64,000 bases of DNA, taken from assembly GCF_024331145.1 (NCBI RefSeq), contig NZ_JANDJO010000003.1, positions 1 through 64,000 on the forward strand, in the 5' to 3' direction. The translations under genes were made by a program, and so were the position numbers. Shown one piece after another: positions 1 through 64,000 of this stretch (positions within the stretch are counted from its first letter, which is position 1; every line of letters starts with the position of its first letter). Under the pieces are notes generated by a model. It was not told the origin of the DNA and searched no databases. It saw only the letters and a program-made list of their open reading frames with translations. This DNA is from Shimia sp. CNT1-13L.2 (lineage in GTDB: Bacteria > Pseudomonadota > Alphaproteobacteria > Rhodobacterales > Rhodobacteraceae).

Positions 1-20
1 AAGGCAAAAGGCAAAAGCGT

Positions 21-97
<77 letters not shown>

Positions 98-124
98 AAT
101 TCCTGCGTCGAATATCAAACACTT

Positions 125-146
125 AGCGCCCCATGGGGCGCTTTTT
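125..146 (+). terminator. Rho-independent terminator after tRNA-fMet
   Basis: A perfect inverted repeat AGCGCCCC / GGGGCGCT with a two-base loop is followed by five T residues. It lies directly downstream of the tRNA gene and no other gene precedes it. The 150 bases that follow, up to the next gene, show nothing recognisable. Confidence 0.85.
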
Positions 147-295
147 GACGTTTGAACTGAAATGGACTGGGCCAATCAGATTTGTAAGAGATCTGCCAAT
201 CCAGAGAAATATGAGTGTCGCCGCGCTTTCTTGAGGCAACAAATCCACGTAGAGAGGTATAGCGCAGGAACATCCCTGCCAAGGATGGAGGGTCC

Positions 296-1150
296 ATGCG
301 AATTGCTGCCATGACCATGGTCTACAAGGACTATTGGGCACTTGAGAGATGGTATGAACACCATGCCCGCCATTTGGGGGTAGAAAACCTGTTCGTGGTG
401 TCGCATGGGGAAGATCCGCGTATTCGCGACATTTGCATCGGCGCGCATGTTTCGGTCTATCCGCGGGATAGCTTGGAAGGCTTTGATCGTAAGCGCGGGC
501 GTTTTCTCGATGATTTGCAGGCCAGGCTGCTAGACGAATACGACTGGGTCATCAGGCTAGATGCCGATGAGCTTTTGTGTTGGGATTCAGAGCGTTACGC
601 TGGCCTTGAAGAGGTTTTCCAAGAGAACGCCGATGTCCCCGTCGTGACGGCGCTTGGGATGGACCTTGTCGACCTGGGACAGGGCGGGCAAGGGATTTTC
701 TCGGAGATCAGGGATGCCGCCTTTTCGGGACATTACAGCAAACCGGTAGCGGCCGCGCGCGCGGTTCCCTTTGCCTTGCACGGGGTCAAGGTTGCATCCG
801 AAGACTTGGAGACGTTCCCATTCCGCCTGCCAAGAGGGCTTTACCTCGTGCATCTGAAATACGCCAATCGGGATGTCCTGGATGAGGCCAATGCCGTGCG
901 GATGGCGGTGGCCAATCGGGAAGGCAAGGGCCTGCCCGGAACCGCGTGGCAGGAAGCAGATGTAGAGACCATGCGCTTCTTTCTGGATTTCGAACAGAAG
1001 CGCAAGGTGCCGTGGGACAAGGCCGAGGCACATGCCTATTCGACCTATTCCTCGAAAGCGAGCCGCAAGGAGAAGCGGAACATCGTCAAGGTGCGGGCGG
1101 TGAAACTGCGTCAGCGCACGGTTCTGCCTGCGTGGTTTGCGTCGCTCTAG
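296..1150 (+). CDS. Glycosyltransferase family 2-like protein
   Basis: A 284-residue protein with the features of a compact, soluble family 2-like glycosyltransferase (GT-A fold; the Glyco_tranf_2_4 group). The N-terminus is a beta-alpha start followed by an aromatic stretch YKDYWALERWYEHH. A DxD-type metal/nucleotide-sugar motif RLDADE sits at about residues 87-92, and a basic tail rich in Arg and Lys follows. A GGAGGG ribosome-binding site three bases before the ATG supports the start. It is monocistronic and faces the end of cobF, six bases away. Donor and acceptor cannot be read from sequence; relatives often sit in polysaccharide loci, but none is seen here. Confidence 0.75.
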   Translation: MRIAAMTMVYKDYWALERWYEHHARHLGVENLFVVSHGEDPRIRDICIGAHVSVYPRDSLEGFDRKRGRFLDDLQARLLDEYDWVIRLDADELLCWDSERYAGLEEVFQENADVPVVTALGMDLVDLGQGGQGIFSEIRDAAFSGHYSKPVAAARAVPFALHGVKVASEDLETFPFRLPRGLYLVHLKYANRDVLDEANAVRMAVANREGKGLPGTAWQEADVETMRFFLDFEQKRKVPWDKAEAHAYSTYSSKASRKEKRNIVKVRAVKLRQRTVLPAWFASL

Positions 1151-1156
1151 TGCCGA

Positions 1157-1909
1157 TTATCCCTTGCGGATCAGGTAGATGTCCATGATCCAGCCATGCC
1201 GTTCGCGGGCGCTGGCGCGGGTCTGGACTATCTTCTCCGAAACCTTGGCCAAGGGACCGTCCAGCAGGATCTGGTCGGGCATGCCGACATAGGCCCCCCA
1301 CCAGATGTGAAAACCGTTGCCCTCAAGGCTCTGGAACGAACACTCGCCGTCCAGCATCACGGCAATCGTATCCACCCCGTCGGGCCAGCCATGATCGCGC
1401 AGGCGGCGGCCCGTGGTGATTTGAACCGGTGCGCCCAGCGAGTTGAGCGGGATGGCATGGGCTGCGGTCAGCATCTGGAGGGACGTGATGCCGGGCACGA
1501 CATTCACCGCGATGTCAAAGCCCTGTGCAAGCAGGCGATCGGCAATGCGCAGCGTGCTGTCATAGAGAGAGGGATCGCCCCACACCATGAGCGCAACTTT
1601 CCCACCGTCAACCACATGGTCGCGGATCAGGTCACCCCAGATGGTCGCCAGGGCATCGTGCCAAGTGTTTACGCCATCAAGGTACTTTGGCGTCTTGGCA
1701 TCGCGCACCGGGTAGTCGAATTCGACAATCTTTGGCGATGTCTTGAGGATGTCGGCGGCAATCATCCGGCGCAGATCGGCCAGTTCCGTTTTTTCGTCCC
1801 CCTTGCGGGGTAAGAGGATCACATCCGCGTTTTCCAGAACGCGGATGGCCTGAAGTGTCAGGTGTTCGGGGTTGCCCGAACCGATACCAACGAGAGAAAG
1901 GTCGATCAT
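1157..1909 (-). CDS. cobF: Precorrin-6A synthase (deacetylating) CobF
   Basis: A cytoplasmic SAM-dependent tetrapyrrole methylase that methylates C1 of precorrin-5 and removes acetate, giving precorrin-6A in aerobic cobalamin synthesis. At 250 residues it is the normal length. The glycine-rich motif VGIGSGNP is at residues 7-14, the WGDPSLYDS segment at 110-118 and VPGITS at 138-143, all typical of the class III methylase fold. CobF is specific to the aerobic pathway. It is the last gene of the cobL-cobE-cobM-cobB-cobA-cobF unit, separated from cobA by 9 bases, and is convergent with the glycosyltransferase. Confidence 0.95.
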   Translation of the reverse strand: MIDLSLVGIGSGNPEHLTLQAIRVLENADVILLPRKGDEKTELADLRRMIAADILKTSPKIVEFDYPVRDAKTPKYLDGVNTWHDALATIWGDLIRDHVVDGGKVALMVWGDPSLYDSTLRIADRLLAQGFDIAVNVVPGITSLQMLTAAHAIPLNSLGAPVQITTGRRLRDHGWPDGVDTIAVMLDGECSFQSLEGNGFHIWWGAYVGMPDQILLDGPLAKVSEKIVQTRASARERHGWIMDIYLIRKG

Positions 1910-1918
1910 TTTGCGGCT

Positions 1919-2641
1919 CTACTCCTGCTCAGCCAATTCGCCAAAGAGGATCAGGCCGGGGGCGGTGGAAATCTCTTCGGCCAGTTGTTTGGCAAGGTCT
2001 TCCATCGTGGTGCGCTGGAGGGTCTGTTCCGGATGACTCACGTTTTCCGCTAGCAGGGCAGGGCAATCGCGGCGCAGGCCGGTTTCAAACAGCTTTTCAG
2101 CCAGGGCCGGGAATGTTCGCTTGGGCATGAAGAGAACCGTTGTCGCTCCCGGATCAGCCAGCGCCTGAAGGTTCAGGTCACCGGGCAGGGCCCCTGCAAC
2201 ATCATGGCCGGTCACGAACTGCACGCGACGGGCCACCAGCCGACGGGTCAGCGGGATCTGGGCCGCCGCGGCCGCGGCACAGGCCGAGGTGACGCCGGGG
2301 ATGATCTCGAAGTTGATGCCATTGGCGCGCAGCTCGGTGATCTCTTCCTCGAGACGGCCGAAGATACCGCTATCGCCGGATTTCAGACGCACCACATGCG
2401 CCCCGGTCTTGGCATAGTCGACCAGCAGGCGGCTGACGTGGTCCTGTTTGGGAGAGGGGCGACCGGCGCGTTTGCCGACGCCAACCAGATCGGCATCCGG
2501 CGAGGCGTGCTCGAGGATTGGCCCAGAGGACAAATCGTCAAACAGGATGGCGTCGGCCTTCTTGAGGCGATCCACGGCCTTCAGGGTCAGGAGTTCCGGG
2601 TCTCCGGGGCCGGAGCCCACGAAGCTGACAAATCCGCTCAT
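1919..2641 (-). CDS. cobA: Uroporphyrinogen-III C-methyltransferase CobA
   Basis: A 240-residue single-domain SUMT that uses two SAM to convert uroporphyrinogen III to precorrin-2, the entry step to corrins. The motif GSGPGDPELL is at residues 9-18, RLKSGDSGIFGR at 85-96 and IPGVTSA at 114-120, all diagnostic of CobA/SUMT. There is no CysG-type dehydrogenase/chelatase N-terminal domain, so it is a dedicated SUMT. Its ATG overlaps the stop of cobB in an ATGA tetranucleotide, which implies translational coupling. Confidence 0.96.
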   Translation of the reverse strand: MSGFVSFVGSGPGDPELLTLKAVDRLKKADAILFDDLSSGPILEHASPDADLVGVGKRAGRPSPKQDHVSRLLVDYAKTGAHVVRLKSGDSGIFGRLEEEITELRANGINFEIIPGVTSACAAAAAAQIPLTRRLVARRVQFVTGHDVAGALPGDLNLQALADPGATTVLFMPKRTFPALAEKLFETGLRRDCPALLAENVSHPEQTLQRTTMEDLAKQLAEEISTAPGLILFGELAEQE

Positions 2642-3948
2642 GCGCTTGCCTCTGCGATCAGGTGGAAGAAGGTGCCGGTGGTGTTGCCCTTGACCGAGCC
2701 GGTCTCGGGCACCGGATTGCCGTCAGCGTCGCCAACCTCGGCGAGTGGGGCATCCGGTTCTTCCAGGATGGTGGAATAGTGGAATTCGTGGCCGCGAAGG
2801 CGAGCGCCGGTCTCGAAACCGGGCATCGGTGCCTTGAGCGCGGCCTGACGATAACCAAGGTGGAACTTGCGTTTTTCGTATGAGGTGACGAGGCCCAGCA
2901 AGCCTGCCATCTGGTGGCGGGTGCCTTCCTTGTCGATCAGGACTTCGCCAAGCGCCATGTAGCCACCGCATTCGCCGTGAACGGGTTTGGTTGCTGCGTG
3001 CTCGCGCAGGCCCGCCAGATAGGTCGATGCCGCGGCAAGGGTGCCGGCATGCAGTTCGGGATAGCCACCCGGGAGCCAGACCAGATCGGCATCCTTTGCC
3101 GGCGCTTCATCGGCCAGAGGCGAGAAGGGCAGGATTTCGGCACCTGCCGCACGCCAGCCGCTCAGGACGTGGGGATAGGTAAAGCTGAAGGCCGCGTCCT
3201 GTGCCAGCGCAATGCGTTGCGCCGGCGGCTTGGGCAGGGTGCCCGTGCGCGCAGCGCCCGCCTTGGCGGCGGCCTTGATGGCCTCAAGGTCCACGTGATC
3301 GCGAAGGAAGGTCGCATAGCCCTGGATTGCGGCTTCCAGGTCGGGGTGTTCAACCGCCTGGATCAGGCCAAGGTGGCGTTCAGGCAGGGCAAGGTCACCG
3401 CGACGCGGCAAGACGCCCAGCACGTTGATCCCGGCCTTGTCCATCCCAAGCCGTGCCAGACGTTCGTGACGCGGCGAGGCGCAACGGTTGAGGATCACAC
3501 CGGCAAAGGGCAGGTCGGGATTGTAGGCCTTGAAGCCCAGAGCGGTGGCCGCAGCAGACTGTGCCTGTCCGCCAACGTCGATCACCAGAACAACCGGCCA
3601 TCCCATCATCAGGGCGGTTTCGGCAGAAGAGCCAAAGCCGCTCTCTCCACGTGTTGCAACCCCGTCGAAAAGCCCCATCGAGCCTTCGGCAACGATGATG
3701 TCCGCACCTTGCGACTGTTCGGAAATGCCGCCGATCAGGCCTTCGTGCATGGCCCAGCTGTCAATGTTGAACGACGGGCGATGCGCCGCGGCACGGTGAA
3801 AGGCCGGGTCGATATAGTCGGGGCCGGACTTGAAGGGCTGAACTGTCAGGCCATCTTCTGCAAGGGCCCGCAGAAGCCCAAGCATCACGGTGGTTTTGCC
3901 GGTGCCCGAGGAGGGCGCGGAAATCAGGATACCGGGGGCACTAGTCAT
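2638..3948 (-). CDS. cobB: Hydrogenobyrinic acid a,c-diamide synthase CobB
   Basis: An ATP-dependent glutamine amidotransferase that amidates the a and c side chains of hydrogenobyrinic acid. The N-terminal P-loop [10 protein letters not shown] is at residues 11-20. The C-terminal class I-type GATase has nucleophile Cys at about 327 (HGECGGYM) and HEFHYS near 387. I chose the ATG at 3948, giving 436 residues, because GGAG lies eight bases upstream; an in-frame ATG at 3954 sits only two bases after that GGAG. The frame is open further upstream into cobM, but that would give an abnormal N-terminus. The gene overlaps the end of cobM by a few bases. Confidence 0.94.
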
Positions 3949-4735
3949 CGCCATGTCTCCAGCTGGACCACGGGCTATCAGCCGTTTGCGGGCGATAGCG
4001 GCGGTCGTAATCGGTTGCGTAAAGGCAGCTTTCGTCAAACCCTTCACCGCCAAGCGCCGGCCCCACAAGGATCAGGGCGGTACGGGTGATGTTCTCGGTG
4101 ACGTCGTCTTTCAGGCGGGCAATCGAGGTGCGGATGATCTGCTGATCCGGCCAGCTCGCGCGGTAGACCACCGCAACGGGGCATCCCTCGCCATAAGCAG
4201 GGGCCAGCTCCGCGATGACGTGATCGAGATTGCCAATCGACAGGTGGATCGCAAGGGTCGCGCCCGTGGCGGCAAAGTTGGTGAGCGTCTCGCCCTCGGG
4301 CATGGTCGAGGCGCGTCCCGGCGTGCGGGTCAGAACCACCGACTGGGCCAGCCCGGGCAGGGTCAGCTCGGTCTCCAGGGCCGCAGCCGCCGCCGCGAAT
4401 GACGGCACGCCGGGTGTGACCGAAACGGGAATGCCTTCTTCGCGCAGGCGGCGGATTTGCTCGCCCATCGCGGACCAGACCGACAGGTCGCCGGAATGCA
4501 GGCGGGCCACATCCTTGCCTTCGTCGGTCGCCTTGCGGCAGGCGGCGACAATGGCATCAAGGTCCATCGGCGCGGTGTTGTGGATTTCGGCGCCGTCCGG
4601 ACAATGGCCAAGGATTTCCTCGGGCACGAGCGACCCCGCATAGAGGCAGACCGGGCAGGAGGCGATCAGGTCGCGCCCGCGCAGGGTAATGAGGTCCGGG
4701 GCACCGGGGCCAGCGCCGATAAAATGCACGGTCAC
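3941..4735 (-). CDS. cobM: Precorrin-4 C11-methyltransferase CobM
   Basis: A SAM-dependent methylase that converts precorrin-4 to precorrin-5. At 264 residues it carries the motif [12 protein letters not shown] at 7-18 and [15 protein letters not shown] around 79-92. The start codon is GTG, supported by AAGGGAG seven bases upstream, and it overlaps the cobE stop as GTGA. The C-terminal 30 residues are polar and extend a little past the core fold. The anaerobic counterpart is CbiF, but the surrounding cobG, cobN and cobF place this copy in the aerobic route. Confidence 0.95.
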
Positions 4736-5097
4736 GCGCGTTCTCCCTTGGCAAGGGCACAGGTCGCCATTCGGTCAGACGAGATGTGCCGGGTCGTGAG
4801 TAGAGCCGCTTTTGGCCCAGCGGCGGCCAGAGCGCAAGCCTCGGCCACGCTGCCTGTGCCGCGTTTCTCAAGGATGCGTTCCGCCTGTGTCGGGGTATGG
4901 ACGGATTGCAGGGCTTCGGCTGTCACGGGCACGACCTGCGCCTGCGTCTTCGCGGCAAAGGATCGAAAGGCGGGGGTGTCGATCTTGTCATCCGGCGCGG
5001 CCAATACGTCAGGCACGACATCGCCCATCTGCGCCAGCGCATCCGCCAGCGCCGCTTCGGTCACGGCACCGCGAAATCCGAACCCCGCGACAATCAT
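4732..5097 (-). CDS. cobE: Cobalamin biosynthesis protein CobE (CbiG C-terminal-like)
   Basis: A small protein of 121 residues that starts [10 protein letters not shown]. It matches CobE, the stand-alone equivalent of the C-terminal domain of CbiG. CobE is needed in the aerobic pathway, but its exact step is unresolved; ring-contraction support has been proposed. The central region is rich in Ala and Val with a [23 protein letters not shown] segment typical of the family. The ATG overlaps the stop of cobL (ATGA). The frame is open a long way upstream, but that part is antisense or overlapping cobL and not coding. Confidence 0.9.
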
Positions 5098-6293
5098 TTG
5101 GCAACGCTCCACTGCACGATCGGATAGGACGATTTCCAACCGCGTTTGCGCCCAAGCGGGTGCGATTGTGCAAGTTCGATGCGCAGAAGATCTCCGCCCT
5201 TTTCCGCCTGCCAGTTGGCCAAAAGAACTTCGGCCTCCAGTGTCACGGCATTGGCCACCAGCCGAGTGCCTTGCGGGATCGAGGCCCAGACAATTTCCAG
5301 CATCTCCTGGCTGATGCCGCCACCGATGAAGACGGCATCGGGGTGCTCCAGCCCCTCCAGTGCATCCGGAGCGGCGCCGGTCACCACGTTGAGGCGATCC
5401 ACACCAAGGCGCGCCGCGTTTTCGCGAATGCGATCCGCGCGATCTGCGTTGATTTCCACGGCGGTGGCACGGGTTGTGGGGTGCGCCCACAGCCACTCTA
5501 TGCCAATCGATCCCGATCCGCCGCCAATGTCCCAGAGATGTTCCCCCGGACAGGGCGCGAGGGCCGAAAGGGTTAAGGCCCGCACGGGCCGCTTGGTGAT
5601 CTGGCCGTCGTTGTCAAACAGGTGGTCCGGACGCCCGGACGATAGCGGGATCACGGCCCCACCGCCTGCAACCTCGATCCCGATGCTGACCGGATGCTGA
5701 ATATCGGATGGCAAATTGCCGTCGGCCGTTGCCTGTCGAATGCGCTGTCTCGGACCGCCAAGAGCTTCGAGAATATGCAACGTCGAGGGCCCAAACCCTT
5801 CGTCGCACAGCCATGCCGCAAGGTCGGCAACCGCCTCGCCGTCACGCAGCGTCGCCAGAATGCGGGCGTTGGGAAACAGATGCGGCTTTAGCTGTGCATA
5901 GGGAGCCGCGTGAAGGCCAGTTGTGAGAACCCTCTCCAACGGCCAGCCCAAAGCGGCCGCCGCCAGCGACATGGTCGAAGGCACAGGCAGCGCCTGCCAT
6001 TCGCCTGGGTCCAAGTGCTTCGCCATGACGGACCCCGCCCCGAACCAGAACGGATCGCCCGAGGCCAGCATGACCACTTTCCGGCCCCTGTAAGACAGCA
6101 GGATATCCACCCCATCCGCAAAGGGCACAGGCCATTCGACGGTTTCCGCGCCCAAGTCCGGCAACAGCGACAGATGCCGTTCCGCGCCCATCACGATTTC
6201 GGCGTCTTTGAGTGCTTGATGGCTTGCGGGCGATAGGCCATCCGGTCCATCTTCCCCCAACCCCACGATGGTCAACCACGGAGTTTCAGACAT
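5094..6293 (-). CDS. cobL: Precorrin-6B C5,15-methyltransferase (decarboxylating) CobL
   Basis: A bifunctional enzyme of 399 residues. The N-terminal CbiE-like tetrapyrrole methylase has VGLGEDGP near 10-17 and LASGDPFWFGAGS at 76-88. The C-terminal CbiT-like Rossmann methyltransferase has WDIGGGSGSIGIEW at 254-267. It methylates C5 and C15 and decarboxylates the acetate at C12 to give precorrin-8. I place the start at 6293 because TAAGGAG lies ten bases upstream, even though the frame is open to 6359. That start codon shares the two bases AT with the divergent cobK start codon, so each Shine-Dalgarno lies inside the other gene. Confidence 0.94.
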   Translation of the reverse strand: MSETPWLTIVGLGEDGPDGLSPASHQALKDAEIVMGAERHLSLLPDLGAETVEWPVPFADGVDILLSYRGRKVVMLASGDPFWFGAGSVMAKHLDPGEWQALPVPSTMSLAAAALGWPLERVLTTGLHAAPYAQLKPHLFPNARILATLRDGEAVADLAAWLCDEGFGPSTLHILEALGGPRQRIRQATADGNLPSDIQHPVSIGIEVAGGGAVIPLSSGRPDHLFDNDGQITKRPVRALTLSALAPCPGEHLWDIGGGSGSIGIEWLWAHPTTRATAVEINADRADRIRENAARLGVDRLNVVTGAAPDALEGLEHPDAVFIGGGISQEMLEIVWASIPQGTRLVANAVTLEAEVLLANWQAEKGGDLLRIELAQSHPLGRKRGWKSSYPIVQWSVAK

Positions 6294-6310
6294 GTCGGCC
6301 AATCTCCTTA
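6280..6310. promoter_or_regulatory. Overlapping divergent start site of cobK (+) and cobL (-)
   Basis: The palindrome CATG at 6291-6294 supplies ATG on both strands. On the plus strand GGAG at 6280-6283 precedes the cobK ATG (6292) by eight bases. On the minus strand TAAGGAG at 6310-6304 precedes the cobL ATG (6293) by ten bases. There is no intergenic DNA at all, so any promoter for either gene must lie inside the other coding region. Confidence 0.8.
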
Positions 6311-7029
6311 TTCTTGGCGGAACGACCGAGGCCAGCAGTCTTGCCAAGGCCGTGGCCAAGCGAAAGCTGAAGGCGGTGTTTTCCTATGCGGGCCGCGTCA
6401 ATTCTCCGCGCGAACAGCCGATCCCGCAAAGGGTGGGCGGCTTTGGCGGTGTCGACGGGCTTGCAGCCTATCTGCGCGACAATAACATCACCCATGTCAT
6501 TGATGCCACACATCCTTTCGCCGCGAAGATGAGCTGGAACGCCTACAACGCCTGTACCGAGGCAGGGGTTCCCCTGCTTGCGTTCACGCGCCCGCCCTGG
6601 GTGGCGCAGGCCGGGGACGAGTGGGTGCATGTGTCCGACATGTACGGCGCTGTTGCGGCGGTGTCCGGCACTCCCAAACGGGTGATGCTGGCGCTTGGCC
6701 GGCTGCACATGGAAGAGTTCGCCGCCGCGCCCGACAACCACTATGTCCTGCGCTTGGTCGACGAGCCGAAGATTGCCCCGAAACTGCCCGATCATAGCGT
6801 GATCGTCGCGCGCGGTCCGTTCACGACCGAGGCCGATATCGCACTGTTCAAGGAACAGCGGATCGACATGGTCGTGTGTAAGAACGCCGGTGGCAAGGGG
6901 GCCGAGGCCAAGGTTCACGCCGCGCGCGAGTTGGGTTTGCCGATGGTCATGATTGACCGTCCAGACCTGCCGCCGCGCGATGAGGTCGCGACGGTCAAGG
7001 CGGTGTTTGACTGGATTGATGCGCACTAA
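6292..7029 (+). CDS. cobK: Precorrin-6A reductase CobK
   Basis: An NADPH-dependent reductase that converts precorrin-6A to precorrin-6B; 245 residues. The N-terminal LLILGGTTEASSLAK motif and the DATHPFAAKMSWNA segment are characteristic of CobK/CbiJ. The chosen ATG has GGAG eight bases upstream; a longer reading from 6268 adds eight residues without a family-like N-terminus. It is the only early-pathway cob gene on the plus strand, lying between cobL (head-to-head, shared start codon bases) and cobJ (convergent). Any transcript reading through from the riboswitch operon would be antisense to it. Confidence 0.94.
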   Translation: MSANLLILGGTTEASSLAKAVAKRKLKAVFSYAGRVNSPREQPIPQRVGGFGGVDGLAAYLRDNNITHVIDATHPFAAKMSWNAYNACTEAGVPLLAFTRPPWVAQAGDEWVHVSDMYGAVAAVSGTPKRVMLALGRLHMEEFAAAPDNHYVLRLVDEPKIAPKLPDHSVIVARGPFTTEADIALFKEQRIDMVVCKNAGGKGAEAKVHAARELGLPMVMIDRPDLPPRDEVATVKAVFDWIDAH

Positions 7030-7124
7030 TGGATGCCTGACCGCCCCCGACGCGCCGCGCAGGGCGGGCGCTCTACGCCCACCCCCGGGTCGGGCCATGC
7101 CCTCACCGAGAGTGAGGAAGCGCA

Positions 7125-7877
7125 TCACTTCTCTACCGAGCGCGGCGTATAGACCAGCGGCGCCCCGTCACGTTCAATGATCCGCGTCAGCGACGATCCA
7201 AGCAGCACAACAGTGCGCATATCGGCCATGTCCGGCGTCGCCTTGTCCAGCGGCACGATGTTGATCCGCTGATCCGGCCGGCTGACGTTGCGGGCAAAGA
7301 TGATCGGGCGGGAATCTCCGGCGGTGTCCTGCAATAGTTTCAGCGCCTTCACGAACCCTTCGGGGCGCGACTTTGAGCGCGGGTTGTAGAAAGCCATCGC
7401 GAAATCGGCCTCAACCGCCAGCTTCAGGCGCTTTTCGATAAGCTCCCATGGCTTGAGGTTGTCACTCAGGTTGATCGCGCAGAAATCATGCCCCAGAGGT
7501 GCGCCGCAGGCCGCCGAAGCAGCTAGCATCGCTGTAATGCCCGGCAAGACGCGAATGTCCAGATCACGCCAGGCTGGCTCACCATGTTCCACAGCTTCCA
7601 GAACGGCCGCCGCCATCGCGAAGACGCCCGGATCACCCGAAGAGACAACCACAACGCGTTTGCCCTCGGCCGCCATTTCAAGCGCATGGCGCGACCGGTC
7701 GATCTCGACCCGGTTGTCCGACGGGTGCAGCGTCAGGCCCTCGCGCGGTTCGACCCGCTCAACGTAGGGGATATATCCAACAATATCAGTGGCCTGATCC
7801 AGTGCGTCCTGCACTTCGGGTGTCACCAGGGCCTCATTGCCGGGGCCAAGCCCGGCGATCACAACCCAGCCGCTCAT
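7125..7877 (-). CDS. cobJ: Precorrin-3B C17-methyltransferase CobJ
   Basis: The ring-contracting methyltransferase that converts precorrin-3B to precorrin-4. At 250 residues it has GLGPGN at 9-14 and VVSSGDPGVFAM at 77-88, plus FYNPRSKSRP, which is typical of CobJ/CbiH. It is the last gene of the riboswitch-led minus-strand unit, its ATG overlapping the cobI stop as ATGA. The 95 bases between its end and the end of cobK hold GC-rich short inverted repeats but no clear T-run terminator. Confidence 0.95.
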   Translation of the reverse strand: MSGWVVIAGLGPGNEALVTPEVQDALDQATDIVGYIPYVERVEPREGLTLHPSDNRVEIDRSRHALEMAAEGKRVVVVSSGDPGVFAMAAAVLEAVEHGEPAWRDLDIRVLPGITAMLAASAACGAPLGHDFCAINLSDNLKPWELIEKRLKLAVEADFAMAFYNPRSKSRPEGFVKALKLLQDTAGDSRPIIFARNVSRPDQRINIVPLDKATPDMADMRTVVLLGSSLTRIIERDGAPLVYTPRSVEK

Positions 7878-8614
7878 GGACGCCGTCCATGACCATGCAC
7901 GATGATGATCGAGAAATACGGGGTCACCTTGTCGGTGACTTCGGAGAGCTTGCTGACGGTCTGTTTGCCCATCGTCGCGAACTGAACCAGCCAGGCCGCA
8001 TCGTAGAGCCCCGAAATCTTGAGGGCGTCGATCACCTTGTCATAGTTCGACCCGATCTTCATGACCACAAGCGCATCGGTGGCGGACATATGCTCGACTA
8101 GCTTGTCCTTATCCATCGTGCCTGCAACTACCGTCAGCACGTCATCGCCCCAGGTGATTGGTGTGCCGGTCGCTGTCCATGCGCCGGACATGCCGGTGAT
8201 CGCAGGGATCACCTCGGTCGGGACCACATCCTTGACGCGGGTGTAGATGTGCATGAACGAGCCATAGAAAAACGGATCACCTTCGCAGAGAACCACCACA
8301 TCCTCGCCGCTTTGGGCCAGGGCAATAAGGTGGTCGGTGACCTCCTTGTAAAACGCCGAAAGCACTTCGTTGTAGCGCGGATCGGACACCGGGATTTCCG
8401 TGGTGACCGGATATTCCATCGGAAATTCGATCACGTCCTCGCGGAACATGCCATCGGCAATCTGGCGCGCCTGTCCCTTGCGGCCTGCCTTGCGGAAAAA
8501 GGCAACGTGTTTGGCATTGCGCAGCAGGCGGTCTGCCTTGACGCTCATGAGGTCCGGGTTGCCGGGGCCAAGCCCGACGCCATAGATGGTGCCAGTGGTC
8601 ATATCGGGGGTCAT
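7874..8614 (-). CDS. cobI: Precorrin-2 C20-methyltransferase CobI
   Basis: A SAM-dependent methylase that makes precorrin-3A from precorrin-2. With 246 residues it shows VGLGPGNPDLMS at 13-24 and LCEGDPFFYGSF at 109-120, the latter typical of CobI/CbiL. Start choice is uncertain: the ATG at 8614 overlaps the cobH stop (ATGA) but AAGGA abuts it directly, while the ATG at 8602 has the same AAGGA twelve bases upstream. I report the coupled start; the alternative is four residues shorter. Confidence 0.94.
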   Translation of the reverse strand: MTPDMTTGTIYGVGLGPGNPDLMSVKADRLLRNAKHVAFFRKAGRKGQARQIADGMFREDVIEFPMEYPVTTEIPVSDPRYNEVLSAFYKEVTDHLIALAQSGEDVVVLCEGDPFFYGSFMHIYTRVKDVVPTEVIPAITGMSGAWTATGTPITWGDDVLTVVAGTMDKDKLVEHMSATDALVVMKIGSNYDKVIDALKISGLYDAAWLVQFATMGKQTVSKLSEVTDKVTPYFSIIIVHGHGRRP

Positions 8615-9240
8615 TCCTTGCGGCTTGCAATCGCGTTGATGGCGGCCACGGTCATGGCGGACCCACCAAGGCGGCCTTCGACGATCATGCAGGGCACGGG
8701 CTGGTCGGCCCAGAGTGCGTCTTTGGATTCGCGCGCGCCGATAAAGCCCACCGGACAGCCAATGATCGCGGCGGGGCGCGGGCAGTCGGGGTCTTCCAGC
8801 ATGTTCAACAGGTGAAACAGCGCGGTCGGCGCGTTGCCGATTGCCACAATCGACCCTTCCAGCTTGTCACGCCAGTGTTCAAGCGCAGCAGCGGAACGGG
8901 TGTTGCCGATTTCCTTGGCCAGCTCATAGATGCCGTCGGCGTGCAGGGTGCAGATCACATCGTTGTCTGCGGGCAGGCGCGGACGGGTCACGCCTTCTGA
9001 AACCATACGCGCGTCACAGAAGATCGGCGCGCCGTTCTCCATGGCTTCGCGGGCCTTGGCCACCATGCCCGGGGTGAACTTCACGTGTTCCTCAAGCCCG
9101 ACCATACCGGCGGCATGGATCATACGCACCACAACCTGTTCTTCGTCCTTGTCGAAACTGCCAAGGTTTGCCTCGCGGCGGATGGTGGCAAAGCTCTCGT
9201 CATAGATCGCCTGGCCGTTTTTTTCGTATTCATACGGCAT
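8611..9240 (-). CDS. cobH: Precorrin-8X methylmutase CobH
   Basis: An isomerase that moves the C11 methyl group to C12, turning precorrin-8 into hydrogenobyrinic acid; no cofactor is needed. The 209-residue protein has the conserved catalytic His in MIHAAGMVG (His42) and the GNAPTALFHLL and IGCPVGFIGARESK segments of the family. The ATG at 9240 shares one base with the cobG stop (TGATG) and has GGAG seven bases upstream, which I prefer to the TTG one codon earlier. Confidence 0.95.
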   Translation of the reverse strand: MPYEYEKNGQAIYDESFATIRREANLGSFDKDEEQVVVRMIHAAGMVGLEEHVKFTPGMVAKAREAMENGAPIFCDARMVSEGVTRPRLPADNDVICTLHADGIYELAKEIGNTRSAAALEHWRDKLEGSIVAIGNAPTALFHLLNMLEDPDCPRPAAIIGCPVGFIGARESKDALWADQPVPCMIVEGRLGGSAMTVAAINAIASRKE

Positions 9241-10373
9241 CAATGGTCTCCGATGCTGTGTGGAAGTGTATCCGGGGCGAGACTCGTCAGAAGAGGCTCA
9301 TCCCACGGCAGGCCATCGCGGACAAGATCGAACTTGCCGTTGCGGCCAACAAGAGTGGTGCGACATTTGCGCGGACGCGCGCAGCCCTTTGCGCAGCCCG
9401 AAATATGCAAAGGTCCCTTGATATGCTGCGCCAGCTGGCGCGCGATGCTGCGGGTTTCGACGCTGGCCGCGGTGCAAAGAGGTGCACCGGGGCAGGCATC
9501 GGCTAGGAGAAGGGGATCGTCGGCGTCGGTAATGAAGCCTTCCGTCGTCTCGCCTACGGCATTTTCGAGAAGGAACAAACGCCAGGGCGTGACCCGCAGC
9601 CCTTCGGCCTTTGTGGCGCGCAACAGGTGGTCCAGTGCCGCGGCATTAATTTGCCCAAAGGCGACACCGAAAACGGTTCCAACAGGTGTCTCACCGGGAA
9701 CAAGCCGCGCCGCAGCAGGGGCGGGGGCGTGCGTTTGCCATTCGGCAGGCAGCGCCCTGTGCGAAAGATGCGCCGCCATTCGGCGATTGGCCGTCCCACC
9801 GGTTGCAACGAACCAGTCCGCCATCTCCACAATGGCATCAACCGCAGTGTCAACGGTCACGGAACGTCCGGCACTAGCCCCGTCGGCACGCAGGATCAGC
9901 CCGCTTTCGGTGTCCTTTTCGATCCGAAAATCGGCCGAGTTCTGCTGCATGACCGGAGCCGGTCCGGCATCCACCGCGTAACCAACTTTCGCGGGCAGAG
10001 CAGGGAGATCGCCAAGCCGTGCCATGAGGTCTTTGGCGATGCGGTGGCTGTCATCGCCCTTTTCCCACAAGGGCGGCATCAGGATGTTGCGACGGCTTTC
10101 CAGTTCGGGATCATCGTTCAAAAGGCCAAGCGCATCGAGCTCTTGAAGCAACAGCTCGTGTTGCGCCTCGGAAACCCCGCGAATTTGCAGGTTGGCGCGG
10201 CTGGTGAGATCGATGACCCCCGAGCCGAACGCCTTGGCGGCCGCGCAAAGACCCAATGCCTGATCGCGGTCGAGGCGGGCGAATTCTGGGCGCACACGAA
10301 CCACGAGGCCGTCGCCGGACATCATCGGGCGATAGGCACCCGGACACCATCCTTTGGCTTCGGGACGCGTCAT
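9240..10373 (-). CDS. cobG: Precorrin-3B synthase CobG
   Basis: An oxygen-dependent monooxygenase that hydroxylates precorrin-3A at C20 and forms the gamma-lactone, the step that defines the aerobic pathway. At 377 residues it resembles the sulfite/nitrite reductase family, with two ferredoxin-like repeats. Cluster-binding Cys are at about 294 and 300 (CPGAPLC) and 327 and 331 (GCAKGC). It sits between cobN (ATGA overlap) and cobH (1-base overlap). Its presence means oxygen is used in ring contraction here. Confidence 0.95.
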   Translation of the reverse strand: MTRPEAKGWCPGAYRPMMSGDGLVVRVRPEFARLDRDQALGLCAAAKAFGSGVIDLTSRANLQIRGVSEAQHELLLQELDALGLLNDDPELESRRNILMPPLWEKGDDSHRIAKDLMARLGDLPALPAKVGYAVDAGPAPVMQQNSADFRIEKDTESGLILRADGASAGRSVTVDTAVDAIVEMADWFVATGGTANRRMAAHLSHRALPAEWQTHAPAPAAARLVPGETPVGTVFGVAFGQINAAALDHLLRATKAEGLRVTPWRLFLLENAVGETTEGFITDADDPLLLADACPGAPLCTAASVETRSIARQLAQHIKGPLHISGCAKGCARPRKCRTTLVGRNGKFDLVRDGLPWDEPLLTSLAPDTLPHSIGDH

Positions 10374-13300
10374 GCCAGCCCCTCGAGTTCGGCAAGGATC
10401 GAATTGCGGCGTGTTTGCCAGAGACCCGCTGCATAGAGGGCGGCAAACCTGTCGCGCATCGCCTGAAGGGCCTGTGGGTTGGCCTTTTCAAGGAAGGCGC
10501 GCACCTCGTCGTCCCCAAGCGTTGCCTCGTGGTAGGCGTCAAACAACTGCGGCGGCACAGCCTCGGCAAGGTTGGCGAACGAGGCCATATGCTCAAGCGT
10601 CGCCGCGATCTCGGCACCGCCACGGAAGCCATGCCGCATCATGCCGAACAGCCAGTCGTGATTGGTAGCACGGGCATGAACCACACGCGCGATTTCTTCG
10701 GTCAGGGTCCGTGCGCGCGGGTTTTCCGGATTGGTGTTATCCACGTGATAGAGGGCTGCCGTCTTGCCGCCCGCCACCTTCTGGGCCGCCGCGAACCCCG
10801 CTTCGTGGGTGGCATAGTCGCTGGCCAGCAGGACATCGGTTTCGGGCATGTCCTGAAGGTGCACAAAGCTGTCGGCGTTGGCGACCCGCTCGGTGATGCC
10901 TTCGCGGTCACGGGTGATGGTTTCGCCGTCGAGGGCAAAAGCCGAGGCGTTGAGCCATGCTTCGCCCGCCTGTTTGCGGCCGTCGTCGGAATAGTTGTCG
11001 ACGCTGTTGCCCATGCCCAGACCATAGCTGCCCGGTGCGGGCCCATAGACGCGCGGTCCGGCTTGCCGGTCGACAAACGGGTTCCAGTCGGGTGCTTCGT
11101 CGCGCGCCGCCAGTGCCTTGACAGCCTGGCTGAACAGCGCCGAAAGGGTTGGGAAGACATCGCGGAACAGGCCGGAGACCCGAAGCGTTACGTCAAGGCG
11201 CGGGCGGTCCAGCATGGCGATGGGCAGGATTTCCACACCCGAGACGCGTTCGCTGCCTTCATCCCAGACCGGCTTGGCCCCAAGCAGATGCAGCGCCATG
11301 GCAAACTCTTCACCCGCCGTCCGCATCGTGGCCGACCCCCAAAGGTCAACAATCAGGTTTTTGGGATAATCCCCCTCTTCCTGAAGGTGGCGCCGCACCA
11401 GTTCCTCGGCAAGCTTGACGCCCTGTGCATAGGCCGCGCGTGTCGGAACAGATCGCGGATCGGTGGTGAACAGGTTGCGCCCGGTTGGCAGCACGTCAGT
11501 GCGCCCACGGTACGGCGACCCCGAAGGACCTGCCGCAATACGTTTGCCATCCAGCGCATCCAGAAGCGCTCTCCGCTCCGCCTCGGCCGAAGGGGCCACA
11601 TCAAAGCTGCCCGCTTGCTCCGGCGTACGCCCGAAGATGTGTAGCCCGTCGCCAAACTGGCTTTCCTTGATGTCACAGACAAAGGTGTCGATGCGGGTGA
11701 TGGTCTCAGCGAGCGACGTGACTTCGTCCAAGCCCAGCTCGGATTGCAGGCCCAAGGCGTTGGCTTCGTCGCGGATGTTTTCCTGCAACCGGTCACGGCG
11801 GCGCGGATCAAGCCCGTCCGCGTTCGAGAATTCGTCCAGCAGGTTTTCAAGCCGGGCAAACCGTTGTGGCGTCGCGCTGGCCTTCAAGGGCGGTGGAACG
11901 TGGCCAAGGGTCAAAGCGCCGACGCGCCGTTTGGCCTGCGCCGCTTCACCGGGGTCGTTCACGATAAAGGGATAGATGACGGGCAGGTTGCCGATCAATG
12001 CCTCGGGCCAGCAATCGTCTGAAAGGGCAACGGATTTTCCGGGCAACCATTCGAGGGTGCCATGCGCCCCAACATGGATCAGCCCATGTGCCTGATGCAC
12101 GTGCCGCAGCCAAAGGTAAAACGCCACATAGGCATGGCGCGGAGTGCGGGACAGATCGTGATACTCGTCATCCCGTTCTTCGGGAATGCCGCGTTCCGGC
12201 TGAAGTGCGACCAGGGCCGATCCACGTCGGGTGGCGGCAAAGTGATAGGCACCGTCCTTAACCGCGGTGTCGTTTGTCGCGTCGCCCCAGGTGTCGTGCA
12301 AGTCCGCCTGCAACTCCTGCGGCAGCGACTTCAGCGCCGCAAGATAGTCTTCTACAGGCCAGGAAATGTTCTCATCCGCAAGGGCATCGGACAGGGGCGC
12401 ACCTTCGGCAATGTCATATCCCGCCGTCCGCAGGTCAGCCAGCATCGCCTCGACCGAGGCCAGAGGGTCAAGACCCACGGCATGCGCCATGTTCCAGTCG
12501 CGTCCGGGATAGGTCGACAAGACAAAAACCATCCGCTTTACGGCATTCTCGGTCATGCTGAGGTTGATCCACCCCACGACCCGGTCGGCAATGGCGCGGA
12601 TGCGATCGGCGTTCGGCTGGTGGGCAAGGCGCGTGAACTGCAGGTCGTCGTCACGAACACCCGGTTCCTTGAACGATGCCACGCCGGCAAACAATCTGCC
12701 GTCCACCTCGGGCAGGACGACGTGCATGGCAAGGTCCGCAGGCGACAGCCCGCGCTCGGCTTCTGCCCATGCTTTCTGGTTCGATGTCGCCAGCGCAACT
12801 TGGAAAACCGGTGCACCGGTCACATCCAGCGGCGACACCCCGTCTTTGCCTTTGCCAGAGAACGATGTGGCATTCACGATGGCCACCGGCTCGAGCGCGA
12901 CGAGATGATCTGCTATTTCGCGCCGCGCAACAGGCGCCTTGAGTGACGGGGCGAAAAGCCCGATCACGTCAAACCCACGCGCGCGGAATTCTTTGAACAT
13001 GGCCTCGATCGGGGCCGTGTCGGCCGCACTCAGGTAAGCGCGGTAGAACGTCAGGGCGATCAATGGCTTTGAGGTGTCACGCACCTCTTCCGGGTCGCAG
13101 ACACCCGTTTCCGGCGTCCAGGCGCCGACGTCTGGCAGAACTTTCTTGCCGATTACCGGGCTGGCATAGAGGCCCGCCGCCAAGGCAAGCTGCGCCAGAG
13201 CCGCCTGCGCCGCAATTGCGCCCCCTGTATCACAGAGGTGGGTCAGGCGGTGCAGCGTCGATGTTGGTAGGGTCGAAACTTCGTCCAGCCGCGGGTCAGG

Positions 13301-13657
13301 CCGGCCATCCGCCGGAAGAACCGCTAGCGCGATCCCCTTCTGGCGGCACAGGGTTTCGATCTGCTGAATGCCGTATGACCAGTAGGAAATACCGCCAATC
13401 AGGCGGATCAGGATCGCCTTGGCCCCCTCCAGCGTCTGTTCCACGTAGGTATCGACAGACAGCGGGTGTTTCAGTGCCGAGATATTGGCAAGCCGTAGCG
13501 TGGGCAGGCTGTCCCGCCCACGTTGCCATCCTGCCGCGAAAGCGCCGAGATCGGAATCCGAGAAAGACAACACCACCATATCTGCGGGCGACTGCCCCAG
13601 ATCGGTTGGTGTTTCGGTCTCGTCGAGCCCATGGCTTTCGCGGAAAATGACGTGCAT
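10370..13657 (-). CDS. cobN: Cobaltochelatase subunit CobN
   Basis: The large, corrin-binding subunit of the ATP-dependent CobNST chelatase that inserts cobalt into hydrogenobyrinic acid a,c-diamide. It has 1095 residues, shorter than the roughly 1270 of the Pseudomonas denitrificans protein but plausible for Rhodobacterales. Family features include HVGAHGTLEWLPGK, the segment YHDLSRTPRHAYVAFYLWLRH around it, and SVDNYSDDGRKQ near the C-terminal third. The magnesium chelatase subunit BchH is a homologue, but the cob context and the missing photosynthesis genes favour CobN. The partner AAA+ subunits CobS and CobT are not in this window. Six bases separate it from cobW. Confidence 0.95.
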   Translation of the reverse strand: MHVIFRESHGLDETETPTDLGQSPADMVVLSFSDSDLGAFAAGWQRGRDSLPTLRLANISALKHPLSVDTYVEQTLEGAKAILIRLIGGISYWSYGIQQIETLCRQKGIALAVLPADGRPDPRLDEVSTLPTSTLHRLTHLCDTGGAIAAQAALAQLALAAGLYASPVIGKKVLPDVGAWTPETGVCDPEEVRDTSKPLIALTFYRAYLSAADTAPIEAMFKEFRARGFDVIGLFAPSLKAPVARREIADHLVALEPVAIVNATSFSGKGKDGVSPLDVTGAPVFQVALATSNQKAWAEAERGLSPADLAMHVVLPEVDGRLFAGVASFKEPGVRDDDLQFTRLAHQPNADRIRAIADRVVGWINLSMTENAVKRMVFVLSTYPGRDWNMAHAVGLDPLASVEAMLADLRTAGYDIAEGAPLSDALADENISWPVEDYLAALKSLPQELQADLHDTWGDATNDTAVKDGAYHFAATRRGSALVALQPERGIPEERDDEYHDLSRTPRHAYVAFYLWLRHVHQAHGLIHVGAHGTLEWLPGKSVALSDDCWPEALIGNLPVIYPFIVNDPGEAAQAKRRVGALTLGHVPPPLKASATPQRFARLENLLDEFSNADGLDPRRRDRLQENIRDEANALGLQSELGLDEVTSLAETITRIDTFVCDIKESQFGDGLHIFGRTPEQAGSFDVAPSAEAERRALLDALDGKRIAAGPSGSPYRGRTDVLPTGRNLFTTDPRSVPTRAAYAQGVKLAEELVRRHLQEEGDYPKNLIVDLWGSATMRTAGEEFAMALHLLGAKPVWDEGSERVSGVEILPIAMLDRPRLDVTLRVSGLFRDVFPTLSALFSQAVKALAARDEAPDWNPFVDRQAGPRVYGPAPGSYGLGMGNSVDNYSDDGRKQAGEAWLNASAFALDGETITRDREGITERVANADSFVHLQDMPETDVLLASDYATHEAGFAAAQKVAGGKTAALYHVDNTNPENPRARTLTEEIARVVHARATNHDWLFGMMRHGFRGGAEIAATLEHMASFANLAEAVPPQLFDAYHEATLGDDEVRAFLEKANPQALQAMRDRFAALYAAGLWQTRRNSILAELEGLA

Positions 13658-13663
13658 TTGACG

Positions 13664-14701
13664 TTAGTCCACCAGCGCGGCGCGGATGGCTTCCACGTTT
13701 ACGTCATCATGTTCCGCAATCACGACCATCCGGCCACGGCGGCCTTCTTCTGGCTTCCAGGGACGGTCGAACTGGTGACGTACACGCGCACCTACGGCCT
13801 GAACCAGAAGGCGCATCGGTTTGCCTTCGACGGCGGCATAGCCTTTGACGCGCAGGATGTTCTGTTCCTTGGCCATTTTCTCGATCCGTGCCGCAAGGAC
13901 TGCAGGATCGGTCTGTTCGGGAACGTCGATGACAACGCTTTCGAAATCATCGTGTTCGTGATCGTGGTGGCCATCATGGTGGCTCGGGCGGCTGTCCATG
14001 TCGTCTTCCGCTGCGGCCTCGAGGCCAAGGATAACGCGCGGGTCAACCACACCTTCGGCCACTTCCACCACCGGCAGGGCGCGCGGGGCCTCGGCCAGAA
14101 CGATTTCCTTTGCCTTGGCAACGCCTTCCGGCCCTGCAAGATCAGGCTTGGTCAGCAACACGATATCGGCACAGGAGACCTGATCCTCGAAGACCTCCGA
14201 AAGCGGGGTTTCGTGGTCAAGGCTATCATCGGCCTCGCGCTGGGCGTCCACCGCCGCAACGTTTGACGCAAAGCGGCCATCAGCCACCGCTTCGGCGTCG
14301 GCCAGGGCAATCACGCCATCAACGGTGATTTTCGAACGGATATCCGGCCAGTCAAATGCCTTCAGAAGGGGCTTAGGCAGGGCAAGGCCCGAGGTTTCGA
14401 TCACGATATGCTCGGGACGCGGCTCAAGCGCCATCAAGGCTTCGATGGTGGGAATGAAATCATCGGCAACGGTGCAGCAGATACAGCCGTTGGCCAGTTC
14501 CATGATGTTCTCTTCCGGGCAATCCGGAATGGCGCAGGATTTCAGGATTTCACCGTCAACGCCGACGTCGCCAAATTCGTTCACGACCACGGCAAGGCGC
14601 TTGCCCTGCGGGTTCTGCATCAAGTTGCGGATCAGGGTCGTCTTACCCGATCCCAGAAAGCCGGTGATGATGGTGACGGGAAGTTTTTCGAGGTTGGACA
14701 T
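13664..14701 (-). CDS. cobW: CobW-family GTP-dependent metallochaperone
   Basis: A G3E-family P-loop GTPase of 345 residues thought to deliver cobalt to the corrin pathway. The Walker A GFLGSGKTT is at 14-22, the metal-binding CICC motif at 73-76 in the usual NGCICCTV context, and TKPD (guanine specificity) near 184. A His/Asp-rich stretch, HHDGHHDHEHDD at 241-252, probably binds metal. The C-terminal CobW domain follows. It is the second gene after the B12 riboswitch, 12 bases from the DUF1636 gene. Confidence 0.94.
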   Translation of the reverse strand: MSNLEKLPVTIITGFLGSGKTTLIRNLMQNPQGKRLAVVVNEFGDVGVDGEILKSCAIPDCPEENIMELANGCICCTVADDFIPTIEALMALEPRPEHIVIETSGLALPKPLLKAFDWPDIRSKITVDGVIALADAEAVADGRFASNVAAVDAQREADDSLDHETPLSEVFEDQVSCADIVLLTKPDLAGPEGVAKAKEIVLAEAPRALPVVEVAEGVVDPRVILGLEAAAEDDMDSRPSHHDGHHDHEHDDFESVVIDVPEQTDPAVLAARIEKMAKEQNILRVKGYAAVEGKPMRLLVQAVGARVRHQFDRPWKPEEGRRGRMVVIAEHDDVNVEAIRAALVD

Positions 14702-14713
14702 GTTGGTCGGGTC

Positions 14714-15097
14714 TCACTCTGGAAGAACAAGCGGCGGGATGCGCGCGATGCAGTTTTTACGGAAATGGGTGGAACGTTCGCGCCACGGCACAAGGCCATC
14801 GGTGGTCGCCGCGTATTTCGTGATACCATCATGGACGAGATCGACATCATCGGCGCCCGTGAAGTTGCCGTAGACATAGGTCCAGCGGTCGCTGCCGCCG
14901 CGCACCACGACGGAACAGCCGTGGTCGCAATTGGACAGACATTCAACGGCCTTTACCGTCACGTGTTCGGGCCAGTCCTTGCCCTGCAGGGCGCTCTCCA
15001 AAAGCGCGCCGGGGCGAGGGCCTTCCTGGTCGGTCGGCTGTCCTGCACGGCATGTGGTGCAGACCAGAAGTTCGACCGGGGCGGGTGCGTCGGTCAT
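14714..15097 (-). CDS. DUF1636 protein, predicted thioredoxin-fold metal/Fe-S protein
   Basis: A 127-residue protein of the DUF1636 family, which is common beside cobW and cobN but has no assigned reaction. Cysteines Cys13 and Cys16 (VCTTC) and Cys53, Cys57 and Cys61 (CLSNCDHGC) resemble a thioredoxin-like 2Fe-2S or metal site. It is the first gene after the B12 riboswitch. The ATG at 15097 has GGGATGG about five bases upstream; another ATG nine bases earlier is possible. A role in cobalt handling or redox support of the chelatase is inference from position only. Confidence 0.85.
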   Translation of the reverse strand: MTDAPAPVELLVCTTCRAGQPTDQEGPRPGALLESALQGKDWPEHVTVKAVECLSNCDHGCSVVVRGGSDRWTYVYGNFTGADDVDLVHDGITKYAATTDGLVPWRERSTHFRKNCIARIPPLVLPE

Positions 15098-15189
15098 GGC
15101 GTCCATCCCAATTCGGGGACAGGGCAGTGTGCGGGATCCTCTGGCAGCGCCAGCCCGACACCGGAAACACCCCGTCCGGTTACAAGTCT

Positions 15190-15376
15190 CGTCTGCTGGC
15201 AGGTCTCCCGGCTTACGGATTTCAGGGCGTTCCCTGTTGGTCATCCTGCCTTCCCGGACTGTCTCCAGTGGCAACGGGCAACCTCTCCGATCACGGTCGC
15301 GGGGGCGGCTGCGCTTTGGGCCTTGCGGCAAGAACCCGTATCGCATTCCCTTTTCACCTGTCGTAGGACAGGCACC
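15190..15376 (-). ncRNA. Cobalamin (B12) riboswitch
   Basis: On the minus strand the element opens with GGTGCCTGTCC at 15376, continues through AAAAGGGAA, includes TTGCCACTG and GGGAAGG in the middle, and ends with the B12 box core AAGCCGGGAGACCTGCC near 15199-15215, all in the canonical order and spacing. It leads the DUF1636-cobW-cobN-cobG-cobH-cobI-cobJ unit. I see no T-run terminator between aptamer and gene; a CCGGA/TCCGG hairpin lies downstream, so control is more likely at translation or by Rho than by an intrinsic terminator. Confidence 0.95.
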
Positions 15377-15385
15377 AGCGCGCCC

Positions 15386-15414
15386 AAGTGAAGGAGCGCA
15401 CAGGGGTTTGTCAA
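15386..15414 (-). promoter_or_regulatory. Predicted sigma-70 promoter of the B12 riboswitch operon
   Basis: On the minus strand a perfect -35 box TTGACA (15414-15409) is followed, after 17 bases, by TCACTT (15391-15386) as a weak -10. The predicted start point falls a few bases before the riboswitch at 15376, which is what an intact leader needs. The region is shared with the upstream side of the divergent nnrS gene. Confidence 0.6.
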
Positions 15415-15430
15415 GCAGGAGAGTGGATAC

Positions 15431-16600
15431 TTGACCCGTGCAGAGCCCACATCCGACCGCCATTGGCCCAAAAGCGGCTTCTGGGCCGCTGCGGCGCGCC
15501 CGATGTTCGCGCTGGCGGCGGTCTGGGCGGTACTGGCGGTTGCCATCTGGCAATGGCTGCCCGGTCTCTGGTCGAATCTGCCTGCCCCGGTGATGTGGCA
15601 TTTGCATGAGATGACCTTTGGCTTCGCGGGCGCTGCGGTGGCCGGATACCTGCTGACCGCCGTCAGCAGCTGGACGGGCCGCGCCCCGGTGAATGGCCGG
15701 CCCTTGATGGTGGTGGCCTGCCTCTGGGTCTCGGTGCGGATCGGGCTGATCGTGGGCGATGCGGTCTCCTACTGGCTTGTCATGGTTCCGGCGGTCGCAT
15801 TCTTCTGGTCAATCGCGCTCCTTCTGTGGCTGGAAGCGCGTGCAGCGGGCAGGGGGCACGAACCTGTCTTCACGGCCTTCTGCCTGCTGGCAGGTATTGG
15901 TTCCGCTAGCTGGATCGCGGCCATGTTCACCGGCGGTCCCGCGCCGGTCTGGTCGGTATCTCCCGTGCTTGGCTTCGCGTTTCTCCTGGTGTTCGTAGGG
16001 GGCAGGATGGTGCCCGCCTTTCTTGTTCATTCCGCGAAATGGACCACACGTCGCGTCGCCACCGTTCCCGACTGGCCACGCCTGGCCGTCCTTGGACTGA
16101 TCGTCACCGCCGCCGGTCTGTTCTTGTCTCAAAGCGTGGCTCCTGCCGCCCTAGCTCTGATCACTGCCGGTGCCTGCCTTGCGCTCTTCGTCGCCCGCTG
16201 GCCGCTCTTTCCGGCCAGAACCGATCTGCTCCTCGCCATGCTGGTCCTGTCCTTCCTTTGGCTCCCCTTTGGGCTCCTCCTCTGGGGGGGGGCTGCCTTT
16301 GAGTTGTTCCTTGCCCCGGTTGAGGCGCAGCACGCCCTGATGATGGGCGCGATGGGCGGCTTGATCCTTGCCATTTCGGCGCGCAGCTTTGCCCGTCGCT
16401 GCGATGATGGCCTCAAGGCCCGTCGTGGCACCGGACTGGCCTTTGCACTGGTCATGGTGTCGGTGCCCCTCCGCATGGGCGGTCTTCTCGATGCGGCCGC
16501 GCTGATGTGGTGCGCGGGATGGGGGCTCTACGCTTGGCTTGTCCTGCGTCACGCCTTTGGCCCGCTGCCGCGCCCCGTCTTCAGTGGCGCACGTCGCTAG
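15431..16600 (+). CDS. nnrS: NnrS family haem-copper membrane protein
   Basis: A polytopic membrane protein of 389 residues with about twelve hydrophobic segments. NnrS hallmarks include FWAAAARPMFALAAVWAVL at the N-terminus, the WHLHEMTFGFAGAAVAGYLL segment with potential haem/copper-ligand His residues, and VGGRMVPAFLVH in the middle. Homologues protect against nitric oxide and nitrosative stress. The start is TTG, with AGGAG nine bases upstream; no ATG gives a complete N-terminus. It is divergent from the B12 riboswitch, with only 54 bases between them, and is followed by cobO 81 bases on. Its link to the cobalamin genes is unexplained. Confidence 0.85.
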   Translation: MTRAEPTSDRHWPKSGFWAAAARPMFALAAVWAVLAVAIWQWLPGLWSNLPAPVMWHLHEMTFGFAGAAVAGYLLTAVSSWTGRAPVNGRPLMVVACLWVSVRIGLIVGDAVSYWLVMVPAVAFFWSIALLLWLEARAAGRGHEPVFTAFCLLAGIGSASWIAAMFTGGPAPVWSVSPVLGFAFLLVFVGGRMVPAFLVHSAKWTTRRVATVPDWPRLAVLGLIVTAAGLFLSQSVAPAALALITAGACLALFVARWPLFPARTDLLLAMLVLSFLWLPFGLLLWGGAAFELFLAPVEAQHALMMGAMGGLILAISARSFARRCDDGLKARRGTGLAFALVMVSVPLRMGGLLDAAALMWCAGWGLYAWLVLRHAFGPLPRPVFSGARR

Positions 16601-16681
16601 TGGCATGTCGCGGATCGGCTTGTGATTGGCTGGCCCTTGTGGTTTCGTGCGCCCGAACACGCGCGTTGAACGAGGCCGGAC

Positions 16682-17290
16682 ATGAGCGAACAGAACACCC
16701 GTCACACGGAAAAGATGAAGAAAATCAAGGCTGCCCGTGATCGGATGATGGCCACCAAGACCGAGGAAAAGGGGCTCATCATCGTGCATACCGGCCCCGG
16801 CAAGGGCAAATCATCCTCGGGGTTCGGCATGATCATGCGCTGCATCGCCCACGAGATGCCGGTTGCCGTGGTCCAGTTCATCAAGGGCGCAATGGCGACG
16901 GGCGAGCGCGCCTTCCTCGAAGAACATTTCCCCGAAGAGGTGAAATTCCATGTGTCGGGCGAAGGGTTTACGTGGGAAACCCAAGACCGCGAGCGCGACA
17001 TAGCCAAGGCCGAAGCGGGCTGGGAACTGGCCAAGGAGCTGATCCGCGACCCCGCCAACCGGTTCGTCATGCTGGATGAAATCAACATCGCCCTGCGCAA
17101 TGACTATCTCAACATCGACGACGTGGTGGATTTCCTGCTGGAAGAAAAACCCGAGATGACCCACGTCTTGCTCACCGGCCGCAACGCCAAGCCGGAACTG
17201 ATCGAAGCGGCTGACCTGGTCACCGAAATGACCCTGCTGAAACACCCCTTCCGCGATGGCATCAAGGCGCAGGCCGGGGTGGAGTTTTGA
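16682..17290 (+). CDS. cobO: Cob(I)yrinic acid a,c-diamide adenosyltransferase CobO
   Basis: An ATP:corrinoid adenosyltransferase of the CobA/CobO/BtuR type that forms the Co-C bond to 5'-deoxyadenosine. At 202 residues it has an early P-loop HTGPGKGKSS around 36-45 and LDEINIALRNDYL near the middle, both diagnostic. The ATG follows a GAGGCCGGAC context. It begins the plus-strand unit cobO, Lin0512 pair, cobQ, with gaps of 39, 3 and 3 bases. Confidence 0.95.
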   Translation: MSEQNTRHTEKMKKIKAARDRMMATKTEEKGLIIVHTGPGKGKSSSGFGMIMRCIAHEMPVAVVQFIKGAMATGERAFLEEHFPEEVKFHVSGEGFTWETQDRERDIAKAEAGWELAKELIRDPANRFVMLDEINIALRNDYLNIDDVVDFLLEEKPEMTHVLLTGRNAKPELIEAADLVTEMTLLKHPFRDGIKAQAGVEF

Positions 17291-17329
17291 CCCTTCTGTG
17301 CCCTGCGACCGTATGACAAAGGCCTCGAC

Positions 17330-17671
17330 ATGAAAAAACGCCTTCTCACAGAATTCGGCATGGGCTCGTCCCTGCGCCGTCAGGACTATACCGAGGCCGC
17401 ACGGCGGGCGGTGAAAGATGCGCTCTGGCACAACTCGATCAACCTTGCGGAACTGTTCGGCAAGGAAAAGCACGAGATGATCATCGACGTCGAAGTGGGC
17501 GTGGGTCAGCCCGACCAGATCGATACCTCTGCCATCGCCGAGATTTTCCCCTATGGGCAGGTCTCCGTGACCGCTGTTCCCGGCGGATTGGACGTGCCGC
17601 GCGCCGATGGTGGCAAGCCAACGGTGATTGCCAATGTCGCGATCAATGTCTCGCTGGATCTGGAGGGCTAG
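17330..17671 (+). CDS. Lin0512 family protein, copy 1
   Basis: A 113-residue protein of the Lin0512 family, short proteins of unknown role often found in proteobacterial cobalamin loci. It has EFGMGSSLRRQDYTEAA, then VKDALWHNS, and a C-terminal VTVIANVAINV-like beta-rich half with KPTVIANVAINVSL. It is paralogous to the next gene: both share a GMG...QDYT.AA.RA..DA pattern. The two are only three bases apart, which suggests they form a hetero-oligomer. A function in late corrinoid handling is inferred from its place between cobO and cobQ. Confidence 0.8.
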   Translation: MKKRLLTEFGMGSSLRRQDYTEAARRAVKDALWHNSINLAELFGKEKHEMIIDVEVGVGQPDQIDTSAIAEIFPYGQVSVTAVPGGLDVPRADGGKPTVIANVAINVSLDLEG

Positions 17672-17674
17672 GCC

Positions 17675-18019
17675 ATGGGTGATCAACGTTTCATCATCGA
17701 AATGGGCATGGGCAACGACCAGTACGGGCAGGACTATACCAAGGCTGCGGCCCGCGCGATCGAAGACGCCATCCGCCATTCCTCGATCCCGATGTTCGAT
17801 GCGCTCGGCCTCGATCACGCCGAAATGCGGGTGCAGGTCACCGTAGGCGTTCAGGAACCCGACAAGGTGGATTGCGATGCTTTGGTTGCCAAACTTCCAC
17901 GCGGTCAGGCAACCGTGACCGCCGTCCATGGCGGCCTGAATGTCACCAATCCAGACAGCGGCAACACCCTCGTTATCGCCAGCGCCGCCGTCGAGGCCTT
18001 TCTGCCGAAACAGGTGTGA
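17675..18019 (+). CDS. Lin0512 family protein, copy 2
   Basis: A 114-residue paralogue of the preceding gene. It starts MGDQRFIIEMGMGNDQYGQD and keeps the QDYTKAAARAIEDAI helix and the NTLVIASAAVEAFL C-terminal strand-helix. The two proteins are diverged enough to suggest distinct subunits and not a recent duplication. No catalytic motif is evident. Three bases separate it from cobQ, so it is very probably co-translated with the corrinoid genes. Confidence 0.8.
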   Translation: MGDQRFIIEMGMGNDQYGQDYTKAAARAIEDAIRHSSIPMFDALGLDHAEMRVQVTVGVQEPDKVDCDALVAKLPRGQATVTAVHGGLNVTNPDSGNTLVIASAAVEAFLPKQV

Positions 18020-18022
18020 ACC

Positions 18023-19471
18023 ATGTCCAAATCCATCATGATCCAAGGCACCGGCTCGAATGTCGGCAAGTCGATGCTGGTTGCGGGGCTTTGCCGTGCC
18101 GCGGTGCGACGGGGGCTTTCGGTGGCCCCATTCAAACCGCAGAACATGTCGAACAATGCGGCCGTCACCTCGGATGGTGGTGAGATCGGCCGGGCACAGG
18201 CGATGCAGGCCTTGGCCTGTGGCAAGCCGCTGACAGTGGACATGAATCCGGTTCTTCTCAAGCCCGAAACCGATGTTGGGGCGCAGGTTGTCGTGCAGGG
18301 CAAGCGCCTGACCACGGCCAAGGCACGCGACTATGCCAAGCTGAAGCCGCAGTTGATGGCGAGCGTTTTGGAAAGCTTCAATCGCCTGAAATCGCAGAAC
18401 GATCTAGTGATTGTCGAAGGCGCCGGAAGCCCTGCCGAGGTCAATCTGCGCAAGGGCGACATCGCCAATATGGGCTTTGCCGTGGCGGCGGACGTGCCTG
18501 TGATCCTTGCCGGTGACATCGACCGGGGCGGCGTGATTGCCCAGATCATCGGCACGCAGGCGGTGATTGATCCCGAAGATGCCGCGATGGTCGCGGGCTT
18601 CATGGTCAACAAGTTTCGCGGCGATCCGCGCCTGTTCGACGACGGTTACGACCTGATCGCAGAACGCACCGGCTGGCGCGGGTTTGGTGTGTTGCCCTAC
18701 TTCACCGAGGCCTGGAAACTTCCTGCTGAAGATGCACTCGACATTGCCGACGGGCGCGGTGCGGGCGACTTTAAGATTGCCTGCCTGACCCTGTCGCGCA
18801 TTGCCAATTTCGACGATCTCGATCCCCTGTCGCAGGAAGACGGCGTGCGCCTGACAATGCTGCGCGCCGGGCAGCCGATACCGGGCGATACCGATCTCGT
18901 GATCATTCCCGGCAGCAAGTCCACCCGCGGTGATCTGGCCTTCCTGCGTGAACAGGGCTGGGACGTGGATCTTCAGGCGCATGTGCGGCGCGGCGGGCAT
19001 GTGCTGGGGATTTGCGGTGGATACCAGATGCTTGGCCATCGCGTTCATGACCCCGAAGGCATCGAAGGTCCTGCCGGCGAAACGGTCGGTCTTGGTCTGC
19101 TGGACGTTGAAACCACCATGACGCCAGACAAGCGACTGACCGAAACCAAAGCGGTGCACGCGGCTTCGGGGCAACCCTTCACGGGCTATGAAATCCACAT
19201 CGGCCGCACCGAAGGCCCGGCCCGCGCGCGCCCCTTTGCACATGTTGACGGCGCTCCGGAAGGGGCCACGAGCAACAACGGCAAGGTCTCCGGCAGCTAT
19301 CTGCACGGCATGTTCCGCGATGATGGCTTCCGCAAGGCGTGGCTTTCGGCGCTGGGCGCGGAAACCAGCGACGTGGGGTATGAGGCCTCGGTCGAAGCCG
19401 TGCTGGACGATCTCGCCGACCACATGGAAGCGCACCTTGATGTCGAGGCGATCCTCGCGGCGGCGCGCTGA
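18023..19471 (+). CDS. cobQ: Cobyric acid synthase CobQ
   Basis: An ATP- and glutamine-dependent amidotransferase that amidates side chains b, d, e and g of adenosylcobyrinic acid a,c-diamide. At 482 residues, the N-terminal dethiobiotin-synthetase-like domain carries the P-loop [11 protein letters not shown] (9-19) and the [10 protein letters not shown] signature. The C-terminal GATase has nucleophile Cys331 in [11 protein letters not shown] and the His in SYLHGMF. It follows the Lin0512 pair by three bases. It is the last cob gene on this side. Confidence 0.96.
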
Positions 19472-19514
19472 ACTTCATCTTGTGCCTTGCGACACCTTGG
19501 GGGATAGTCGGCGC

Positions 19515-20258
19515 ATGAACATGCGTCGCGTCCTTCTGGCTTTTTCCCTTTGTCTGGGCGGGTTTGCCGCGCAGGCCGAAGAGGTGACGATCTTCGCCGC
19601 CTCCAGCCTCAAAACCGCGCTGGACGAGATCGTGACCACTTGGGAAGCAGAGACGGGGCACGAGGTTCTGGTCTCCTATGGTGCCAGCTCTGCACTGGCG
19701 CGGCAGATTCAGTCGGGGGCACCTGCCGACATTTTCTTTTCGGCCAATCAAGCATGGATGGATGTGCTGGTTGACGATGGCTTGCTGGCAGCAAACCCGC
19801 GTCCCTTGCTTGGCAACGATCTGGTCGTGGTCGGCGCCGAGGCGGAACCGCTGGACCTGACAGCACAGACCATCGCGCAACGTCTGGAGACTGGCCCCCT
19901 TGCCATGGCAATGGTCAATTCCGTGCCCGCAGGTCTCTATGGCAAAGAGGCCCTGACCGCGCTGGGCCTTTGGGGGGACATTGCCCCGATGGTGGCCCAA
20001 ACCTCCAACGCCCGCGCGGCGCTTGCCCTCGTGGCATTGGGAGAGGCCCCGCTGGGCATTGTCTATGGCAGTGACGCCGTCGCCGAACCCCGCGTCAGCG
20101 TCGTCGCCCGCTTTGCCGAAACAACACACGCGCCGATTGTCTATCCGGTCGCGCAGGTGACCACGCGTGCCCCCGCCGCTGATCTCGTGACCTATCTTGC
20201 GTCATCTTCGGCGCGTAACGTATTCATCCAGAACGGCTTTTCAGTGAGGGATGAATGA
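19515..20258 (+). CDS. modA: Molybdate ABC transporter substrate-binding protein ModA
   Basis: A periplasmic molybdate/tungstate-binding protein of 247 residues. A Sec signal peptide ends near AQA (residues 19-21). The mature protein starts EEVTIFAASSLKTALDE, the ModA anion-binding loop, and continues with SYGASSALARQIQSGAPAD and FFSANQAWMD. The frame is open 327 bases further upstream inside cobQ, so I chose the ATG at 19515 that gives a proper signal peptide. Its stop overlaps the modB ATG (ATGA). Confidence 0.94.
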   Translation: MNMRRVLLAFSLCLGGFAAQAEEVTIFAASSLKTALDEIVTTWEAETGHEVLVSYGASSALARQIQSGAPADIFFSANQAWMDVLVDDGLLAANPRPLLGNDLVVVGAEAEPLDLTAQTIAQRLETGPLAMAMVNSVPAGLYGKEALTALGLWGDIAPMVAQTSNARAALALVALGEAPLGIVYGSDAVAEPRVSVVARFAETTHAPIVYPVAQVTTRAPAADLVTYLASSSARNVFIQNGFSVRDE

Positions 20259-20953
20259 TAGCCTGGCTCGGAGAAGAAGGTTGGCAGGCGGTGCTCCTGT
20301 CGCTCAAGGTGTCCTTCTGGGCCACCCTGATCAGCCTGCCGTTCGCCATCGCCATCGCCTGGGTACTTTCGCGGAAAGAGTTCTCCGGTAAGCAGCTTGT
20401 GAACGGCATCGTGCATTTGCCCCTGATCCTGCCGCCTGTTGTGACGGGCTACATGCTCCTGATGGTCTTTGGCCGCCGCGCCCCGATTGGCAGCTTTCTG
20501 GAAGACACGCTGGGCCTTGTCCTTGCCTTCCGCTGGACCGGCGCTGCCGTGGCGGCTGCGGTCATGGCCTTTCCCCTGATGGTGCGGGCGATCCGCCTTG
20601 CCATCGACGCGGTTGATCCCGGCCTTGAAGACGCGGCATCCACGCTGGGCGCGCCCCGCTGGCGGGTTTTCTCGACGGTCACGCTACCGCTGATAACGCC
20701 GGGTATCCTGACTAGCGCGGTTCTTGGGTTTGCCAAGGCGATGGGCGAATTCGGCGCCACGATCACCTTTGTCTCGGCCATCCCCGGACGGACCCAAACC
20801 CTGCCATCGGCGATCTATGGCTTCCTGCAGGTTCCCGGCGGAGAGACACAGGCCCTTCGCCTGGTAATCGTATCGGTCGCGGTGGCCATGGCGGCGCTCT
20901 TGCTGTCCGAGCTGATCTCGCGGCGCGTTGCCCGGAGGATCGCCGGCCAATGA
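20255..20953 (+). CDS. modB: Molybdate ABC transporter permease ModB
   Basis: An inner-membrane permease of 232 residues with about five membrane segments. The EAA loop appears as DAASTLGAPRWRVFSTVTLPL, followed by GILTSAVLGFAKAMGEFGAT, both characteristic of ModB. It works with ModA and ModC to import molybdate for molybdoenzymes. It overlaps modA and modC by four bases at each end. Confidence 0.95.
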   Translation: MIAWLGEEGWQAVLLSLKVSFWATLISLPFAIAIAWVLSRKEFSGKQLVNGIVHLPLILPPVVTGYMLLMVFGRRAPIGSFLEDTLGLVLAFRWTGAAVAAAVMAFPLMVRAIRLAIDAVDPGLEDAASTLGAPRWRVFSTVTLPLITPGILTSAVLGFAKAMGEFGATITFVSAIPGRTQTLPSAIYGFLQVPGGETQALRLVIVSVAVAMAALLLSELISRRVARRIAGQ

Positions 20954-22038
20954 CGCTTTCGGTTTCCCTTCGCCACACGCTGGACAGGTTCGAACTTGAC
21001 GTGACCTTCAATGCGCCCGACGGGGTCACGGCCCTGTTTGGTCGTTCTGGCGCGGGCAAGACGACGGTTGTGAATGCCGTGGCCGGACTGATGCAGCCAA
21101 CAAAGGGGCGCATTTCTGTCGGGGATCGGGTTCTCTTCGACAGCAGCAAAAGAATTTCCCTGCCGGTTCACAAGCGTCATCTTGGCTATGTCTTTCAGGA
21201 CGCTCGCCTTTTCCCACATATGACTGTCGCGCAGAACCTTGCCTATGGGGCCAAAGTTCAGCGCACCAAAAGGGACGTGGCCCACGAAAAACGCATCATC
21301 GAGATGCTTGGTATCGGCGATCTTTTGTCACGCCGCCCGGGCCGTCTCTCGGGTGGTGAGAAACAGCGCGTCGCGATCGGGCGTGCCTTGCTGGCGGCCC
21401 CCGAGCTTCTGCTACTCGACGAACCCCTTGCCGCGCTGGATGAGGCCCGCAAGGCCGAGATCCTTCCGTTTCTCGAACGCCTTCGCGATCATTCCGGCAT
21501 TCCGATCTTATACGTCAGCCATTCCATCGCCGAGGTGGCGCGCCTCGCCACAACTGTTGTCGCGCTGCACAATGGCCGCGTGGCGCAGGTTGGTCCGACG
21601 GCCTCTGTTCTTTCCGATCCCGACTCCGTGCCCGCGCTGGGCGTGCGCGAGGCCGGGGCGGTGATCCGCGGTAAACTCGTTGCGCATCACGACGACGGTC
21701 TGAGCGAGTTGCAGACCTGTGGCGGTGCCCTGTTCCTGCCGCGCGTCAAGGGTGTCGAGATTGATCAGGTCATTCGCGTCCGCATCCGTGCGCACGATGT
21801 GATCCTTTCCCGCACCGCGCCCGAGGGGCTTTCGGCCCTGAACATCCTGCACGGCCGGATCGTGTCGCTGCGCGAGGGGCAGGGTCCGGGTGTCATGGTG
21901 CGCATCGCCTGCCGTGACGAGCATATCCTCGCGCGGATCACCCGCCGATCAGCGCAAGCGATGTCCCTGTCCGAAGGCGATATGATCCACGCCATCGTGA
22001 AATCTGTGTCTGTCGCACAGGGCGATGTTGGCGGCTGA
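20950..22038 (+). CDS. modC: Molybdate ABC transporter ATP-binding protein ModC
   Basis: A 362-residue ATPase. Walker A GRSGAGKTT is at 31-39, the signature LSGGEKQR at 133-140 and Walker B LLLLDEPL at about 153-160. The C-terminal 130 residues form a TOBE/Mop-like regulatory domain that can bind oxyanion. It is the last gene of modABC and ends one base before the convergent regulator gene, so no terminator fits between them. Confidence 0.95.
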   Translation: MTLSVSLRHTLDRFELDVTFNAPDGVTALFGRSGAGKTTVVNAVAGLMQPTKGRISVGDRVLFDSSKRISLPVHKRHLGYVFQDARLFPHMTVAQNLAYGAKVQRTKRDVAHEKRIIEMLGIGDLLSRRPGRLSGGEKQRVAIGRALLAAPELLLLDEPLAALDEARKAEILPFLERLRDHSGIPILYVSHSIAEVARLATTVVALHNGRVAQVGPTASVLSDPDSVPALGVREAGAVIRGKLVAHHDDGLSELQTCGGALFLPRVKGVEIDQVIRVRIRAHDVILSRTAPEGLSALNILHGRIVSLREGQGPGVMVRIACRDEHILARITRRSAQAMSLSEGDMIHAIVKSVSVAQGDVGG

Positions 22039-23013
22039 CTACCGCGCCTGACCGGCCCGAAGCTCCCTGACAGACAGGCCGTGTACCCGTCTGAACGCGC
22101 GGGCAAAGCTTGCCAGTGACGAAAAGCCGGTTGCGACCGCGATGTCCTGAACCGTCATGGACGTGTCGCTGGCAAGACGAAAGGCTTCGCCAAGGCGCAG
22201 TTGCAGATAGTGATCGCGCGGCGATTGGCCTAGGTGGGTCTTAAACTTCTGCTCCAGGCTGCGTGGCGAGACGTTCAGAATATCAGAAATGTCAGCGATG
22301 CTGAGCGGTTCTTCCAGATGCGTCTCCATCAGGTCAAGCGCCTTGGAGATCAACGGGTTACGGCGTACCCTTCGATCCATGCTGACAGCCCCCAGCGCCC
22401 CTGCGGGGGCGGGATCATGCAGGAAGGCCGAGGCGATGCGGCTGGAGAGAGAGGCCCCGAAGCGGGTGCCGATCAGGTGCAGCATCATGTCGATCCCCGG
22501 AGCCGCCCCGCCGGACGTCGCGAAGGGCGGGCTGATGACATAGCGGTCGCGACGGGTGTCGACGTTGGGGAAACGGGTTGCAAACTCTTCAAGGTCTTCC
22601 CAGTGGGTCGTGGCGGCATGTCCATCCAGAACGCCCGCCCGTGCCAACAGCCAGGGGGCACCGTCAATCGCGGCCACTGCGGTTCCGGCACCGTGCAATC
22701 GCCTGAGCGACGCCATTAACCGCGGCGTCGCCTGCGCCTCGAGGTCGAAACCGGCCACCATGACCAGCACGTCGCAACGCGCCAGTTCGGCAATCGGCTC
22801 CCCTTCGATCTTTAACCCGCTGGTCAGGTGAACAGGCCGTCCCTCGGGGGTGCGAAAGTGCCAGCGAAACAAGGTACGACCCGCGCGCCGATTGGCGGCG
22901 CGCATCGGATCGACCGCCGCAGCAAAGCTCAGCGTGTTGCTGTCGTTCATGACCAGAACCGCCATTTCGAGAGGTTCACGGCCGTCGGGGAGGAGGTTTT
23001 TTGCGCCTTTCAT
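22039..23013 (-). CDS. GlxA/AraC-family regulator, probable carnitine-catabolism regulator (CdhR-like)
   Basis: A 324-residue transcription factor with an N-terminal DJ-1/PfpI-type amidotransferase-like domain and a C-terminal AraC helix-turn-helix of about 100 residues (LSIADISDILNVSPRSLEQ and DIAVATGFSSLASFARAF). This architecture matches CdhR, which activates carnitine dehydrogenase genes in Pseudomonas. The AraC-type domain and the divergent position next to the carnitine genes support that role. I chose the ATG at 23013 over a TTG one codon earlier. The 77-base gap to the next gene should contain its operator, which I could not identify. Confidence 0.82.
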   Translation of the reverse strand: MKGAKNLLPDGREPLEMAVLVMNDSNTLSFAAAVDPMRAANRRAGRTLFRWHFRTPEGRPVHLTSGLKIEGEPIAELARCDVLVMVAGFDLEAQATPRLMASLRRLHGAGTAVAAIDGAPWLLARAGVLDGHAATTHWEDLEEFATRFPNVDTRRDRYVISPPFATSGGAAPGIDMMLHLIGTRFGASLSSRIASAFLHDPAPAGALGAVSMDRRVRRNPLISKALDLMETHLEEPLSIADISDILNVSPRSLEQKFKTHLGQSPRDHYLQLRLGEAFRLASDTSMTVQDIAVATGFSSLASFARAFRRVHGLSVRELRAGQAR

Positions 23014-23090
23014 CAATTATCTTTCGTAAAGTGTAAATTAAGCGGCAGCAAGTGGGGGGATGATTGGGGAAAGTCGAGAAGGGAATCGCC

Positions 23091-24008
23091 ATGCCTTTGC
23101 AAATGAACCGCGAAGTATTCATCACCTGCGCCGTCACCGGATCGGGCGGCACGCAGGACCGTAGCCCCCATGTACCGCGTTCGCCTGAACAGATCGCCAA
23201 CAGCGCGATCGCCGCGGCCAAGGCGGGGGCCGCCGTTGTCCACTGTCACGTGCGGGACCCGGAAACCGGCGCACCGAGCCGTGATCTTGGCCTCTACCGC
23301 GAGGTGACAGACCGCATCCGTGACGCCGAGGTTGATGTGGTTCTGAACCTGACCGCCGGCATGGGCGGTGACATCGTTTTCGGCGATACCGAGAACCCGT
23401 TCCCCGTGAATGAAGCGGCCACCGACATGATCGGCGCGACCGAGCGCATGGCCCATATCGCCGAGTGCCTGCCCGAAATCTGCACCCTTGATTGCGGCAC
23501 CATGAACTTTGCCGAAGCCGACTATGTCATGACCAACACCCCCGGCATGTTGCGTGCCATGGGCCAGATGATGACAGATCTTGGGGTGAAACCCGAAATT
23601 GAAGCCTTCGACACCGGCCACCTCTGGTTCGCAACGCAACTGGTCAAGGAAGGTATCCTGACCTCGCCCGCGCTGGTGCAGCTGTGCATGGGCGTGCCGT
23701 GGGGCGCGCCGAACGACATGAACACTTTCATGGCCATGGTCAACAACGTGCCGGGCGATTGGGACTGGTCGGCCTTCAGCCTTGGCCGCGACCAGATGGC
23801 CTATGTTGCTGCTGCCGTTCTGGCGGGGGGCAACGTGCGGGTTGGCCTCGAAGACAACCTCTGGCTCGACAAGGGCGTGCTGGCAGAGAACTATCAACTG
23901 GTCGAGCGTGCGGTGACCATCATCGAGAACATGGGCGCCCGCGTGATCGGCCCGCAGGAGGTGCGTGAAAAGCTCGGTCTGACCAAGCGCGCGCCGGTGG
24001 CCAAGTAA
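23091..24008 (+). CDS. BKACE-family 3-dehydrocarnitine cleavage enzyme (DUF849)
   Basis: A 305-residue beta-keto acid cleavage enzyme of the BKACE (DUF849) family. Zinc ligands His51 and His53 are in the VVHCHVRDPETG motif, and CTLDCGTMNF and ALVQLCMGVPWG follow. In carnitine catabolism this class converts 3-dehydrocarnitine and acetyl-CoA to betainyl-CoA and acetoacetate. The substrate is assigned from its neighbours, the regulator and the dehydrogenase-thioesterase fusion. The ATG at 23091 has AGGGA eight bases upstream, so an upstream TTG is rejected. Its stop shares a base with a possible ATG of the lipoprotein gene (TAATG). Confidence 0.88.
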   Translation: MPLQMNREVFITCAVTGSGGTQDRSPHVPRSPEQIANSAIAAAKAGAAVVHCHVRDPETGAPSRDLGLYREVTDRIRDAEVDVVLNLTAGMGGDIVFGDTENPFPVNEAATDMIGATERMAHIAECLPEICTLDCGTMNFAEADYVMTNTPGMLRAMGQMMTDLGVKPEIEAFDTGHLWFATQLVKEGILTSPALVQLCMGVPWGAPNDMNTFMAMVNNVPGDWDWSAFSLGRDQMAYVAAAVLAGGNVRVGLEDNLWLDKGVLAENYQLVERAVTIIENMGARVIGPQEVREKLGLTKRAPVAK

Positions 24009-24040
24009 TGCTGCGGGGCGGCGTTTTCGGGAAAAACACC

Positions 24041-24409
24041 ATGCGGTATCACGTCGGTATTACGTCGGTATTGCGACGGTGCTGCCGCGCAGCACTGGTG
24101 GCAGGTGCATTTACCTCTGTAGCGGCCTGCATTCCCGAAACGCCGTCTTCCCCCCGTGGCCCCACGCCGGACAAGGCTGCGCAAGCGGCCTGTCTGGCGG
24201 AGGGGGGCACCTATGAAATCGCCGGTATCGCGGGACAGTACGTCTGCATCCGGCCCACGGTGGACGCGGGCAAATCCTGTTCCGCCGAAAGCGACTGTAG
24301 CGGGTTCTGCATGGCCGAAACCCGCACCTGTTCAGCGGTGACACCGATGTTCGGCTGTCACCCCATTTTGTTGGACGACGGCAGCCATGCCGAGATCTGT
24401 ATCGACTAG
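24041..24409 (+). CDS. Small cysteine-rich lipoprotein
   Basis: A short secreted protein with lipobox SVAAC, predicted to be a lipid-anchored envelope lipoprotein. The mature part has about seven further Cys spaced like a disulfide-bonded mini-domain (CLAEGG, QYVCIRP, CSAESDCSGFC, RTCSAV, FGCHPI, EICID). No function is known. Start is uncertain: ATG 24041 gives a 30-residue leader; ATG 24008 (coupled to the preceding stop) gives a longer one; TTG 24071 gives a textbook 20-residue leader. The first codons overlap an 11-bp-period repeat. It lies between two carnitine genes and ends nine bases before the dehydrogenase. Confidence 0.75.
   Translation: MRYHVGITSVLRRCCRAALVAGAFTSVAACIPETPSSPRGPTPDKAAQAACLAEGGTYEIAGIAGQYVCIRPTVDAGKSCSAESDCSGFCMAETRTCSAVTPMFGCHPILLDDGSHAEICID
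24045..24077. repeat. Three-unit 11-bp-period repeat (copy A)
   Basis: Three tandem 11-mers in a row: GGTATCACGTC, GGTATTACGTC and GGTATTGCGAC. On the opposite strand this reads GTCGCAATACC, GACGTAATACC, GACGTGATACC. The same three-unit order occurs at 55042-55074 just before glpK. Here it covers the first codons of the lipoprotein gene. Confidence 0.75.
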
Positions 24410-24418
24410 GAGAGTTTC

Positions 24419-25894
24419 ATGACGCGAGTAGCGGCAATCATCGGTGGTGGGGTCATCGGCGGCGGATGGGCCGCGCGATTCCTGCTGAATGGCTGGAATG
24501 TTCAGGTGTTCGATCCGGACCCCGAAGCCGAACGCAAGATCGGCGAGGTGCTCGACAATGCCCGCCGCTCGATGCCGGGCCTGAGCGATACGGCGCTGCC
24601 TGCCGAAGGGCAGCTGACCTTCCATGATGCCATCGAAGACGCGGTGGCCGGTGCCGAATGGATTCAGGAAAGCGTGCCAGAGCGGCTCGACCTCAAGCAG
24701 AAGGTCTATGCTGGCCTTCAGGCGGCCTGCCGTGAGGACGCAATCATCGGCTCTTCGACCTCGGGGTTCAAACCCAGCGAGTTGCAGGAGGTGGCACCGC
24801 GCCCGGAACAGATCCTTGTGACCCACCCGTTCAATCCCGTCTACTTGATGCCGCTGGTCGAAGTGGTGCCAAGCGACAGGACCGCGCCCGAGCGTGTCGA
24901 GCGGACCAAGCAGATCATGACCGAGATCGGCATGTATCCCCTGCATGTGCGCAAGGAGATCGACGCACATATCGCCGACCGTTTCCTCGAGGCGGTCTGG
25001 CGCGAGGCGCTATGGCTGGTCAAGGATGGCGTGGCCACCACCGAAGAGATCGACGAGTCGATCCGCATGGGCTTTGGCATCCGCTGGGCACAGATGGGCC
25101 TGTTTGACACCTATCGTGTGGCAGGTGGCGAAGCGGGCATGAAGCACTTCATGGCCCAGTTCGGCCCGGCCCTGAAATGGCCCTGGACCAAGCTGATGGA
25201 TGTGCCCGAATTCAATGATGAGCTTGTCGACCTGATCGCTGGTCAGTCGGACGCACAGTCCGGCCATCTTGATATCCGCGAGATGGAACGTATCCGCGAC
25301 AACAACGTGGTGGCGATGATGCGCGCGCTGAAGGCGCAGAACTGGGCTTCGGGCGCGGTTCTGAACAAGCACGATGCCAAGCTGATGGCGGATGCGGGCA
25401 TGGTGCGCAAAGCCGCCGATATTGCCGATCCGTCGCAACCCATCGTGACCGTGGCCCGTGCGGTGCCGATCGACTGGCTTGATTACAACGGCCACATGAC
25501 CGAGAGCCGGTATTTGCAGGCCTTTGCGGATGCCTCGGACCGGCTGATGGAGATCATTGGCTGTGATCAGGACTATATCGCCACCGGCGGGTCGTTCTTT
25601 ACCGCCGAAACCCACATTCGCCATATCGACGAAACCCATCTGGGCGCACGTATCGAGGTGCGGACGCGGGTTCTGATGGCGGAAGGCAAGAAGATGCACC
25701 TCTGGCACGAGATGTATGCGGGCGACAAGCTGTTGGCGACCGGCGAGCATATCCTGATCCACGTCAGCCTCGAGACCCGTCGTCCGGCGCCCTTCAGTCC
25801 TGAAATCGCGGCCAACCTCAAGATGATCAGCGAGGCGCAGGCCGGGCTGGATGCGCCCGAAGGTGTGGGGCGCTACGTCGGGCAGCCTCGTTGA
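24419..25894 (+). CDS. Carnitine 3-dehydrogenase fused to betainyl-CoA thioesterase
   Basis: A 491-residue fusion. The N-terminal 3-hydroxyacyl-CoA dehydrogenase-like half has the NAD-binding GGGVIGGGWA at about 9-18, the SSTSGF at 112-117 and THPFNP at 135-140, as in L-carnitine dehydrogenase. From about residue 345 a hotdog thioesterase follows, with VPIDWLDYNGHMTESRY and a C-terminal LLATGEHILIHV strand. The first half oxidises L-carnitine to 3-dehydrocarnitine; the second would hydrolyse betainyl-CoA to glycine betaine. Such fusions are known in Sinorhizobium. Its stop (25892-25894) is overlapped by the TTG start of the SDR gene. Confidence 0.9.
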   Translation: MTRVAAIIGGGVIGGGWAARFLLNGWNVQVFDPDPEAERKIGEVLDNARRSMPGLSDTALPAEGQLTFHDAIEDAVAGAEWIQESVPERLDLKQKVYAGLQAACREDAIIGSSTSGFKPSELQEVAPRPEQILVTHPFNPVYLMPLVEVVPSDRTAPERVERTKQIMTEIGMYPLHVRKEIDAHIADRFLEAVWREALWLVKDGVATTEEIDESIRMGFGIRWAQMGLFDTYRVAGGEAGMKHFMAQFGPALKWPWTKLMDVPEFNDELVDLIAGQSDAQSGHLDIREMERIRDNNVVAMMRALKAQNWASGAVLNKHDAKLMADAGMVRKAADIADPSQPIVTVARAVPIDWLDYNGHMTESRYLQAFADASDRLMEIIGCDQDYIATGGSFFTAETHIRHIDETHLGARIEVRTRVLMAEGKKMHLWHEMYAGDKLLATGEHILIHVSLETRRPAPFSPEIAANLKMISEAQAGLDAPEGVGRYVGQPR

Positions 25895-26652
25895 CGCGCC
25901 GTGTTCTGATCACAGCCGGGGCCTCTGGCATCGGCCTTGCCATGGGCGAGGCCTTTGCCGCGGCGGGCTATGACATCTGGGTGAGCGACGTCGACAGGGC
26001 CGCGCTGGCCTCGGTGCCAGCCGGTTGGCGGGCCTCCGAGGTGGATGTCTCGGACGAGGCGGCCATGGCGGCGCTCTTTGCCGAGATCGAAACCGTCTGG
26101 GGCGGTCTGGATGCGCTCTGCGCAAACGCCGGAGTGGCCGGACCGACGGCGGCGGTTGAGGATGTGACGCTGGACCAGTGGCGCGCCTGCACGGCGGTGA
26201 CGCTGGACGGTGTGTTCCTTTGTGCCAAGTTTGCCGCCCCGTTGATGAAACGGGCCGGGGAAGGTTCCATCGTCGTGACCTCGTCCACCGCAGGCCAGTA
26301 TGGCTATCCCAACCGATCGCCTTATGCGGCGTCGAAATGGGGGGTGATCGGTCTTGCCAAGACGCTGGCGATGGAACTGGGACCGTTTGGCATTCGCTGC
26401 AACGTGGTCTGCCCCGGAGCGGTCAGCGGGCCGCGCATGGAGGGCGTGCTGGAACGCGAGGCGGCGGCCAAGGGCATGACCCGCGACGCGGTCTATGCGG
26501 GTTATGCCTCGGGCACATCGCTGGGGCGGTTTGTCGAGGCCAGCGAGATCGCCGACATGGCGGTGTTTCTTGGTTCGGACGCGGCAAAGGCCGTGTCGGG
26601 GCAGGTGATCGCGGTGGATGGCCACACGGTGAACCCGGACCCGCAGGTCTGA
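25891..26652 (+). CDS. SDR family NAD(P)-dependent oxidoreductase
   Basis: A classical short-chain dehydrogenase of 253 residues. The cofactor motif is AGASGIG at 9-15 in place of the usual TGxxxGIG. The catalytic triad is Ser131/132, Tyr145 and Lys149 (YAASK). The start is TTG, sharing bases with the TGA of the fusion gene, so it is translationally coupled. I see no strong ribosome-binding site. Position makes a role in carnitine or a related hydroxy-acid pathway likely, but the substrate cannot be read from sequence. Confidence 0.8.
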   Translation: MTRRVLITAGASGIGLAMGEAFAAAGYDIWVSDVDRAALASVPAGWRASEVDVSDEAAMAALFAEIETVWGGLDALCANAGVAGPTAAVEDVTLDQWRACTAVTLDGVFLCAKFAAPLMKRAGEGSIVVTSSTAGQYGYPNRSPYAASKWGVIGLAKTLAMELGPFGIRCNVVCPGAVSGPRMEGVLEREAAAKGMTRDAVYAGYASGTSLGRFVEASEIADMAVFLGSDAAKAVSGQVIAVDGHTVNPDPQV

Positions 26653-26654
26653 CC

Positions 26655-26724
26655 GGGGCAGGGGCGCTGCCCCTCTTGCCCCTTTCGGGGCAATTCCCCC
26701 CGGGGTATTTGGGCCAAGAAGAAG
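26655..26724. repeat. Palindromic intergenic repeat between convergent genes
   Basis: Two perfect hairpins, GGGGCAG/CTGCCCC (26655-26673) and TGCCCC-TTTC-GGGGCA (26677-26692), are followed by CCCCCCGGGG and a TATTTGGGCCAAGAAGAAG tail. Clustered hairpins with this tail resemble intergenic repeats I have seen across Rhodobacteraceae. It probably acts as a bidirectional transcription end, although there is no T-run. Confidence 0.6.
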
Positions 26725-26731
26725 GGCCGGA

Positions 26732-27589
26732 TCAGATTTCTTTTTGCAGCTCGGCGATATGGTCGGGCAGCATGCGGGCAGTGACCGAGGCCTGGCGCAC
26801 CAGATTGTCGAAATGCTCGGTGAACCCCTGAACGCGTTCGGTATCGCGGAAGGCGAGGTAGTTGCGTCCGAGGTAGAGCACGGCGAGCAGGGGGCCGAAG
26901 ACCGTGACCGGTGAAGAGAACAGCTTGCGGGCGTCGTAGAGGTAGACACGCAGGCGCGGATAGAGCTGCGAGCAGAGGGTCGAGAGGTGGTTGAGCTGCG
27001 CCTGTCGCAGGTCGCGCGGCACGCCTTCGTAATAGCCGACACCCTTGGCAAAGCTGGCCAGTTCATAGAGCGGCAGGGCGATTTCATAGTCGGACTGCGA
27101 GGCGCGCATCCAGTTCAGCCGGTCCTCCGAGGCGCCGATGGCCTGTGAGGTGGTGCGCCCGAGGTGGGGGGAGTATTCCCATTCCAGAACCTCGCGGGTT
27201 TTCAGCATGTCGGGCAGGCCTGCGGGGACGTGGCGGATCTTGTAGCCCTGTGCCTCGAGGTGCCAGTTGAAGATCTGTTCGTCCACCAGCGCCCGCGGGG
27301 CGGCGGTGAGGGTGAGCGAGTTGGCGAGGATGTCGGCGGCGCTTTCGGGCCGGTCGGTCAGAGAGAGCAGCCAGTCGGCGGAAACCCCCAGCGCGGCGGC
27401 ACATTCACCGACCACCTGTGCATTGGGCAGGCGCGCGCCCTGATCCTTGAGAAGCTGCGAGATGGTCGAGCGGTCAACCGCGATTCTGCGGGCCAGTTCG
27501 CTCTGGCTCATGGCCTTGTCGCGCAGGGCGGTGGCGAGTCGCTGGCGGAAGCGGTCGGCGCGCAGGCGTTTGTCGATGTTTTGCGTCAT
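26732..27589 (-). CDS. XRE-family transcriptional regulator with a C-terminal sensor domain
   Basis: A 285-residue protein. A helix-turn-helix of the XRE/Cro type spans about residues 12-75 (MSQSELARRIAVDRSTISQL). The remaining 200 residues form an unrecognised, probably ligand-binding, domain with many aromatic residues (EYSPHLGRTT, YYEGVPRD). It is transcribed away from the DUF2061-desaturase pair, and a 7-bp palindrome directly abuts its start codon, so autoregulation and control of the neighbours are likely. Confidence 0.82.
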   Translation of the reverse strand: MTQNIDKRLRADRFRQRLATALRDKAMSQSELARRIAVDRSTISQLLKDQGARLPNAQVVGECAAALGVSADWLLSLTDRPESAADILANSLTLTAAPRALVDEQIFNWHLEAQGYKIRHVPAGLPDMLKTREVLEWEYSPHLGRTTSQAIGASEDRLNWMRASQSDYEIALPLYELASFAKGVGYYEGVPRDLRQAQLNHLSTLCSQLYPRLRVYLYDARKLFSSPVTVFGPLLAVLYLGRNYLAFRDTERVQGFTEHFDNLVRQASVTARMLPDHIAELQKEI

Positions 27590-27609
27590 ATGGTGACTAA
27601 TATCACCAT
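27590..27609. promoter_or_regulatory. Operator-like palindrome at the XRE gene start
   Basis: ATGGTGA and TCACCAT are perfect inverted 7-mers separated by CTAATA. The palindrome touches the XRE start codon at 27589 and lies in the 125-bp space to the DUF2061 gene. It fits a binding site for a dimeric regulator, most simply the XRE protein itself. Confidence 0.6.
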
Positions 27610-27611
27610 CT

Positions 27612-27642
27612 GGGAATTTTGTGAATTACATTCAGAATTCCC
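27612..27642. promoter_or_regulatory. Nested palindrome in the XRE-desaturase intergenic region
   Basis: The outer arms GGGAATT and AATTCCC enclose the inner arms TGAAT and ATTCA. The element lies 20-odd bases from the operator-like palindrome above. It may be a second operator half or an RNA stem-loop in one of the divergent leaders. Confidence 0.5.
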
Positions 27643-27648
27643 GCATGC

Positions 27649-27681
27649 CCCCTGCTGGGGTAACAAAAACGTGAGCAGGGG
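27649..27681. promoter_or_regulatory. Inverted repeat in the leader of the DUF2061-desaturase unit
   Basis: CCCCTGCT and AGCAGGGG form perfect 8-bp arms around a 17-base loop. It lies 34 bases before the DUF2061 ATG and so would be in the 5' leader RNA if transcription starts upstream. No T-run follows. Confidence 0.5.
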
Positions 27682-27714
27682 ATTTTGCCCCGATTTCAAC
27701 GACATGGAGGGAAG

Positions 27715-27918
27715 ATGGAAACGCGTCGGCGTTCACTGGTCAAGGCGGTGATCTGGAACATCATGGGGCTTTGCACGATGAGCCTTGTGGGGTTCCTGGC
27801 AACGGGGTCTGCGGCCGTCGGTGGAAAACTTGCGGTGGTCAACACCGGGATCGGTCTCACGATGTATGTGCTCTACGAACGCGTCTGGTCCGCGATCCGC
27901 TGGGGGCGTCATGTCTGA
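27715..27918 (+). CDS. DUF2061 small membrane protein
   Basis: A 67-residue membrane protein with two hydrophobic helices separated by a short loop. It starts METRRRSLVKAVIWNIMG and ends YERVWSAIRWGRHV, typical of DUF2061. GGAGGGAAG directly before the ATG is a strong ribosome-binding site. It overlaps the desaturase start by eight bases, so the two are translated together. The family has no known biochemical activity; context suggests it partners the desaturase. Confidence 0.82.
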   Translation: METRRRSLVKAVIWNIMGLCTMSLVGFLATGSAAVGGKLAVVNTGIGLTMYVLYERVWSAIRWGRHV

Positions 27919-28819
27919 TCCGCGTCGTCACCGCCCGATGATCGAATGGCCGACGCTGGCCATGCTGATGCTGTGCTATGGTACCTTCATCCTTGGCACC
28001 ACCTGGGCCGGAGCCGTGTTCCTGCCGCTGGGTATTGTCCTGACCACGCTGGCGATTGCGCTGCATTCCTCGTTGACCCACGAGGTTCTGCACGGCCATC
28101 CGTTCCGCAACCAGCGCCTGAGCGACCTGACGGTGTTCCCGGCAATTGGACTGGCCATTCCCTACTACCGGTTCCGCGATACCCACCTCGCACATCACAA
28201 CGACTCGATCCTGACCGATCCCTACGACGATCCCGAGAGCAACTATCTCGACGCGTCCGACTGGGAGGCGATGCCGGGCTGGTTGCAGGTGATCCGTCGC
28301 ATGAACAACACGCTGTTGGGGCGGCTGGTGCTGGGGCCGGCGCTGGGGCAGGTCTGTTTCATGGCCGCCGACTGGAAGGCGATCAGGGCGGGCGACCACG
28401 CGGTTCTGACGGGCTGGCTCTGGCATGTTCCGGCACTGGCCATCGCGGTCTGGTGGATGGTGTCGGTCTCGGTTCTGCCGATCTGGGCCTATCTTCTGTC
28501 GGCCTACATGGCGCTGTCGATCCTGAAAATCCGAACCTTCCTTGAACATCAGGCGCATGAGCGGGCACGCGGGCGCACCGTCATCATCGAGGATCACGGG
28601 CCGCTTGCGTGGATTTTCCTCTACAACAGCCTGCACGTGGTGCATCACATGCATCCCAAGGTCGCCTGGTACAACCTGCCGGTCCTGTTCCGCGACAACC
28701 GCGACCGCTACATGTCGCGCAACGACAGCTATTATTTCCGGTCTTACCGCGAGATTTTCAGCCTCTATTTCCTGCGTGCCAAAGATCCGGTGCCGCATCC
28801 GCTCTGGCGGCGAAAGTGA
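27911..28819 (+). CDS. Membrane fatty acid desaturase-family protein
   Basis: A 302-residue integral membrane di-iron enzyme. The three His boxes are HEVLHGH (57-63), HLAHH (92-96) and HVVHHMH (242-248), with HQAHE near 213 as an extra potential ligand. Several hydrophobic segments flank them. The family includes desaturases and hydroxylases of acyl chains, ornithine lipids and carotenoids; I cannot choose between them. The start at 27911 overlaps the DUF2061 stop, and the upstream extension of the same frame is rejected because it lies inside DUF2061. Confidence 0.85.
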   Translation: MSDPRRHRPMIEWPTLAMLMLCYGTFILGTTWAGAVFLPLGIVLTTLAIALHSSLTHEVLHGHPFRNQRLSDLTVFPAIGLAIPYYRFRDTHLAHHNDSILTDPYDDPESNYLDASDWEAMPGWLQVIRRMNNTLLGRLVLGPALGQVCFMAADWKAIRAGDHAVLTGWLWHVPALAIAVWWMVSVSVLPIWAYLLSAYMALSILKIRTFLEHQAHERARGRTVIIEDHGPLAWIFLYNSLHVVHHMHPKVAWYNLPVLFRDNRDRYMSRNDSYYFRSYREIFSLYFLRAKDPVPHPLWRRK

Positions 28820-28839
28820 ACCCGTGATCTAACGGCGGC

Positions 28840-29730
28840 ATGGATTTATGGATTGCCGCCGCGCTTGCAGCCGCACTGTTTCAGACCGTGCGCTTCATGC
28901 TTCAGAAACATCTGAGCCAGGTGTCGCTCTCGGCTGCGGGGGCGACGTTTGCGCGGTTTGTCTATTCGGCACCGGTGGCGGTGGTGTTGATGCTGCTTTA
29001 TGGCGGTCTGCCTGTTCTGCCGGGGGCGACCTTCTGGGGCTTTGGCATCGTCGGCGGGGCGGCGCAGATCACGGCGACGGTTTGCACCGTGATGCTGTTC
29101 GGGCGGCGTAACCTTGCGGTGGGGATGACCTTTATCAAGGTCGAAGTCCTGCTGACCGCCCTGATTGGCATGGTGGTGCTTGGCGAAACCGTGAGCCCTG
29201 CGGGTCTGCTGGCGATGATCGTCGGCATCGCCGGGGTTCTGGTGCTGGGTGGCCCGGTCGAAAGCAGCGGCCCCTTGCTGCGCCGATTGATCAGCCCCTC
29301 TGCGGCGCTGGGCCTGTCGGCGGGCGCCTTGTTCGGGGTCTCGGCGGTCTGCTATCGCGGGGCCTCGCTTGAGGTGGTTGGGGAAGATCCGGTCCTGCGG
29401 GCGGTGATCACGCTTGCGGCCGTCACTTCGATGCAGATGGTCGGCATGGCGATCTGGCTGCGGCTGCGCGAAGCGGGCGAGATGACCCGCGTGATTGGCG
29501 CGTGGCGCAGTGCCGGCTGGATCGGGTTGACCAGCATGGCCGGCACCTTTTGCTGGTTTACGGCTTTCACCTTGCAGAACGCGGCCTATGTCAAAGCGGT
29601 TGGGCAGGTCGAGCTGATCTTTGGCATTCTTGGCACGGTTTTGATCTTCCGCGAGCGGATCAGTGGGCGCGAATGGCTGGGCATGGCGCTCTTGTCAGGC
29701 AGCATCCTGGCGCTTGTGCTGGTGCTTTGA
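28840..29730 (+). CDS. DMT superfamily (EamA) transporter
   Basis: A 296-residue inner-membrane protein with about ten hydrophobic helices in two EamA halves. The second half ends with the IFGILGTVLIFRERISGREW motif that is typical of the family. It follows the desaturase by 20 bases and may belong to the same transcript. Substrate is unknown; many relatives export amino acids or metabolites. Nine bases separate its stop from the convergent Nudix gene. Confidence 0.85.
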   Translation: MDLWIAAALAAALFQTVRFMLQKHLSQVSLSAAGATFARFVYSAPVAVVLMLLYGGLPVLPGATFWGFGIVGGAAQITATVCTVMLFGRRNLAVGMTFIKVEVLLTALIGMVVLGETVSPAGLLAMIVGIAGVLVLGGPVESSGPLLRRLISPSAALGLSAGALFGVSAVCYRGASLEVVGEDPVLRAVITLAAVTSMQMVGMAIWLRLREAGEMTRVIGAWRSAGWIGLTSMAGTFCWFTAFTLQNAAYVKAVGQVELIFGILGTVLIFRERISGREWLGMALLSGSILALVLVL

Positions 29731-29738
29731 CGGCGCGA

Positions 29739-30455
29739 TCAGTCGTCGCGCCAGTCCGGCGTGCGGCCTTTCAGTTGCTTGAACAGGCTGGCCTCGTCAT
29801 CGTTCTTGAAGAACGGCACCGCATCCGGCGGCGAGGTATCATGCAGGCGGGCTTCGACCTCGGCCAGAACCACCTCGGTGATGAAGGGCAGGTCATATTC
29901 CCGCGCCTTGCGCAACGACACCCATTGCAGGTGCGAAAGCTCTTCGCAGGCCTGCGAGAAATCGTCGAGATCGCTTTGCAGGGCGGTTGCATCAATCAGG
30001 AAAAACCGGGCGTCGAATCGGCGCGGTCGGCCCGGAGGGGTGATGGCGCGAAACACGAATTGCAGGCCGTGCGCGACGGGCAGGTGGCCGGTTTCGGCAA
30101 AGCCCTTCCAGTCGGCGGGTGGTTCGCCCTCCCAGTTGCCGGGGGTGCCAAGGATCTGACCGGTTTCTTCCCACAGCTCGCGCACCGCAGCCACGGCCAG
30201 CGCGTGCGAGATGGTTTCCGGCGTGTCGTCGCGCAGGTCTTCGGCAAGGCGTTCGTCGCAGGGGGCCTCGATCCCAAGCGCCAGGGGGATGTCGAAGTCC
30301 TCGGCATCCACGGCGCCACCGGGAAAGACGAACTTGTTGGGCATGAAAGCGGCCTTGGCACCGCGCTGGCCCATCAGGATCTGCGGATCGGTTTCACGAT
30401 CCCGCAGCACGATCACCGTGGCCGCATTGCGGATTGCCGTCTTGTCTTCGCTCAT
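29739..30455 (-). CDS. Nudix hydrolase
   Basis: A 238-residue Nudix protein. The fold starts with AATVIVLRD; GGAVDAED then leads, after an insertion, to the catalytic core AVAAVRELWEETGQI. The insertion between the GG and the REL-EE part is longer than in the standard box, as in NUDT7/NUDT19-like CoA pyrophosphatases. Substrate cannot be told from sequence. It is followed on the same strand by nothing and faces the DMT transporter. Confidence 0.85.
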   Translation of the reverse strand: MSEDKTAIRNAATVIVLRDRETDPQILMGQRGAKAAFMPNKFVFPGGAVDAEDFDIPLALGIEAPCDERLAEDLRDDTPETISHALAVAAVRELWEETGQILGTPGNWEGEPPADWKGFAETGHLPVAHGLQFVFRAITPPGRPRRFDARFFLIDATALQSDLDDFSQACEELSHLQWVSLRKAREYDLPFITEVVLAEVEARLHDTSPPDAVPFFKNDDEASLFKQLKGRTPDWRDD

Positions 30456-30479
30456 TCTGCGCCCCTTGGTCTTGTTATG

Positions 30480-30869
30480 TCAGCGGTCGTCGGTTCCGAA
30501 GCCGTGCATGCGCCGTGCCCATTGGAAGGCAACAACCACACCCTTCAGTCTTGGCAGAAGGTAGAGCGAGAGAGCGACACAGCCAACCGCAAAAATCGTG
30601 AACATGATGAGAGGCTCGGGACGCCAGCGGACGAACACGATGTGCAGCAGCGGCGCCATCAGGTGACCGACAATGAGAATGGTCAGGTAAGCAGGCCCGT
30701 CGTCGGCCCGTTGCGGCGACAGGTCTTCACGGCAGACCGAGCAGGTGCTGCGCACCTTGAGATAGCCCTTGAGCATAGGGCCGCTGCCGCAATTGGGGCA
30801 CTTTCGTCGCCAGCCCTTGAATAGGGCAGGCCACAAGGCGCGCTCCGGTGCCTTGGCTACAGAAGTCAT
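30480..30869 (-). CDS. DUF983 zinc-ribbon membrane protein
   Basis: A 129-residue protein. Two CxxC pairs at about 24/27 and 43/46 (KCPNCGSG, TCSVCRED) form a zinc ribbon, followed by two hydrophobic helices. DUF983 genes often sit near cytochrome oxidase assembly genes, but here the neighbour is a Nudix hydrolase 24 bases downstream. The ATG at 30869 has AGGAAA eight bases upstream; a longer reading from 30911 is rejected. Confidence 0.85.
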   Translation of the reverse strand: MTSVAKAPERALWPALFKGWRRKCPNCGSGPMLKGYLKVRSTCSVCREDLSPQRADDGPAYLTILIVGHLMAPLLHIVFVRWRPEPLIMFTIFAVGCVALSLYLLPRLKGVVVAFQWARRMHGFGTDDR

Positions 30870-31030
30870 CAATGTTTCCTCGCTTATCCCGTATCCAAGA
30901 TGTGACGGCATCGGGTTCTTTGAAAGTGGTCAAAACCGCCCCGCGTCCCGATGTCGCAAAACCGTCGCGGAAGCCTCTGAAACCCGCGGGAAACTTTTTT
31001 CGACGGAAAGGCTGGGGTGGTGCGTTTTAT

Positions 31031-31065
31031 GGTCAGGAAACGGGAAATGAAGCCGGTTCCTGACC
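31031..31065 (+). promoter_or_regulatory. Long leader hairpin before the EF-hand gene
   Basis: GGTCAGGAA and TTCCTGACC are perfect 9-bp arms; after a single A:G mismatch CGG pairs with CCG, closing a nine-base loop. It sits six bases before the AAGGAG ribosome-binding site of the EF-hand gene but does not include it. No T-run follows. It may be an operator or an RNA element in the leader. Confidence 0.6.
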
Positions 31066-31084
31066 TGACAAAGGAGACGAGTAG

Positions 31085-31588
31085 ATGAAACGTGCAATGA
31101 TTATTTCCGGTGTGTTGGCAGCAGCGATGGGCCTGACGGCGGTGTCGGCTTCGGCCAAGGGTTGGGGCCCGGGCGGCCATCATGGGCCGCGCCCGATGAT
31201 GAACTTCGAGGCATTCGATGCCGACAAGGACGGCAAGGTGACGAAGGCCGAGATGGAAGCCTTTGCCAAGGCCAAGTTCACCGAGGCTGACACGGATGGC
31301 GACGGCCTGTTGAGCCAGGAAGAGATGCAGGCCAAGGCGCTGGAAGAAGCGCAGAAGCGTATGAAAGAGCGGTCGGCCAAGATGATCGAGCGCAAGGATG
31401 CCGACAAGGACGGCAAGCTGAGCTTCGAAGAGATGTCGGCCAACGAGAAGCGCAAGGACAAGATGTTCAACCGCCTCGATCGTGACGGCGATGGTGCCAT
31501 TTCGAAGGAAGAGTTCGAAGAGGCGCGCGCCCACATGGAAGAGCGTGGCCACAAGATGAAGAAACGCCACAAGCAGCAGGACAACTAA
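31085..31588 (+). CDS. Periplasmic four-EF-hand calcium-binding protein
   Basis: A 167-residue protein with a Sec signal peptide (cleavage near ASA, residue 24) and four EF-hand loops: DADKDGKVTKAE (45-56), DTDGDGLLSQEE (69-80), DADKDGKLSFEE (105-116) and DRDGDGAISKEE (132-143). Each has the acidic 1, 3, 5 and 12 positions, so all four should bind calcium. The C-terminal tail is basic and His-rich. AAGGAG gives a clear start. A 10-bp inverted repeat follows, then the ECF sigma factor gene. Confidence 0.88.
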   Translation: MKRAMIISGVLAAAMGLTAVSASAKGWGPGGHHGPRPMMNFEAFDADKDGKVTKAEMEAFAKAKFTEADTDGDGLLSQEEMQAKALEEAQKRMKERSAKMIERKDADKDGKLSFEEMSANEKRKDKMFNRLDRDGDGAISKEEFEEARAHMEERGHKMKKRHKQQDN

Positions 31589-31598
31589 GTCCCTCGTC

Positions 31599-31629
31599 GG
31601 CCACGTGCGCAGTAGGTGAGCACGTGGCC
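31599..31629. terminator. Inverted repeat between EF-hand gene and sigma factor
   Basis: GGCCACGTGC and GCACGTGGCC are perfect 10-bp arms around an 11-base loop. It lies 11 bases after the EF-hand stop and 41 bases before the sigma factor start. There is no T-run, so it may be a Rho-independent-like end, a stabilising 3' stem, or an operator for the sigma operon. Confidence 0.55.
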
Positions 31630-31670
31630 GTCATTGAAAGATAAGAAAAATCGGGCTAGCCAACTGGACC

Positions 31671-32255
31671 ATGGACATGCCGTATGATGCGCAGGAGGAG
31701 GTGCCGGACGAGGCGCTGTTGGTGCTCTATGCCAATGGTGATCCGTCGGCCGCGCGTATTCTGACCCTGCGGATGACGCCAAGGGTTTTCTCGCATGCCT
31801 ATCGTGTACTGGGGGATCGGGCCGAGGCGGAAGACGTCGCGCAGGAGGCGCTGATGCGTCTGTGGAAGATCGCGCCGGACTGGCGCAGCGGCGAGGCGAA
31901 GGTGACAACCTGGCTGTTCCGGGTGGTGGCCAATCTGTGCACGGATCGCCTGCGCAAACGGCGCGGGGTTGATCTCGATACGGTGCCCGAGCCAGAGGAC
32001 GATACGGCCTCGGCGGCGGACATGATGCAGGAGCGCGCCCGGATGGATGCGCTGCAACAGGCGCTGGGCACCTTGTCGGATCGCCAGAGACAGGCGGTTG
32101 TGCTGCGCCATATAGAAGGTCTTGGCAATCCCGAGATTGCAGAGATCATGGAGATCAGCGTTGAGGCCGTCGAAAGCCTCACCGCACGGGGAAAACGGGC
32201 CTTGGCCAAGGTATTGGCCGGCCGACGGGAAGAACTGGGGTATAGCGATGGCTGA
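31671..32255 (+). CDS. ECF-family RNA polymerase sigma factor
   Basis: A 194-residue extracytoplasmic function sigma factor. Region 2 is around DRAEAEDVAQEALMRLWK and TWLFRVVANLCTDRLRKRR; region 4 is around LGTLSDRQRQAVVLRHIE and GNPEIAEIMEISVEAVES. It is followed by a short membrane protein overlapping by eight bases and a periplasmic sensor-like protein, an arrangement like Cnr-type regulation of metal or envelope stress. No sigma region 3 is present, as expected for ECF factors. The target promoters are not known. Confidence 0.88.
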   Translation: MDMPYDAQEEVPDEALLVLYANGDPSAARILTLRMTPRVFSHAYRVLGDRAEAEDVAQEALMRLWKIAPDWRSGEAKVTTWLFRVVANLCTDRLRKRRGVDLDTVPEPEDDTASAADMMQERARMDALQQALGTLSDRQRQAVVLRHIEGLGNPEIAEIMEISVEAVESLTARGKRALAKVLAGRREELGYSDG

Positions 32256-32616
32256 GAAACATCAGGACGACGCATTGCTTGATGCATTGTTTGCGGAAGC
32301 GGCCGGAGACGGAAAGCCCGAGGTGTCTGCCGACCTTATGGCACGCATCCTTGCGGATGCCGAGGCGATGCAACCCACCGCGGCGGCGCTGGCGGCACGA
32401 CCCGCACGCCAAGGGCTGTTTTCCCAGTTCATGCAGGCCATTGGCGGCTGGCCGTCGCTGGCAGGGCTGGCTACCGCAACCGTGGCCGGTGTCTGGATCG
32501 GGTTCAGCGCCTATGGCACCATCGTGCCCTCAAGCGTCGCCGATCTGATTGAGGGCGACAGCCAGACCTACCTGGCCTATGTCGATGCCAGCTATGCGCT
32601 CGCCGGTGAGGAATGA
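32248..32616 (+). CDS. Probable anti-sigma-like membrane protein
   Basis: A 122-residue protein. The N-terminal cytoplasmic half is acidic and helical (DDALLDALFAEAAGDG, ADLMARILADAEAM), then comes one hydrophobic segment (LAGLATATVAGVWIGFSAY) and a short periplasmic tail. It overlaps the sigma factor gene by eight bases and precedes the sensor gene by four bases. This position and single-helix topology are those of an anti-sigma factor, but no zinc-binding anti-sigma motif is seen, so the role is inferred. Confidence 0.7.
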   Translation: MAEKHQDDALLDALFAEAAGDGKPEVSADLMARILADAEAMQPTAAALAARPARQGLFSQFMQAIGGWPSLAGLATATVAGVWIGFSAYGTIVPSSVADLIEGDSQTYLAYVDASYALAGEE

Positions 32617-32620
32617 CCAA

Positions 32621-33124
32621 ATGACACAAGACACCCAGCCAACATCGACCGAAAAGCCGCGTATGCGCCGGGGGATGCGGATCATCCTGATTGCCTCGCT
32701 GGCGCTCAACGTGATTGTTGTCGGCCTGATCATCGGGGCGGTTGTTGGTCATTCCCGTGATGATGACCGCCGTCGGCCGAATATCAGCCTGCCGCCCCAC
32801 GTACGCGCGTTGGACTGGGACCACCGGCGCGAGATCGGTAAGGCGATCCGCAAGGCCTATCGCGCAGACGGTCTGGGCGCGCGCACCGAACGAAGCCAGC
32901 TTGAAAAGATGGCGGCCGCGATCGAAGCCAGCCCCTTTGACCGCGCCAGTCTTGAGGCCGTGCAGGTCGAGCTTGAAAGCGTGATGTCTCGCCGGGTTGG
33001 TCGTGCCCGTGATATCTGGCTAGATCACGTCGAGAGCATGACGGACCGGGAGCGGGCAGCCTATGCCGACCGCCTGCGCCATTCGCTGACCAAGAAAAAG
33101 CGTGACAAGGACGATCACGACTGA
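32621..33124 (+). CDS. Periplasmic heavy-metal-sensor-like protein
   Basis: A 167-residue membrane-anchored protein. One helix (IILIASLALNVIVVGLIIGAVV) near residues 21-42 places the rest in the periplasm. The periplasmic part is helical and rich in Arg, Lys and Glu (DHRREIGKAIRKAYRADG, MTDRERAAYADRLRHSL), matching the Metal_resist (CnrX/Spy-like) group. It could sense metals or envelope stress and signal to the anti-sigma protein. Its C-terminus is strongly basic (KKKRDKDDHD). Confidence 0.75.
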   Translation: MTQDTQPTSTEKPRMRRGMRIILIASLALNVIVVGLIIGAVVGHSRDDDRRRPNISLPPHVRALDWDHRREIGKAIRKAYRADGLGARTERSQLEKMAAAIEASPFDRASLEAVQVELESVMSRRVGRARDIWLDHVESMTDRERAAYADRLRHSLTKKKRDKDDHD

Positions 33125-33146
33125 CGGTCTGCGATCAGCGCTGTTC

Positions 33147-33169
33147 AGGCCGGGGGATTCCCGGCCTTT
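33147..33169. terminator. Hairpin terminator between convergent genes
   Basis: AGGCCGGG and CCCGGCCT form an 8-bp stem followed by TTT. It lies between the stop of the sensor gene and the stop of the PleD-like gene two bases away, so it serves both directions. Confidence 0.7.
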
Positions 33170-33170
33170 C

Positions 33171-34565
33171 TCATGCGGCGGGTGAGTTGATCGTGACCTG
33201 GTCGCGCCCGGTTGATTTTGCTCCGTAAAGCGCGCGGTCTGCCCGGTCGAGCAGGGTTTCGGCCACCTCTGCAGAGGAAAGATCCACGTCGCGGGCCATG
33301 GCGATGCCGATGCTGATTGTGACTGGAATGTTCAATTCACGCTCCTTGATCAACACGGGCGCGCTGCGCACCGCCTGACAGAGGGTGTCGGCTGCAGACT
33401 GGGCCCGCGCGGGGCAGGTTGCGGGCATTGCGATCAGGAACTCTTCTCCCCCGATCCGCGCCAGCAGATCCGACGGCGTGAGGCTGCGGCGCAACCGGCG
33501 TGCGACAGCGCGCAACACCTTGTCGCCGACCCCGTGGCCATAGCGGTCATTGATCTGTTTGAAGTGGTCCAGATCGGCGACCATGACAGCAAAGTCGCGT
33601 CCGGTCGCATGGGCCAGTTCGGCAATCCGCGCAAGATGGGGAAGGGCATAGCGACGGTTGTGCAGCCCCGTCAGGGGATCGATGATGGCAGCCTCAAGCC
33701 CCTCGCGCACGTTCTGGCGGAACCGGTCGGCCAGGCGCTTGCGCTGCACCAGTCGCGACAGGCGCAGGGCGATTTCCTCGGCGTCGAAACCGTCTGTGAC
33801 AATGTCGTCCGCGCCAAGGTCGAGCGCATCGGCATAAAGCTCGCGGCCCTGCGGCGGCAAGAGAACAAGAACCCGCGCATGGCGCGTGGCACGGCGTGCG
33901 CGCACCTCTGCAAGAAGGCGCAGCCCCTCTTCGAGGTGATCGGGCGGCAGCGCAATGACCAGCGCATCCGGCGGGGGTTGTTTGGACAGGCCGCGTAGCA
34001 GATCAGCGACCGGGTGGCTTGCAACCGCGAAGGGCACCATCGGTTGCAGCCCCAGTTTCCAGCGCGCGCCGGTGATCGCGTCCGGCGCGGCAAGCAGAAC
34101 GCGGGCCTGCGGGACAAAGGCCGTGCTTGCCGGCTCGGCAAATCCCAACGCCTCGGCCGCGCCGTCCTGCAGCGCGAGTCCGTCAGACGGGTCTCGACTG
34201 CGGATCAGGCTGCGGATCCGGGCCAGCAGCTCGAGTTCGTCCACGGGTTTAAGAAGGATGTCGTCTGTCCGTGCCCGCAGGGCCGCCTTGCGGCGTGGAA
34301 GACTGGTGTCGGACGACAGCATCAGTATCGGGGTTTGTGCGCCCGCAGGGGAGGCCTTGAGCCGTCGGCAAATCTCGGTTCCGCTGCTCTGATCCTGCCA
34401 ATCCCCGTTCATCACCACAAGGTCGGGGCGTTCCCGTTCCAAGGCGGCGTGCGCCTCGGTCTCGGAACTGGCCTGACAGACATGGTAGGACGCAGCGCAG
34501 AGTTTGACCTTGAGCAGGATGCGATTGGTCGGGACACTGTCGATGATCAGGATCTTTCCTGGCAT
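33171..34565 (-). CDS. PleD-like diguanylate cyclase with degenerate receiver domains
   Basis: A 464-residue protein with REC, REC-like and GGDEF domains, as in PleD of Caulobacter. The catalytic GGEEF is at 372-376, with DLDHFKQINDRYGH upstream, so c-di-GMP synthesis is expected. The phospho-acceptor Asp of the first receiver is replaced by Asn53 (LVVMNGDW), and the second receiver has Ala in the equivalent place (DALVIAL). The usual I-site RxxD, five residues before GGEEF, reads TPSD (363-366), so product inhibition is doubtful. Monocistronic; the next gene is divergent. Confidence 0.88.
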   Translation of the reverse strand: MPGKILIIDSVPTNRILLKVKLCAASYHVCQASSETEAHAALERERPDLVVMNGDWQDQSSGTEICRRLKASPAGAQTPILMLSSDTSLPRRKAALRARTDDILLKPVDELELLARIRSLIRSRDPSDGLALQDGAAEALGFAEPASTAFVPQARVLLAAPDAITGARWKLGLQPMVPFAVASHPVADLLRGLSKQPPPDALVIALPPDHLEEGLRLLAEVRARRATRHARVLVLLPPQGRELYADALDLGADDIVTDGFDAEEIALRLSRLVQRKRLADRFRQNVREGLEAAIIDPLTGLHNRRYALPHLARIAELAHATGRDFAVMVADLDHFKQINDRYGHGVGDKVLRAVARRLRRSLTPSDLLARIGGEEFLIAMPATCPARAQSAADTLCQAVRSAPVLIKERELNIPVTISIGIAMARDVDLSSAEVAETLLDRADRALYGAKSTGRDQVTINSPAA

Positions 34566-34646
34566 GGGTCGCCCTGGAAGGTTGCATTAAGGATGATTCA
34601 CTCTGTATTCGCATTGGTTAAGAAAAGATTGCGAGTGAGCCGAAAC

Positions 34647-34931
34647 ATGACCCTTTCCCAGGAAGCCGCTTCCACGATTGCCCTCAAAGCGCTGGCCTGG
34701 CTGGTCAGCAATGACGAGCTGATGCCGGTCTTCATGGGGGCGACGGGCGCCTCGGAGGATGATCTGCGTGCGCAGGCGGCCGATCCGGGGTTTCAGGCTT
34801 CGGTGCTTGAGTTCCTGACCATGGACGACGCATGGGTTGTCAGTTTTTGTGACACCATCAGCGAGGATTACATGACGCCGATGATGGCCCTGAATGCCCT
34901 GCGCGGCGAAGCGGGGCGTCATTGGACGTGA
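34647..34931 (+). CDS. DUF3572 family protein
   Basis: A 94-residue soluble protein of the DUF3572 family, small alphaproteobacterial proteins of unknown role. It starts MTLSQEAASTIALKALAWL and has the VLEFLTMDDAWVVSFCD segment. It lies head-to-head with the PleD-like gene, as I recall is frequent in Rhodobacterales. A longer reading from ATG 34594 adds 18 residues; neither start has a strong ribosome-binding site. Confidence 0.7.
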   Translation: MTLSQEAASTIALKALAWLVSNDELMPVFMGATGASEDDLRAQAADPGFQASVLEFLTMDDAWVVSFCDTISEDYMTPMMALNALRGEAGRHWT

Positions 34932-35012
34932 TTTTCTGACATCAAACTGCAATAGAATCGTGCCAATGGGCGCGGCGCGGCGGGACAGCCGCCAAAACGG
35001 GGAGCGAGTAGA

Positions 35013-35702
35013 ATGCGTGTAGACGGGCTTTTGTTCGACAAGGACGGGACGCTTTTTGATTTCGGGGCCACCTGGAACAGCTGGGCAGGCGGCATGATCC
35101 GTGATTTTGCCAATGGCGACGACGCCCTGGCCGAACGCATTGCCCGCGCAATGGATTTCGATCTTGGCACCGGTGCCTTCCTGCCGCAAAGCATCATCAT
35201 TGCCGGGACCAACCGCGATGCAGCCGAAGCGGTGGCCAGTGCCTTGCCCGGGGCCGACGTGGCCGCGCTGGAAGAGCGCCTGATGCGGGCGGCGGCCACG
35301 GCCCCTCTGGTCGAGGCAGTGCCTCTGGGCGCGTTTCTGGATGATCTGGCGGGCTTTGGCATGCGCCTTGGCGTGATGACCAACGATACGGAATATGCGG
35401 CCCGGGCGCATCTGGGCGAGGCCGGCGTGGTCGAGAAATTCGATTTCGTGGCGGGCTTTGACAGCGGATTCGGTGCCAAGCCCGATCCCTCGCCGCTCTT
35501 GGCCTTTGCCGATCAGATGTCGCTTGATCCGGCACGTGTGGTGATGGTGGGCGACAGTACCCATGATCTCGTTGCCGGACGGCGGGCCGGGATGCAGACC
35601 GTCGCGGTTCTGACCGGCGTTGCACTTGAGGATGAACTGGCGCCCTATGCCGATGCGGTCTTTCCCGATATCGGCCATCTGACCGCCTGGGTGCAGGGCT
35701 AG
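35013..35702 (+). CDS. HAD-superfamily phosphatase (Gph-like)
   Basis: A 229-residue haloacid dehalogenase-type hydrolase. Motif I is FDKDGTL (residues 8-14) with Asp nucleophile; motif II appears as VMTND; motif III Lys in GAKPDPS; motif IV in VMVGDSTHDLVAGRRAG. The order and a helical cap match phosphoglycolate phosphatase-like enzymes, but the substrate is not determined. GGAG seven bases before the ATG supports the start. A hairpin terminator follows. Confidence 0.82.
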   Translation: MRVDGLLFDKDGTLFDFGATWNSWAGGMIRDFANGDDALAERIARAMDFDLGTGAFLPQSIIIAGTNRDAAEAVASALPGADVAALEERLMRAAATAPLVEAVPLGAFLDDLAGFGMRLGVMTNDTEYAARAHLGEAGVVEKFDFVAGFDSGFGAKPDPSPLLAFADQMSLDPARVVMVGDSTHDLVAGRRAGMQTVAVLTGVALEDELAPYADAVFPDIGHLTAWVQG

Positions 35703-35729
35703 GCCACAAGCGAATCCATCTTTTTGAAC

Positions 35730-35761
35730 AGGGCGTGCCAAGGGGCGCGCCCTTTCCTTTT
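35730..35761 (+). terminator. Rho-independent terminator after the HAD gene
   Basis: AGGGCGTGCC pairs with GGCGCGCCCT (one wobble pair) around a four-base loop, followed by a T-rich stretch TTCCTTTT. It lies 27 bases after the HAD phosphatase stop. Confidence 0.75.
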
Positions 35762-35883
35762 GTGCCTTCCTTTGCGTCTCGAAATGGTGCCTGTTCAAAA
35801 AACGACGAGTTTTGTCGTAAAGGTCTGATTAATCGATCCGGCCCTCGTGTTTGCTGTTGGGAACAACGCATGAGGAGACTGTC

Positions 35884-37446
35884 ATGAGTGACACAGGTGG
35901 ACGCAGGCGGCGCGGTGGTGGCCGCGCGGGCAATTCGGCGCGGCGCACAAGCGCGGGGGTTATCGAACAGATGCCATGGCGTCAGCCGGTCAATATCGAT
36001 CGGCCGACCGAACCCCTGACCGAGGAAGGCGTTCAGGCGATCCACGACGGCGCGATGCGCATTCTCGAAGAGATCGGCATCGAGTTCTACAACGAGGAAG
36101 CCAAGGGCATCCTCAAGGAAGCCGGCTGTACCGTTGATGGTGACAACGTGCGCATGGGCCGTGATTTCGTCATGGAGATGGTCGGCAAGGCGCCGTCGAG
36201 CTGGACCATGACACCGCGTAATGCCGAGCGCCAGATCACGCTGGGTGATAACCACATCCTGTTCGGCAACGTGTCTTCGCCGCCGAACTACTGGGACATG
36301 GAGTTGGGCCGCAAGGTGCCGGGCACACGCGAGATGTGCGCCAACCTGTTCAAGCTGAGCCAGTATTTCAACTGTATCCACTTTGTCGGCGGCTATCCGG
36401 TGGAACCGCAGGACATCCACGCCAGCGTGCGTCACCTTGACGTGCTCTATGACAAGCTCACGCTGACCGACAAGGTGGCGCACACCTATTCGCTTGGCAA
36501 AGAGCGGGTCGAGGATTCGATGGAGATGGTGCGGATCTCCGGCGGCTGGAGTGACGAGGAATTCGAAGCCAGCCCGAAAATGTACACCAACATCAACTCG
36601 ACGTCGCCGCTCAAGCATGACGAACCGATGATGGATGGCTGGATGCGCATGGCGCGTCGCAACCAGGGCCTCGTGGTGACCCCCTTCACGCTGGCGGGCG
36701 CGATGGCTCCGGTCACCATGTCGGGTGCGGTGGCGCAGTCTCTGGCCGAAGGTCTTTGTGCGGTGGCGTTGGCCCAGTACATCCGCCCCGGCGCAGCCTG
36801 CGCGATTGGCACCTTTACCTCGAATGTCGACATGAAATCCGGTGCACCGGCCTTTGGCACGCCGGAATACATGCGCGCCACCCAGATGACCGGTCAGATG
36901 GCGCGGTTCTACGGCCTGCCGATGCGAGCCTCCGGTGTCTGCGCCGCCAACGTGCCGGACGGTCAGGCGATGTGGGAAACCTCGAATTCGCTGTGGTCTG
37001 CGGTACAGGCCGGGGCCAACATGGTCTATCACGCGGCTGGTTGGCTTGAGGGCGGGCTAATTGCCAGCCCTGAGAAATTCGTTATGGACTGCGAAGTCCT
37101 GCAAATGATCCAGCGCTACATGGAGCCGGTGATCACCGAAACCGGCCCCGACGAAATCGCGCTGGATGCGATCAAGGATGTGGGCAACGCGGGCCACTTC
37201 TTTGGCATCCAGCACACGCAGGACCGCTATACCACCGCCTTCTATCAGCCGTTTGTCTCGGACTGGCGCAACTACGAGGCCTGGGAAGCGGCCGGATCGG
37301 TCTGGACGCCGGAACGCGCGCACCATGTCTACAAGGACATCATCAACAGCTTCGAAGCGCCGCCCATGGACGAGGCGATCCGCGAGGAACTCGCCGATTT
37401 CGTGGCCCGCCGAAAGGCAGAGGGCGGGGCCCCCACCGACTTCTGA
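35884..37446 (+). CDS. Trimethylamine methyltransferase family (MttB superfamily) protein
   Basis: A 520-residue protein of the MttB superfamily, whose members transfer methyl groups from quaternary or tertiary amines to a corrinoid protein. There is no in-frame TAG, so it lacks pyrrolysine and belongs with MtgB-like, non-Pyl members. The N-terminus is Arg/Gly-rich (GGRRRRGGGRAGNSARR). The core includes GTFTSNVDMKSGAPAFGTPEY. GAGGAG before the ATG supports the start. No MttC-type corrinoid partner or RamA-like activase is in the window, so the substrate is unknown; glycine betaine or choline-derived compounds are possible given the carnitine locus. Confidence 0.82.
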   Translation: MSDTGGRRRRGGGRAGNSARRTSAGVIEQMPWRQPVNIDRPTEPLTEEGVQAIHDGAMRILEEIGIEFYNEEAKGILKEAGCTVDGDNVRMGRDFVMEMVGKAPSSWTMTPRNAERQITLGDNHILFGNVSSPPNYWDMELGRKVPGTREMCANLFKLSQYFNCIHFVGGYPVEPQDIHASVRHLDVLYDKLTLTDKVAHTYSLGKERVEDSMEMVRISGGWSDEEFEASPKMYTNINSTSPLKHDEPMMDGWMRMARRNQGLVVTPFTLAGAMAPVTMSGAVAQSLAEGLCAVALAQYIRPGAACAIGTFTSNVDMKSGAPAFGTPEYMRATQMTGQMARFYGLPMRASGVCAANVPDGQAMWETSNSLWSAVQAGANMVYHAAGWLEGGLIASPEKFVMDCEVLQMIQRYMEPVITETGPDEIALDAIKDVGNAGHFFGIQHTQDRYTTAFYQPFVSDWRNYEAWEAAGSVWTPERAHHVYKDIINSFEAPPMDEAIREELADFVARRKAEGGAPTDF

Positions 37447-37467
37447 GCAGGGTTTGTTACCGACTGG

Positions 37468-37495
37468 AAAGGGCGTCCCCGTGGGGCGCCCTTTT
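37468..37495 (+). terminator. Rho-independent terminator after the MttB-family gene
   Basis: AAAGGGCG and CGCCCTTT, with an inner CCCC/GGGG pairing and one bulged base, form a long hairpin ending in TTTT. It lies 22 bases after the stop codon. Confidence 0.85.
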
Positions 37496-37614
37496 GCGTT
37501 TGGAGCTGTTGCACCCACCACGCGCCGTCATGCCGCCACGGCATTCCGTGGAAACTTCGCTTTCAAGTTTTTGGCAAAAGGCTTTAAACTAAAGCGGGTT
37601 AAGGGGGACTTGGC

Positions 37615-39372
37615 ATGACACCAGCCGACAGCAAGGATATTTCGAGCCGCGCAACGATGGCCCTGATCGGAGGCGTCGTGGGCTTTGCGATGTGGATGTT
37701 GATCGACGTGGTGCCAGATGTCCTGACCAACCCGCATGTCTTTGTGACGGTCACGGCGGCGGTGGCGGGCTTCAGCGGCGTTTTGCTCGGGATTGTCGGG
37801 CCGGTGCCATTGCGGCGAGCGGTGCCGGGCGCTCTTGGGCTTGCGATACCGGCGGCCCTTGCGCTGGGCTGGGCCAGTCTGCGCCACGAGACGCTTCAGG
37901 GGTTCGGAGACGACGGGCTTGCCCTGCTGGCCTGGGCGGTGATCCTCTTCGTGGGAACGCCGTTCATGGCCGTGCGCCTGATTCACCCCGATCGTTGGCG
38001 CAACTATGGCGAACTCTTTGATTTCAGCTGGTCGGTGGTGGTGCGCTATTCGGCGGCCTGGCTGTTTGCCGGCGTGTTCTGGGGTATTCTGCTGCTTTCG
38101 AACGCCCTGTTCGAGATCGTCGCGATCACCATTATCGAAGACCTTCTGGACATCGATCCCGTACCCCATGTCCTGACCGGCGCGGTTCTGGGTCTTGCGC
38201 TGACCGTGGTCTACGAGATGCGGGAATATCTCTCGCCCTTCATGGTGCTGCGCCTGATGCGCATCCTCGTGCCGGTGATGGTCGTCGTGGTTGGCGTCTT
38301 TGCGCTTGCTCTGCCGTTTCGCGACATGAACAACCTATTTGGCGGGCTGTCCCCCTCGGCCACGCTCCTGGTGGTTGCCATCGGCAGCATCACCCTGGTC
38401 AGCGTCGCCGTCGACCGCAGTGATGATCGTGCCGTGGCGCTGCGGTTCATGCGTCTGGCAACCGAAGCGCTTGCCATTCTGCTCGTGGTTCTGGCCGGGC
38501 TGACGGTCTATGCGATCTGGCTTAGGGTCGATCAGCATGGCTGGACGCCCGAACGCCTTGCCGCGGCCATCGCAGCCGGCATCGTTTCGACCTATGCCGT
38601 GGTTTACGCCCTTGCCGTTGCCCGGCGTGGCGGCTGGATGCAGCACGTGCGTGATGCCAATGTCTGGGTGGCGCTGGGGGTGATCGGCGTGGCTTTTCTC
38701 TGGCTGACACCGGTCCTCAATCCCGAACGGATCGCCACCAACAGCCAGGTTGCGCGCTACCTTGACGGCCGCGTGTCTGCCGATGATGCCGCGGTCTGGG
38801 AAATGGCGCATGATTGGGGGCGGGCCGGGCAGGTGGGCCTTGCGCGTCTGGCCGCGCTGGAAGGCGAAGAACACGCCGATATTCGCAAGGCGATTGACCT
38901 TGCGGGCCAGACCGACCGCCGCCATGTCTTTCAGCGGCGCTCTGGTGACAAGGCGCGCGAGATCAAGGTGGCCGATCTGCTGGCGAACCTGACGGTGGTC
39001 GGCTCCGGTGCCGAGATGACCGCGGATGCGCTGTCCATTCTGCCAGACTTCCGCCTTGACGACTGGGGGCAGGTCTGTGCCCGGGCCAGCGATCCCGGCT
39101 GTGTTGTGGTGATCGGGGATTTTGGCGGGGCCGAGGGCGCGGAAGGCATCCTGTTCCTGCCGCGCCGAGGGGTGCACTATGACGCCATCCAGCTGCGCTT
39201 CGAAGAGGACAGGCTGATTGCCGGTGCCTTCCTGCGCAACCAGAGCCGCGACGGTGTGGCCGAAATCACGGAGGACGACGTGGCGCGGATCAAGGCGGGT
39301 GACTTTGAAATCGCCCCCTCAAGCCGCAAATCGCTCTGGTTGGACGATCTGGAAATAAGTCCTGACAATTGA
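37615..39372 (+). CDS. DUF4153 membrane protein
   Basis: A 585-residue polytopic protein of the DUF4153 family, with about ten hydrophobic helices in the first 370 residues followed by a soluble C-terminal domain of about 200 residues. The core region includes YSAAWLFAGVFWGILLLSNALFE and VYEMREYLSPFMVLR-type segments. No function has been assigned to this family. A 6-bp inverted repeat (GCTTTA-AAC-TAAAGC) precedes it. It ends 64 bases before the H-NOX gene and may be on the same transcript. Confidence 0.75.
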   Translation: MTPADSKDISSRATMALIGGVVGFAMWMLIDVVPDVLTNPHVFVTVTAAVAGFSGVLLGIVGPVPLRRAVPGALGLAIPAALALGWASLRHETLQGFGDDGLALLAWAVILFVGTPFMAVRLIHPDRWRNYGELFDFSWSVVVRYSAAWLFAGVFWGILLLSNALFEIVAITIIEDLLDIDPVPHVLTGAVLGLALTVVYEMREYLSPFMVLRLMRILVPVMVVVVGVFALALPFRDMNNLFGGLSPSATLLVVAIGSITLVSVAVDRSDDRAVALRFMRLATEALAILLVVLAGLTVYAIWLRVDQHGWTPERLAAAIAAGIVSTYAVVYALAVARRGGWMQHVRDANVWVALGVIGVAFLWLTPVLNPERIATNSQVARYLDGRVSADDAAVWEMAHDWGRAGQVGLARLAALEGEEHADIRKAIDLAGQTDRRHVFQRRSGDKAREIKVADLLANLTVVGSGAEMTADALSILPDFRLDDWGQVCARASDPGCVVVIGDFGGAEGAEGILFLPRRGVHYDAIQLRFEEDRLIAGAFLRNQSRDGVAEITEDDVARIKAGDFEIAPSSRKSLWLDDLEISPDN

Positions 39373-39436
39373 AGCTATTGAAGGCTTCTTAAACCTTTGA
39401 TCGCAGGATCGGCCTCGAACAGTCGGGGCAGAAGGC

Positions 39437-40024
39437 ATGCATGGTCTGATCAACAGGGCGATCCAGTGTTTCGTTCAGGACAACTACGGCTTTGATCGCT
39501 GGCAGAGCATGTGCTTTGCCGCCGGGTTGGACGAGGTCGAGTTCGAAGCGATGCTGCACTACGAGGATGAGCTGACGGACCAGCTGCTTGATATGGTCTC
39601 GGCCGCGCTGAAATCCCCCCGTGACACGGTTCTGGAAGACATCGGAACCTACCTTGTGTCGCATCCCAACGTCGAAGCCTTGCGCAGGTTGCTGCGGTTT
39701 GGGGGCGAGACCTTTGTTGATTTCCTGAATTCGCTTGAGGAACTTCCCGATCGGGCGCGGCTGGCGGTGGATGATCTGGTTCTGCCGCAACTGGACGTCC
39801 GCGAAGTCGACCCGCATCATTTCCGTCTCACCTGCCGATTTCCGCGCCCGGGGTTCGGGCATGTGGCTGTCGGTATTCTACGCACGCTGGCTGATGACTA
39901 TGGGGCGCTTGTCTTTCTGGAACATAACGGGGTTCTGGCCGGTGCAGAAGAAATCGACATTACCCTGATCGAAACGGCCTTTGCCAAGGGGCGCAGTTTC
40001 GAGATCGGGGCGCGGGCGGTTTAG
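39437..40024 (+). CDS. H-NOX-domain protein with Pro in place of the haem-ligand His
   Basis: A 195-residue stand-alone haem-nitric oxide/oxygen binding domain. The N-terminus MHGLINRAIQCFVQDNYG and LLRFGG are conserved with H-NOX and soluble guanylate cyclase beta. An ungapped match of FLNSLEELPDRA to cyclase FLQNLDALHDHL puts Pro104 where the proximal haem His belongs. The YxSxR haem-propionate motif reads R130, T132, R134, so only the Arg is kept. Haem binding in the usual way is therefore doubtful. It ends three bases before a GGDEF gene, the usual H-NOX partner arrangement. Confidence 0.85.
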   Translation: MHGLINRAIQCFVQDNYGFDRWQSMCFAAGLDEVEFEAMLHYEDELTDQLLDMVSAALKSPRDTVLEDIGTYLVSHPNVEALRRLLRFGGETFVDFLNSLEELPDRARLAVDDLVLPQLDVREVDPHHFRLTCRFPRPGFGHVAVGILRTLADDYGALVFLEHNGVLAGAEEIDITLIETAFAKGRSFEIGARAV

Positions 40025-40027
40025 GGT

Positions 40028-40993
40028 ATGTTGCATGATCGCGATATCGCGCAGCTTCTGGCGCGGCTGTGCCCCATGCACCTTGCGGTGGATGAGCAGG
40101 GGCGGGTGATGCACATCGGGCCGACACTTGCCAAGCTCTTGCCGGACAAGCGCAAGGAGGACGCCTGCCTGTTTGACCTGATCGAAGTGCGCCGGCCAAG
40201 CGGTGTGTGCGATATGAACGCCCTGCTGGCACGACAGCGGCAGAAACTTTCTCTGCGTCTGCGCGGGCATGGGGGGCATGCCTTCAAGGGGGTGTTCGTG
40301 GCCGTGCCCGGGCAGGGTGGAATCCTCGACCTCTCTTTTGGCATCGCGATCATGGATGGGGTCCGCGACTTCGAACTCAGCGCCTCTGATTTCGCGGTGA
40401 CCGACCTCGCCATCGAGATGCTCTACCTGATCGAGGCCAAATCGGCAGCGATGGAGGTGTCGCGCAAGCTTAACCAGCGGCTTCAGGGGGCAAAAATCGC
40501 AGCTGAGGAACAGGCCTTTACCGACACGTTGACCGGCCTCAAGAACCGCCGCGCGGTGGATCACGTTCTGCCCCGCCTGATCGACCGGGGCGAAGCGGTG
40601 ACGCTGATGCAGGTGGATCTCGATTTCTTCAAGGCGGTGAACGATACCCATGGCCATCCGGCGGGGGATCACGTGTTGCAAAGCGTCGCCCACGTGCTGG
40701 TGCAGGAAACCCGACAGGGGGATTGCGTGGCGCGGGTGGGCGGTGACGAATTCGTCATCATCCTTGTTGGTGAGGTGGACGAGGCCGCGGTTGCCCATAT
40801 CGCCCAACGCCTGATTGAACGGATCGAGGCCCCGATCCGCTGGCGTGGTGACACCTGTGAAATCTCGGCGTCGATCGGTATTGCGACCAACGCCTTTGGT
40901 AGTGGCGATACAGGCGAAACACTGTGGGCGCGCGCCGACACCGCGCTGTATGCCGCCAAGAATGGCGGGCGTGGCCGTTTTCGTATGGCTTAG
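40028..40993 (+). CDS. Diguanylate cyclase with N-terminal H-NOXA-like domain
   Basis: A 321-residue protein. The first 115 residues resemble the H-NOX-associated (HNOBA/PAS-like) domain of soluble guanylate cyclase (LCPMHLAVDEQGRVMHIG, then DLIEVRRPSG). A coiled helix (LIEAKSAAMEVSRKLNQRL) connects to a GGDEF domain with catalytic GGDEF at 238-242. The allosteric I-site RxxD is intact as RQGD (229-232), so product inhibition is expected. Three bases separate it from the H-NOX gene, and the H-NOX protein very probably controls this enzyme. Confidence 0.88.
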   Translation: MLHDRDIAQLLARLCPMHLAVDEQGRVMHIGPTLAKLLPDKRKEDACLFDLIEVRRPSGVCDMNALLARQRQKLSLRLRGHGGHAFKGVFVAVPGQGGILDLSFGIAIMDGVRDFELSASDFAVTDLAIEMLYLIEAKSAAMEVSRKLNQRLQGAKIAAEEQAFTDTLTGLKNRRAVDHVLPRLIDRGEAVTLMQVDLDFFKAVNDTHGHPAGDHVLQSVAHVLVQETRQGDCVARVGGDEFVIILVGEVDEAAVAHIAQRLIERIEAPIRWRGDTCEISASIGIATNAFGSGDTGETLWARADTALYAAKNGGRGRFRMA

Positions 40994-40999
40994 GCGCGC

Positions 41000-41020
41000 G
41001 CCCGCCCGCAAGGGGCGGGC
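41000..41020. terminator. Hairpin between convergent dgc and tex
   Basis: GCCCGCCC and GGGCGGGC form an 8-bp stem with a five-base loop, seven bases after the GGDEF gene stop and seven before the tex stop. No T-run follows on either strand, but the position between two stop codons fits a shared terminator. Confidence 0.55.
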
Positions 41021-41027
41021 AGACCCG

Positions 41028-43388
41028 TCAGCGTTTGTTTTTCATCGCGTTCAGCAGGGCATCGCCCAAGGCGCCCGTGCCACCGCCCTGGGGTTTGCCA
41101 CCCTGATGACGGCCCGCGCCTTGGGGTTTGCCCTTGCCCTGATAGGTGCGCTGTCCGCCCTGCGGTTTGCCGCGTTGGGGCTTGTCGCCCCGGTTTCCGG
41201 CGCCGCCCGCATCCCGGCCACCGCCGTCCTTGCGCATCGACAGGCCGATACGTTTGCGCGGCGCGTCCACCTCGGTCACGCGGACCTTGACCACGTCGCC
41301 GGTTTTCACCACCTCATGCGGGTCTTTGACAAAGCGATCCGCCAGCTGACTGATGTGGACAAGCCCGTCCTGATGCACCCCGATGTCGACAAAGGCCCCA
41401 AAGGCCGCCACGTTGGTAACGGTGCCTTCCAGCACCATGCCGGGTTTGAGATCGGAAATCTCTTCGACACCATCGGTAAAGGTGGCGGTCTTGAAGCTCG
41501 GGCGCGGGTCGCGGCCCGGTTTCTCAAGTTCGGAGAGGATGTCCCGCACGGTCGGTAGACCAAAGTTGTCGTCAACAAAATCCTCGGCGCGCAGGCGTTT
41601 CAACGCGCCTTCATCTCCCATGATGCTGCGCAGGTCACGGCCACAGGCCTCGACGATGCGGCGGGCCACGCCATAGGCCTCGGGGTGGACGGATGAGGCA
41701 TCCAGCGGCTCGGCCCCTTCGCGGATGCGCAGGAAGCCTGCGCACTGTTCATAAGCCTTCGGCCCCAACCCGCGCACATCAAGAAGGTCCTTACGCGCCG
41801 AAAACGCGCCGTGGATGTCGCGGTGCATCACCACCGCATGAGCCAGCGACGGCGTTAGGCCCGCGACATGCGACAGCAGCGGCGCCGAGGCCATGTTGAG
41901 ATCCACCCCAACCGCGTTCACCGCGTCCTCGACCACGCCCTCAAGCGCCTGTGACAGGCGGCGCTGGTCCACGTCGTGCTGGTACTGGCCGACACCGATC
42001 GACTGCGGTTCGATCTTCACCAGTTCGGCCAGCGGGTCCTGAAGGCGGCGGGCAATCGACACCGCACCACGCAGCGACACATCGAGATCGGGGAATTCGG
42101 CCGCGGCGGTTTCCGAGGCCGAATAGACGGATGCACCCGCTTCCGAGACCACGACCTTGGTGGGTTTCTTGATGCTGGCCGGCAGCAGTTTCAAAAGGTC
42201 GCCCACAAGACGTTCGGTCTCGCGGCTTGCGGTGCCATTGCCGATGGCGATCAGTTCCACGTCGTGTTTGCGGATCAGCTCGATCAGCTTGGCCTCGGTG
42301 CCGCGCAGATCGTTCTTGGGCTGGAAGGGATAGACGGTTGCCGTATCCAGAAGCTTGCCCGTGGCATCCACCACGGCCACTTTGACACCTGTCCGGATAC
42401 CCGGATCAAGGCCCAGTGTTGCCCGCGCACCCGCCGGAGCAGCGAGGAGCAAGTCTTTGAGGTTGCGTGCAAAAACCGTGATCGCCTCTTCATGGGCGGC
42501 GCGGCGCATCTCAGTCATCAGGTCAAGGTACATGGTCAGGCTCAGCTTGACCCGCCAGGTCCACGAGGCCGCAGCCCGCAGCCACTGATCGCCCGGGCCA
42601 TCGCCTTGGATGCCGATCTCGGCGGCGATCATGTCGACCGCGCGGGGAACACCGGTGTCGGCGTCAGGGGCGATCTCGATGCTGACGATTTCCTCTTTCG
42701 AGGCCCGCAGGATCGCCAGCGCGCGGTGCGATGGGATCGTCGCCCAGGCCTCGCGGTGATCGAAATAGTCCGAGAACTTGGCCCCGGCCTGTTCCTTGCC
42801 CTCCTGAACCCGTGCCGAGACAAAGGCCTCTTTCTTCATGAAATCCCGCAGCGATCCCAGAAGGCCCGCGTTTTCCGCCAGCGTTTCCACGAGGATGTCA
42901 CGCGCGCCGTTGAGGGCGTCTTTCACGGTTGCCACCGCTTCGGACAGATACCCTTCGGCCAGCGTTTCCGGCACGGCGGCGCGGTCATCAAGGATGGCCT
43001 GCAACAGCGGCTCCAGCCCGTTTTCCCGCGCGATCATCGCCTTGGTGCGGCGCTTGGGTTTGTAGGGCAGATAGATGTCCTCCAGCGCCGCCTTGGTGTC
43101 GGCACCGGCAATGGATTTCGCCAGCGCATCCGTCAGCTTGCCCTGATCCTTGATCGATTGCAGGATCGTTTCGCGGCGGGCTTCCATGTCACGCAGATAG
43201 GTCAGGCGATCAGACAGCGTGCGCAGCTGCGTATCGTCCAGACCCCCGGTCACCTCTTTCCGGTAGCGGGCCACGAAGGGCACGGTTGCGCCTTCGTCCA
43301 GAAGGGTCACAGCGGCCGAAACCTGGGTTGCGGCGGCGCCGATCTCGGTGGCGATGGTGCGGGCAATGCGGGCGGCGGTGGTGTCCAA
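41028..43388 (-). CDS. tex: Tex-family S1 RNA-binding transcription accessory protein
   Basis: A 786-residue cytoplasmic protein of the Tex family (Spt6-related). It has an N-terminal helical part, a YqgF-like nuclease fold ([20 protein letters not shown]), a helix-hairpin-helix pair, and a C-terminal S1 domain ([20 protein letters not shown]) followed by a Gly/Lys-rich tail. Tex proteins bind RNA and affect transcription and toxin expression. I chose the TTG start at 43388, giving [17 protein letters not shown], with GGAGAAAAGAAG upstream; the longer open frame is not family-like. Confidence 0.93.
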
Positions 43389-43539
43389 GGCTTCTTTTCT
43401 CCGACTGTTGGGAGGGTCTTGATAGCGGCGTGCAGGGGGGCTGCCAAGTGGAAGAAACCGCGATGCGGGGGGTTCCGTAAAAATACGATCCCGTAGTCCT
43501 ACGATTGACGGCGGGGGCGGGCTTGCGCGAAGTGAAGGG

Positions 43540-45471
43540 ATGAAACGCAAAGTAGTCTCCGCCGCCGAAGCTGCCGCCCTGATCAAGGATGGCGACACCA
43601 TCACCACCTCCGGATTCGTCGGGATCGGCGTGCCGGATGAACTCCTGTCGGCTGTTGAAAAACGGTTTGTCGAGACCGGGCACCCGCGTGACCTGTCGCT
43701 GGTCTTTGCCGCCGGTCAGGGCGACGGCAAGGAGCGTGGGTTGAACCGGCTTGGCCACGAAGGCCTGCTCAAACGAGTTGTCGGCGGGCATTGGGGGCTG
43801 ATCCCCAAGGTGGCGCAGCTGGCGACGCAGGGAAAGATCGAGGGCTGGAACCTGCCGCAGGGCTGTATCAGCCAACTGTATCGCGACATTGCGGCGGGCA
43901 AGCCGGGCATGTTGTCGAAGGTCGGGCTTGGCACCTTTGTCGACCCGCGTCTCGGTGGCGGCGCGATCAACGAGATCAGCACCGAACCGCAGGTCGAGTT
44001 GATGGAGATCGGCGGGGAAGAGGTGCTGTATTATCCCGCACCACGCCTGACGGTGGCCCTGTTGCGCGGCACCACGGCGGATGAGGCGGGCAATATCACG
44101 ATGGAGCGCGAGGCGCTGACCATCGACAACCTTGCACAGGCCATGGCGGTGCATAACGCGGGCGGCGTGGTGATCGTTCAGGTGGAACGCATCGCGCAGG
44201 CCCGCACATTGCCCGCGCGCGAGGTGCAGATACCGGGCATCCTTGTTGATGCCGTGGTGGTGGCCGAGCCGGAAAATCACCTTCAGACCTATCGCACGGC
44301 CTTTAGCCACGGGTTCACCAACCGCATCCGCTCTCCTCAGGGGGAAATCCCGCCGATGCCGCTGGATGCGCGCAAGATCATCGCGCGGCGCTGTGCGTTC
44401 GAACTGCCGGTCAACGGGGTTGTGAACCTTGGCATCGGCATGCCCGAAGGGGTGGCCGCCGTGGCCGCGGAAGAGGGGCTTCTGGAGCATATGACCCTGA
44501 CGGCAGAGCCGGGGGTGATCGGGGGGCAGCCTGCCTCGGGGCTGGATTTCGGGGCGGCGATCAACACCGACGCGGTGATCCCGCAGAACAACCAGTTCGA
44601 TTTCTACGATGGCGGCGGGCTCGATATGGCCTGTCTTGGTCTTGCGCAGGCCGACCGCCACGGCAACGTCAATGTTTCGCGCTTTGGCCCGCGTCTGGCC
44701 GGGGCCGGGGGCTTTATCAATATCTCGCAGAACGCGCGGCGCGTGGTCTTTGCCGGCACCTTCACGGCCTCCGGCCTCGATCTTGCCATCGAGAACGGGC
44801 AGATTGCGGTGCGCGAGGAGGGCAAGGCGCAGAAGTTTCTTGCCGATGTCGAGCAGATCACCTTCTCAGGCGCGCGTGCCGGACAGTTGGGCCAGCCCGT
44901 GCTTTATGTGACCGAACGCGCGGTGTTCGAACTGTCGGGGCAGGGGTTGAAGCTCATGGAAATCGCGCCGGGCGTTGATCTCGAGCGCGACATCATCGGC
45001 CAGATGGCCGTGCCGCCAGTGATCGACGACGAGCTGCGCCTGATGGATGACCGGATTTTCCGCGAGGGTGAAATGGGGCTGCGCACCGATCTGCTTCACC
45101 TCGATCTGCCCGACCGCATTGCCGTCGACCCGAGCGTGGGCCGTCTGTACCTCAACTTTGAAAAGATGCGGGTGCGTCGCCAGTCCGAGGTCGACCGGGT
45201 TGGCGAGTTGGTGGCTGCGGCCTGCGCGCCGCTGGCCGACAAGGTGGATGTGATCGTGAACTATGACGGGTTCAAGATCGACGAGACACTGGAAAACGAA
45301 TGGGCGCGGATGGTGGCGGCGTTGGATGCGCAATACTACCGCACGGTTTCACGCTATTCAGGATCGGCCTTCATGCGTATGAAATTGCACGAGGTTTTCC
45401 CACATGCCCGCCCGCATATCTTCGAGACAAGCGAACAGGCACGGTCTTTCCTCGACGCGGCGCAGTCCTAG
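43540..45471 (+). CDS. Acyl-CoA:acetate/3-ketoacid CoA-transferase with C-terminal extension
   Basis: A 643-residue CoA-transferase containing alpha and beta halves in one chain. The [13 protein letters not shown] region is in the first half, and the catalytic Glu323 is in EPGVIGGQP of the second, followed by [15 protein letters not shown]. The match to YdiF/propionate CoA-transferase ends near residue 515. The last 125 residues are an additional domain with a [15 protein letters not shown] segment, suggestive of a STAS/SpoIIAA-like fold. It may use acetoacetate, a product of the carnitine pathway, but that is inference. Divergent from tex; 151 bases lie between. Confidence 0.85.
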
Positions 45472-46673
45472 CGCGCGGCCTCGGACGCCGGCCGGCCGCG
45501 TGCGATCAGATCCACCATCGTCTTGATGCGCGGGCCTGCATGGCGCAGGAACATGGTATAGCTTTCGCAGAAATAGTTGTGCCCCGCCTCACCATCTTTC
45601 GAGGTCGCAAACCGCTGTTTCGGACAGCCACCGTTGCAGGCAAAGCGGAATGAGCAGGACTGGCACTGTTTGGTCAGCGTCTCTTTCTTGTCGCGTCCGA
45701 ATTGTTGTTGCCGTTCGGTCCAGAGCATCTCGCGCAGGGGCGTTTCGGTGATCTTGCCAAGGCGGTACTCTGGGTAAACATAGTGGTCACAGGAATAGAG
45801 GCTGCCGTCATGCTCAAGCGCAAGGCCGTTGCCGCAGGTTTCGGCATAGACGCAAAGCGAAGATTGCCCGTTCAGCCAGAGCCCGACCTGGGTGTCGAAA
45901 TACTGGACAAAGACCTTGCCGATGTCGGCCTTGAACCAGGTGTCAAAGACATCGCAGAGGAACTTGCCATAGGCGCGAGGGGCAACGCTCCATTCGGTCA
46001 CGGCGTTGCCGGGGTCCATATCGACCTGCGGCGCACTCGCCAGCCCGTCACCGGCGCTGCGTTCGGCAATCGGGATGAACTGGATATAGTCAAAGCCCGC
46101 CCCCTTGAGGAACTTGTAGATCTCGCGCCCCTTGCCGCCATTGGCGCGATGCACGGTGGTCAGCGCGTTGTGCTCTACCCCGTGGCGCTGCAGGACATCA
46201 AGACCGCGCATCACCGCGTCAAAGGTGGGGCGACCCGCCCGGTCGATGCGGTAACGGTCGTGGATTTTCTTGGGGCCGTCGATGCTCAGCCCGACAAGAA
46301 AGCGGTTGTCTTTCAGGAAGCTGCCCCAGGTGTCGTCCAGAAGCATACCGTTAGTCTGGAAGGCGTTTGAACAGGTCGCGCCGTCGGGCAGGTATTTCTG
46401 CTGAAGTGCCACGATCTTGCGGAAGTAATCCACCCCCAGCATCGTCGGTTCCCCGCCCTGCCACGCGAAATGCAACTCGGGCATGCCCGCCTCTAGCGAG
46501 GCCTCAATGGTCTGGCGGATATAGCTCTCCAACACCTCGTCGGACATCCGAAACTTCTTTTCCGAGGGGAAAAGCTTTTCCTTTTCAAGATAATAGCAGT
46601 AGGTGCAATCAATGTTGCACCGCGGACCAATCGGCTTGGTCATGATGTTGAACGGTGTGGGTTGACCAGCCAT
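45468..46673 (-). CDS. Anaerobic sulfatase-maturase-like radical SAM/SPASM enzyme
   Basis: A 401-residue radical SAM protein. The [4Fe-4S] motif C19-x3-C23-x2-C26 is in CNIDCTYCYY; GGEPTMLG follows. C-terminal SPASM Cys clusters (CVYAETCGNG, YSCDHY, CQSCSFRFACNGGCPK) match sulfatase-maturing enzymes that make formylglycine. No sulfatase is present in the window, so the client is unknown. GGAGG before the ATG at 46673 fixes the start. Its stop overlaps that of the CoA-transferase in the palindrome CTAG. Confidence 0.88.
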   Translation of the reverse strand: MAGQPTPFNIMTKPIGPRCNIDCTYCYYLEKEKLFPSEKKFRMSDEVLESYIRQTIEASLEAGMPELHFAWQGGEPTMLGVDYFRKIVALQQKYLPDGATCSNAFQTNGMLLDDTWGSFLKDNRFLVGLSIDGPKKIHDRYRIDRAGRPTFDAVMRGLDVLQRHGVEHNALTTVHRANGGKGREIYKFLKGAGFDYIQFIPIAERSAGDGLASAPQVDMDPGNAVTEWSVAPRAYGKFLCDVFDTWFKADIGKVFVQYFDTQVGLWLNGQSSLCVYAETCGNGLALEHDGSLYSCDHYVYPEYRLGKITETPLREMLWTERQQQFGRDKKETLTKQCQSCSFRFACNGGCPKQRFATSKDGEAGHNYFCESYTMFLRHAGPRIKTMVDLIARGRPASEAAR

Positions 46674-46763
46674 GGTGTGCCTCCGCGCTTTCAGCTCCTG
46701 TTGTGGCCCGGAAGGCATATGCTTTGCAATCGTTTCATGCGCGACCTTGGCATTGGGGTGCAG

Positions 46764-46782
46764 TATTCGCGAAACGCGAATA
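46764..46782. promoter_or_regulatory. Operator-like palindrome between divergent radical SAM and nitroreductase genes
   Basis: TATTCGCG and CGCGAATA are perfect 8-bp arms around AAA. It lies 91 bases from the radical SAM start and 80 from the nitroreductase start. A further half-site-like AATTCGCATT follows. It is a good candidate binding site for a dimeric regulator, but no regulator gene is adjacent. Confidence 0.6.
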
Positions 46783-46861
46783 ATCAATTCGCATTTGCCC
46801 CGATTTTTCTGGTTCCGCTGCGGGATTATATGCGCTTCGAACAAGAACCCGGAGCATTCCC

Positions 46862-47566
46862 ATGAAAGACATCGCCACCCTTCAGGACGTTCAGGCCCAG
46901 ATCATCGAGGCCTTCACCTTCCGCCACGCCTGCAAACTGTTCGACGCCGAGCGCAAGGTGCCGGACGACCAGTTCGACACCATCCTCGAAGCCGCCCGCC
47001 TGTCGCCCACATCCTTCGGGCACGAACCTTTCCAGATCCTGATGATCCAGAACCCGGACAAGCGCGAGCTGTTCCGCGATTTTGCCTGGGGCGCCAATGG
47101 CTCGATGCACGGCACCAGCGGGCAGCTTGGCACCGCCAGCCATTTCGGCATCATCCTCGCCCATACCTCCGAAACCATGACCGCCGGGTCGCCCTATCTT
47201 CAGTCGTTCTATCGCGACGTGAAACTGCTGCCGGAAGAGGTCATCGAGCTGTTCAACGGCGCCTATGGCAAGTTCCAGGCCGAGGATTTCGACATTCACG
47301 GCGACCGCCAGATCACCGACTGGTCGGCGCGTCAGGCCTATATCGTTCTGGCCAACATGATGACGGCCGGCGCGTTGATGGGCATCGATTCCTGCCCCAT
47401 CGAAGGCTTCGAGATCGCGCGCACGCAAGACGTTCTGCAGGAACACTTCGGCGTCGATCCCAAGGCCTACCGTCCGGCGGTGATGTTCGCCTTCGGCTAC
47501 CGCGCCGCGGAACCCGCCTTTGGCAAGACCCGCCGCGAGACCGACAAGATGGTTCAGTGGTTCTGA
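46862..47566 (+). CDS. NAD(P)H-dependent nitroreductase-family oxidoreductase
   Basis: A 234-residue FMN-dependent enzyme of the NfsB-like nitroreductase family. The N-terminal FTFRHACKLFDAERKVPDDQ and LEAARLSPTSFGHEPFQIL contain the FMN-phosphate Arg and SPTS motif; GIDSCPIEGF in the second half is typical of NfsB. Natural substrates are usually quinones or nitro compounds. An AGCATTCCC leader precedes the ATG. A strong terminator follows the gene, and a 19-bp palindrome lies upstream. Confidence 0.88.
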   Translation: MKDIATLQDVQAQIIEAFTFRHACKLFDAERKVPDDQFDTILEAARLSPTSFGHEPFQILMIQNPDKRELFRDFAWGANGSMHGTSGQLGTASHFGIILAHTSETMTAGSPYLQSFYRDVKLLPEEVIELFNGAYGKFQAEDFDIHGDRQITDWSARQAYIVLANMMTAGALMGIDSCPIEGFEIARTQDVLQEHFGVDPKAYRPAVMFAFGYRAAEPAFGKTRRETDKMVQWF

Positions 47567-47658
47567 AACCAAAAGAGGCGGCGCATATCGCAAGCCTCTT
47601 GCCGGACGTGTTGTAATGCCAGACACACCGCAAAGCACAACAGGCGCTTGCAACAAAC

Positions 47659-47690
47659 CACCCCTCGCAGGTTTCCGCGAGGGGTGTTTT
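47659..47690 (+). terminator. Rho-independent terminator after the nitroreductase gene
   Basis: CACCCCTCGC and GCGAGGGGTG form a perfect 10-bp stem with an eight-base loop, followed by TTTT. It lies about 90 bases downstream of the stop codon. Confidence 0.9.
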
Positions 47691-47738
47691 CGGAGCGGCG
47701 GCTATGCGGACTTTGCTTCCGTTGACGCCTCTGCTTTG

Positions 47739-48146
47739 CTAGTGGCGGTCATCGACTAAAAGAGTGCCACGCTGCCAAAAGTCCTCCACCTTTCTCCACC
47801 AGAATGCACTTTCTGGTTTCAGATACTGAACGAAATCTTTCGGTTCGGTCCCGACATGCAAGTTTTCGTTTTGGAGGTCTTCGATAAAACCGACGGTCGC
47901 CGCCTCTTTCACATAGGGCTCCCCCTCTATCAGCCACGTTTCAACAACTTCGAAAATCTGGCCTAGTTCCTTTGTTCGTCCAGATGACAACAACCCCGAA
48001 CACTCGCGAACCAAATCGGAGATAAGTAGGTAGTTAGGAAGCCCCTCGGGATCGCCAGCCCATTCATCTACAAATTCTTGCCACTTACTAGAAAAGTTAG
48101 GATAGGCCACGAGAATGGGTTCGAACATTTGGTCGCGATTGATCAT
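47739..48146 (-). CDS. Hypothetical protein, DUF7674-like
   Basis: A 135-residue acidic, probably soluble protein of unknown function. The C-terminal half contains FIEDLQNENL, then FVQYLKPESAFWWRKVEDFW, a pattern I associate with DUF7674-type proteins that occur among immunity-like genes. The ATG at 48146 follows GAGAAG. The base composition is clearly AT-richer than the flanks, with codons such as TTT, AAA and TTC used freely. It lies next to another orphan gene on the same strand; both may have been acquired together. Confidence 0.6.
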   Translation of the reverse strand: MINRDQMFEPILVAYPNFSSKWQEFVDEWAGDPEGLPNYLLISDLVRECSGLLSSGRTKELGQIFEVVETWLIEGEPYVKEAATVGFIEDLQNENLHVGTEPKDFVQYLKPESAFWWRKVEDFWQRGTLLVDDRH

Positions 48147-48284
48147 GTTGTTCTTCTTCTCACCAATTACGAATGTGTGCAACGGAGAGACTTCATACGG
48201 TGGAATGGGCTTAAAGCAGGCGCGAAGGCCTGAACTGTCCCGAAGGTCTGTTTGGCGGGACGAAGCCGCCGCGAACAAAAGTCA

Positions 48285-48575
48285 TCAAATGACTATAAAG
48301 CTACTTCGGTCTGGATCTATCTTCTGGGTAACCATGAGACTAAAGAGCGCGTCTAAGAGTGGTGAAATTTTTTCTTCTGACGGTGAAAACATGTCGCCCC
48401 AGACGCGGACAAACCCCCGGAGCGTATTGTGAAACTCTGCGGATTTCTCGTTGTCCGAAAGCTGAACTGCCATCCTTTGAAGTTCTGCCAAAATGCGTTT
48501 CACCGCTGGAGCATTAGGCGTATCCGTCAAACACTCCTGAATTTCTTCAACTATGTCTGTTGCACGAACATCCAT
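48285..48575 (-). CDS. Hypothetical protein in the AT-richer pocket
   Basis: A 96-residue helical protein with no recognised family. Hydrophobic heptads (VEEIQECL, VKRILAELQRMAVQL, LLDALFSLMVTQKI) suggest an all-helical fold. No signal peptide or membrane segment is evident. It shares the low GC of the neighbouring hypothetical gene and the same strand, 138 bases apart. The 267 bases upstream, to the ABC transporter start, hold no further gene that I can support. Confidence 0.5.
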   Translation of the reverse strand: MDVRATDIVEEIQECLTDTPNAPAVKRILAELQRMAVQLSDNEKSAEFHNTLRGFVRVWGDMFSPSEEKISPLLDALFSLMVTQKIDPDRSSFIVI

Positions 48576-48842
48576 CTGTTCTGGCCTTCAGCGTAACGAT
48601 ATATTTTCCGTGAGCGACATTGGTCGCACCGCAGCATGCTGTCAACAAAGGCTCACACCAGACATTGCCCCACCCGCCAATTCCGCAACACGTCTGTAAG
48701 TGGCTTGCGCAAATCGTCGCCCCTCTTGCCTTTTGTCATGGTTTCCCCACCTGACACCGCATAGCGCTGGAAACTGGCGGGTTGACCCTTGGGGTCGGCT
48801 TCGCCACTACAACCGGCAGGAAAACGTTTTGGGGAACAGATC

Positions 48843-50642
48843 ATGGCCAGAACTCCGACACCTCAGCAGGGTGAAGCGGAACGCGAGAAATCCAAACGCG
48901 TCAGCGCATTGCGCGGCCTTGGCCCGTTCCTTGCCCCCTACCGGAAAATGGTGGCGCTGGCCGGTCTTGCCCTAACGCTGACCGCCTGTGTCTCGCTGAT
49001 CCTGCCGGTGGCGGTGCGCCGCGTGGTCGACAATTTCGGCACCGAAAGCGATATGCTGCTCGACCGCTATTTCTTTGCCGCACTTGCCTTTGCCGGGTTG
49101 CTGGCGGTGGGAACCGCGCTTCGGTATCTGCTGGTCACCCGTCTTGGCGAAATCGTGGTCGCCGATATCCGCAAGGCCGTGTTTGACCGCGTCATCGGGA
49201 TGAGCCCGGCTTTCTATGAAAAGATCATGACCGGCGAAGTTCTGAGCCGGATCACCACGGACACCACGGTGATCCAGTCGGTGATCGGCTCGTCCGTTTC
49301 GGTGGCCCTGCGCAATGTGCTGATCTTTATCGGTGGCCTTGTCCTGATGCTGTTCACCTCGGCCAAGTTGACGGGCATGGTGCTTTTGATCGTGCCTGCC
49401 GTGATCGTGCCGATCCTTGTTCTGGGCCGCCGCCTGCGCAAGCTCAGCCGCGAAAACCAGGACTGGATCGCCGAAAGTTCGGGCAATGCCTCCGAGGCGC
49501 TGTTGTCGGTGCAGACCGTGCAGGCCTTTACCAACGAGACCCGCGCCAAGGACGGGTTTGCCGATGTAACCGACCTGTCGCTGCTGGCGGCCAAGCGGCG
49601 CATCAACACCCGCGCCGTGATGACGATGATCGTGATCTTCCTGATCTTCACCGGCGTGGTCGGCGTGCTGTGGATCGGGGCCCGCGATGTGCGGGCAGGG
49701 GGCATGAGCGTCGGTGCGCTGGTGCAATTCGTGATCTACTCGGTTATGGTGGCGGGCGCGGTTGGCGCGCTGTCGGAAATCTGGGGCGAACTCCAGCGGG
49801 CCGCCGGCGCCACCGAACGTCTTGTCGAACTGCTGCACGCCGAAGACAGCGTAAATGATCCTGCCGCCCCCAAGGCCCTGCCGTCGCCGGTGAGGGGAGA
49901 GATCAGCTTTGAAGGCGTGTCCTTTGCCTATCCTTCGCGGCCCAATATCTCGGCCCTGTCCGAGGTGGACCTGACCATCGCGCCGGGCGAAACCGTGGCG
50001 CTTGTTGGCCCGTCCGGGGCGGGCAAGACCACGGTCATCCAGTTGATCCAGCGTTTCTATGACGCCGATCACGGGCGCATCTGCCTGGATGGCATTCCGT
50101 TGACGGATGTGTCGCGCGACACCTTCCGCCGCCATCTTGCCCTTGTGCCGCAGGATCCGGTGATCTTTGCCGACACCGCCCGCGAGAACATCCGTTTCGG
50201 CCGTCTTGATGCCACTGACGCCGAGGTCGAGGCCGCCGCCCGTGCCGCCGCTGCGCATGACTTCATCACCGCCTTGCCCGAAGGCTATGACAGTTTCGTC
50301 GGCGAACGCGGCGTGATGCTGTCCGGTGGACAGAAGCAACGGATCGCCATTGCCCGCGCGATCCTGCGCGATGCGCCTGTTCTGCTCTTGGACGAGGCCA
50401 CATCGGCGCTCGATGCGGAAAGCGAACGTCTCGTGCAGGACGCGGTTGACGAAATGGCGCGCACCCGGACCACGATCATTGTCGCCCACCGTCTTGCGAC
50501 GGTGAAAAAGGCCGACCGGATCATTGTTCTCGAAGGGGGCCGCATCGTGGCGCAGGGCAAACACGACGATCTCGTTGCAGAGGGCGGGCTTTATGCCAAA
50601 CTGGCCCGGCTTCAGTTCACAGACGGGGCCAACGGGCTCTGA
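48843..50642 (+). CDS. ABC exporter, fused membrane and ATPase domains
   Basis: A 599-residue half-transporter of the ABCB/MsbA type. Six membrane helices in the first 310 residues (including LALTLTACVSLILPVAV and TMIVIFLIFTGVVGVLWI) are followed by an ATPase with Walker A GPSGAGKTT near 389, signature LSGGQ near 493 and Walker B VLLLDEAT near 512. It should act as a homodimer in the inner membrane to flip lipid or export a substrate. The ATG at 48843 has GGGGAA upstream. The longer open frame from 48789 is rejected. Confidence 0.92.
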   Translation: MARTPTPQQGEAEREKSKRVSALRGLGPFLAPYRKMVALAGLALTLTACVSLILPVAVRRVVDNFGTESDMLLDRYFFAALAFAGLLAVGTALRYLLVTRLGEIVVADIRKAVFDRVIGMSPAFYEKIMTGEVLSRITTDTTVIQSVIGSSVSVALRNVLIFIGGLVLMLFTSAKLTGMVLLIVPAVIVPILVLGRRLRKLSRENQDWIAESSGNASEALLSVQTVQAFTNETRAKDGFADVTDLSLLAAKRRINTRAVMTMIVIFLIFTGVVGVLWIGARDVRAGGMSVGALVQFVIYSVMVAGAVGALSEIWGELQRAAGATERLVELLHAEDSVNDPAAPKALPSPVRGEISFEGVSFAYPSRPNISALSEVDLTIAPGETVALVGPSGAGKTTVIQLIQRFYDADHGRICLDGIPLTDVSRDTFRRHLALVPQDPVIFADTARENIRFGRLDATDAEVEAAARAAAAHDFITALPEGYDSFVGERGVMLSGGQKQRIAIARAILRDAPVLLLDEATSALDAESERLVQDAVDEMARTRTTIIVAHRLATVKKADRIIVLEGGRIVAQGKHDDLVAEGGLYAKLARLQFTDGANGL

Positions 50643-50711
50643 ATTCCCCCTAACTTCCCTCTCTCTCCTCCGGCAGGGTCGCGCCACGAAACACTCTGGG
50701 AGACAAGAGAC

Positions 50712-51134
50712 ATGGGACTGTGGAATTTTCTGAAGGGCGCGGGCAAATCGCTGGTGGGCGGAGACGACACGCCGGACGCAGAGGCGCTCAAGCAAGAGGT
50801 GCATGAGCTGGGTCTGGATGCCGAAGGTCTGGACATCACCGTCGAGGGCGACACCGTCAAGGTGACCGGCGAGGCCGCAAGCCAGGAGATGCGTGAAAAG
50901 GTGATCCTTGCCGTCGGCAACGTCGAGGGTGTGTCGGCTGTCGAGGACAACGTGAGCGGCCCCGAGCCGGTGTTCCACACGGTCGAGAAGGGCGATACCC
51001 TCTGGGCCATCGCGACGAAGACCCTTGGCAACGGCTCGCGTTATACCGAGATTTTCGAGGCCAACCGCCCGATGCTGAAAGATCCCGACCTGATCTATCC
51101 TGGCCAGGTTCTGCGCATTCCGCAGGACGGCTGA
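50712..51134 (+). CDS. BON-LysM domain peptidoglycan-binding protein
   Basis: A 140-residue protein with a BON domain (about 22-85, including VTGEAASQEMREKVILAVGN) and a LysM domain (about 88-137, HTVEKGDTLWAIATKTLGN and YPGQVLRIP). It resembles E. coli YgaU/Kbp, a potassium-binding protein. There is no signal peptide, so it is probably cytoplasmic, despite the LysM. A strong terminator follows; 69 bases separate it from the ABC exporter. Confidence 0.88.
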   Translation: MGLWNFLKGAGKSLVGGDDTPDAEALKQEVHELGLDAEGLDITVEGDTVKVTGEAASQEMREKVILAVGNVEGVSAVEDNVSGPEPVFHTVEKGDTLWAIATKTLGNGSRYTEIFEANRPMLKDPDLIYPGQVLRIPQDG

Positions 51135-51158
51135 GAGGGGCAGACATGCGCATTCTCG

Positions 51159-51184
51159 GGGGCGGCCACACGGCCGCCCTTTTT
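51159..51184 (+). terminator. Rho-independent terminator after the BON-LysM gene
   Basis: GGGCGGCC and GGCCGCCC form a perfect 8-bp stem with loop ACAC, followed by five T residues, 25 bases after the stop codon. Confidence 0.9.
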
Positions 51185-51393
51185 GCGTTCTGCGGCAAGG
51201 CAGCGGCCCCTTTGCCATTGCGATAGCGCAAACTTGGCATATTTAGTTCAACTACAAGTGTTTTAACGCAACGTTTCTAATTCGCTTGACCCTGCGTAGG
51301 CTGTGGCCAAACACTTGCGGGATGGTGTTTTTGCCCCCATCGTTGGGCGCAATAGATGCGCGCGTGACGGGCAATACGGGAGGAGTATCACAT

Positions 51394-53292
51394 ATGACGT
51401 TTTCATCGGTTGAAGACTTGCAAAAGATTGAACAGGAAATGCCCTGGTCCGAGCGGGAGCTTCCCACGACTCTTTACGAGTTTCTGACCCATACTAAGGA
51501 TCGCTTCCCGAACCGTCCCGCGATCTCTTACCAGCTTCTGTCGGGGGCCAAGGACAAGGCCGAAACCCTGACCTGGGCCGAGTTGCACAGCAAGAGCGTG
51601 CAGGCGGCCAACCTGTTCCGCGATCTGGGTGTGGGCGAAAAGGACACCATCGCCTATATCCTGCCGAACGCGAACGAGACCATGTTCACGCTGTTGGGCG
51701 GCATGATCGCGGGCATCGTGAACCCGATCAACCCGCTGCTCGAGCCGGAGCAGATCGGTGCGATCCTGCGCGAAACCGATGCCAAGGTCGTGGTCACGCT
51801 GAAACCGTTCCCCAAGACCGACGTTGCCCAGAAAGTGGCCGAGGCCGTGCGCCACGCACCGCATGTGCACACCGTCCTCGAGATTGATCTCAACCGCTAT
51901 CTGACCCCGCCGAAATCCTGGATCGTGCCGCTGATCCGCCCCAAGCTCGAGGGCAAGCCGCACGCCGACTACAAGGATTTCAACAAGGAAATCGCCAGGC
52001 AGAACACCACCCTGGATTTCGCCGATTCCGATGGTGACCGGGTGGCCGCCTATTTCCACACCGGCGGCACCACGGGGATGCCGAAAGTGGCCCAGCACCT
52101 CTATTCCGGCATGATCTACAATGGCTGGCTTGGGGATCGCCTGCTGTTCACCGAAAAAGACAGCATCATGTGCCCGCTGCCGCTGTTCCACGTTTTCGCG
52201 GTACACGTCATCATGCAGGCGGCGATCTCGTCCGGCGCCCACGTGGTCTTTCCGACGCCGCAGGGCTATCGTGGGGATGGCGTTTTCGACAACTTCTGGA
52301 AGCTGATCGAACGCTGGAAAACCTCTTTCATCATCACCGTGCCCACCGCCGTTGCCGCCCTGATGCAGCGCGAGGTGGACGCCGATATCTCGACAGTGAA
52401 AACCGCCTTCTCCGGCTCTGCACCGATGCCGCTTGAATTGTTCAAACGGTTTGAGAGCACCTGTGGTGTGGACATCGTCGAAGGCTACGGCCTAACCGAG
52501 GCGACCTGCCTTGTGTCCTGCAACCCGCCCACCGGTGCCAAAAAGGTCGGGTCGGTCGGCCTGCCGTTCCCGCATACCGACGTGCGCATCTTCAAAGATA
52601 CTCCCGATGGTCCGGTGGAATGCGCCACCGATGAGGTCGGGGAAATCTGTGTCTCGAACCCGGGCGTCTATGCAGGCAACACCTATACCGAAGCCGACAA
52701 GAACGCCGATCTCTATCATCACGAGAAATACCTGCGGACCGGTGACCTCGGGCGCATTGACGAAGACGGCTATCTCTGGATCACCGGCCGGGCCAAGGAT
52801 CTCATCATTCGCGGCGGTCACAACATTGATCCCGCCGAGATCGAAGAAGCCATGCTGGCGCACCACGATGTTGCCTTCGCCGGTGCCATCGGTCAGCCGG
52901 ACGCCTACGCCGGCGAGGTGCCCTGCGTCTATGTCGAACTGGTTGAGGGCGCGAGTGTTTCGCAGGAAGAGCTTGAGAAACACGCCAAGGTCCACATCCA
53001 CGAACGCGCGGCCATGCCCAAGCACGTCGAGGTCATGCCGGAACTGCCGAAAACCGCTGTCGGCAAGATCTTCAAACCCGACCTGCGCAAATCGGCGATC
53101 ACGCGCATCTACAATGCGGCTCTTGAAAAAGAGGGTGTGCCGGCCCGCGTGACCTCGGTTCTTGATGACAAGAAGCGCGGTCTGGTGGCCCAGCTGACCA
53201 ACAACGGCGATGCCTCGGACGAGGAAGTGGGCAAGGTGCTTGGCGATTTCATCCGTCCGTGGGAATGGGCGCAGGAAAGCGAGCAGGTCTGA
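51394..53292 (+). CDS. Acyl-CoA synthetase, AMP-forming
   Basis: A 632-residue member of the ANL superfamily. The P-loop FHTGGTTGMPKVA is near 220-232, YGLTEATCLV near 364 and the adenylation core GRAKDLIIRGGHNIDP further on. Chain length and lack of a strong membrane anchor fit a soluble long- or medium-chain acyl-CoA ligase; the precise substrate is unclear. GGAGGAG eight bases before the ATG at 51394 fixes the start. The 258-base gap upstream holds the preceding terminator and a possible TTGACC -35 box near 51286. Confidence 0.88.
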   Translation: MTFSSVEDLQKIEQEMPWSERELPTTLYEFLTHTKDRFPNRPAISYQLLSGAKDKAETLTWAELHSKSVQAANLFRDLGVGEKDTIAYILPNANETMFTLLGGMIAGIVNPINPLLEPEQIGAILRETDAKVVVTLKPFPKTDVAQKVAEAVRHAPHVHTVLEIDLNRYLTPPKSWIVPLIRPKLEGKPHADYKDFNKEIARQNTTLDFADSDGDRVAAYFHTGGTTGMPKVAQHLYSGMIYNGWLGDRLLFTEKDSIMCPLPLFHVFAVHVIMQAAISSGAHVVFPTPQGYRGDGVFDNFWKLIERWKTSFIITVPTAVAALMQREVDADISTVKTAFSGSAPMPLELFKRFESTCGVDIVEGYGLTEATCLVSCNPPTGAKKVGSVGLPFPHTDVRIFKDTPDGPVECATDEVGEICVSNPGVYAGNTYTEADKNADLYHHEKYLRTGDLGRIDEDGYLWITGRAKDLIIRGGHNIDPAEIEEAMLAHHDVAFAGAIGQPDAYAGEVPCVYVELVEGASVSQEELEKHAKVHIHERAAMPKHVEVMPELPKTAVGKIFKPDLRKSAITRIYNAALEKEGVPARVTSVLDDKKRGLVAQLTNNGDASDEEVGKVLGDFIRPWEWAQESEQV

Positions 53293-53349
53293 AACACCGT
53301 GACGCGACCCCGAAAAAGGCGGGGCGCGTAACAGTTCGATGAATTTTTG

Positions 53350-53377
53350 CCGGGTGGCGGGGAGACCTGCCACCCGG
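53350..53377. terminator. Hairpin between acyl-CoA synthetase and glpD
   Basis: CCGGGTGGC and GCCACCCGG are perfect 9-bp arms with a ten-base loop, 57 bases after the acyl-CoA synthetase stop. There is no T-run; another GC-rich stem lies just upstream. It probably ends the acyl-CoA synthetase transcript. Confidence 0.6.
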
Positions 53378-53446
53378 TGTCGCTTGGGGCTTTCAAGCGA
53401 CGTGTTTGGGCGCTAACGGTTTTCCTGTTCAGGAAAGATCAGAGAC

Positions 53447-55006
53447 ATGACGGACAACTTGGATATCGTGGACATCTTCGTGATCGGTGGCGGCGTGAAT
53501 GGCACCGGCATCGCGCGTGACGCAGCGGGCCGTGGCCTGTCGGTGATGCTTGCGGAAAAGGGCGATCTGGCCTCGGCCACGTCGTCCGGTTCGACCAAGC
53601 TGTTCCACGGGGGGCTGCGCTATCTTGAGTATTTCAAGTTCCGCCTCGTGCGCGAAAGCCTGATCGAGCGCGAAGTTCTCTTGCGCGCGATGCCGCACAT
53701 CAGCTGGCCGATGCGGTTCATCCTGCCGCTGCACCCCGAGATGCGCTTTCCCGGTGGCACGCCGACGTCGCGCCTGATGAGCCTTGTCATGCCCTGGGCC
53801 AAGGGGCGGCGGCCTGCCTGGCTGATCCGTCTTGGCCTGTTCATGTACGATCATCTGGGCGGGCGCGAAATCCTGCCCGGAACGCGCTCGGTTGACCTGA
53901 CGCGGGACGAAGCAGGCGCGGTGTTGCGGCCTGAAATGCGGCGGGCCTTCGAATATTCCGATTGCTGGGTGGATGATGCCCGCCTTGTGGTGCTGAATGC
54001 TCGCGATGCCGAGGCGCGCGGCGCGGCGATCCATGTCCAGACCGAGGTGATCCGCGCCGAACGGGCAGGGGACCTGTGGCAGGTCACCCTGCGCGGCGCC
54101 TCTGGGGAGCGCGTGGTTCAGGCCCGTGCCCTTGTGAACGCGGCGGGGCCGTGGGTGGGCGACGTGATCAAGGGGGTTGTTGGCACCCAAAGTCGCGAGG
54201 GCGTTACCCTTGTGCGCGGCAGCCATATCATCGTGCCCAGGATGTTCGATCACGATCGCGCTTACTTCCTTCAGGGCAGCGACGGGCGGATCATCTTTGC
54301 CATCCCCTACGAGCAGGACTTCACCCTGATCGGCACCACAGATGAACCGCATACAGATCCCGATACGCCGCCGCGCTGTACGGACGCCGAGCGCGACTAT
54401 CTGATTGATTTCGCGGCCCAGTATTTCAAGCAACCGATCACTCCCGACGATGTGGTCTGGACCTATTCGGGGGTGCGCCCGCTCTATGACGACGGGGCAA
54501 GTTCGGCCACGGCGGCGACCCGCGACTATGTTCTGACGCTGGACGAGGGTGGTGCGCCGCTCCTGAATGTCTTTGGTGGCAAGATCACCACCTATCGCAA
54601 ACTGGCCGAAGCCGCGCTGGCGCGGCTGGTGCCGCATTTCCCGCAAGCGAGACCCGACTGGACGGCGGGCGTGGCCCTGCCGGGGGGGGACTTTGCGGTG
54701 GGTGATGTCGCCACGCTGACCGCCCGCTTGCAGGATGACTATACGTTTCTGAGCGCGCCTTGGGCGGCCCGTCTCATCCGGCTTTATGGCCGTGACGCTT
54801 GGGAGGTTCTGGGCGCGGCGGCCACGGTTGAAGACCTTGGCCAGCATTTCGGAGACACCCTCTACGAGGCCGAACTGCGCTGGATGAAGGCGCGCGAGTT
54901 TGCCACCAAGGGCGACGATGCGCTGTGGCGGCGCTCCAAGCTCGGCCTGCGCCTCTCCGAGGCGGAACGCGATGCGGTCGGGGCGTGGTTTACGCTGCAA
55001 AACTGA
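53447..55006 (+). CDS. glpD: Glycerol-3-phosphate dehydrogenase GlpD
   Basis: A 519-residue FAD-dependent, membrane-associated dehydrogenase that oxidises glycerol-3-phosphate to dihydroxyacetone phosphate and passes electrons to quinone. The dinucleotide motif IGGGVNGTGIARDAAGRG is at 13-30, then SSGSTKLFHGGLRYLEYF, the GlpD signature. Length matches the family. AGGAAAGATCAGAGAC precedes the ATG. It precedes glpK, 71 bases away, in the glycerol catabolic order. Confidence 0.95.
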   Translation: MTDNLDIVDIFVIGGGVNGTGIARDAAGRGLSVMLAEKGDLASATSSGSTKLFHGGLRYLEYFKFRLVRESLIEREVLLRAMPHISWPMRFILPLHPEMRFPGGTPTSRLMSLVMPWAKGRRPAWLIRLGLFMYDHLGGREILPGTRSVDLTRDEAGAVLRPEMRRAFEYSDCWVDDARLVVLNARDAEARGAAIHVQTEVIRAERAGDLWQVTLRGASGERVVQARALVNAAGPWVGDVIKGVVGTQSREGVTLVRGSHIIVPRMFDHDRAYFLQGSDGRIIFAIPYEQDFTLIGTTDEPHTDPDTPPRCTDAERDYLIDFAAQYFKQPITPDDVVWTYSGVRPLYDDGASSATAATRDYVLTLDEGGAPLLNVFGGKITTYRKLAEAALARLVPHFPQARPDWTAGVALPGGDFAVGDVATLTARLQDDYTFLSAPWAARLIRLYGRDAWEVLGAAATVEDLGQHFGDTLYEAELRWMKAREFATKGDDALWRRSKLGLRLSEAERDAVGAWFTLQN

Positions 55007-55041
55007 TTGGCAAGCCGGGGATTTGCAGCCAATCTGGCACC

Positions 55042-55074
55042 TACGCAATACCACCATGATACCGACGTGATACC
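55042..55074. repeat. Three-unit 11-bp-period repeat (copy B)
   Basis: TACGCAATACC, ACCATGATACC and GACGTGATACC lie in tandem and are followed by GACATG, whose ATG is the glpK start. The order and sequence match copy A at 24045-24077 read from the opposite strand, with the strongest identity in the first and third units. Confidence 0.75.
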
Positions 55075-55077
55075 GAC

Positions 55078-56562
55078 ATGACTTTTGTGCTTGCCATCGA
55101 CCAGGGCACCACCTCTTCCCGCGCCATTGTGTTCGACGCCGACATGCAGATCGTCGCCACCGCACAAGAGGAGTTCGCCCAGCATTTTCCAAGCTCCGGC
55201 TGGGTGGAACATGACCCCGAGGATATCTGGAACACCGTGGTCTCGACCTGTCGGCAAGCCATTGAGACGGCAGGGATTTCCGCCTCTGACATCGTGTCGA
55301 TCGGCATCACCAACCAGCGCGAGACCACCCTTGTCTGGGATCGCACCACCGGCCAGCCGATCCACAATGCCATTGTCTGGCAAGACCGCCGCACCGCAGA
55401 TTTCTGCCGTGATCTCAAGGAGCTGGGGCATGAAGCCAAAGTCTCCGCCACCACCGGCCTCCTGCTTGATCCCTATTTCTCCGGCACCAAACTACGCTGG
55501 CTGCTCGACAATGTCGAAGGTGCCCGCCAGAGGGCCGAGGCGGGTGAGTTGCTGTTCGGCACGGTCGACAGTTTCCTGATCTGGCGTCTGACCCGCGGCA
55601 AGACCCACGCCACCGACGCCACCAATGCCTCGCGCACCATGCTTTATGACATCCACGCCGGCGGCTGGAGCTCCGAGATGTGCGAGATGCTGGATGTGCC
55701 GATGGGAATGCTGCCGCAAGTCTTTGATTGTGCAGCAGATTATGGTGTGAGCGATGCCGCCATCCTTGGGGCGGAAATTCCGATCATGGGCGTCGCCGGC
55801 GACCAGCAAGCCGCCACCATCGGGCAGGCCTGTTTTGCGCCGGGCATGATGAAATCTACCTATGGCACCGGCTGTTTCGCCCTGTTGAACACCGGCGATA
55901 CGGCGGTGGCGTCCAAGAATCGCCTGCTGACCACGGTGGCCTACCAACTGGACGGAAAACCCACCTATGCCCTTGAAGGTGCTATCTTTATTGCCGGTGC
56001 GGTGGTGCAGTGGCTGCGCGATGGACTGAAGATCATCGAGACCGCCAGCGAGACGCAGGCCCTTGCCGAGGCCAGCGACAGGGAGCAGTCACTGATCATG
56101 GTGCCCGCCTTTACCGGCCTTGGTGCGCCGTATTGGGCGCCCGATTGCCGTGGGGCTGTTTTCGGCCTGACCCGAAACTCCGGCCCCGCCGAATTCGCCC
56201 GCGCTGCGCTGGAAAGCGTCGGTTTCCAGACCCGTGATCTGATCGAGGCGATGATTGCCGACATGAGCGGCGCACCGGATACCGTCTTGCGCGTCGACGG
56301 GGGCATGACGGCGAGCGATTGGACGATGCAGTTCCTCTCCGACATCATCGGCGCGCCGGTCGACCGTCCGACGGTTTTCGAAAGTACCGCGATGGGGGCG
56401 GCATGGCTTGCCGGTATGCGGGCCGGTATCTATCCGGATATGCAGGGTTTTTCCGAAACCTGGGCGCGTGATCGCCGTTTTCAGCCCGCGATGACACCGG
56501 AAGACCGCGCGCATCGCTATGACGGCTGGAAACGCGCCGTTGCGGCCACGTTGGCGGTTTAG
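55078..56562 (+). CDS. glpK: Glycerol kinase GlpK
   Basis: A 494-residue FGGY-family kinase that phosphorylates glycerol. The ATP motif [13 protein letters not shown] is at 7-19; [14 protein letters not shown] and the C-terminal [17 protein letters not shown] segment are classic GlpK. No Shine-Dalgarno sequence is visible; an 11-bp-period repeat abuts the ATG directly. Its stop overlaps the stop of the convergent glycerate kinase gene by four bases. Confidence 0.96.
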
Positions 56563-57677
56563 TCCCGGATCGCGATCACCAGATCCATCACGTTGGTGCC
56601 GGTCGGGCCGGAGGTGAACAGCGCCCCGTGCTGTTCGAGGAACCGTCCGCTGTCTGCCTGTCGCAGATAGCGATCTCCGTCTTCGCGCCAGGTTGCCCCG
56701 GTGATGATCCCGCCTGCCGCAGCCGTTGGCCCGTCGGTGCCATCGGTCCCGGCAACCAGAACAGTCAGGCCAACCACGCCTGATACCTCGCGGGCCAGCG
56801 CCAGCGCCAACGCCTGATTGCGACCGCCTTGACCGGGGTCCGGCGGCAGGACGACTGTCGGCTCACCGCCCCAGATGTGCACACCCGAGGGCGCATCACG
56901 CAGGTAGTGTCCGATCTCTTCGGCCAGTGCGAAGACATCGGCATAAAGGGTTTCCTTGTCCGACAGCACGTTCAGCCCGAGGCCGGTTGCCTTTTCCGCC
57001 GCCGCCGCGCGGGCGATGCCGTTCGAGGCAACGATGAAGGGATCAAAGGAAAACCGATAGAATTCAGGCGCATCGCCGATGCCCGACCCGATGACCGACA
57101 GCGCGTCGCCCTCGACGTCCGAGATTGCCAGAGTGGTGACAAGGGCCCCGTTGAAGTTCGCGAGCAGCTTGCCGCCCTTGATCTGCGAAAGCTCTTTGCG
57201 GCGTGCGTTCATCGCATGAATGTCGAGCCCCTGTGACAGGAGGCGCGTGTTCTCGGTTTGCAGCGCGGCCAGCGAGAGGCCGTCCTCGGGCAGTTCCGCC
57301 AGCGCCGATGCCCCGCCAGAGACCAGCACCAGAAGGTGGGCCTCTTCCGGCAGGTCGCGGACGGCGGCCAGCAAGGCATGACCAGCAATCAGCGAGTTTT
57401 CATCCGGCACCGGATGGGCCGCCTCAATGATCCGGGCCGAGGGGGGCAGGGGCTCTGCGTGATCATACTTGGTGACCACAAGCGCCGGAATATCGCCACC
57501 GAACACCTCGAACGCCCCCGCGGCCATGGCGCAGGCGGCTTTGCCCACGGCAATGATATGATCCGGCCGCGCCACCTGTTCCGCCAGAAGCGCACGTTTC
57601 ACGGCCTCGGTGCCGCGCACCGCGTTCACACCGTGCCACCAGATATCCTGGGCCTGCTGCCGGGCAATCTCGCTCAT
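56559..57677 (-). CDS. Glycerate 2-kinase (DUF4147/MOFRL family)
   Basis: A 372-residue kinase of the GckA/TtuD type, which phosphorylates D-glycerate to 2-phosphoglycerate. The N-terminal DUF4147 part has [12 protein letters not shown] and [11 protein letters not shown]; the C-terminal MOFRL part has [19 protein letters not shown] and [19 protein letters not shown] precedes the ATG. A LacI-type operator-like palindrome lies 17 bases upstream. Convergent with glpK; it would feed glycerate from serine or hydroxypyruvate into glycolysis. Confidence 0.9.
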
Positions 57678-57693
57678 CCGTGTCTCCTCTCAC

Positions 57694-57709
57694 ACGTTAA
57701 CGCTAACGT
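57694..57709. promoter_or_regulatory. LacI-type operator-like palindrome upstream of glycerate kinase
   Basis: ACGTTAACGCTAACGT is an inverted repeat with perfect 6-bp arms (ACGTTA and TAACGT) and a CG at its centre, as is common for LacI-family operators. It is 17 bases from the glycerate kinase start and about 92 from the PhnA-like gene. No LacI-family gene is in the window. Confidence 0.55.
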
Positions 57710-57800
57710 CGCTTCATATCCTGTTCCCGCACCAGAGGAAAGCTCTGGACGGGGGCAGGGGGCAGGGCCATAAGCGGGGCAAACACGCAAGGATCACCTC

Positions 57801-58322
57801 ATGTCAGACCAATGCGCCCTTTGCGGGGCAGTTGACGGGATCGCGCCCCATGTTGTCGCGCCCAAAACGGAAGAAATTGCGCTTTGCGCGACATGTTTGG
57901 CCGGTGTCGAAGGAACGCTCGAAGACGCGCCGCACTGGCAATGCCTGCACGACGCCATCTGGAGCACGGAACCTGCGGTGCAGGTGGTGGCATGGCGTCT
58001 GTTGAACGCATTGACGGCGGCACCCTGGGCGCGTGACCTTCTGGATATTGCCTATCTTGAACCCGATGTCCTGGCCTGGGCCGAAGCAGGCCTGCCCGAT
58101 CCGGACGCTCTCACGCACCGCGATAGCAACGGCGCGGTGCTGGCGGGCGGCGATACGGTCGTGCTGATCAAGGATCTGCCGGTCAAGGGTGCGGGCTTTA
58201 CCGCCAAGCGCGGGACGGCGGTGCGCAACATCTCGCTCGTGGCGGACAATGCCGAACACATTGAAGGCCGCGTCGAAGGCCAGCGGATCGTGATCCTCAC
58301 CAAGTTTGTCAAGAAATCCTGA
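57801..58322 (+). CDS. PhnA/YjdM-like zinc-ribbon protein
   Basis: A 173-residue protein. The N-terminal zinc ribbon uses C5/C8 (CALCGAVDG) and C29/C32 (CATCLAG). The C-terminal part has the PhnA domain with GGDTVVLIKDLPVKGAGFTAKRG and an all-beta end (IEGRVEGQRIVILTKFVKK). Despite the name, the role in phosphonate metabolism is unproven. AAGGA precedes the ATG. It is convergent with dtd, three bases away. Confidence 0.88.
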   Translation: MSDQCALCGAVDGIAPHVVAPKTEEIALCATCLAGVEGTLEDAPHWQCLHDAIWSTEPAVQVVAWRLLNALTAAPWARDLLDIAYLEPDVLAWAEAGLPDPDALTHRDSNGAVLAGGDTVVLIKDLPVKGAGFTAKRGTAVRNISLVADNAEHIEGRVEGQRIVILTKFVKKS

Positions 58323-58325
58323 CGG

Positions 58326-58769
58326 TTAGCTGTCGGTATCCATCCAGATCGTGACCGGGCCGTCGTTCAGCAGGCGCACCTTCATGTCTGCCCCGAACCG
58401 GCCCTTCGCGGTGGGCAACCCTTCGGACGCAATGCGATCTGCGAAGTATTCGTAAAGCCGTTCGCCCTCAGCAGGGGCGGCGGCGGTCGAGAACCCGGGA
58501 CGGTTGCCGCTGCGGGTGTCGGCGGCAAGGGTGAACTGCGAGACCACAAGCACGCTGCCGCCAGTATCGCGGACCGATTTGTTCATTTTGCCCGCGTCAT
58601 CCTGAAAGATGCGCAGCTTGGCGATCTTGGCCGCGAGCTTGTCGGCCTGTGCCTCGCCATCGCCCTGCATCGCGCAAATCAGAACCAGAAGGCCTTGGCC
58701 AATCTCTCCGACAACCTCGCCCTCTACGGTGACCGAGGCTTCGCTGACACGTTGGATAAGGGCTCTCAT
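58326..58769 (-). CDS. dtd: D-aminoacyl-tRNA deacylase Dtd
   Basis: A 147-residue enzyme that removes D-amino acids (and glycine from mischarged tRNA-Ala). It carries the family motifs [17 protein letters not shown] and [10 protein letters not shown], and the N-terminal [18 protein letters not shown]. The length is standard. Its ATG overlaps the stop of the sugar kinase gene as ATGA, so the two are coupled. Confidence 0.96.
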
Positions 58770-59674
58770 GCGAGGTCTTTCTTGGTTGGCGGGGTGGCCC
58801 CGGCGCGGGTGACGGAATAGGTGGCCGCGCGAATGCCATAGGCCAGCGCACGGTTCAAGGTGCCCATGTCTGTCCGAGCGAGCTGCGCCGGCGTGGTGAT
58901 GCCCTGTTCGAACAATGAGGCCAGAAGACCCGCCACCAAAGTGTCTCCGGCACCGACGCTGTCGACAACCTCGACCGGCGAGGTGGGGATATGCTGTGCT
59001 CCGTGGCGCGAATAAAGCGTGGCGCCCTGTGCGCCATGACTGTGGATCACCAGTGCGGCACGGCCAGTCAGCAGGTGTTCCGGCGGATCGGGGTGCAGCC
59101 AGTCGATGTCTTCATCCGACAGCTTGATGATGTCCGCCATCGCCATCATGCGCTGTAACCGTTCCCGATAGCCGGCTTCCTCCTCCCCTATGAGGGCAGG
59201 GCGGATGTTCGGGTCGATCAGGATCAGGCGATCGTGGCCCGCCATCTGCATCAGCGCCTCAAAGGCCCCGGCAGCAGGGCGATGGATCAGGCTGATCCCC
59301 CCGAAAACCAGCGCCTGAACGCCGGTTAGGTCGGGGAGCATGGTCACCGCGAGGGACCGTCCGGCGCTGTCGGTGTCAAAAAACGAAAACCCCTGACTTT
59401 CTCCGGCAGGGTGCACAAAGGCCAGCGTTGATGGCTGCGCGACGGGGGAAATGCGCGACAGGTCAACGCCTTCGCGTTGCATCTCCTGCATCAGGAACTG
59501 CCCGAAGGTGTCGTTCGACATCCCGCCGAAAAAGCCAACGCTCTGGCCAAGTCGCGAAAGGGCGATTGCACAGTTGACCGCCGCGCCCCCAGTCACGGGG
59601 CGGAAGCCGGATGCACCATCCGCCAGTTCGGCTGACAGCATGTCGATCACGGCTTCGCCGCAGGTCAGGATCAT
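58766..59674 (-). CDS. PfkB-family carbohydrate kinase (fructokinase-like)
   Basis: A 302-residue ribokinase/PfkB-family kinase. The first signature covers [20 protein letters not shown]; the second, with the catalytic Asp, reads [16 protein letters not shown] near residue 250. It is similar to fructokinases, but the sugar cannot be assigned. The ATG at 59674 gives [13 protein letters not shown], a normal family start; the frame is open upstream into the thioesterase gene, which is rejected. It is 13 bases downstream of that gene and overlaps dtd. Confidence 0.9.
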
Positions 59675-59687
59675 GGCAGGGCTTTCG

Positions 59688-60185
59688 TCAGGCGCGTTTC
59701 GGTCCGTCCATGATGATACAGGTGGTCGAGCCGGTCGCATAGAGGCGACCATCGTCTGCGCCAATGATTTCACCGTCGGAAATCCCGGTCGAGCGGCCGG
59801 AGTGATGCACCGTCCCCACCGCATGTACCCGCGTGCCAAGGGGGATCGGGCGGATGATGTTGATCTTGTATTCCAGCGTTGTGTAAATCTGACCCGCTTT
59901 CAGCTTGGTCTGAACCGCGCAGGCCATGCAGCTGTCCAGGATCGTGCCATACCAGCCGCCATGAACCGTGCCGATGGGGTTCATCACCTTGAATTCCGGC
60001 ACGCCTTCGAAAATGGCCTTCCCGTCTTCGACGTGGTGCAGGCGAAAACCGAGGGTCTGGCCAATCGGTGGGGCGGCGAACTTGCCATCCAGAATGCCTT
60101 GCATGAACTCGAGCCCGGTACAGTCCAGGATGTCGTCCATCGTGGCAAGCTGGTCGGGGGATGTGGCAAAGAAATGGTTGGACAT
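59688..60185 (-). CDS. PaaI-type hotdog thioesterase
   Basis: A 165-residue single-hotdog thioesterase. The catalytic region is NPIGTVHGGWYGTILDSCM with the HGG loop, followed by YTTLEYKINIIRPIPLGTRV, typical of PaaI-like acyl-CoA thioesterases. Its ribosome-binding site AGGAGG lies inside a long hairpin directly before the ATG, so translation is probably restrained. It follows metF on the same strand, separated by 73 bases. Confidence 0.88.
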   Translation of the reverse strand: MSNHFFATSPDQLATMDDILDCTGLEFMQGILDGKFAAPPIGQTLGFRLHHVEDGKAIFEGVPEFKVMNPIGTVHGGWYGTILDSCMACAVQTKLKAGQIYTTLEYKINIIRPIPLGTRVHAVGTVHHSGRSTGISDGEIIGADDGRLYATGSTTCIIMDGPKRA

Positions 60186-60187
60186 GG

Positions 60188-60225
60188 TTGCGGCCTCCTG
60201 AGTCTCCTCTCTCAGAAGGCCGCAA
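60188..60225 (-). promoter_or_regulatory. Strong RNA hairpin that sequesters the thioesterase Shine-Dalgarno
   Basis: On the minus strand, TTGCGGCCT pairs with AGGCCGCAA, a U:G wobble continues the helix, and CTGAG pairs with CTCAG, closing an eight-base loop AGAGGAGA. That is 15 continuous base pairs. The 3' arm contains CAGGAGG, the only good Shine-Dalgarno for the thioesterase ATG two bases on. There is no T-run, so it does not look like a terminator. Confidence 0.75.
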
Positions 60226-60258
60226 TTTGCGGGCCGCTACAAGCGGTCCGGCGGGGAT

Positions 60259-61125
60259 TTACGCAACGTTCTCAAGCGTGATCTGCGGGGTGATCCCCAG
60301 GGCAAAGCACACGTCGCGGGTCAGTTCGGGGCGGTTCAGCGTGTAGAAGTGCAGCGACTCCACACCTTCATCCAGCAGGTCCGAGCACAGTTCGGTGCAA
60401 AGCGCGGTTGCCAGAAGGTCCTGACGGTTGTCACGTTCGGCCTTGGCAAAGGCATTGTCGAGCCAGGCCGGGATCTCCGTGCCACAGCGTTTGGCAAAGT
60501 TGCGCGCGCCTTTCCAGTTCTCGATCGGCAGGATGCCGGGGATGATCGGCGCGTCGATGCCAGCCTTGGCACAGGCGTCACGGAAGCGCAGGAAGGTGTC
60601 GGGCTCAAAGAAGAACTGGGTGATGGCTTCCGAGGCACCGGCGTCGATCTTGCGCTTGAGCCAGTCGATGTCAGCCTGCGCGCTGGCAGCTTCGGGGTGT
60701 TTGTCGGGATAGGCCCCCACGCGGATGTTGAACTTGCCCGTCTCGGCAAGGGCTTCGATCAGTTCGACCGAGTTCGCGAAGCCCTCGGGGTGGGGTTCGA
60801 AGTTGGCGCTGCCCTTGGGCGGATCGCCCCGCAGGGCAACCAGTTCGGAAACACCGGCGGCGGCAAAGTCGTTGGCGATGCGCAGGGTTTCCTCGCGGGT
60901 GGCGTTCACGCAGGTCAGGTGCGCCGCAACATTCAGGCCGCTGGATTTGTGCAGGGTTGCCACCGCATCGCGGGTCAGATCGCGGGTGGTACCACCGGCG
61001 CCATAGGTGACCGACACAAAGCGCGGGTCCATCGGTGCCAGAGTCTGAACGGTATCCCAAAGACGAAACGAGGCCTCAAGGTTCTGAGGCGGGAAGAATT
61101 CGAAGGATATTGCAGGTGCGGTCAT
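60259..61125 (-). CDS. metF: 5,10-methylenetetrahydrofolate reductase MetF
   Basis: A 288-residue FAD-dependent reductase that makes 5-methyltetrahydrofolate for methionine synthesis. The N-terminus AISFEFFPPQNLEASFRLW and the LTCVNATREETLRIANDF, LRGDPPKGS and ITQFFFEPDTFLRF segments are diagnostic. I chose the ATG at 61125; the longer open frame is not conserved. It is divergent from a LysR-family gene with 91 bases between, the classic metF-metR arrangement. B12-dependent methionine synthase would use its product, but metH is not in the window. Confidence 0.95.
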   Translation of the reverse strand: MTAPAISFEFFPPQNLEASFRLWDTVQTLAPMDPRFVSVTYGAGGTTRDLTRDAVATLHKSSGLNVAAHLTCVNATREETLRIANDFAAAGVSELVALRGDPPKGSANFEPHPEGFANSVELIEALAETGKFNIRVGAYPDKHPEAASAQADIDWLKRKIDAGASEAITQFFFEPDTFLRFRDACAKAGIDAPIIPGILPIENWKGARNFAKRCGTEIPAWLDNAFAKAERDNRQDLLATALCTELCSDLLDEGVESLHFYTLNRPELTRDVCFALGITPQITLENVA

Positions 61126-61152
61126 GATCTCTGGTCCAATCTTGCTGTTGCA

Positions 61153-61210
61153 CTCATATTGCAGACGTGACACCTTACGGCAAATTCATAATCCTCAAGA
61201 ACAATATGAG
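61153..61210. promoter_or_regulatory. Bipartite inverted repeat between metF and its divergent LysR regulator
   Basis: CTCATATTG (61153-61161) and CAATATGAG (61202-61210) are perfect 9-bp inverted arms 40 bases apart, about five DNA turns from centre to centre. They fit the paired sites often bound by LysR-type regulators or two promoters facing apart. The canonical MetR box TGAA-N5-TTCA is not evident. Confidence 0.55.
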
Positions 61211-61216
61211 TTCCAC

Positions 61217-62128
61217 ATGAAGATGCATCTTGAGCTTCGTCACCTGAAAACGGTGCGGGCGATCCACGAGGCAGGCGGTCTGGCCAAGGCGGCAGAACAG
61301 CTCAACATCACGCAGTCGGCGCTGAGCCACCAGGTCAAGGGGCTTGAGGCGCAGGCCGGGGTCGAGCTTTTCGTGCGCCGCTCGAAACCGATGAAACTCT
61401 CGGCGGCCGGGTTGCGCCTGCTGCGGCTGGCCAACAAGATCCTGCCTGAAATCGACGCGCTTGAGGCCGAGTTCAACGGGCTGCGCGACGGCAGTTCCGG
61501 CCGCCTGCATATCGCCATCGAATGCCACGCCTGTTTCGAATGGCTGTTCCCGGTGCTCGAGAAGTTCCGCAAGATCTGGCCCGATGTGGATGTCGACATC
61601 CGCCCCGGGCTGGCCTTCGAGGCCATGCCGGCGCTTCAGAAAGAAGAGGTCGATCTGGTGGTGTCCTCCGACCCCGAGAACCTGCCCGGTATCTCGTTTT
61701 CGCACCTGTTTGACTATTCCCCGGTGTTCGTGGCGGCCGCCCAGCACCCGCTGGCGCAGAAAGACTACATCGATGCCGAGGATTTCCGGGGCCAGACCCT
61801 GATCACCTATCCGGTCGAAAGGGCGCGTCTCGACATTTTCTCGCAGCTTCTGACGCCGGCCAAGGTCGAACCCGCCTCAGTGCGTCAGGCGGAACTGACG
61901 GCGGTGATCCTGCTGCTGGTGGCTTCGAACCGCGGCGTTTCGGTGTTGCCCGACTGGGTGGTGCGCGAGGTGAAATACTCGTCCGACTATGTCACCCGGC
62001 CCCTGACCAAGGAGGGACTCACCCGTCAACTCTTTGCCGCAACCCGCGATGACGACCTCGAAAAACCCTATATGCGCGACCTGATCCGCCTCGCAGGCGA
62101 AGAAGCCCGCCGCCTTCAGGAGGCTTGA
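61217..62128 (+). CDS. LysR-family regulator, MetR-like
   Basis: A 303-residue LysR-type regulator. The winged helix-turn-helix is at about 4-65 (LRHLKTVRAIHEAGGLAKAAE, then NITQSALSHQVKGLEAQAGVELF), followed by an effector domain. The tight HLKTVRAI start and divergence from metF match MetR, the homocysteine-responsive activator of met genes. The ATG at 61217 gives the typical N-terminus; the open frame 93 bases upstream is not used. A second in-frame ATG two codons on is possible. Confidence 0.85.
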   Translation: MKMHLELRHLKTVRAIHEAGGLAKAAEQLNITQSALSHQVKGLEAQAGVELFVRRSKPMKLSAAGLRLLRLANKILPEIDALEAEFNGLRDGSSGRLHIAIECHACFEWLFPVLEKFRKIWPDVDVDIRPGLAFEAMPALQKEEVDLVVSSDPENLPGISFSHLFDYSPVFVAAAQHPLAQKDYIDAEDFRGQTLITYPVERARLDIFSQLLTPAKVEPASVRQAELTAVILLLVASNRGVSVLPDWVVREVKYSSDYVTRPLTKEGLTRQLFAATRDDDLEKPYMRDLIRLAGEEARRLQEA

Positions 62129-62163
62129 GCCCTGCGCATGGCGGATTCGCGCGGGAAACAAGG

Positions 62164-62203
62164 GTCTAAAGGCTTGGCAAGCGGACTTTAGACGCGTATA
62201 CGC
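62164..62203. promoter_or_regulatory. Two adjacent palindromes upstream of the inositol monophosphatase gene
   Basis: GTCTAAAG and CTTTAGAC (62164-62193) are perfect 8-bp arms 14 bases apart, with GCTTG/CAAGC-like pairing inside. A perfect 10-bp palindrome GCGTATACGC follows directly (62194-62203). They lie 31-70 bases before the next ATG and may be an operator or a leader hairpin. Confidence 0.5.
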
Positions 62204-62233
62204 GCGCCCTGAACATCTTATAGGAGCCGTGCC

Positions 62234-63025
62234 ATGCCGGGCAGCGCAAATCTGAACATCATGATGAAGGCCGCCCGTAAAGCAGGGCGTTCGCTGGTCA
62301 AGGACTTCACCGAAGTCGAGAACCTTCAGGTGTCGATGAAAGGGGCAGGCGACTTTGTGAGCCGCGCCGACCTGCGCGCCGAGGAAATCCTCAAGGAAGA
62401 ACTGATGGGCGCGCGCCCGACCTATGGCTGGGTTGCCGAGGAAGGTGGCGAGGAAGCAGGGCAGGACCCGACCCGCCGCTGGATTGTCGACCCGCTGGAC
62501 GGCACCACCAACTTCCTGCACGGCCTGCCGCACTGGGCGATTTCGATCGCGCTCGAGCACAAGGGCAACGTGGTGGCTGGCGTGATCTATGACGCCGCCA
62601 AGGACGAGATGTTCTGGGCCGAGAAGGGCGAGGGCGCATGGCTGAACGACAAGGTGCGCCTGCGCGTGTCGGGCCGTTCGCGGATGATTGAATCGATCTT
62701 TGCCACCGGCCTGCCGTTCGGTGGCCGCGGTGATCTGCCCCAAACCCTGCAAGACCTCGCGCGCCTGCTGCCCGCAACCGCCGGTGTGCGCCGCTTCGGC
62801 TCTGCCGCGCTGGACATGGCCTATGTGGCGGCCGGTCGCTACGAAGGTTTCTGGGAACGCCGCCTGAACGCCTGGGACATGGCCGCAGGTATCATCATTG
62901 TGAAAGAAGCAGGTGGTTTCGTGCAGCCGCTGAACCCCGAGGGCAATATCCTTGAGGACGGCGAAGTGATCTGTGCCAACGAACCGATCTTCGATCAGTT
63001 CGCCAAGGTGATCCGCCAGGGGTAA
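62234..63025 (+). CDS. suhB: Inositol-1-monophosphatase family protein (SuhB-like)
   Basis: A 263-residue Mg-dependent phosphatase of the IMPase family. The metal site DPLDGTTNF is at 86-94, with upstream Glu in VAEEGGEE and a C-terminal WDMAAG. It may hydrolyse inositol phosphate and, like SuhB, bind RNA polymerase in ribosomal transcription. TAGGAG precedes the ATG. Transcription ends at a strong bidirectional hairpin. Confidence 0.9.
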   Translation: MPGSANLNIMMKAARKAGRSLVKDFTEVENLQVSMKGAGDFVSRADLRAEEILKEELMGARPTYGWVAEEGGEEAGQDPTRRWIVDPLDGTTNFLHGLPHWAISIALEHKGNVVAGVIYDAAKDEMFWAEKGEGAWLNDKVRLRVSGRSRMIESIFATGLPFGGRGDLPQTLQDLARLLPATAGVRRFGSAALDMAYVAAGRYEGFWERRLNAWDMAAGIIIVKEAGGFVQPLNPEGNILEDGEVICANEPIFDQFAKVIRQG

Positions 63026-63050
63026 TACAGGGGCGTAAGCCTTTGTGAAC

Positions 63051-63075
63051 AAGGCGCCGTTGCGGCGCCTTTTTT
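63051..63075. terminator. Bidirectional Rho-independent terminator
   Basis: AAGGCGCCG and CGGCGCCTT form a perfect 9-bp stem with loop TTG, followed by a run of T residues on the plus strand and, on the other side, A residues that give T on the minus strand. It serves both the phosphatase gene and the convergent GFA gene. Confidence 0.9.
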
Positions 63076-63439
63076 ATTGCGTGTCAGACGGATGGTTGAC
63101 CCCGTCGACCCAGCCGATCTCGCCAAGGTCGCGCGGGTTCACGCCTTCGAGGGCGCCAAGGTTGACGCCGTATTCATTCGGGTTCGAGCGCCGCTGGTGG
63201 TGGGTGTAGATGCCGCAGGTCTTGCAGAAGTAGTGCTTCGCCACCTTGGTGTTCCATTGGTAGAGCGAGAGGTTCTCCGCGCCCTTGACGATTTCCAGCC
63301 CCTCCAGCGGCACCGTCACCGCGGCTGCGCCCCGGCGGCGGCAGAAGGAACAGTCACAGCGCCGTGCCGTGTTCAGCCCGTCCAGAAGATCGACACGCAA
63401 TTCGACGGCGCCGCAATGGCAGGTAAGTTTGTGGCTCAT
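63074..63439 (-). CDS. GFA-family zinc protein
   Basis: A 121-residue GFA (glutathione-dependent formaldehyde-activating-like) protein. Zinc-binding Cys are C7/C9 (TCHCGAVE), C28/C30/C33 (RCDCSFC) and C72/C75 (FCKTCG), the usual CxC, CxCxxC, CxxC layout. It may bind glutathione or a small aldehyde adduct, but function in this family is often unknown. Its ATG overlaps the stop of the rhomboid gene as ATGA. Confidence 0.9.
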   Translation of the reverse strand: MSHKLTCHCGAVELRVDLLDGLNTARRCDCSFCRRRGAAAVTVPLEGLEIVKGAENLSLYQWNTKVAKHYFCKTCGIYTHHQRRSNPNEYGVNLGALEGVNPRDLGEIGWVDGVNHPSDTQ

Positions 63440-64000
63440 TTTCTGATCCTTCTGACAACGGGTATGGAACTGCGATCATAGCGGGTTTCGGGGTGGGGCG
63501 GATGGCCTGCGGTACGCGCCCAGAACCCGGTTCCGCCGCGGCGGAGCCAAAGCGGCAGGGTCAAGAGGACACCGGCGACAAACCCGCCCGCGTGGGCCCA
63601 GTGCGCAACGCCGCTGCTGGCGGCATCCACAAGCAGGCCGTTGAACACCTGAAAGGCAAACCACAGCCCCAGAACAATCCACGCCGGGATCGTGAAAACC
63701 TTGAAAAAGATCACGAGGATCAACAGGATGTCGACCCGCGCCTTGGGAAACAGCAGAAGGTAGCCGCCCATGACACCGGCGATGGCCCCCGAGGCCCCGA
63801 CCGTGGGAATATGCGAATATGGCTCGGACAGAACCTGCGCCATGCCTGCTGCAAGCCCGGCCAGCACGTAGAAGAGGGCAAAGCCGACATGGCCCATCTC
63901 GTCTTCCATGTTGTCGCCATAGATCCACAGGAACAACATGTTGCCGGCAAGGTGCATAATGCCGCCATGCAGGAACATCGAGGTGAAAAGTCCCAGCTGG
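63436..64000 (-). CDS. Rhomboid-family intramembrane serine protease, partial at window end
   Basis: The C-terminal portion of a rhomboid protease; the N-terminus lies beyond position 64000. The visible part includes the [15 protein letters not shown] region, the catalytic Ser in GASGAIAGV and the catalytic His in [12 protein letters not shown], with five or so membrane helices. Proteolysis within the membrane is expected. It overlaps the GFA gene by four bases on the same strand, so the two are co-translated. The sequence does not show what it cleaves. Confidence 0.9.

Follow-up and report, generated by a model that had tools for sequence, protein, structure and literature searches.

An H-NOX protein with proline at the proximal haem-ligand position, encoded beside a diguanylate cyclase in Shimia sp. 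CNT1-13L.2 and related Rhodobacteraceae

Introduction

In an ordinary H-NOX protein, NO breaks the bond between the haem iron and the proximal histidine; once freed, the histidine rotates together with helix F, and the resulting movement of the subdomains alters the activity of a partner protein. Loss of this histidine from the H-NOX proteins of Paracoccus denitrificans and Rhodobacter sphaeroides is already in print (Kumar and Spiro, 2017). A 2022 review (PMC8738867) describes a very large "Group 5" cluster, seeded by the P. denitrificans protein, in which the glycine hinges are kept and the proximal His is present in fewer than 10% of sequences, "most being substituted with Pro", a loss which in the words of the review "begs the question" how these proteins sense NO or anything else. 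The H-NOX of P. denitrificans Pd1222 is reported to have no axial His (PMC5588039), and the model of Kumar and Spiro has NO acting through this His-less protein. An hnoX mutant of P. denitrificans is partly deficient in attached growth, which is the opposite of the phenotype of the double diguanylate cyclase mutant dgcAB, which overproduces biofilm; the H-NOX is of the Pro type, as judged from a record of the same species. The c-di-GMP level of this organism is given as below detection (PMC12582929). PMC5588039, with reference to Iyer 2003, also describes the H-NOX of Cereibacter (Rhodobacter) sphaeroides as having no such His, and the literature consulted contained no functional study of it.

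In Dinoroseobacter shibae, the NO-bound H-NOX is said to inhibit the diguanylate cyclase Dgc1 (PMC7232146, PMC8846402), and the protein appears among the haem NO sensors listed in PMC8846402. Inhibition of the partner by the NO-bound form is not a rule, since NO-bound H-NOX of Caulobacter is reported not to inhibit its kinase (PMC12329717). The parts of the literature consulted reported neither haem nor c-di-GMP measurements on any Pro-type H-NOX.

Results and discussion

The window, the whole stretch of DNA that was analysed, comprises 64,000 nucleotides of Shimia sp. CNT1-13L.2. Its hnox gene (39437..40024, + strand) is a single open reading frame for a protein of 195 residues that matches the HNOB profile PF07700 with 88.7 bits (E 5e-25, cut-off 25.5) and is the sole PF07700 match in its genome. 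With a score above the curated cut-off and the fold present (AlphaFold model, pLDDT 89.5), the protein belongs to the HNOB fold family, and among solved structures Nostoc Alr2278 is its closest relative by sequence, followed by the beta-1 subunit of soluble guanylate cyclase (sGC). The original prediction that a proline occupies the proximal-His site is borne out by two alignments. In a phmmer comparison with Alr2278, residues 37-172 align ungapped and Pro104 (codon CCC, 39746..39748, + strand), at the position of His105 of sGC beta, faces the His of FMENLDNLHARV; in a MAFFT alignment with 27 rows from other H-NOX types of the Rhodobacteraceae, 26 of these have His in the same column and one has Gln. 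Pro104 thus leaves the protein without the proximal His in helix F that characterises a haem/NO sensor. The YxSxR propionate site, a second characteristic of such sensors, is degenerate (Cys133-Arg-Phe135-Pro-Arg137, 39833..39847, + strand, in both alignments), with the Arg alone kept. The same prediction was right that the Tyr and Ser are missing but placed them at Arg130 and Thr132, three residues ahead of the true sites, Cys133 and Phe135. Other H-NOX types have Y in 27 of 27 rows, S in 26 of 27 and R in 27 of 27, whereas the Arg is found in only 13 of 205 rows of the subfamily to which the Shimia protein belongs and the Tyr in just one of 205.

Beginning 3 bp past the hnox stop codon is the gene for an HNOBA (H-NOXA)-GGDEF diguanylate cyclase of 321 residues (40028..40993, + strand; PF07701 33.3 bits, cut-off 23.4; PF00990 140.5 bits). 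As read from the sequence, its GGDEF active-site motif is intact (40739..40753, + strand), and five residues ahead of it stands RQGD (40712..40723, + strand), the RxxD motif of the inhibitory (I) site. The adjacent GGDEF gene with an intact active site makes this an H-NOX/diguanylate cyclase pair, and the expectation that both the fold and the operon with a cyclase have been kept therefore stands. The pairing is general in the subfamily: a GGDEF gene directly follows hnox in 202 of 205 non-identical members, the other three lying at contig ends (L052, L263) or having a broken gene (L025). All 202 partner cyclases carry GGDEF or GGEEF, and 200 carry RxxD at the same distance from it. In 132 of 202 loci the hnox stop codon ends 4 bases beyond the earliest candidate start codon of the cyclase, an arrangement that would fit translational coupling. 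Directly upstream of hnox is a gene for a DUF4153 membrane protein (37615..39372, + strand; PF13687 37.4 bits), a neighbour whose membership of the system is only possible; among the 175 loci for which 2 kb or more of upstream sequence was available, 70, that of D. shibae among them, have a homologue that ends at most 300 bp ahead of hnox. A long frame (41028-43607, - strand), convergent with the cyclase gene, has an S1-like RNA-binding C-terminus and looks, by eye, like Tex/YhgF.

The comparison set was drawn from 273 loci, of which eight scoring under 20 bits (L037, L039, L041, L042, L043, L044, L046, L247) and three plasmid stretches of D. shibae were dropped; 261 of the remaining 262 were kept, L259 having no residue at the first column. 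For one relative set, 80 of 132 relatives were taken. Among the matches listed, the subfamily has 234 members, 205 of them non-identical, and 203 were scored at column 104 after exclusion of L025 and L263, which are truncated and have no residue there. Some partly read loci lie outside the 203, for example that of P. denitrificans (L326) and the split L320, and L265 lies within them. Twelve residue types occur at column 104 in the 203 members: Pro in 153, His in 13, Glu in 11, Ser and Gln in 5 each, Asn and Ala in 4 each, Arg in 3, Thr in 2, and Asp, Lys and Gly in one each, so that 37 of 203 have one of ten residues other than Pro and His. Pro104 is not a matter of chance, as 190 of 203 non-identical relatives also have no His at that column, and the His share of 13/203 (6%) agrees with the figure of below 10% given in the review of Group 5 (PMC8738867). 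The hnox gene is under purifying selection, with a median dN/dS of 0.044 (32 pairs, 80-99% identity).

All 25 genomes of the genus have an H-NOX of this subfamily, one of them truncated (G023), and 16 of the 25 have a second, His-bearing H-NOX which is absent from the genome of the window. Sampling one genome per genus of the Rhodobacteraceae gave a PF07700 match in at least 138 of 198 genomes and, among the matches listed, a scored subfamily member in at least 129 of 198, at least 98 of those with Pro. PF07700 matches were found in 14 of 289 genomes of a class-wide sample, four of the 14 being from the window's own family. Other families supplied ten loci (L304, L306-L314), and in nine of these inspection by eye shows a His at the expected place of the proximal-helix motif; L314 scored only 12 bits, a distant match. 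In these loci, which span 2.0-3.5 kb, a crude motif search flagged a kinase-like frame in seven of ten and a GGDEF frame in none of ten. As far as sampled, the Pro-type H-NOX is a feature of the Rhodobacteraceae.

Several individual loci depart from this pattern. L325 (G023:C2:209000-217000) comes from a species of the window's genus; its hnox frame (3261-3602) breaks off at about residue 88, the 8-kb stretch (about 4.4 kb past hnox) gave no flagged GGDEF frame, and the genome has no further PF07700 match, so that the operon looks to have been deleted. In L320 (G288:C2:181000-187500), an hnox of the subfamily is divided between two frames (matches 1-71 and 69-194), reflecting either a pseudogene or a sequencing error, and a 336-residue GGDEF frame comes after it. 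L318 and L319 (G239 and G222; group code g199) encode typical H-NOX proteins of Rhodobacteraceae with both His and YxSxR, followed by a long GGDEF frame (636 residues, stop to stop), apparently a separate H-NOX/cyclase pair.

On a tree built by a "quick" method with column 104 omitted and rooted for display by three other-type rows, His is scattered over the subfamily, unlike Glu. Accounting for the 13 His rows takes 11 changes, a number as low as this arising in 2% of 300 shuffles (shuffled mean 12.76, range 10-13), compared with 2 for Glu (10.8 shuffled) and 27 for Pro (44.9 shuffled). The clade of the window's genus has Pro in 17 of 18 rows with support of 97, and the exception, L028 (identical to L078, "Rhodobacteraceae bacterium Alg231_30"), has His. 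Several deep branches are weak, so that gain and loss of His are not separable, and since Pro and His codons are one base apart, column 104 may drift. There was no support for a link between His and denitrification: a nirS-type gene (PF02239, best E of 1e-80 or lower, a cut of our own choosing) or nirK (TIGR02376 over its cut-off) is present in 6 of 10 His-type genomes versus 42 of 119 others (Fisher p 0.17; positives were tallied by hand, and the species are not independent). The genome of the window has cytochrome-d1 type matches (PF02239, best E 6e-119) in one cluster outside the window (G000:C7:342895-353799), and the organism therefore probably makes NO.

Our tentative reading, which we hold with slightly less than even confidence, is that the Shimia H-NOX is an inhibitory regulatory subunit of the adjoining diguanylate cyclase that no longer depends on haem ligated by a helix-F His. 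It is offered as the best explanation within this analysis, which establishes the fold, the proline, the gene pair, the purifying selection on hnox and the spread of the subfamily. With Pro at the helix-F site the Fe-His bond could not form, and the H-NOX would in consequence be locked in a state resembling the NO-activated one that inhibits the partner; regulation would in that case depend on how much H-NOX is present, or on another ligand or contact, rather than on NO through helix F. It is the genetics of P. denitrificans that suggests inhibition of the cyclase by the H-NOX in a Pro-type species, and we infer that the H-NOX inhibits the cyclase directly, that haem is either lacking or unused and that the state is constitutive. 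The probable production of NO by the Shimia organism and the NO model of Kumar and Spiro argue against such a haem-independent inhibitor.

Structural comparisons have made us more cautious. The preference for one state of sGC comes from models without haem and does not hold elsewhere: there was none for the H-NOX of S. oneidensis (NO form 4u9b 18.9, unliganded 4u99 19.1), one Manduca sGC pair gave a tie (active 6pat 16.4, inactive 6pas 15.7), and a second gave the opposite preference (ligand-free compact 9oxn 18.2, extended drug-bound 9p2r 12.4). It was the Manduca results that lowered our confidence in the inhibitor reading slightly, to its present tentative level. In Foldseek, too, the inactive 8hbe (TM 0.79) ranked above 8hbf, the NO+Rio form (0.77), and the AlphaFold control, a His-bearing H-NOX of the same genus, was poor (pLDDT 75.4; 7 rows, 20 false residues in the first).

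The main rival, which we regard as doubtful, is that haem is still bound through another residue, most likely His2 (39440..39442, + strand), and that NO is sensed and the cyclase inhibited on NO binding. The kind of alignment proposed with the original prediction, made here for Rhodobacteraceae, found Pro to be widespread and His2 to come nearest to a conserved histidine, in 184 of 203 subfamily rows versus 0 of 27 other-type rows; most members have His2 whether or not they have His104. The N-terminus of helix A lies near the haem in H-NOX proteins. A haem ligated by His2 would also suit the retention of the neighbouring cyclase, the cytochrome-d1 type genes of this organism and the model of NO acting through the P. 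denitrificans protein. The D. shibae protein, which has both His2 and His104, is a listed haem NO sensor (PMC8846402) even though it has no YxSxR, so loss of that motif does not exclude haem. Against this, the YxSxR Tyr is lost in all but one subfamily row, residue 2 is a strand or bridge residue in the AlphaFold model, and His2 is missing from 19 of 203 members; eight of the 203 have none of His2, His76 and His104 and yet adjoin a cyclase gene. Judged by conservation, only His2 comes near among the candidate ligands tested, with His98 (129/203), His76 (152/203), Cys133 (125/205) and His163 (81/108, first alignment) all too variable. The only cysteines are Cys11, Cys26 and Cys133, and a search of the C-terminal half, which holds Cys133 alone, for the three-Cys zinc motif of a Cys-zinc redox H-NOX found none.

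An unlikely alternative is that the fold has been reused, with Arg83, Arg84 and Arg87 and the stretch Asp153-Asp154-Tyr155-Gly156 forming a new site that would either bind an anionic small molecule or make a special contact with the cyclase. The basic cluster Arg83-Arg84-x-x-Arg87 (39683..39697, + strand) is specific to the subfamily (201, 202 and 203 of 203 rows) and Tyr155 is present in 202 of 203, whereas other types have mostly Tyr (23), Pro (22), Phe (25) and Phe (25) at sites 83, 84, 87 and 155 (n=27); however, conserved charges may simply stabilise the fold or bind the partner. We know of no ligand for this candidate site. A bolder and quite improbable extension would make the subfamily haem-independent, with a site around Arg83/Arg84/Arg87 and His2 through which c-di-GMP synthesis is controlled not by NO but by a small molecule or by the cyclase itself, and the scattered His104 proteins, that of D. 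shibae included, would represent repeated re-acquisition of, or relapse to, haem ligation. That position 104 is merely neutral in a degenerating, functionless paralogue might account for the twelve residue types found there and for the decayed copies in the genus and family (G023, G288), but is very hard to reconcile with the low dN/dS, the invariant residues elsewhere in the protein, a match in every one of the 25 genus genomes (one truncated) and the mutant phenotype in P. denitrificans.

Comparison with known systems

The replacement of His by Pro has already been described for the group, and the Shimia protein is a further member; what is new is the scattering of His over the tree, including one species of the window's own genus. 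The Group 5 section of the review (PMC8738867) presents no Shimia-like example and no tree of the His/Pro site, and says nothing of His2 or the Arg cluster. It gives Group 5 as having no conserved Cys, whereas Cys133 is present in 125 of 205 members of the subfamily here. Most H-NOX proteins of the subfamily have lost the residue by which H-NOX is said to sense NO and are yet kept beside a diguanylate cyclase, and both database names such as "haem NO-binding" and the usual NO/c-di-GMP account are unsafe for Rhodobacteraceae with a Pro-type H-NOX.

The haem-free H-NOX of Vibrio cholerae, a zinc/cysteine redox sensor, resembles the reading that we favour in working without haem in vitro, but differs in its Cys-zinc site and in its proximal His, which every sequence of the network in that report has kept (PMC7108781). 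The C. sphaeroides protein (G075, L199) shares the Pro. The pair H-NOX (Pden_3719) and DgcA (Pden_3720) of P. denitrificans is matched by a record of strain HAMBI_2443 (NZ_CP141053, L326) that has Pro, His2 and a GGDEF frame after hnox, and from the species and the gene pair we infer that this H-NOX is Pden_3719. It is 33% identical to the Shimia protein over the domain (E 6e-33, a single comparison) and, both having Pro in place of the proximal His, the Shimia protein is a probable member of Group 5, a cluster that the review took from a similarity network with edges under 1e-47. The P. denitrificans protein differs in missing residues 77-79, and the frame upstream looks different by eye.

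The H-NOX (Dshi_2815) and Dgc1 of D. shibae are closer. The orthologous operon (G059, L140), which we take to carry the gene pair of Bedrunka 2018, has the same order of DUF4153, hnox and HNOBA-GGDEF genes, the H-NOX proteins being 43% and the cyclases 47% identical. Both H-NOX proteins have His2 and both have lost YxSxR, but that of D. shibae has His at the proximal site (LDDLHDRA). Natural His/Pro pairs make the question of sensing testable, both in L028/L078, with His inside the Pro clade of the window's genus, and in D. shibae (His) and P. denitrificans (Pro), which have both been studied genetically.
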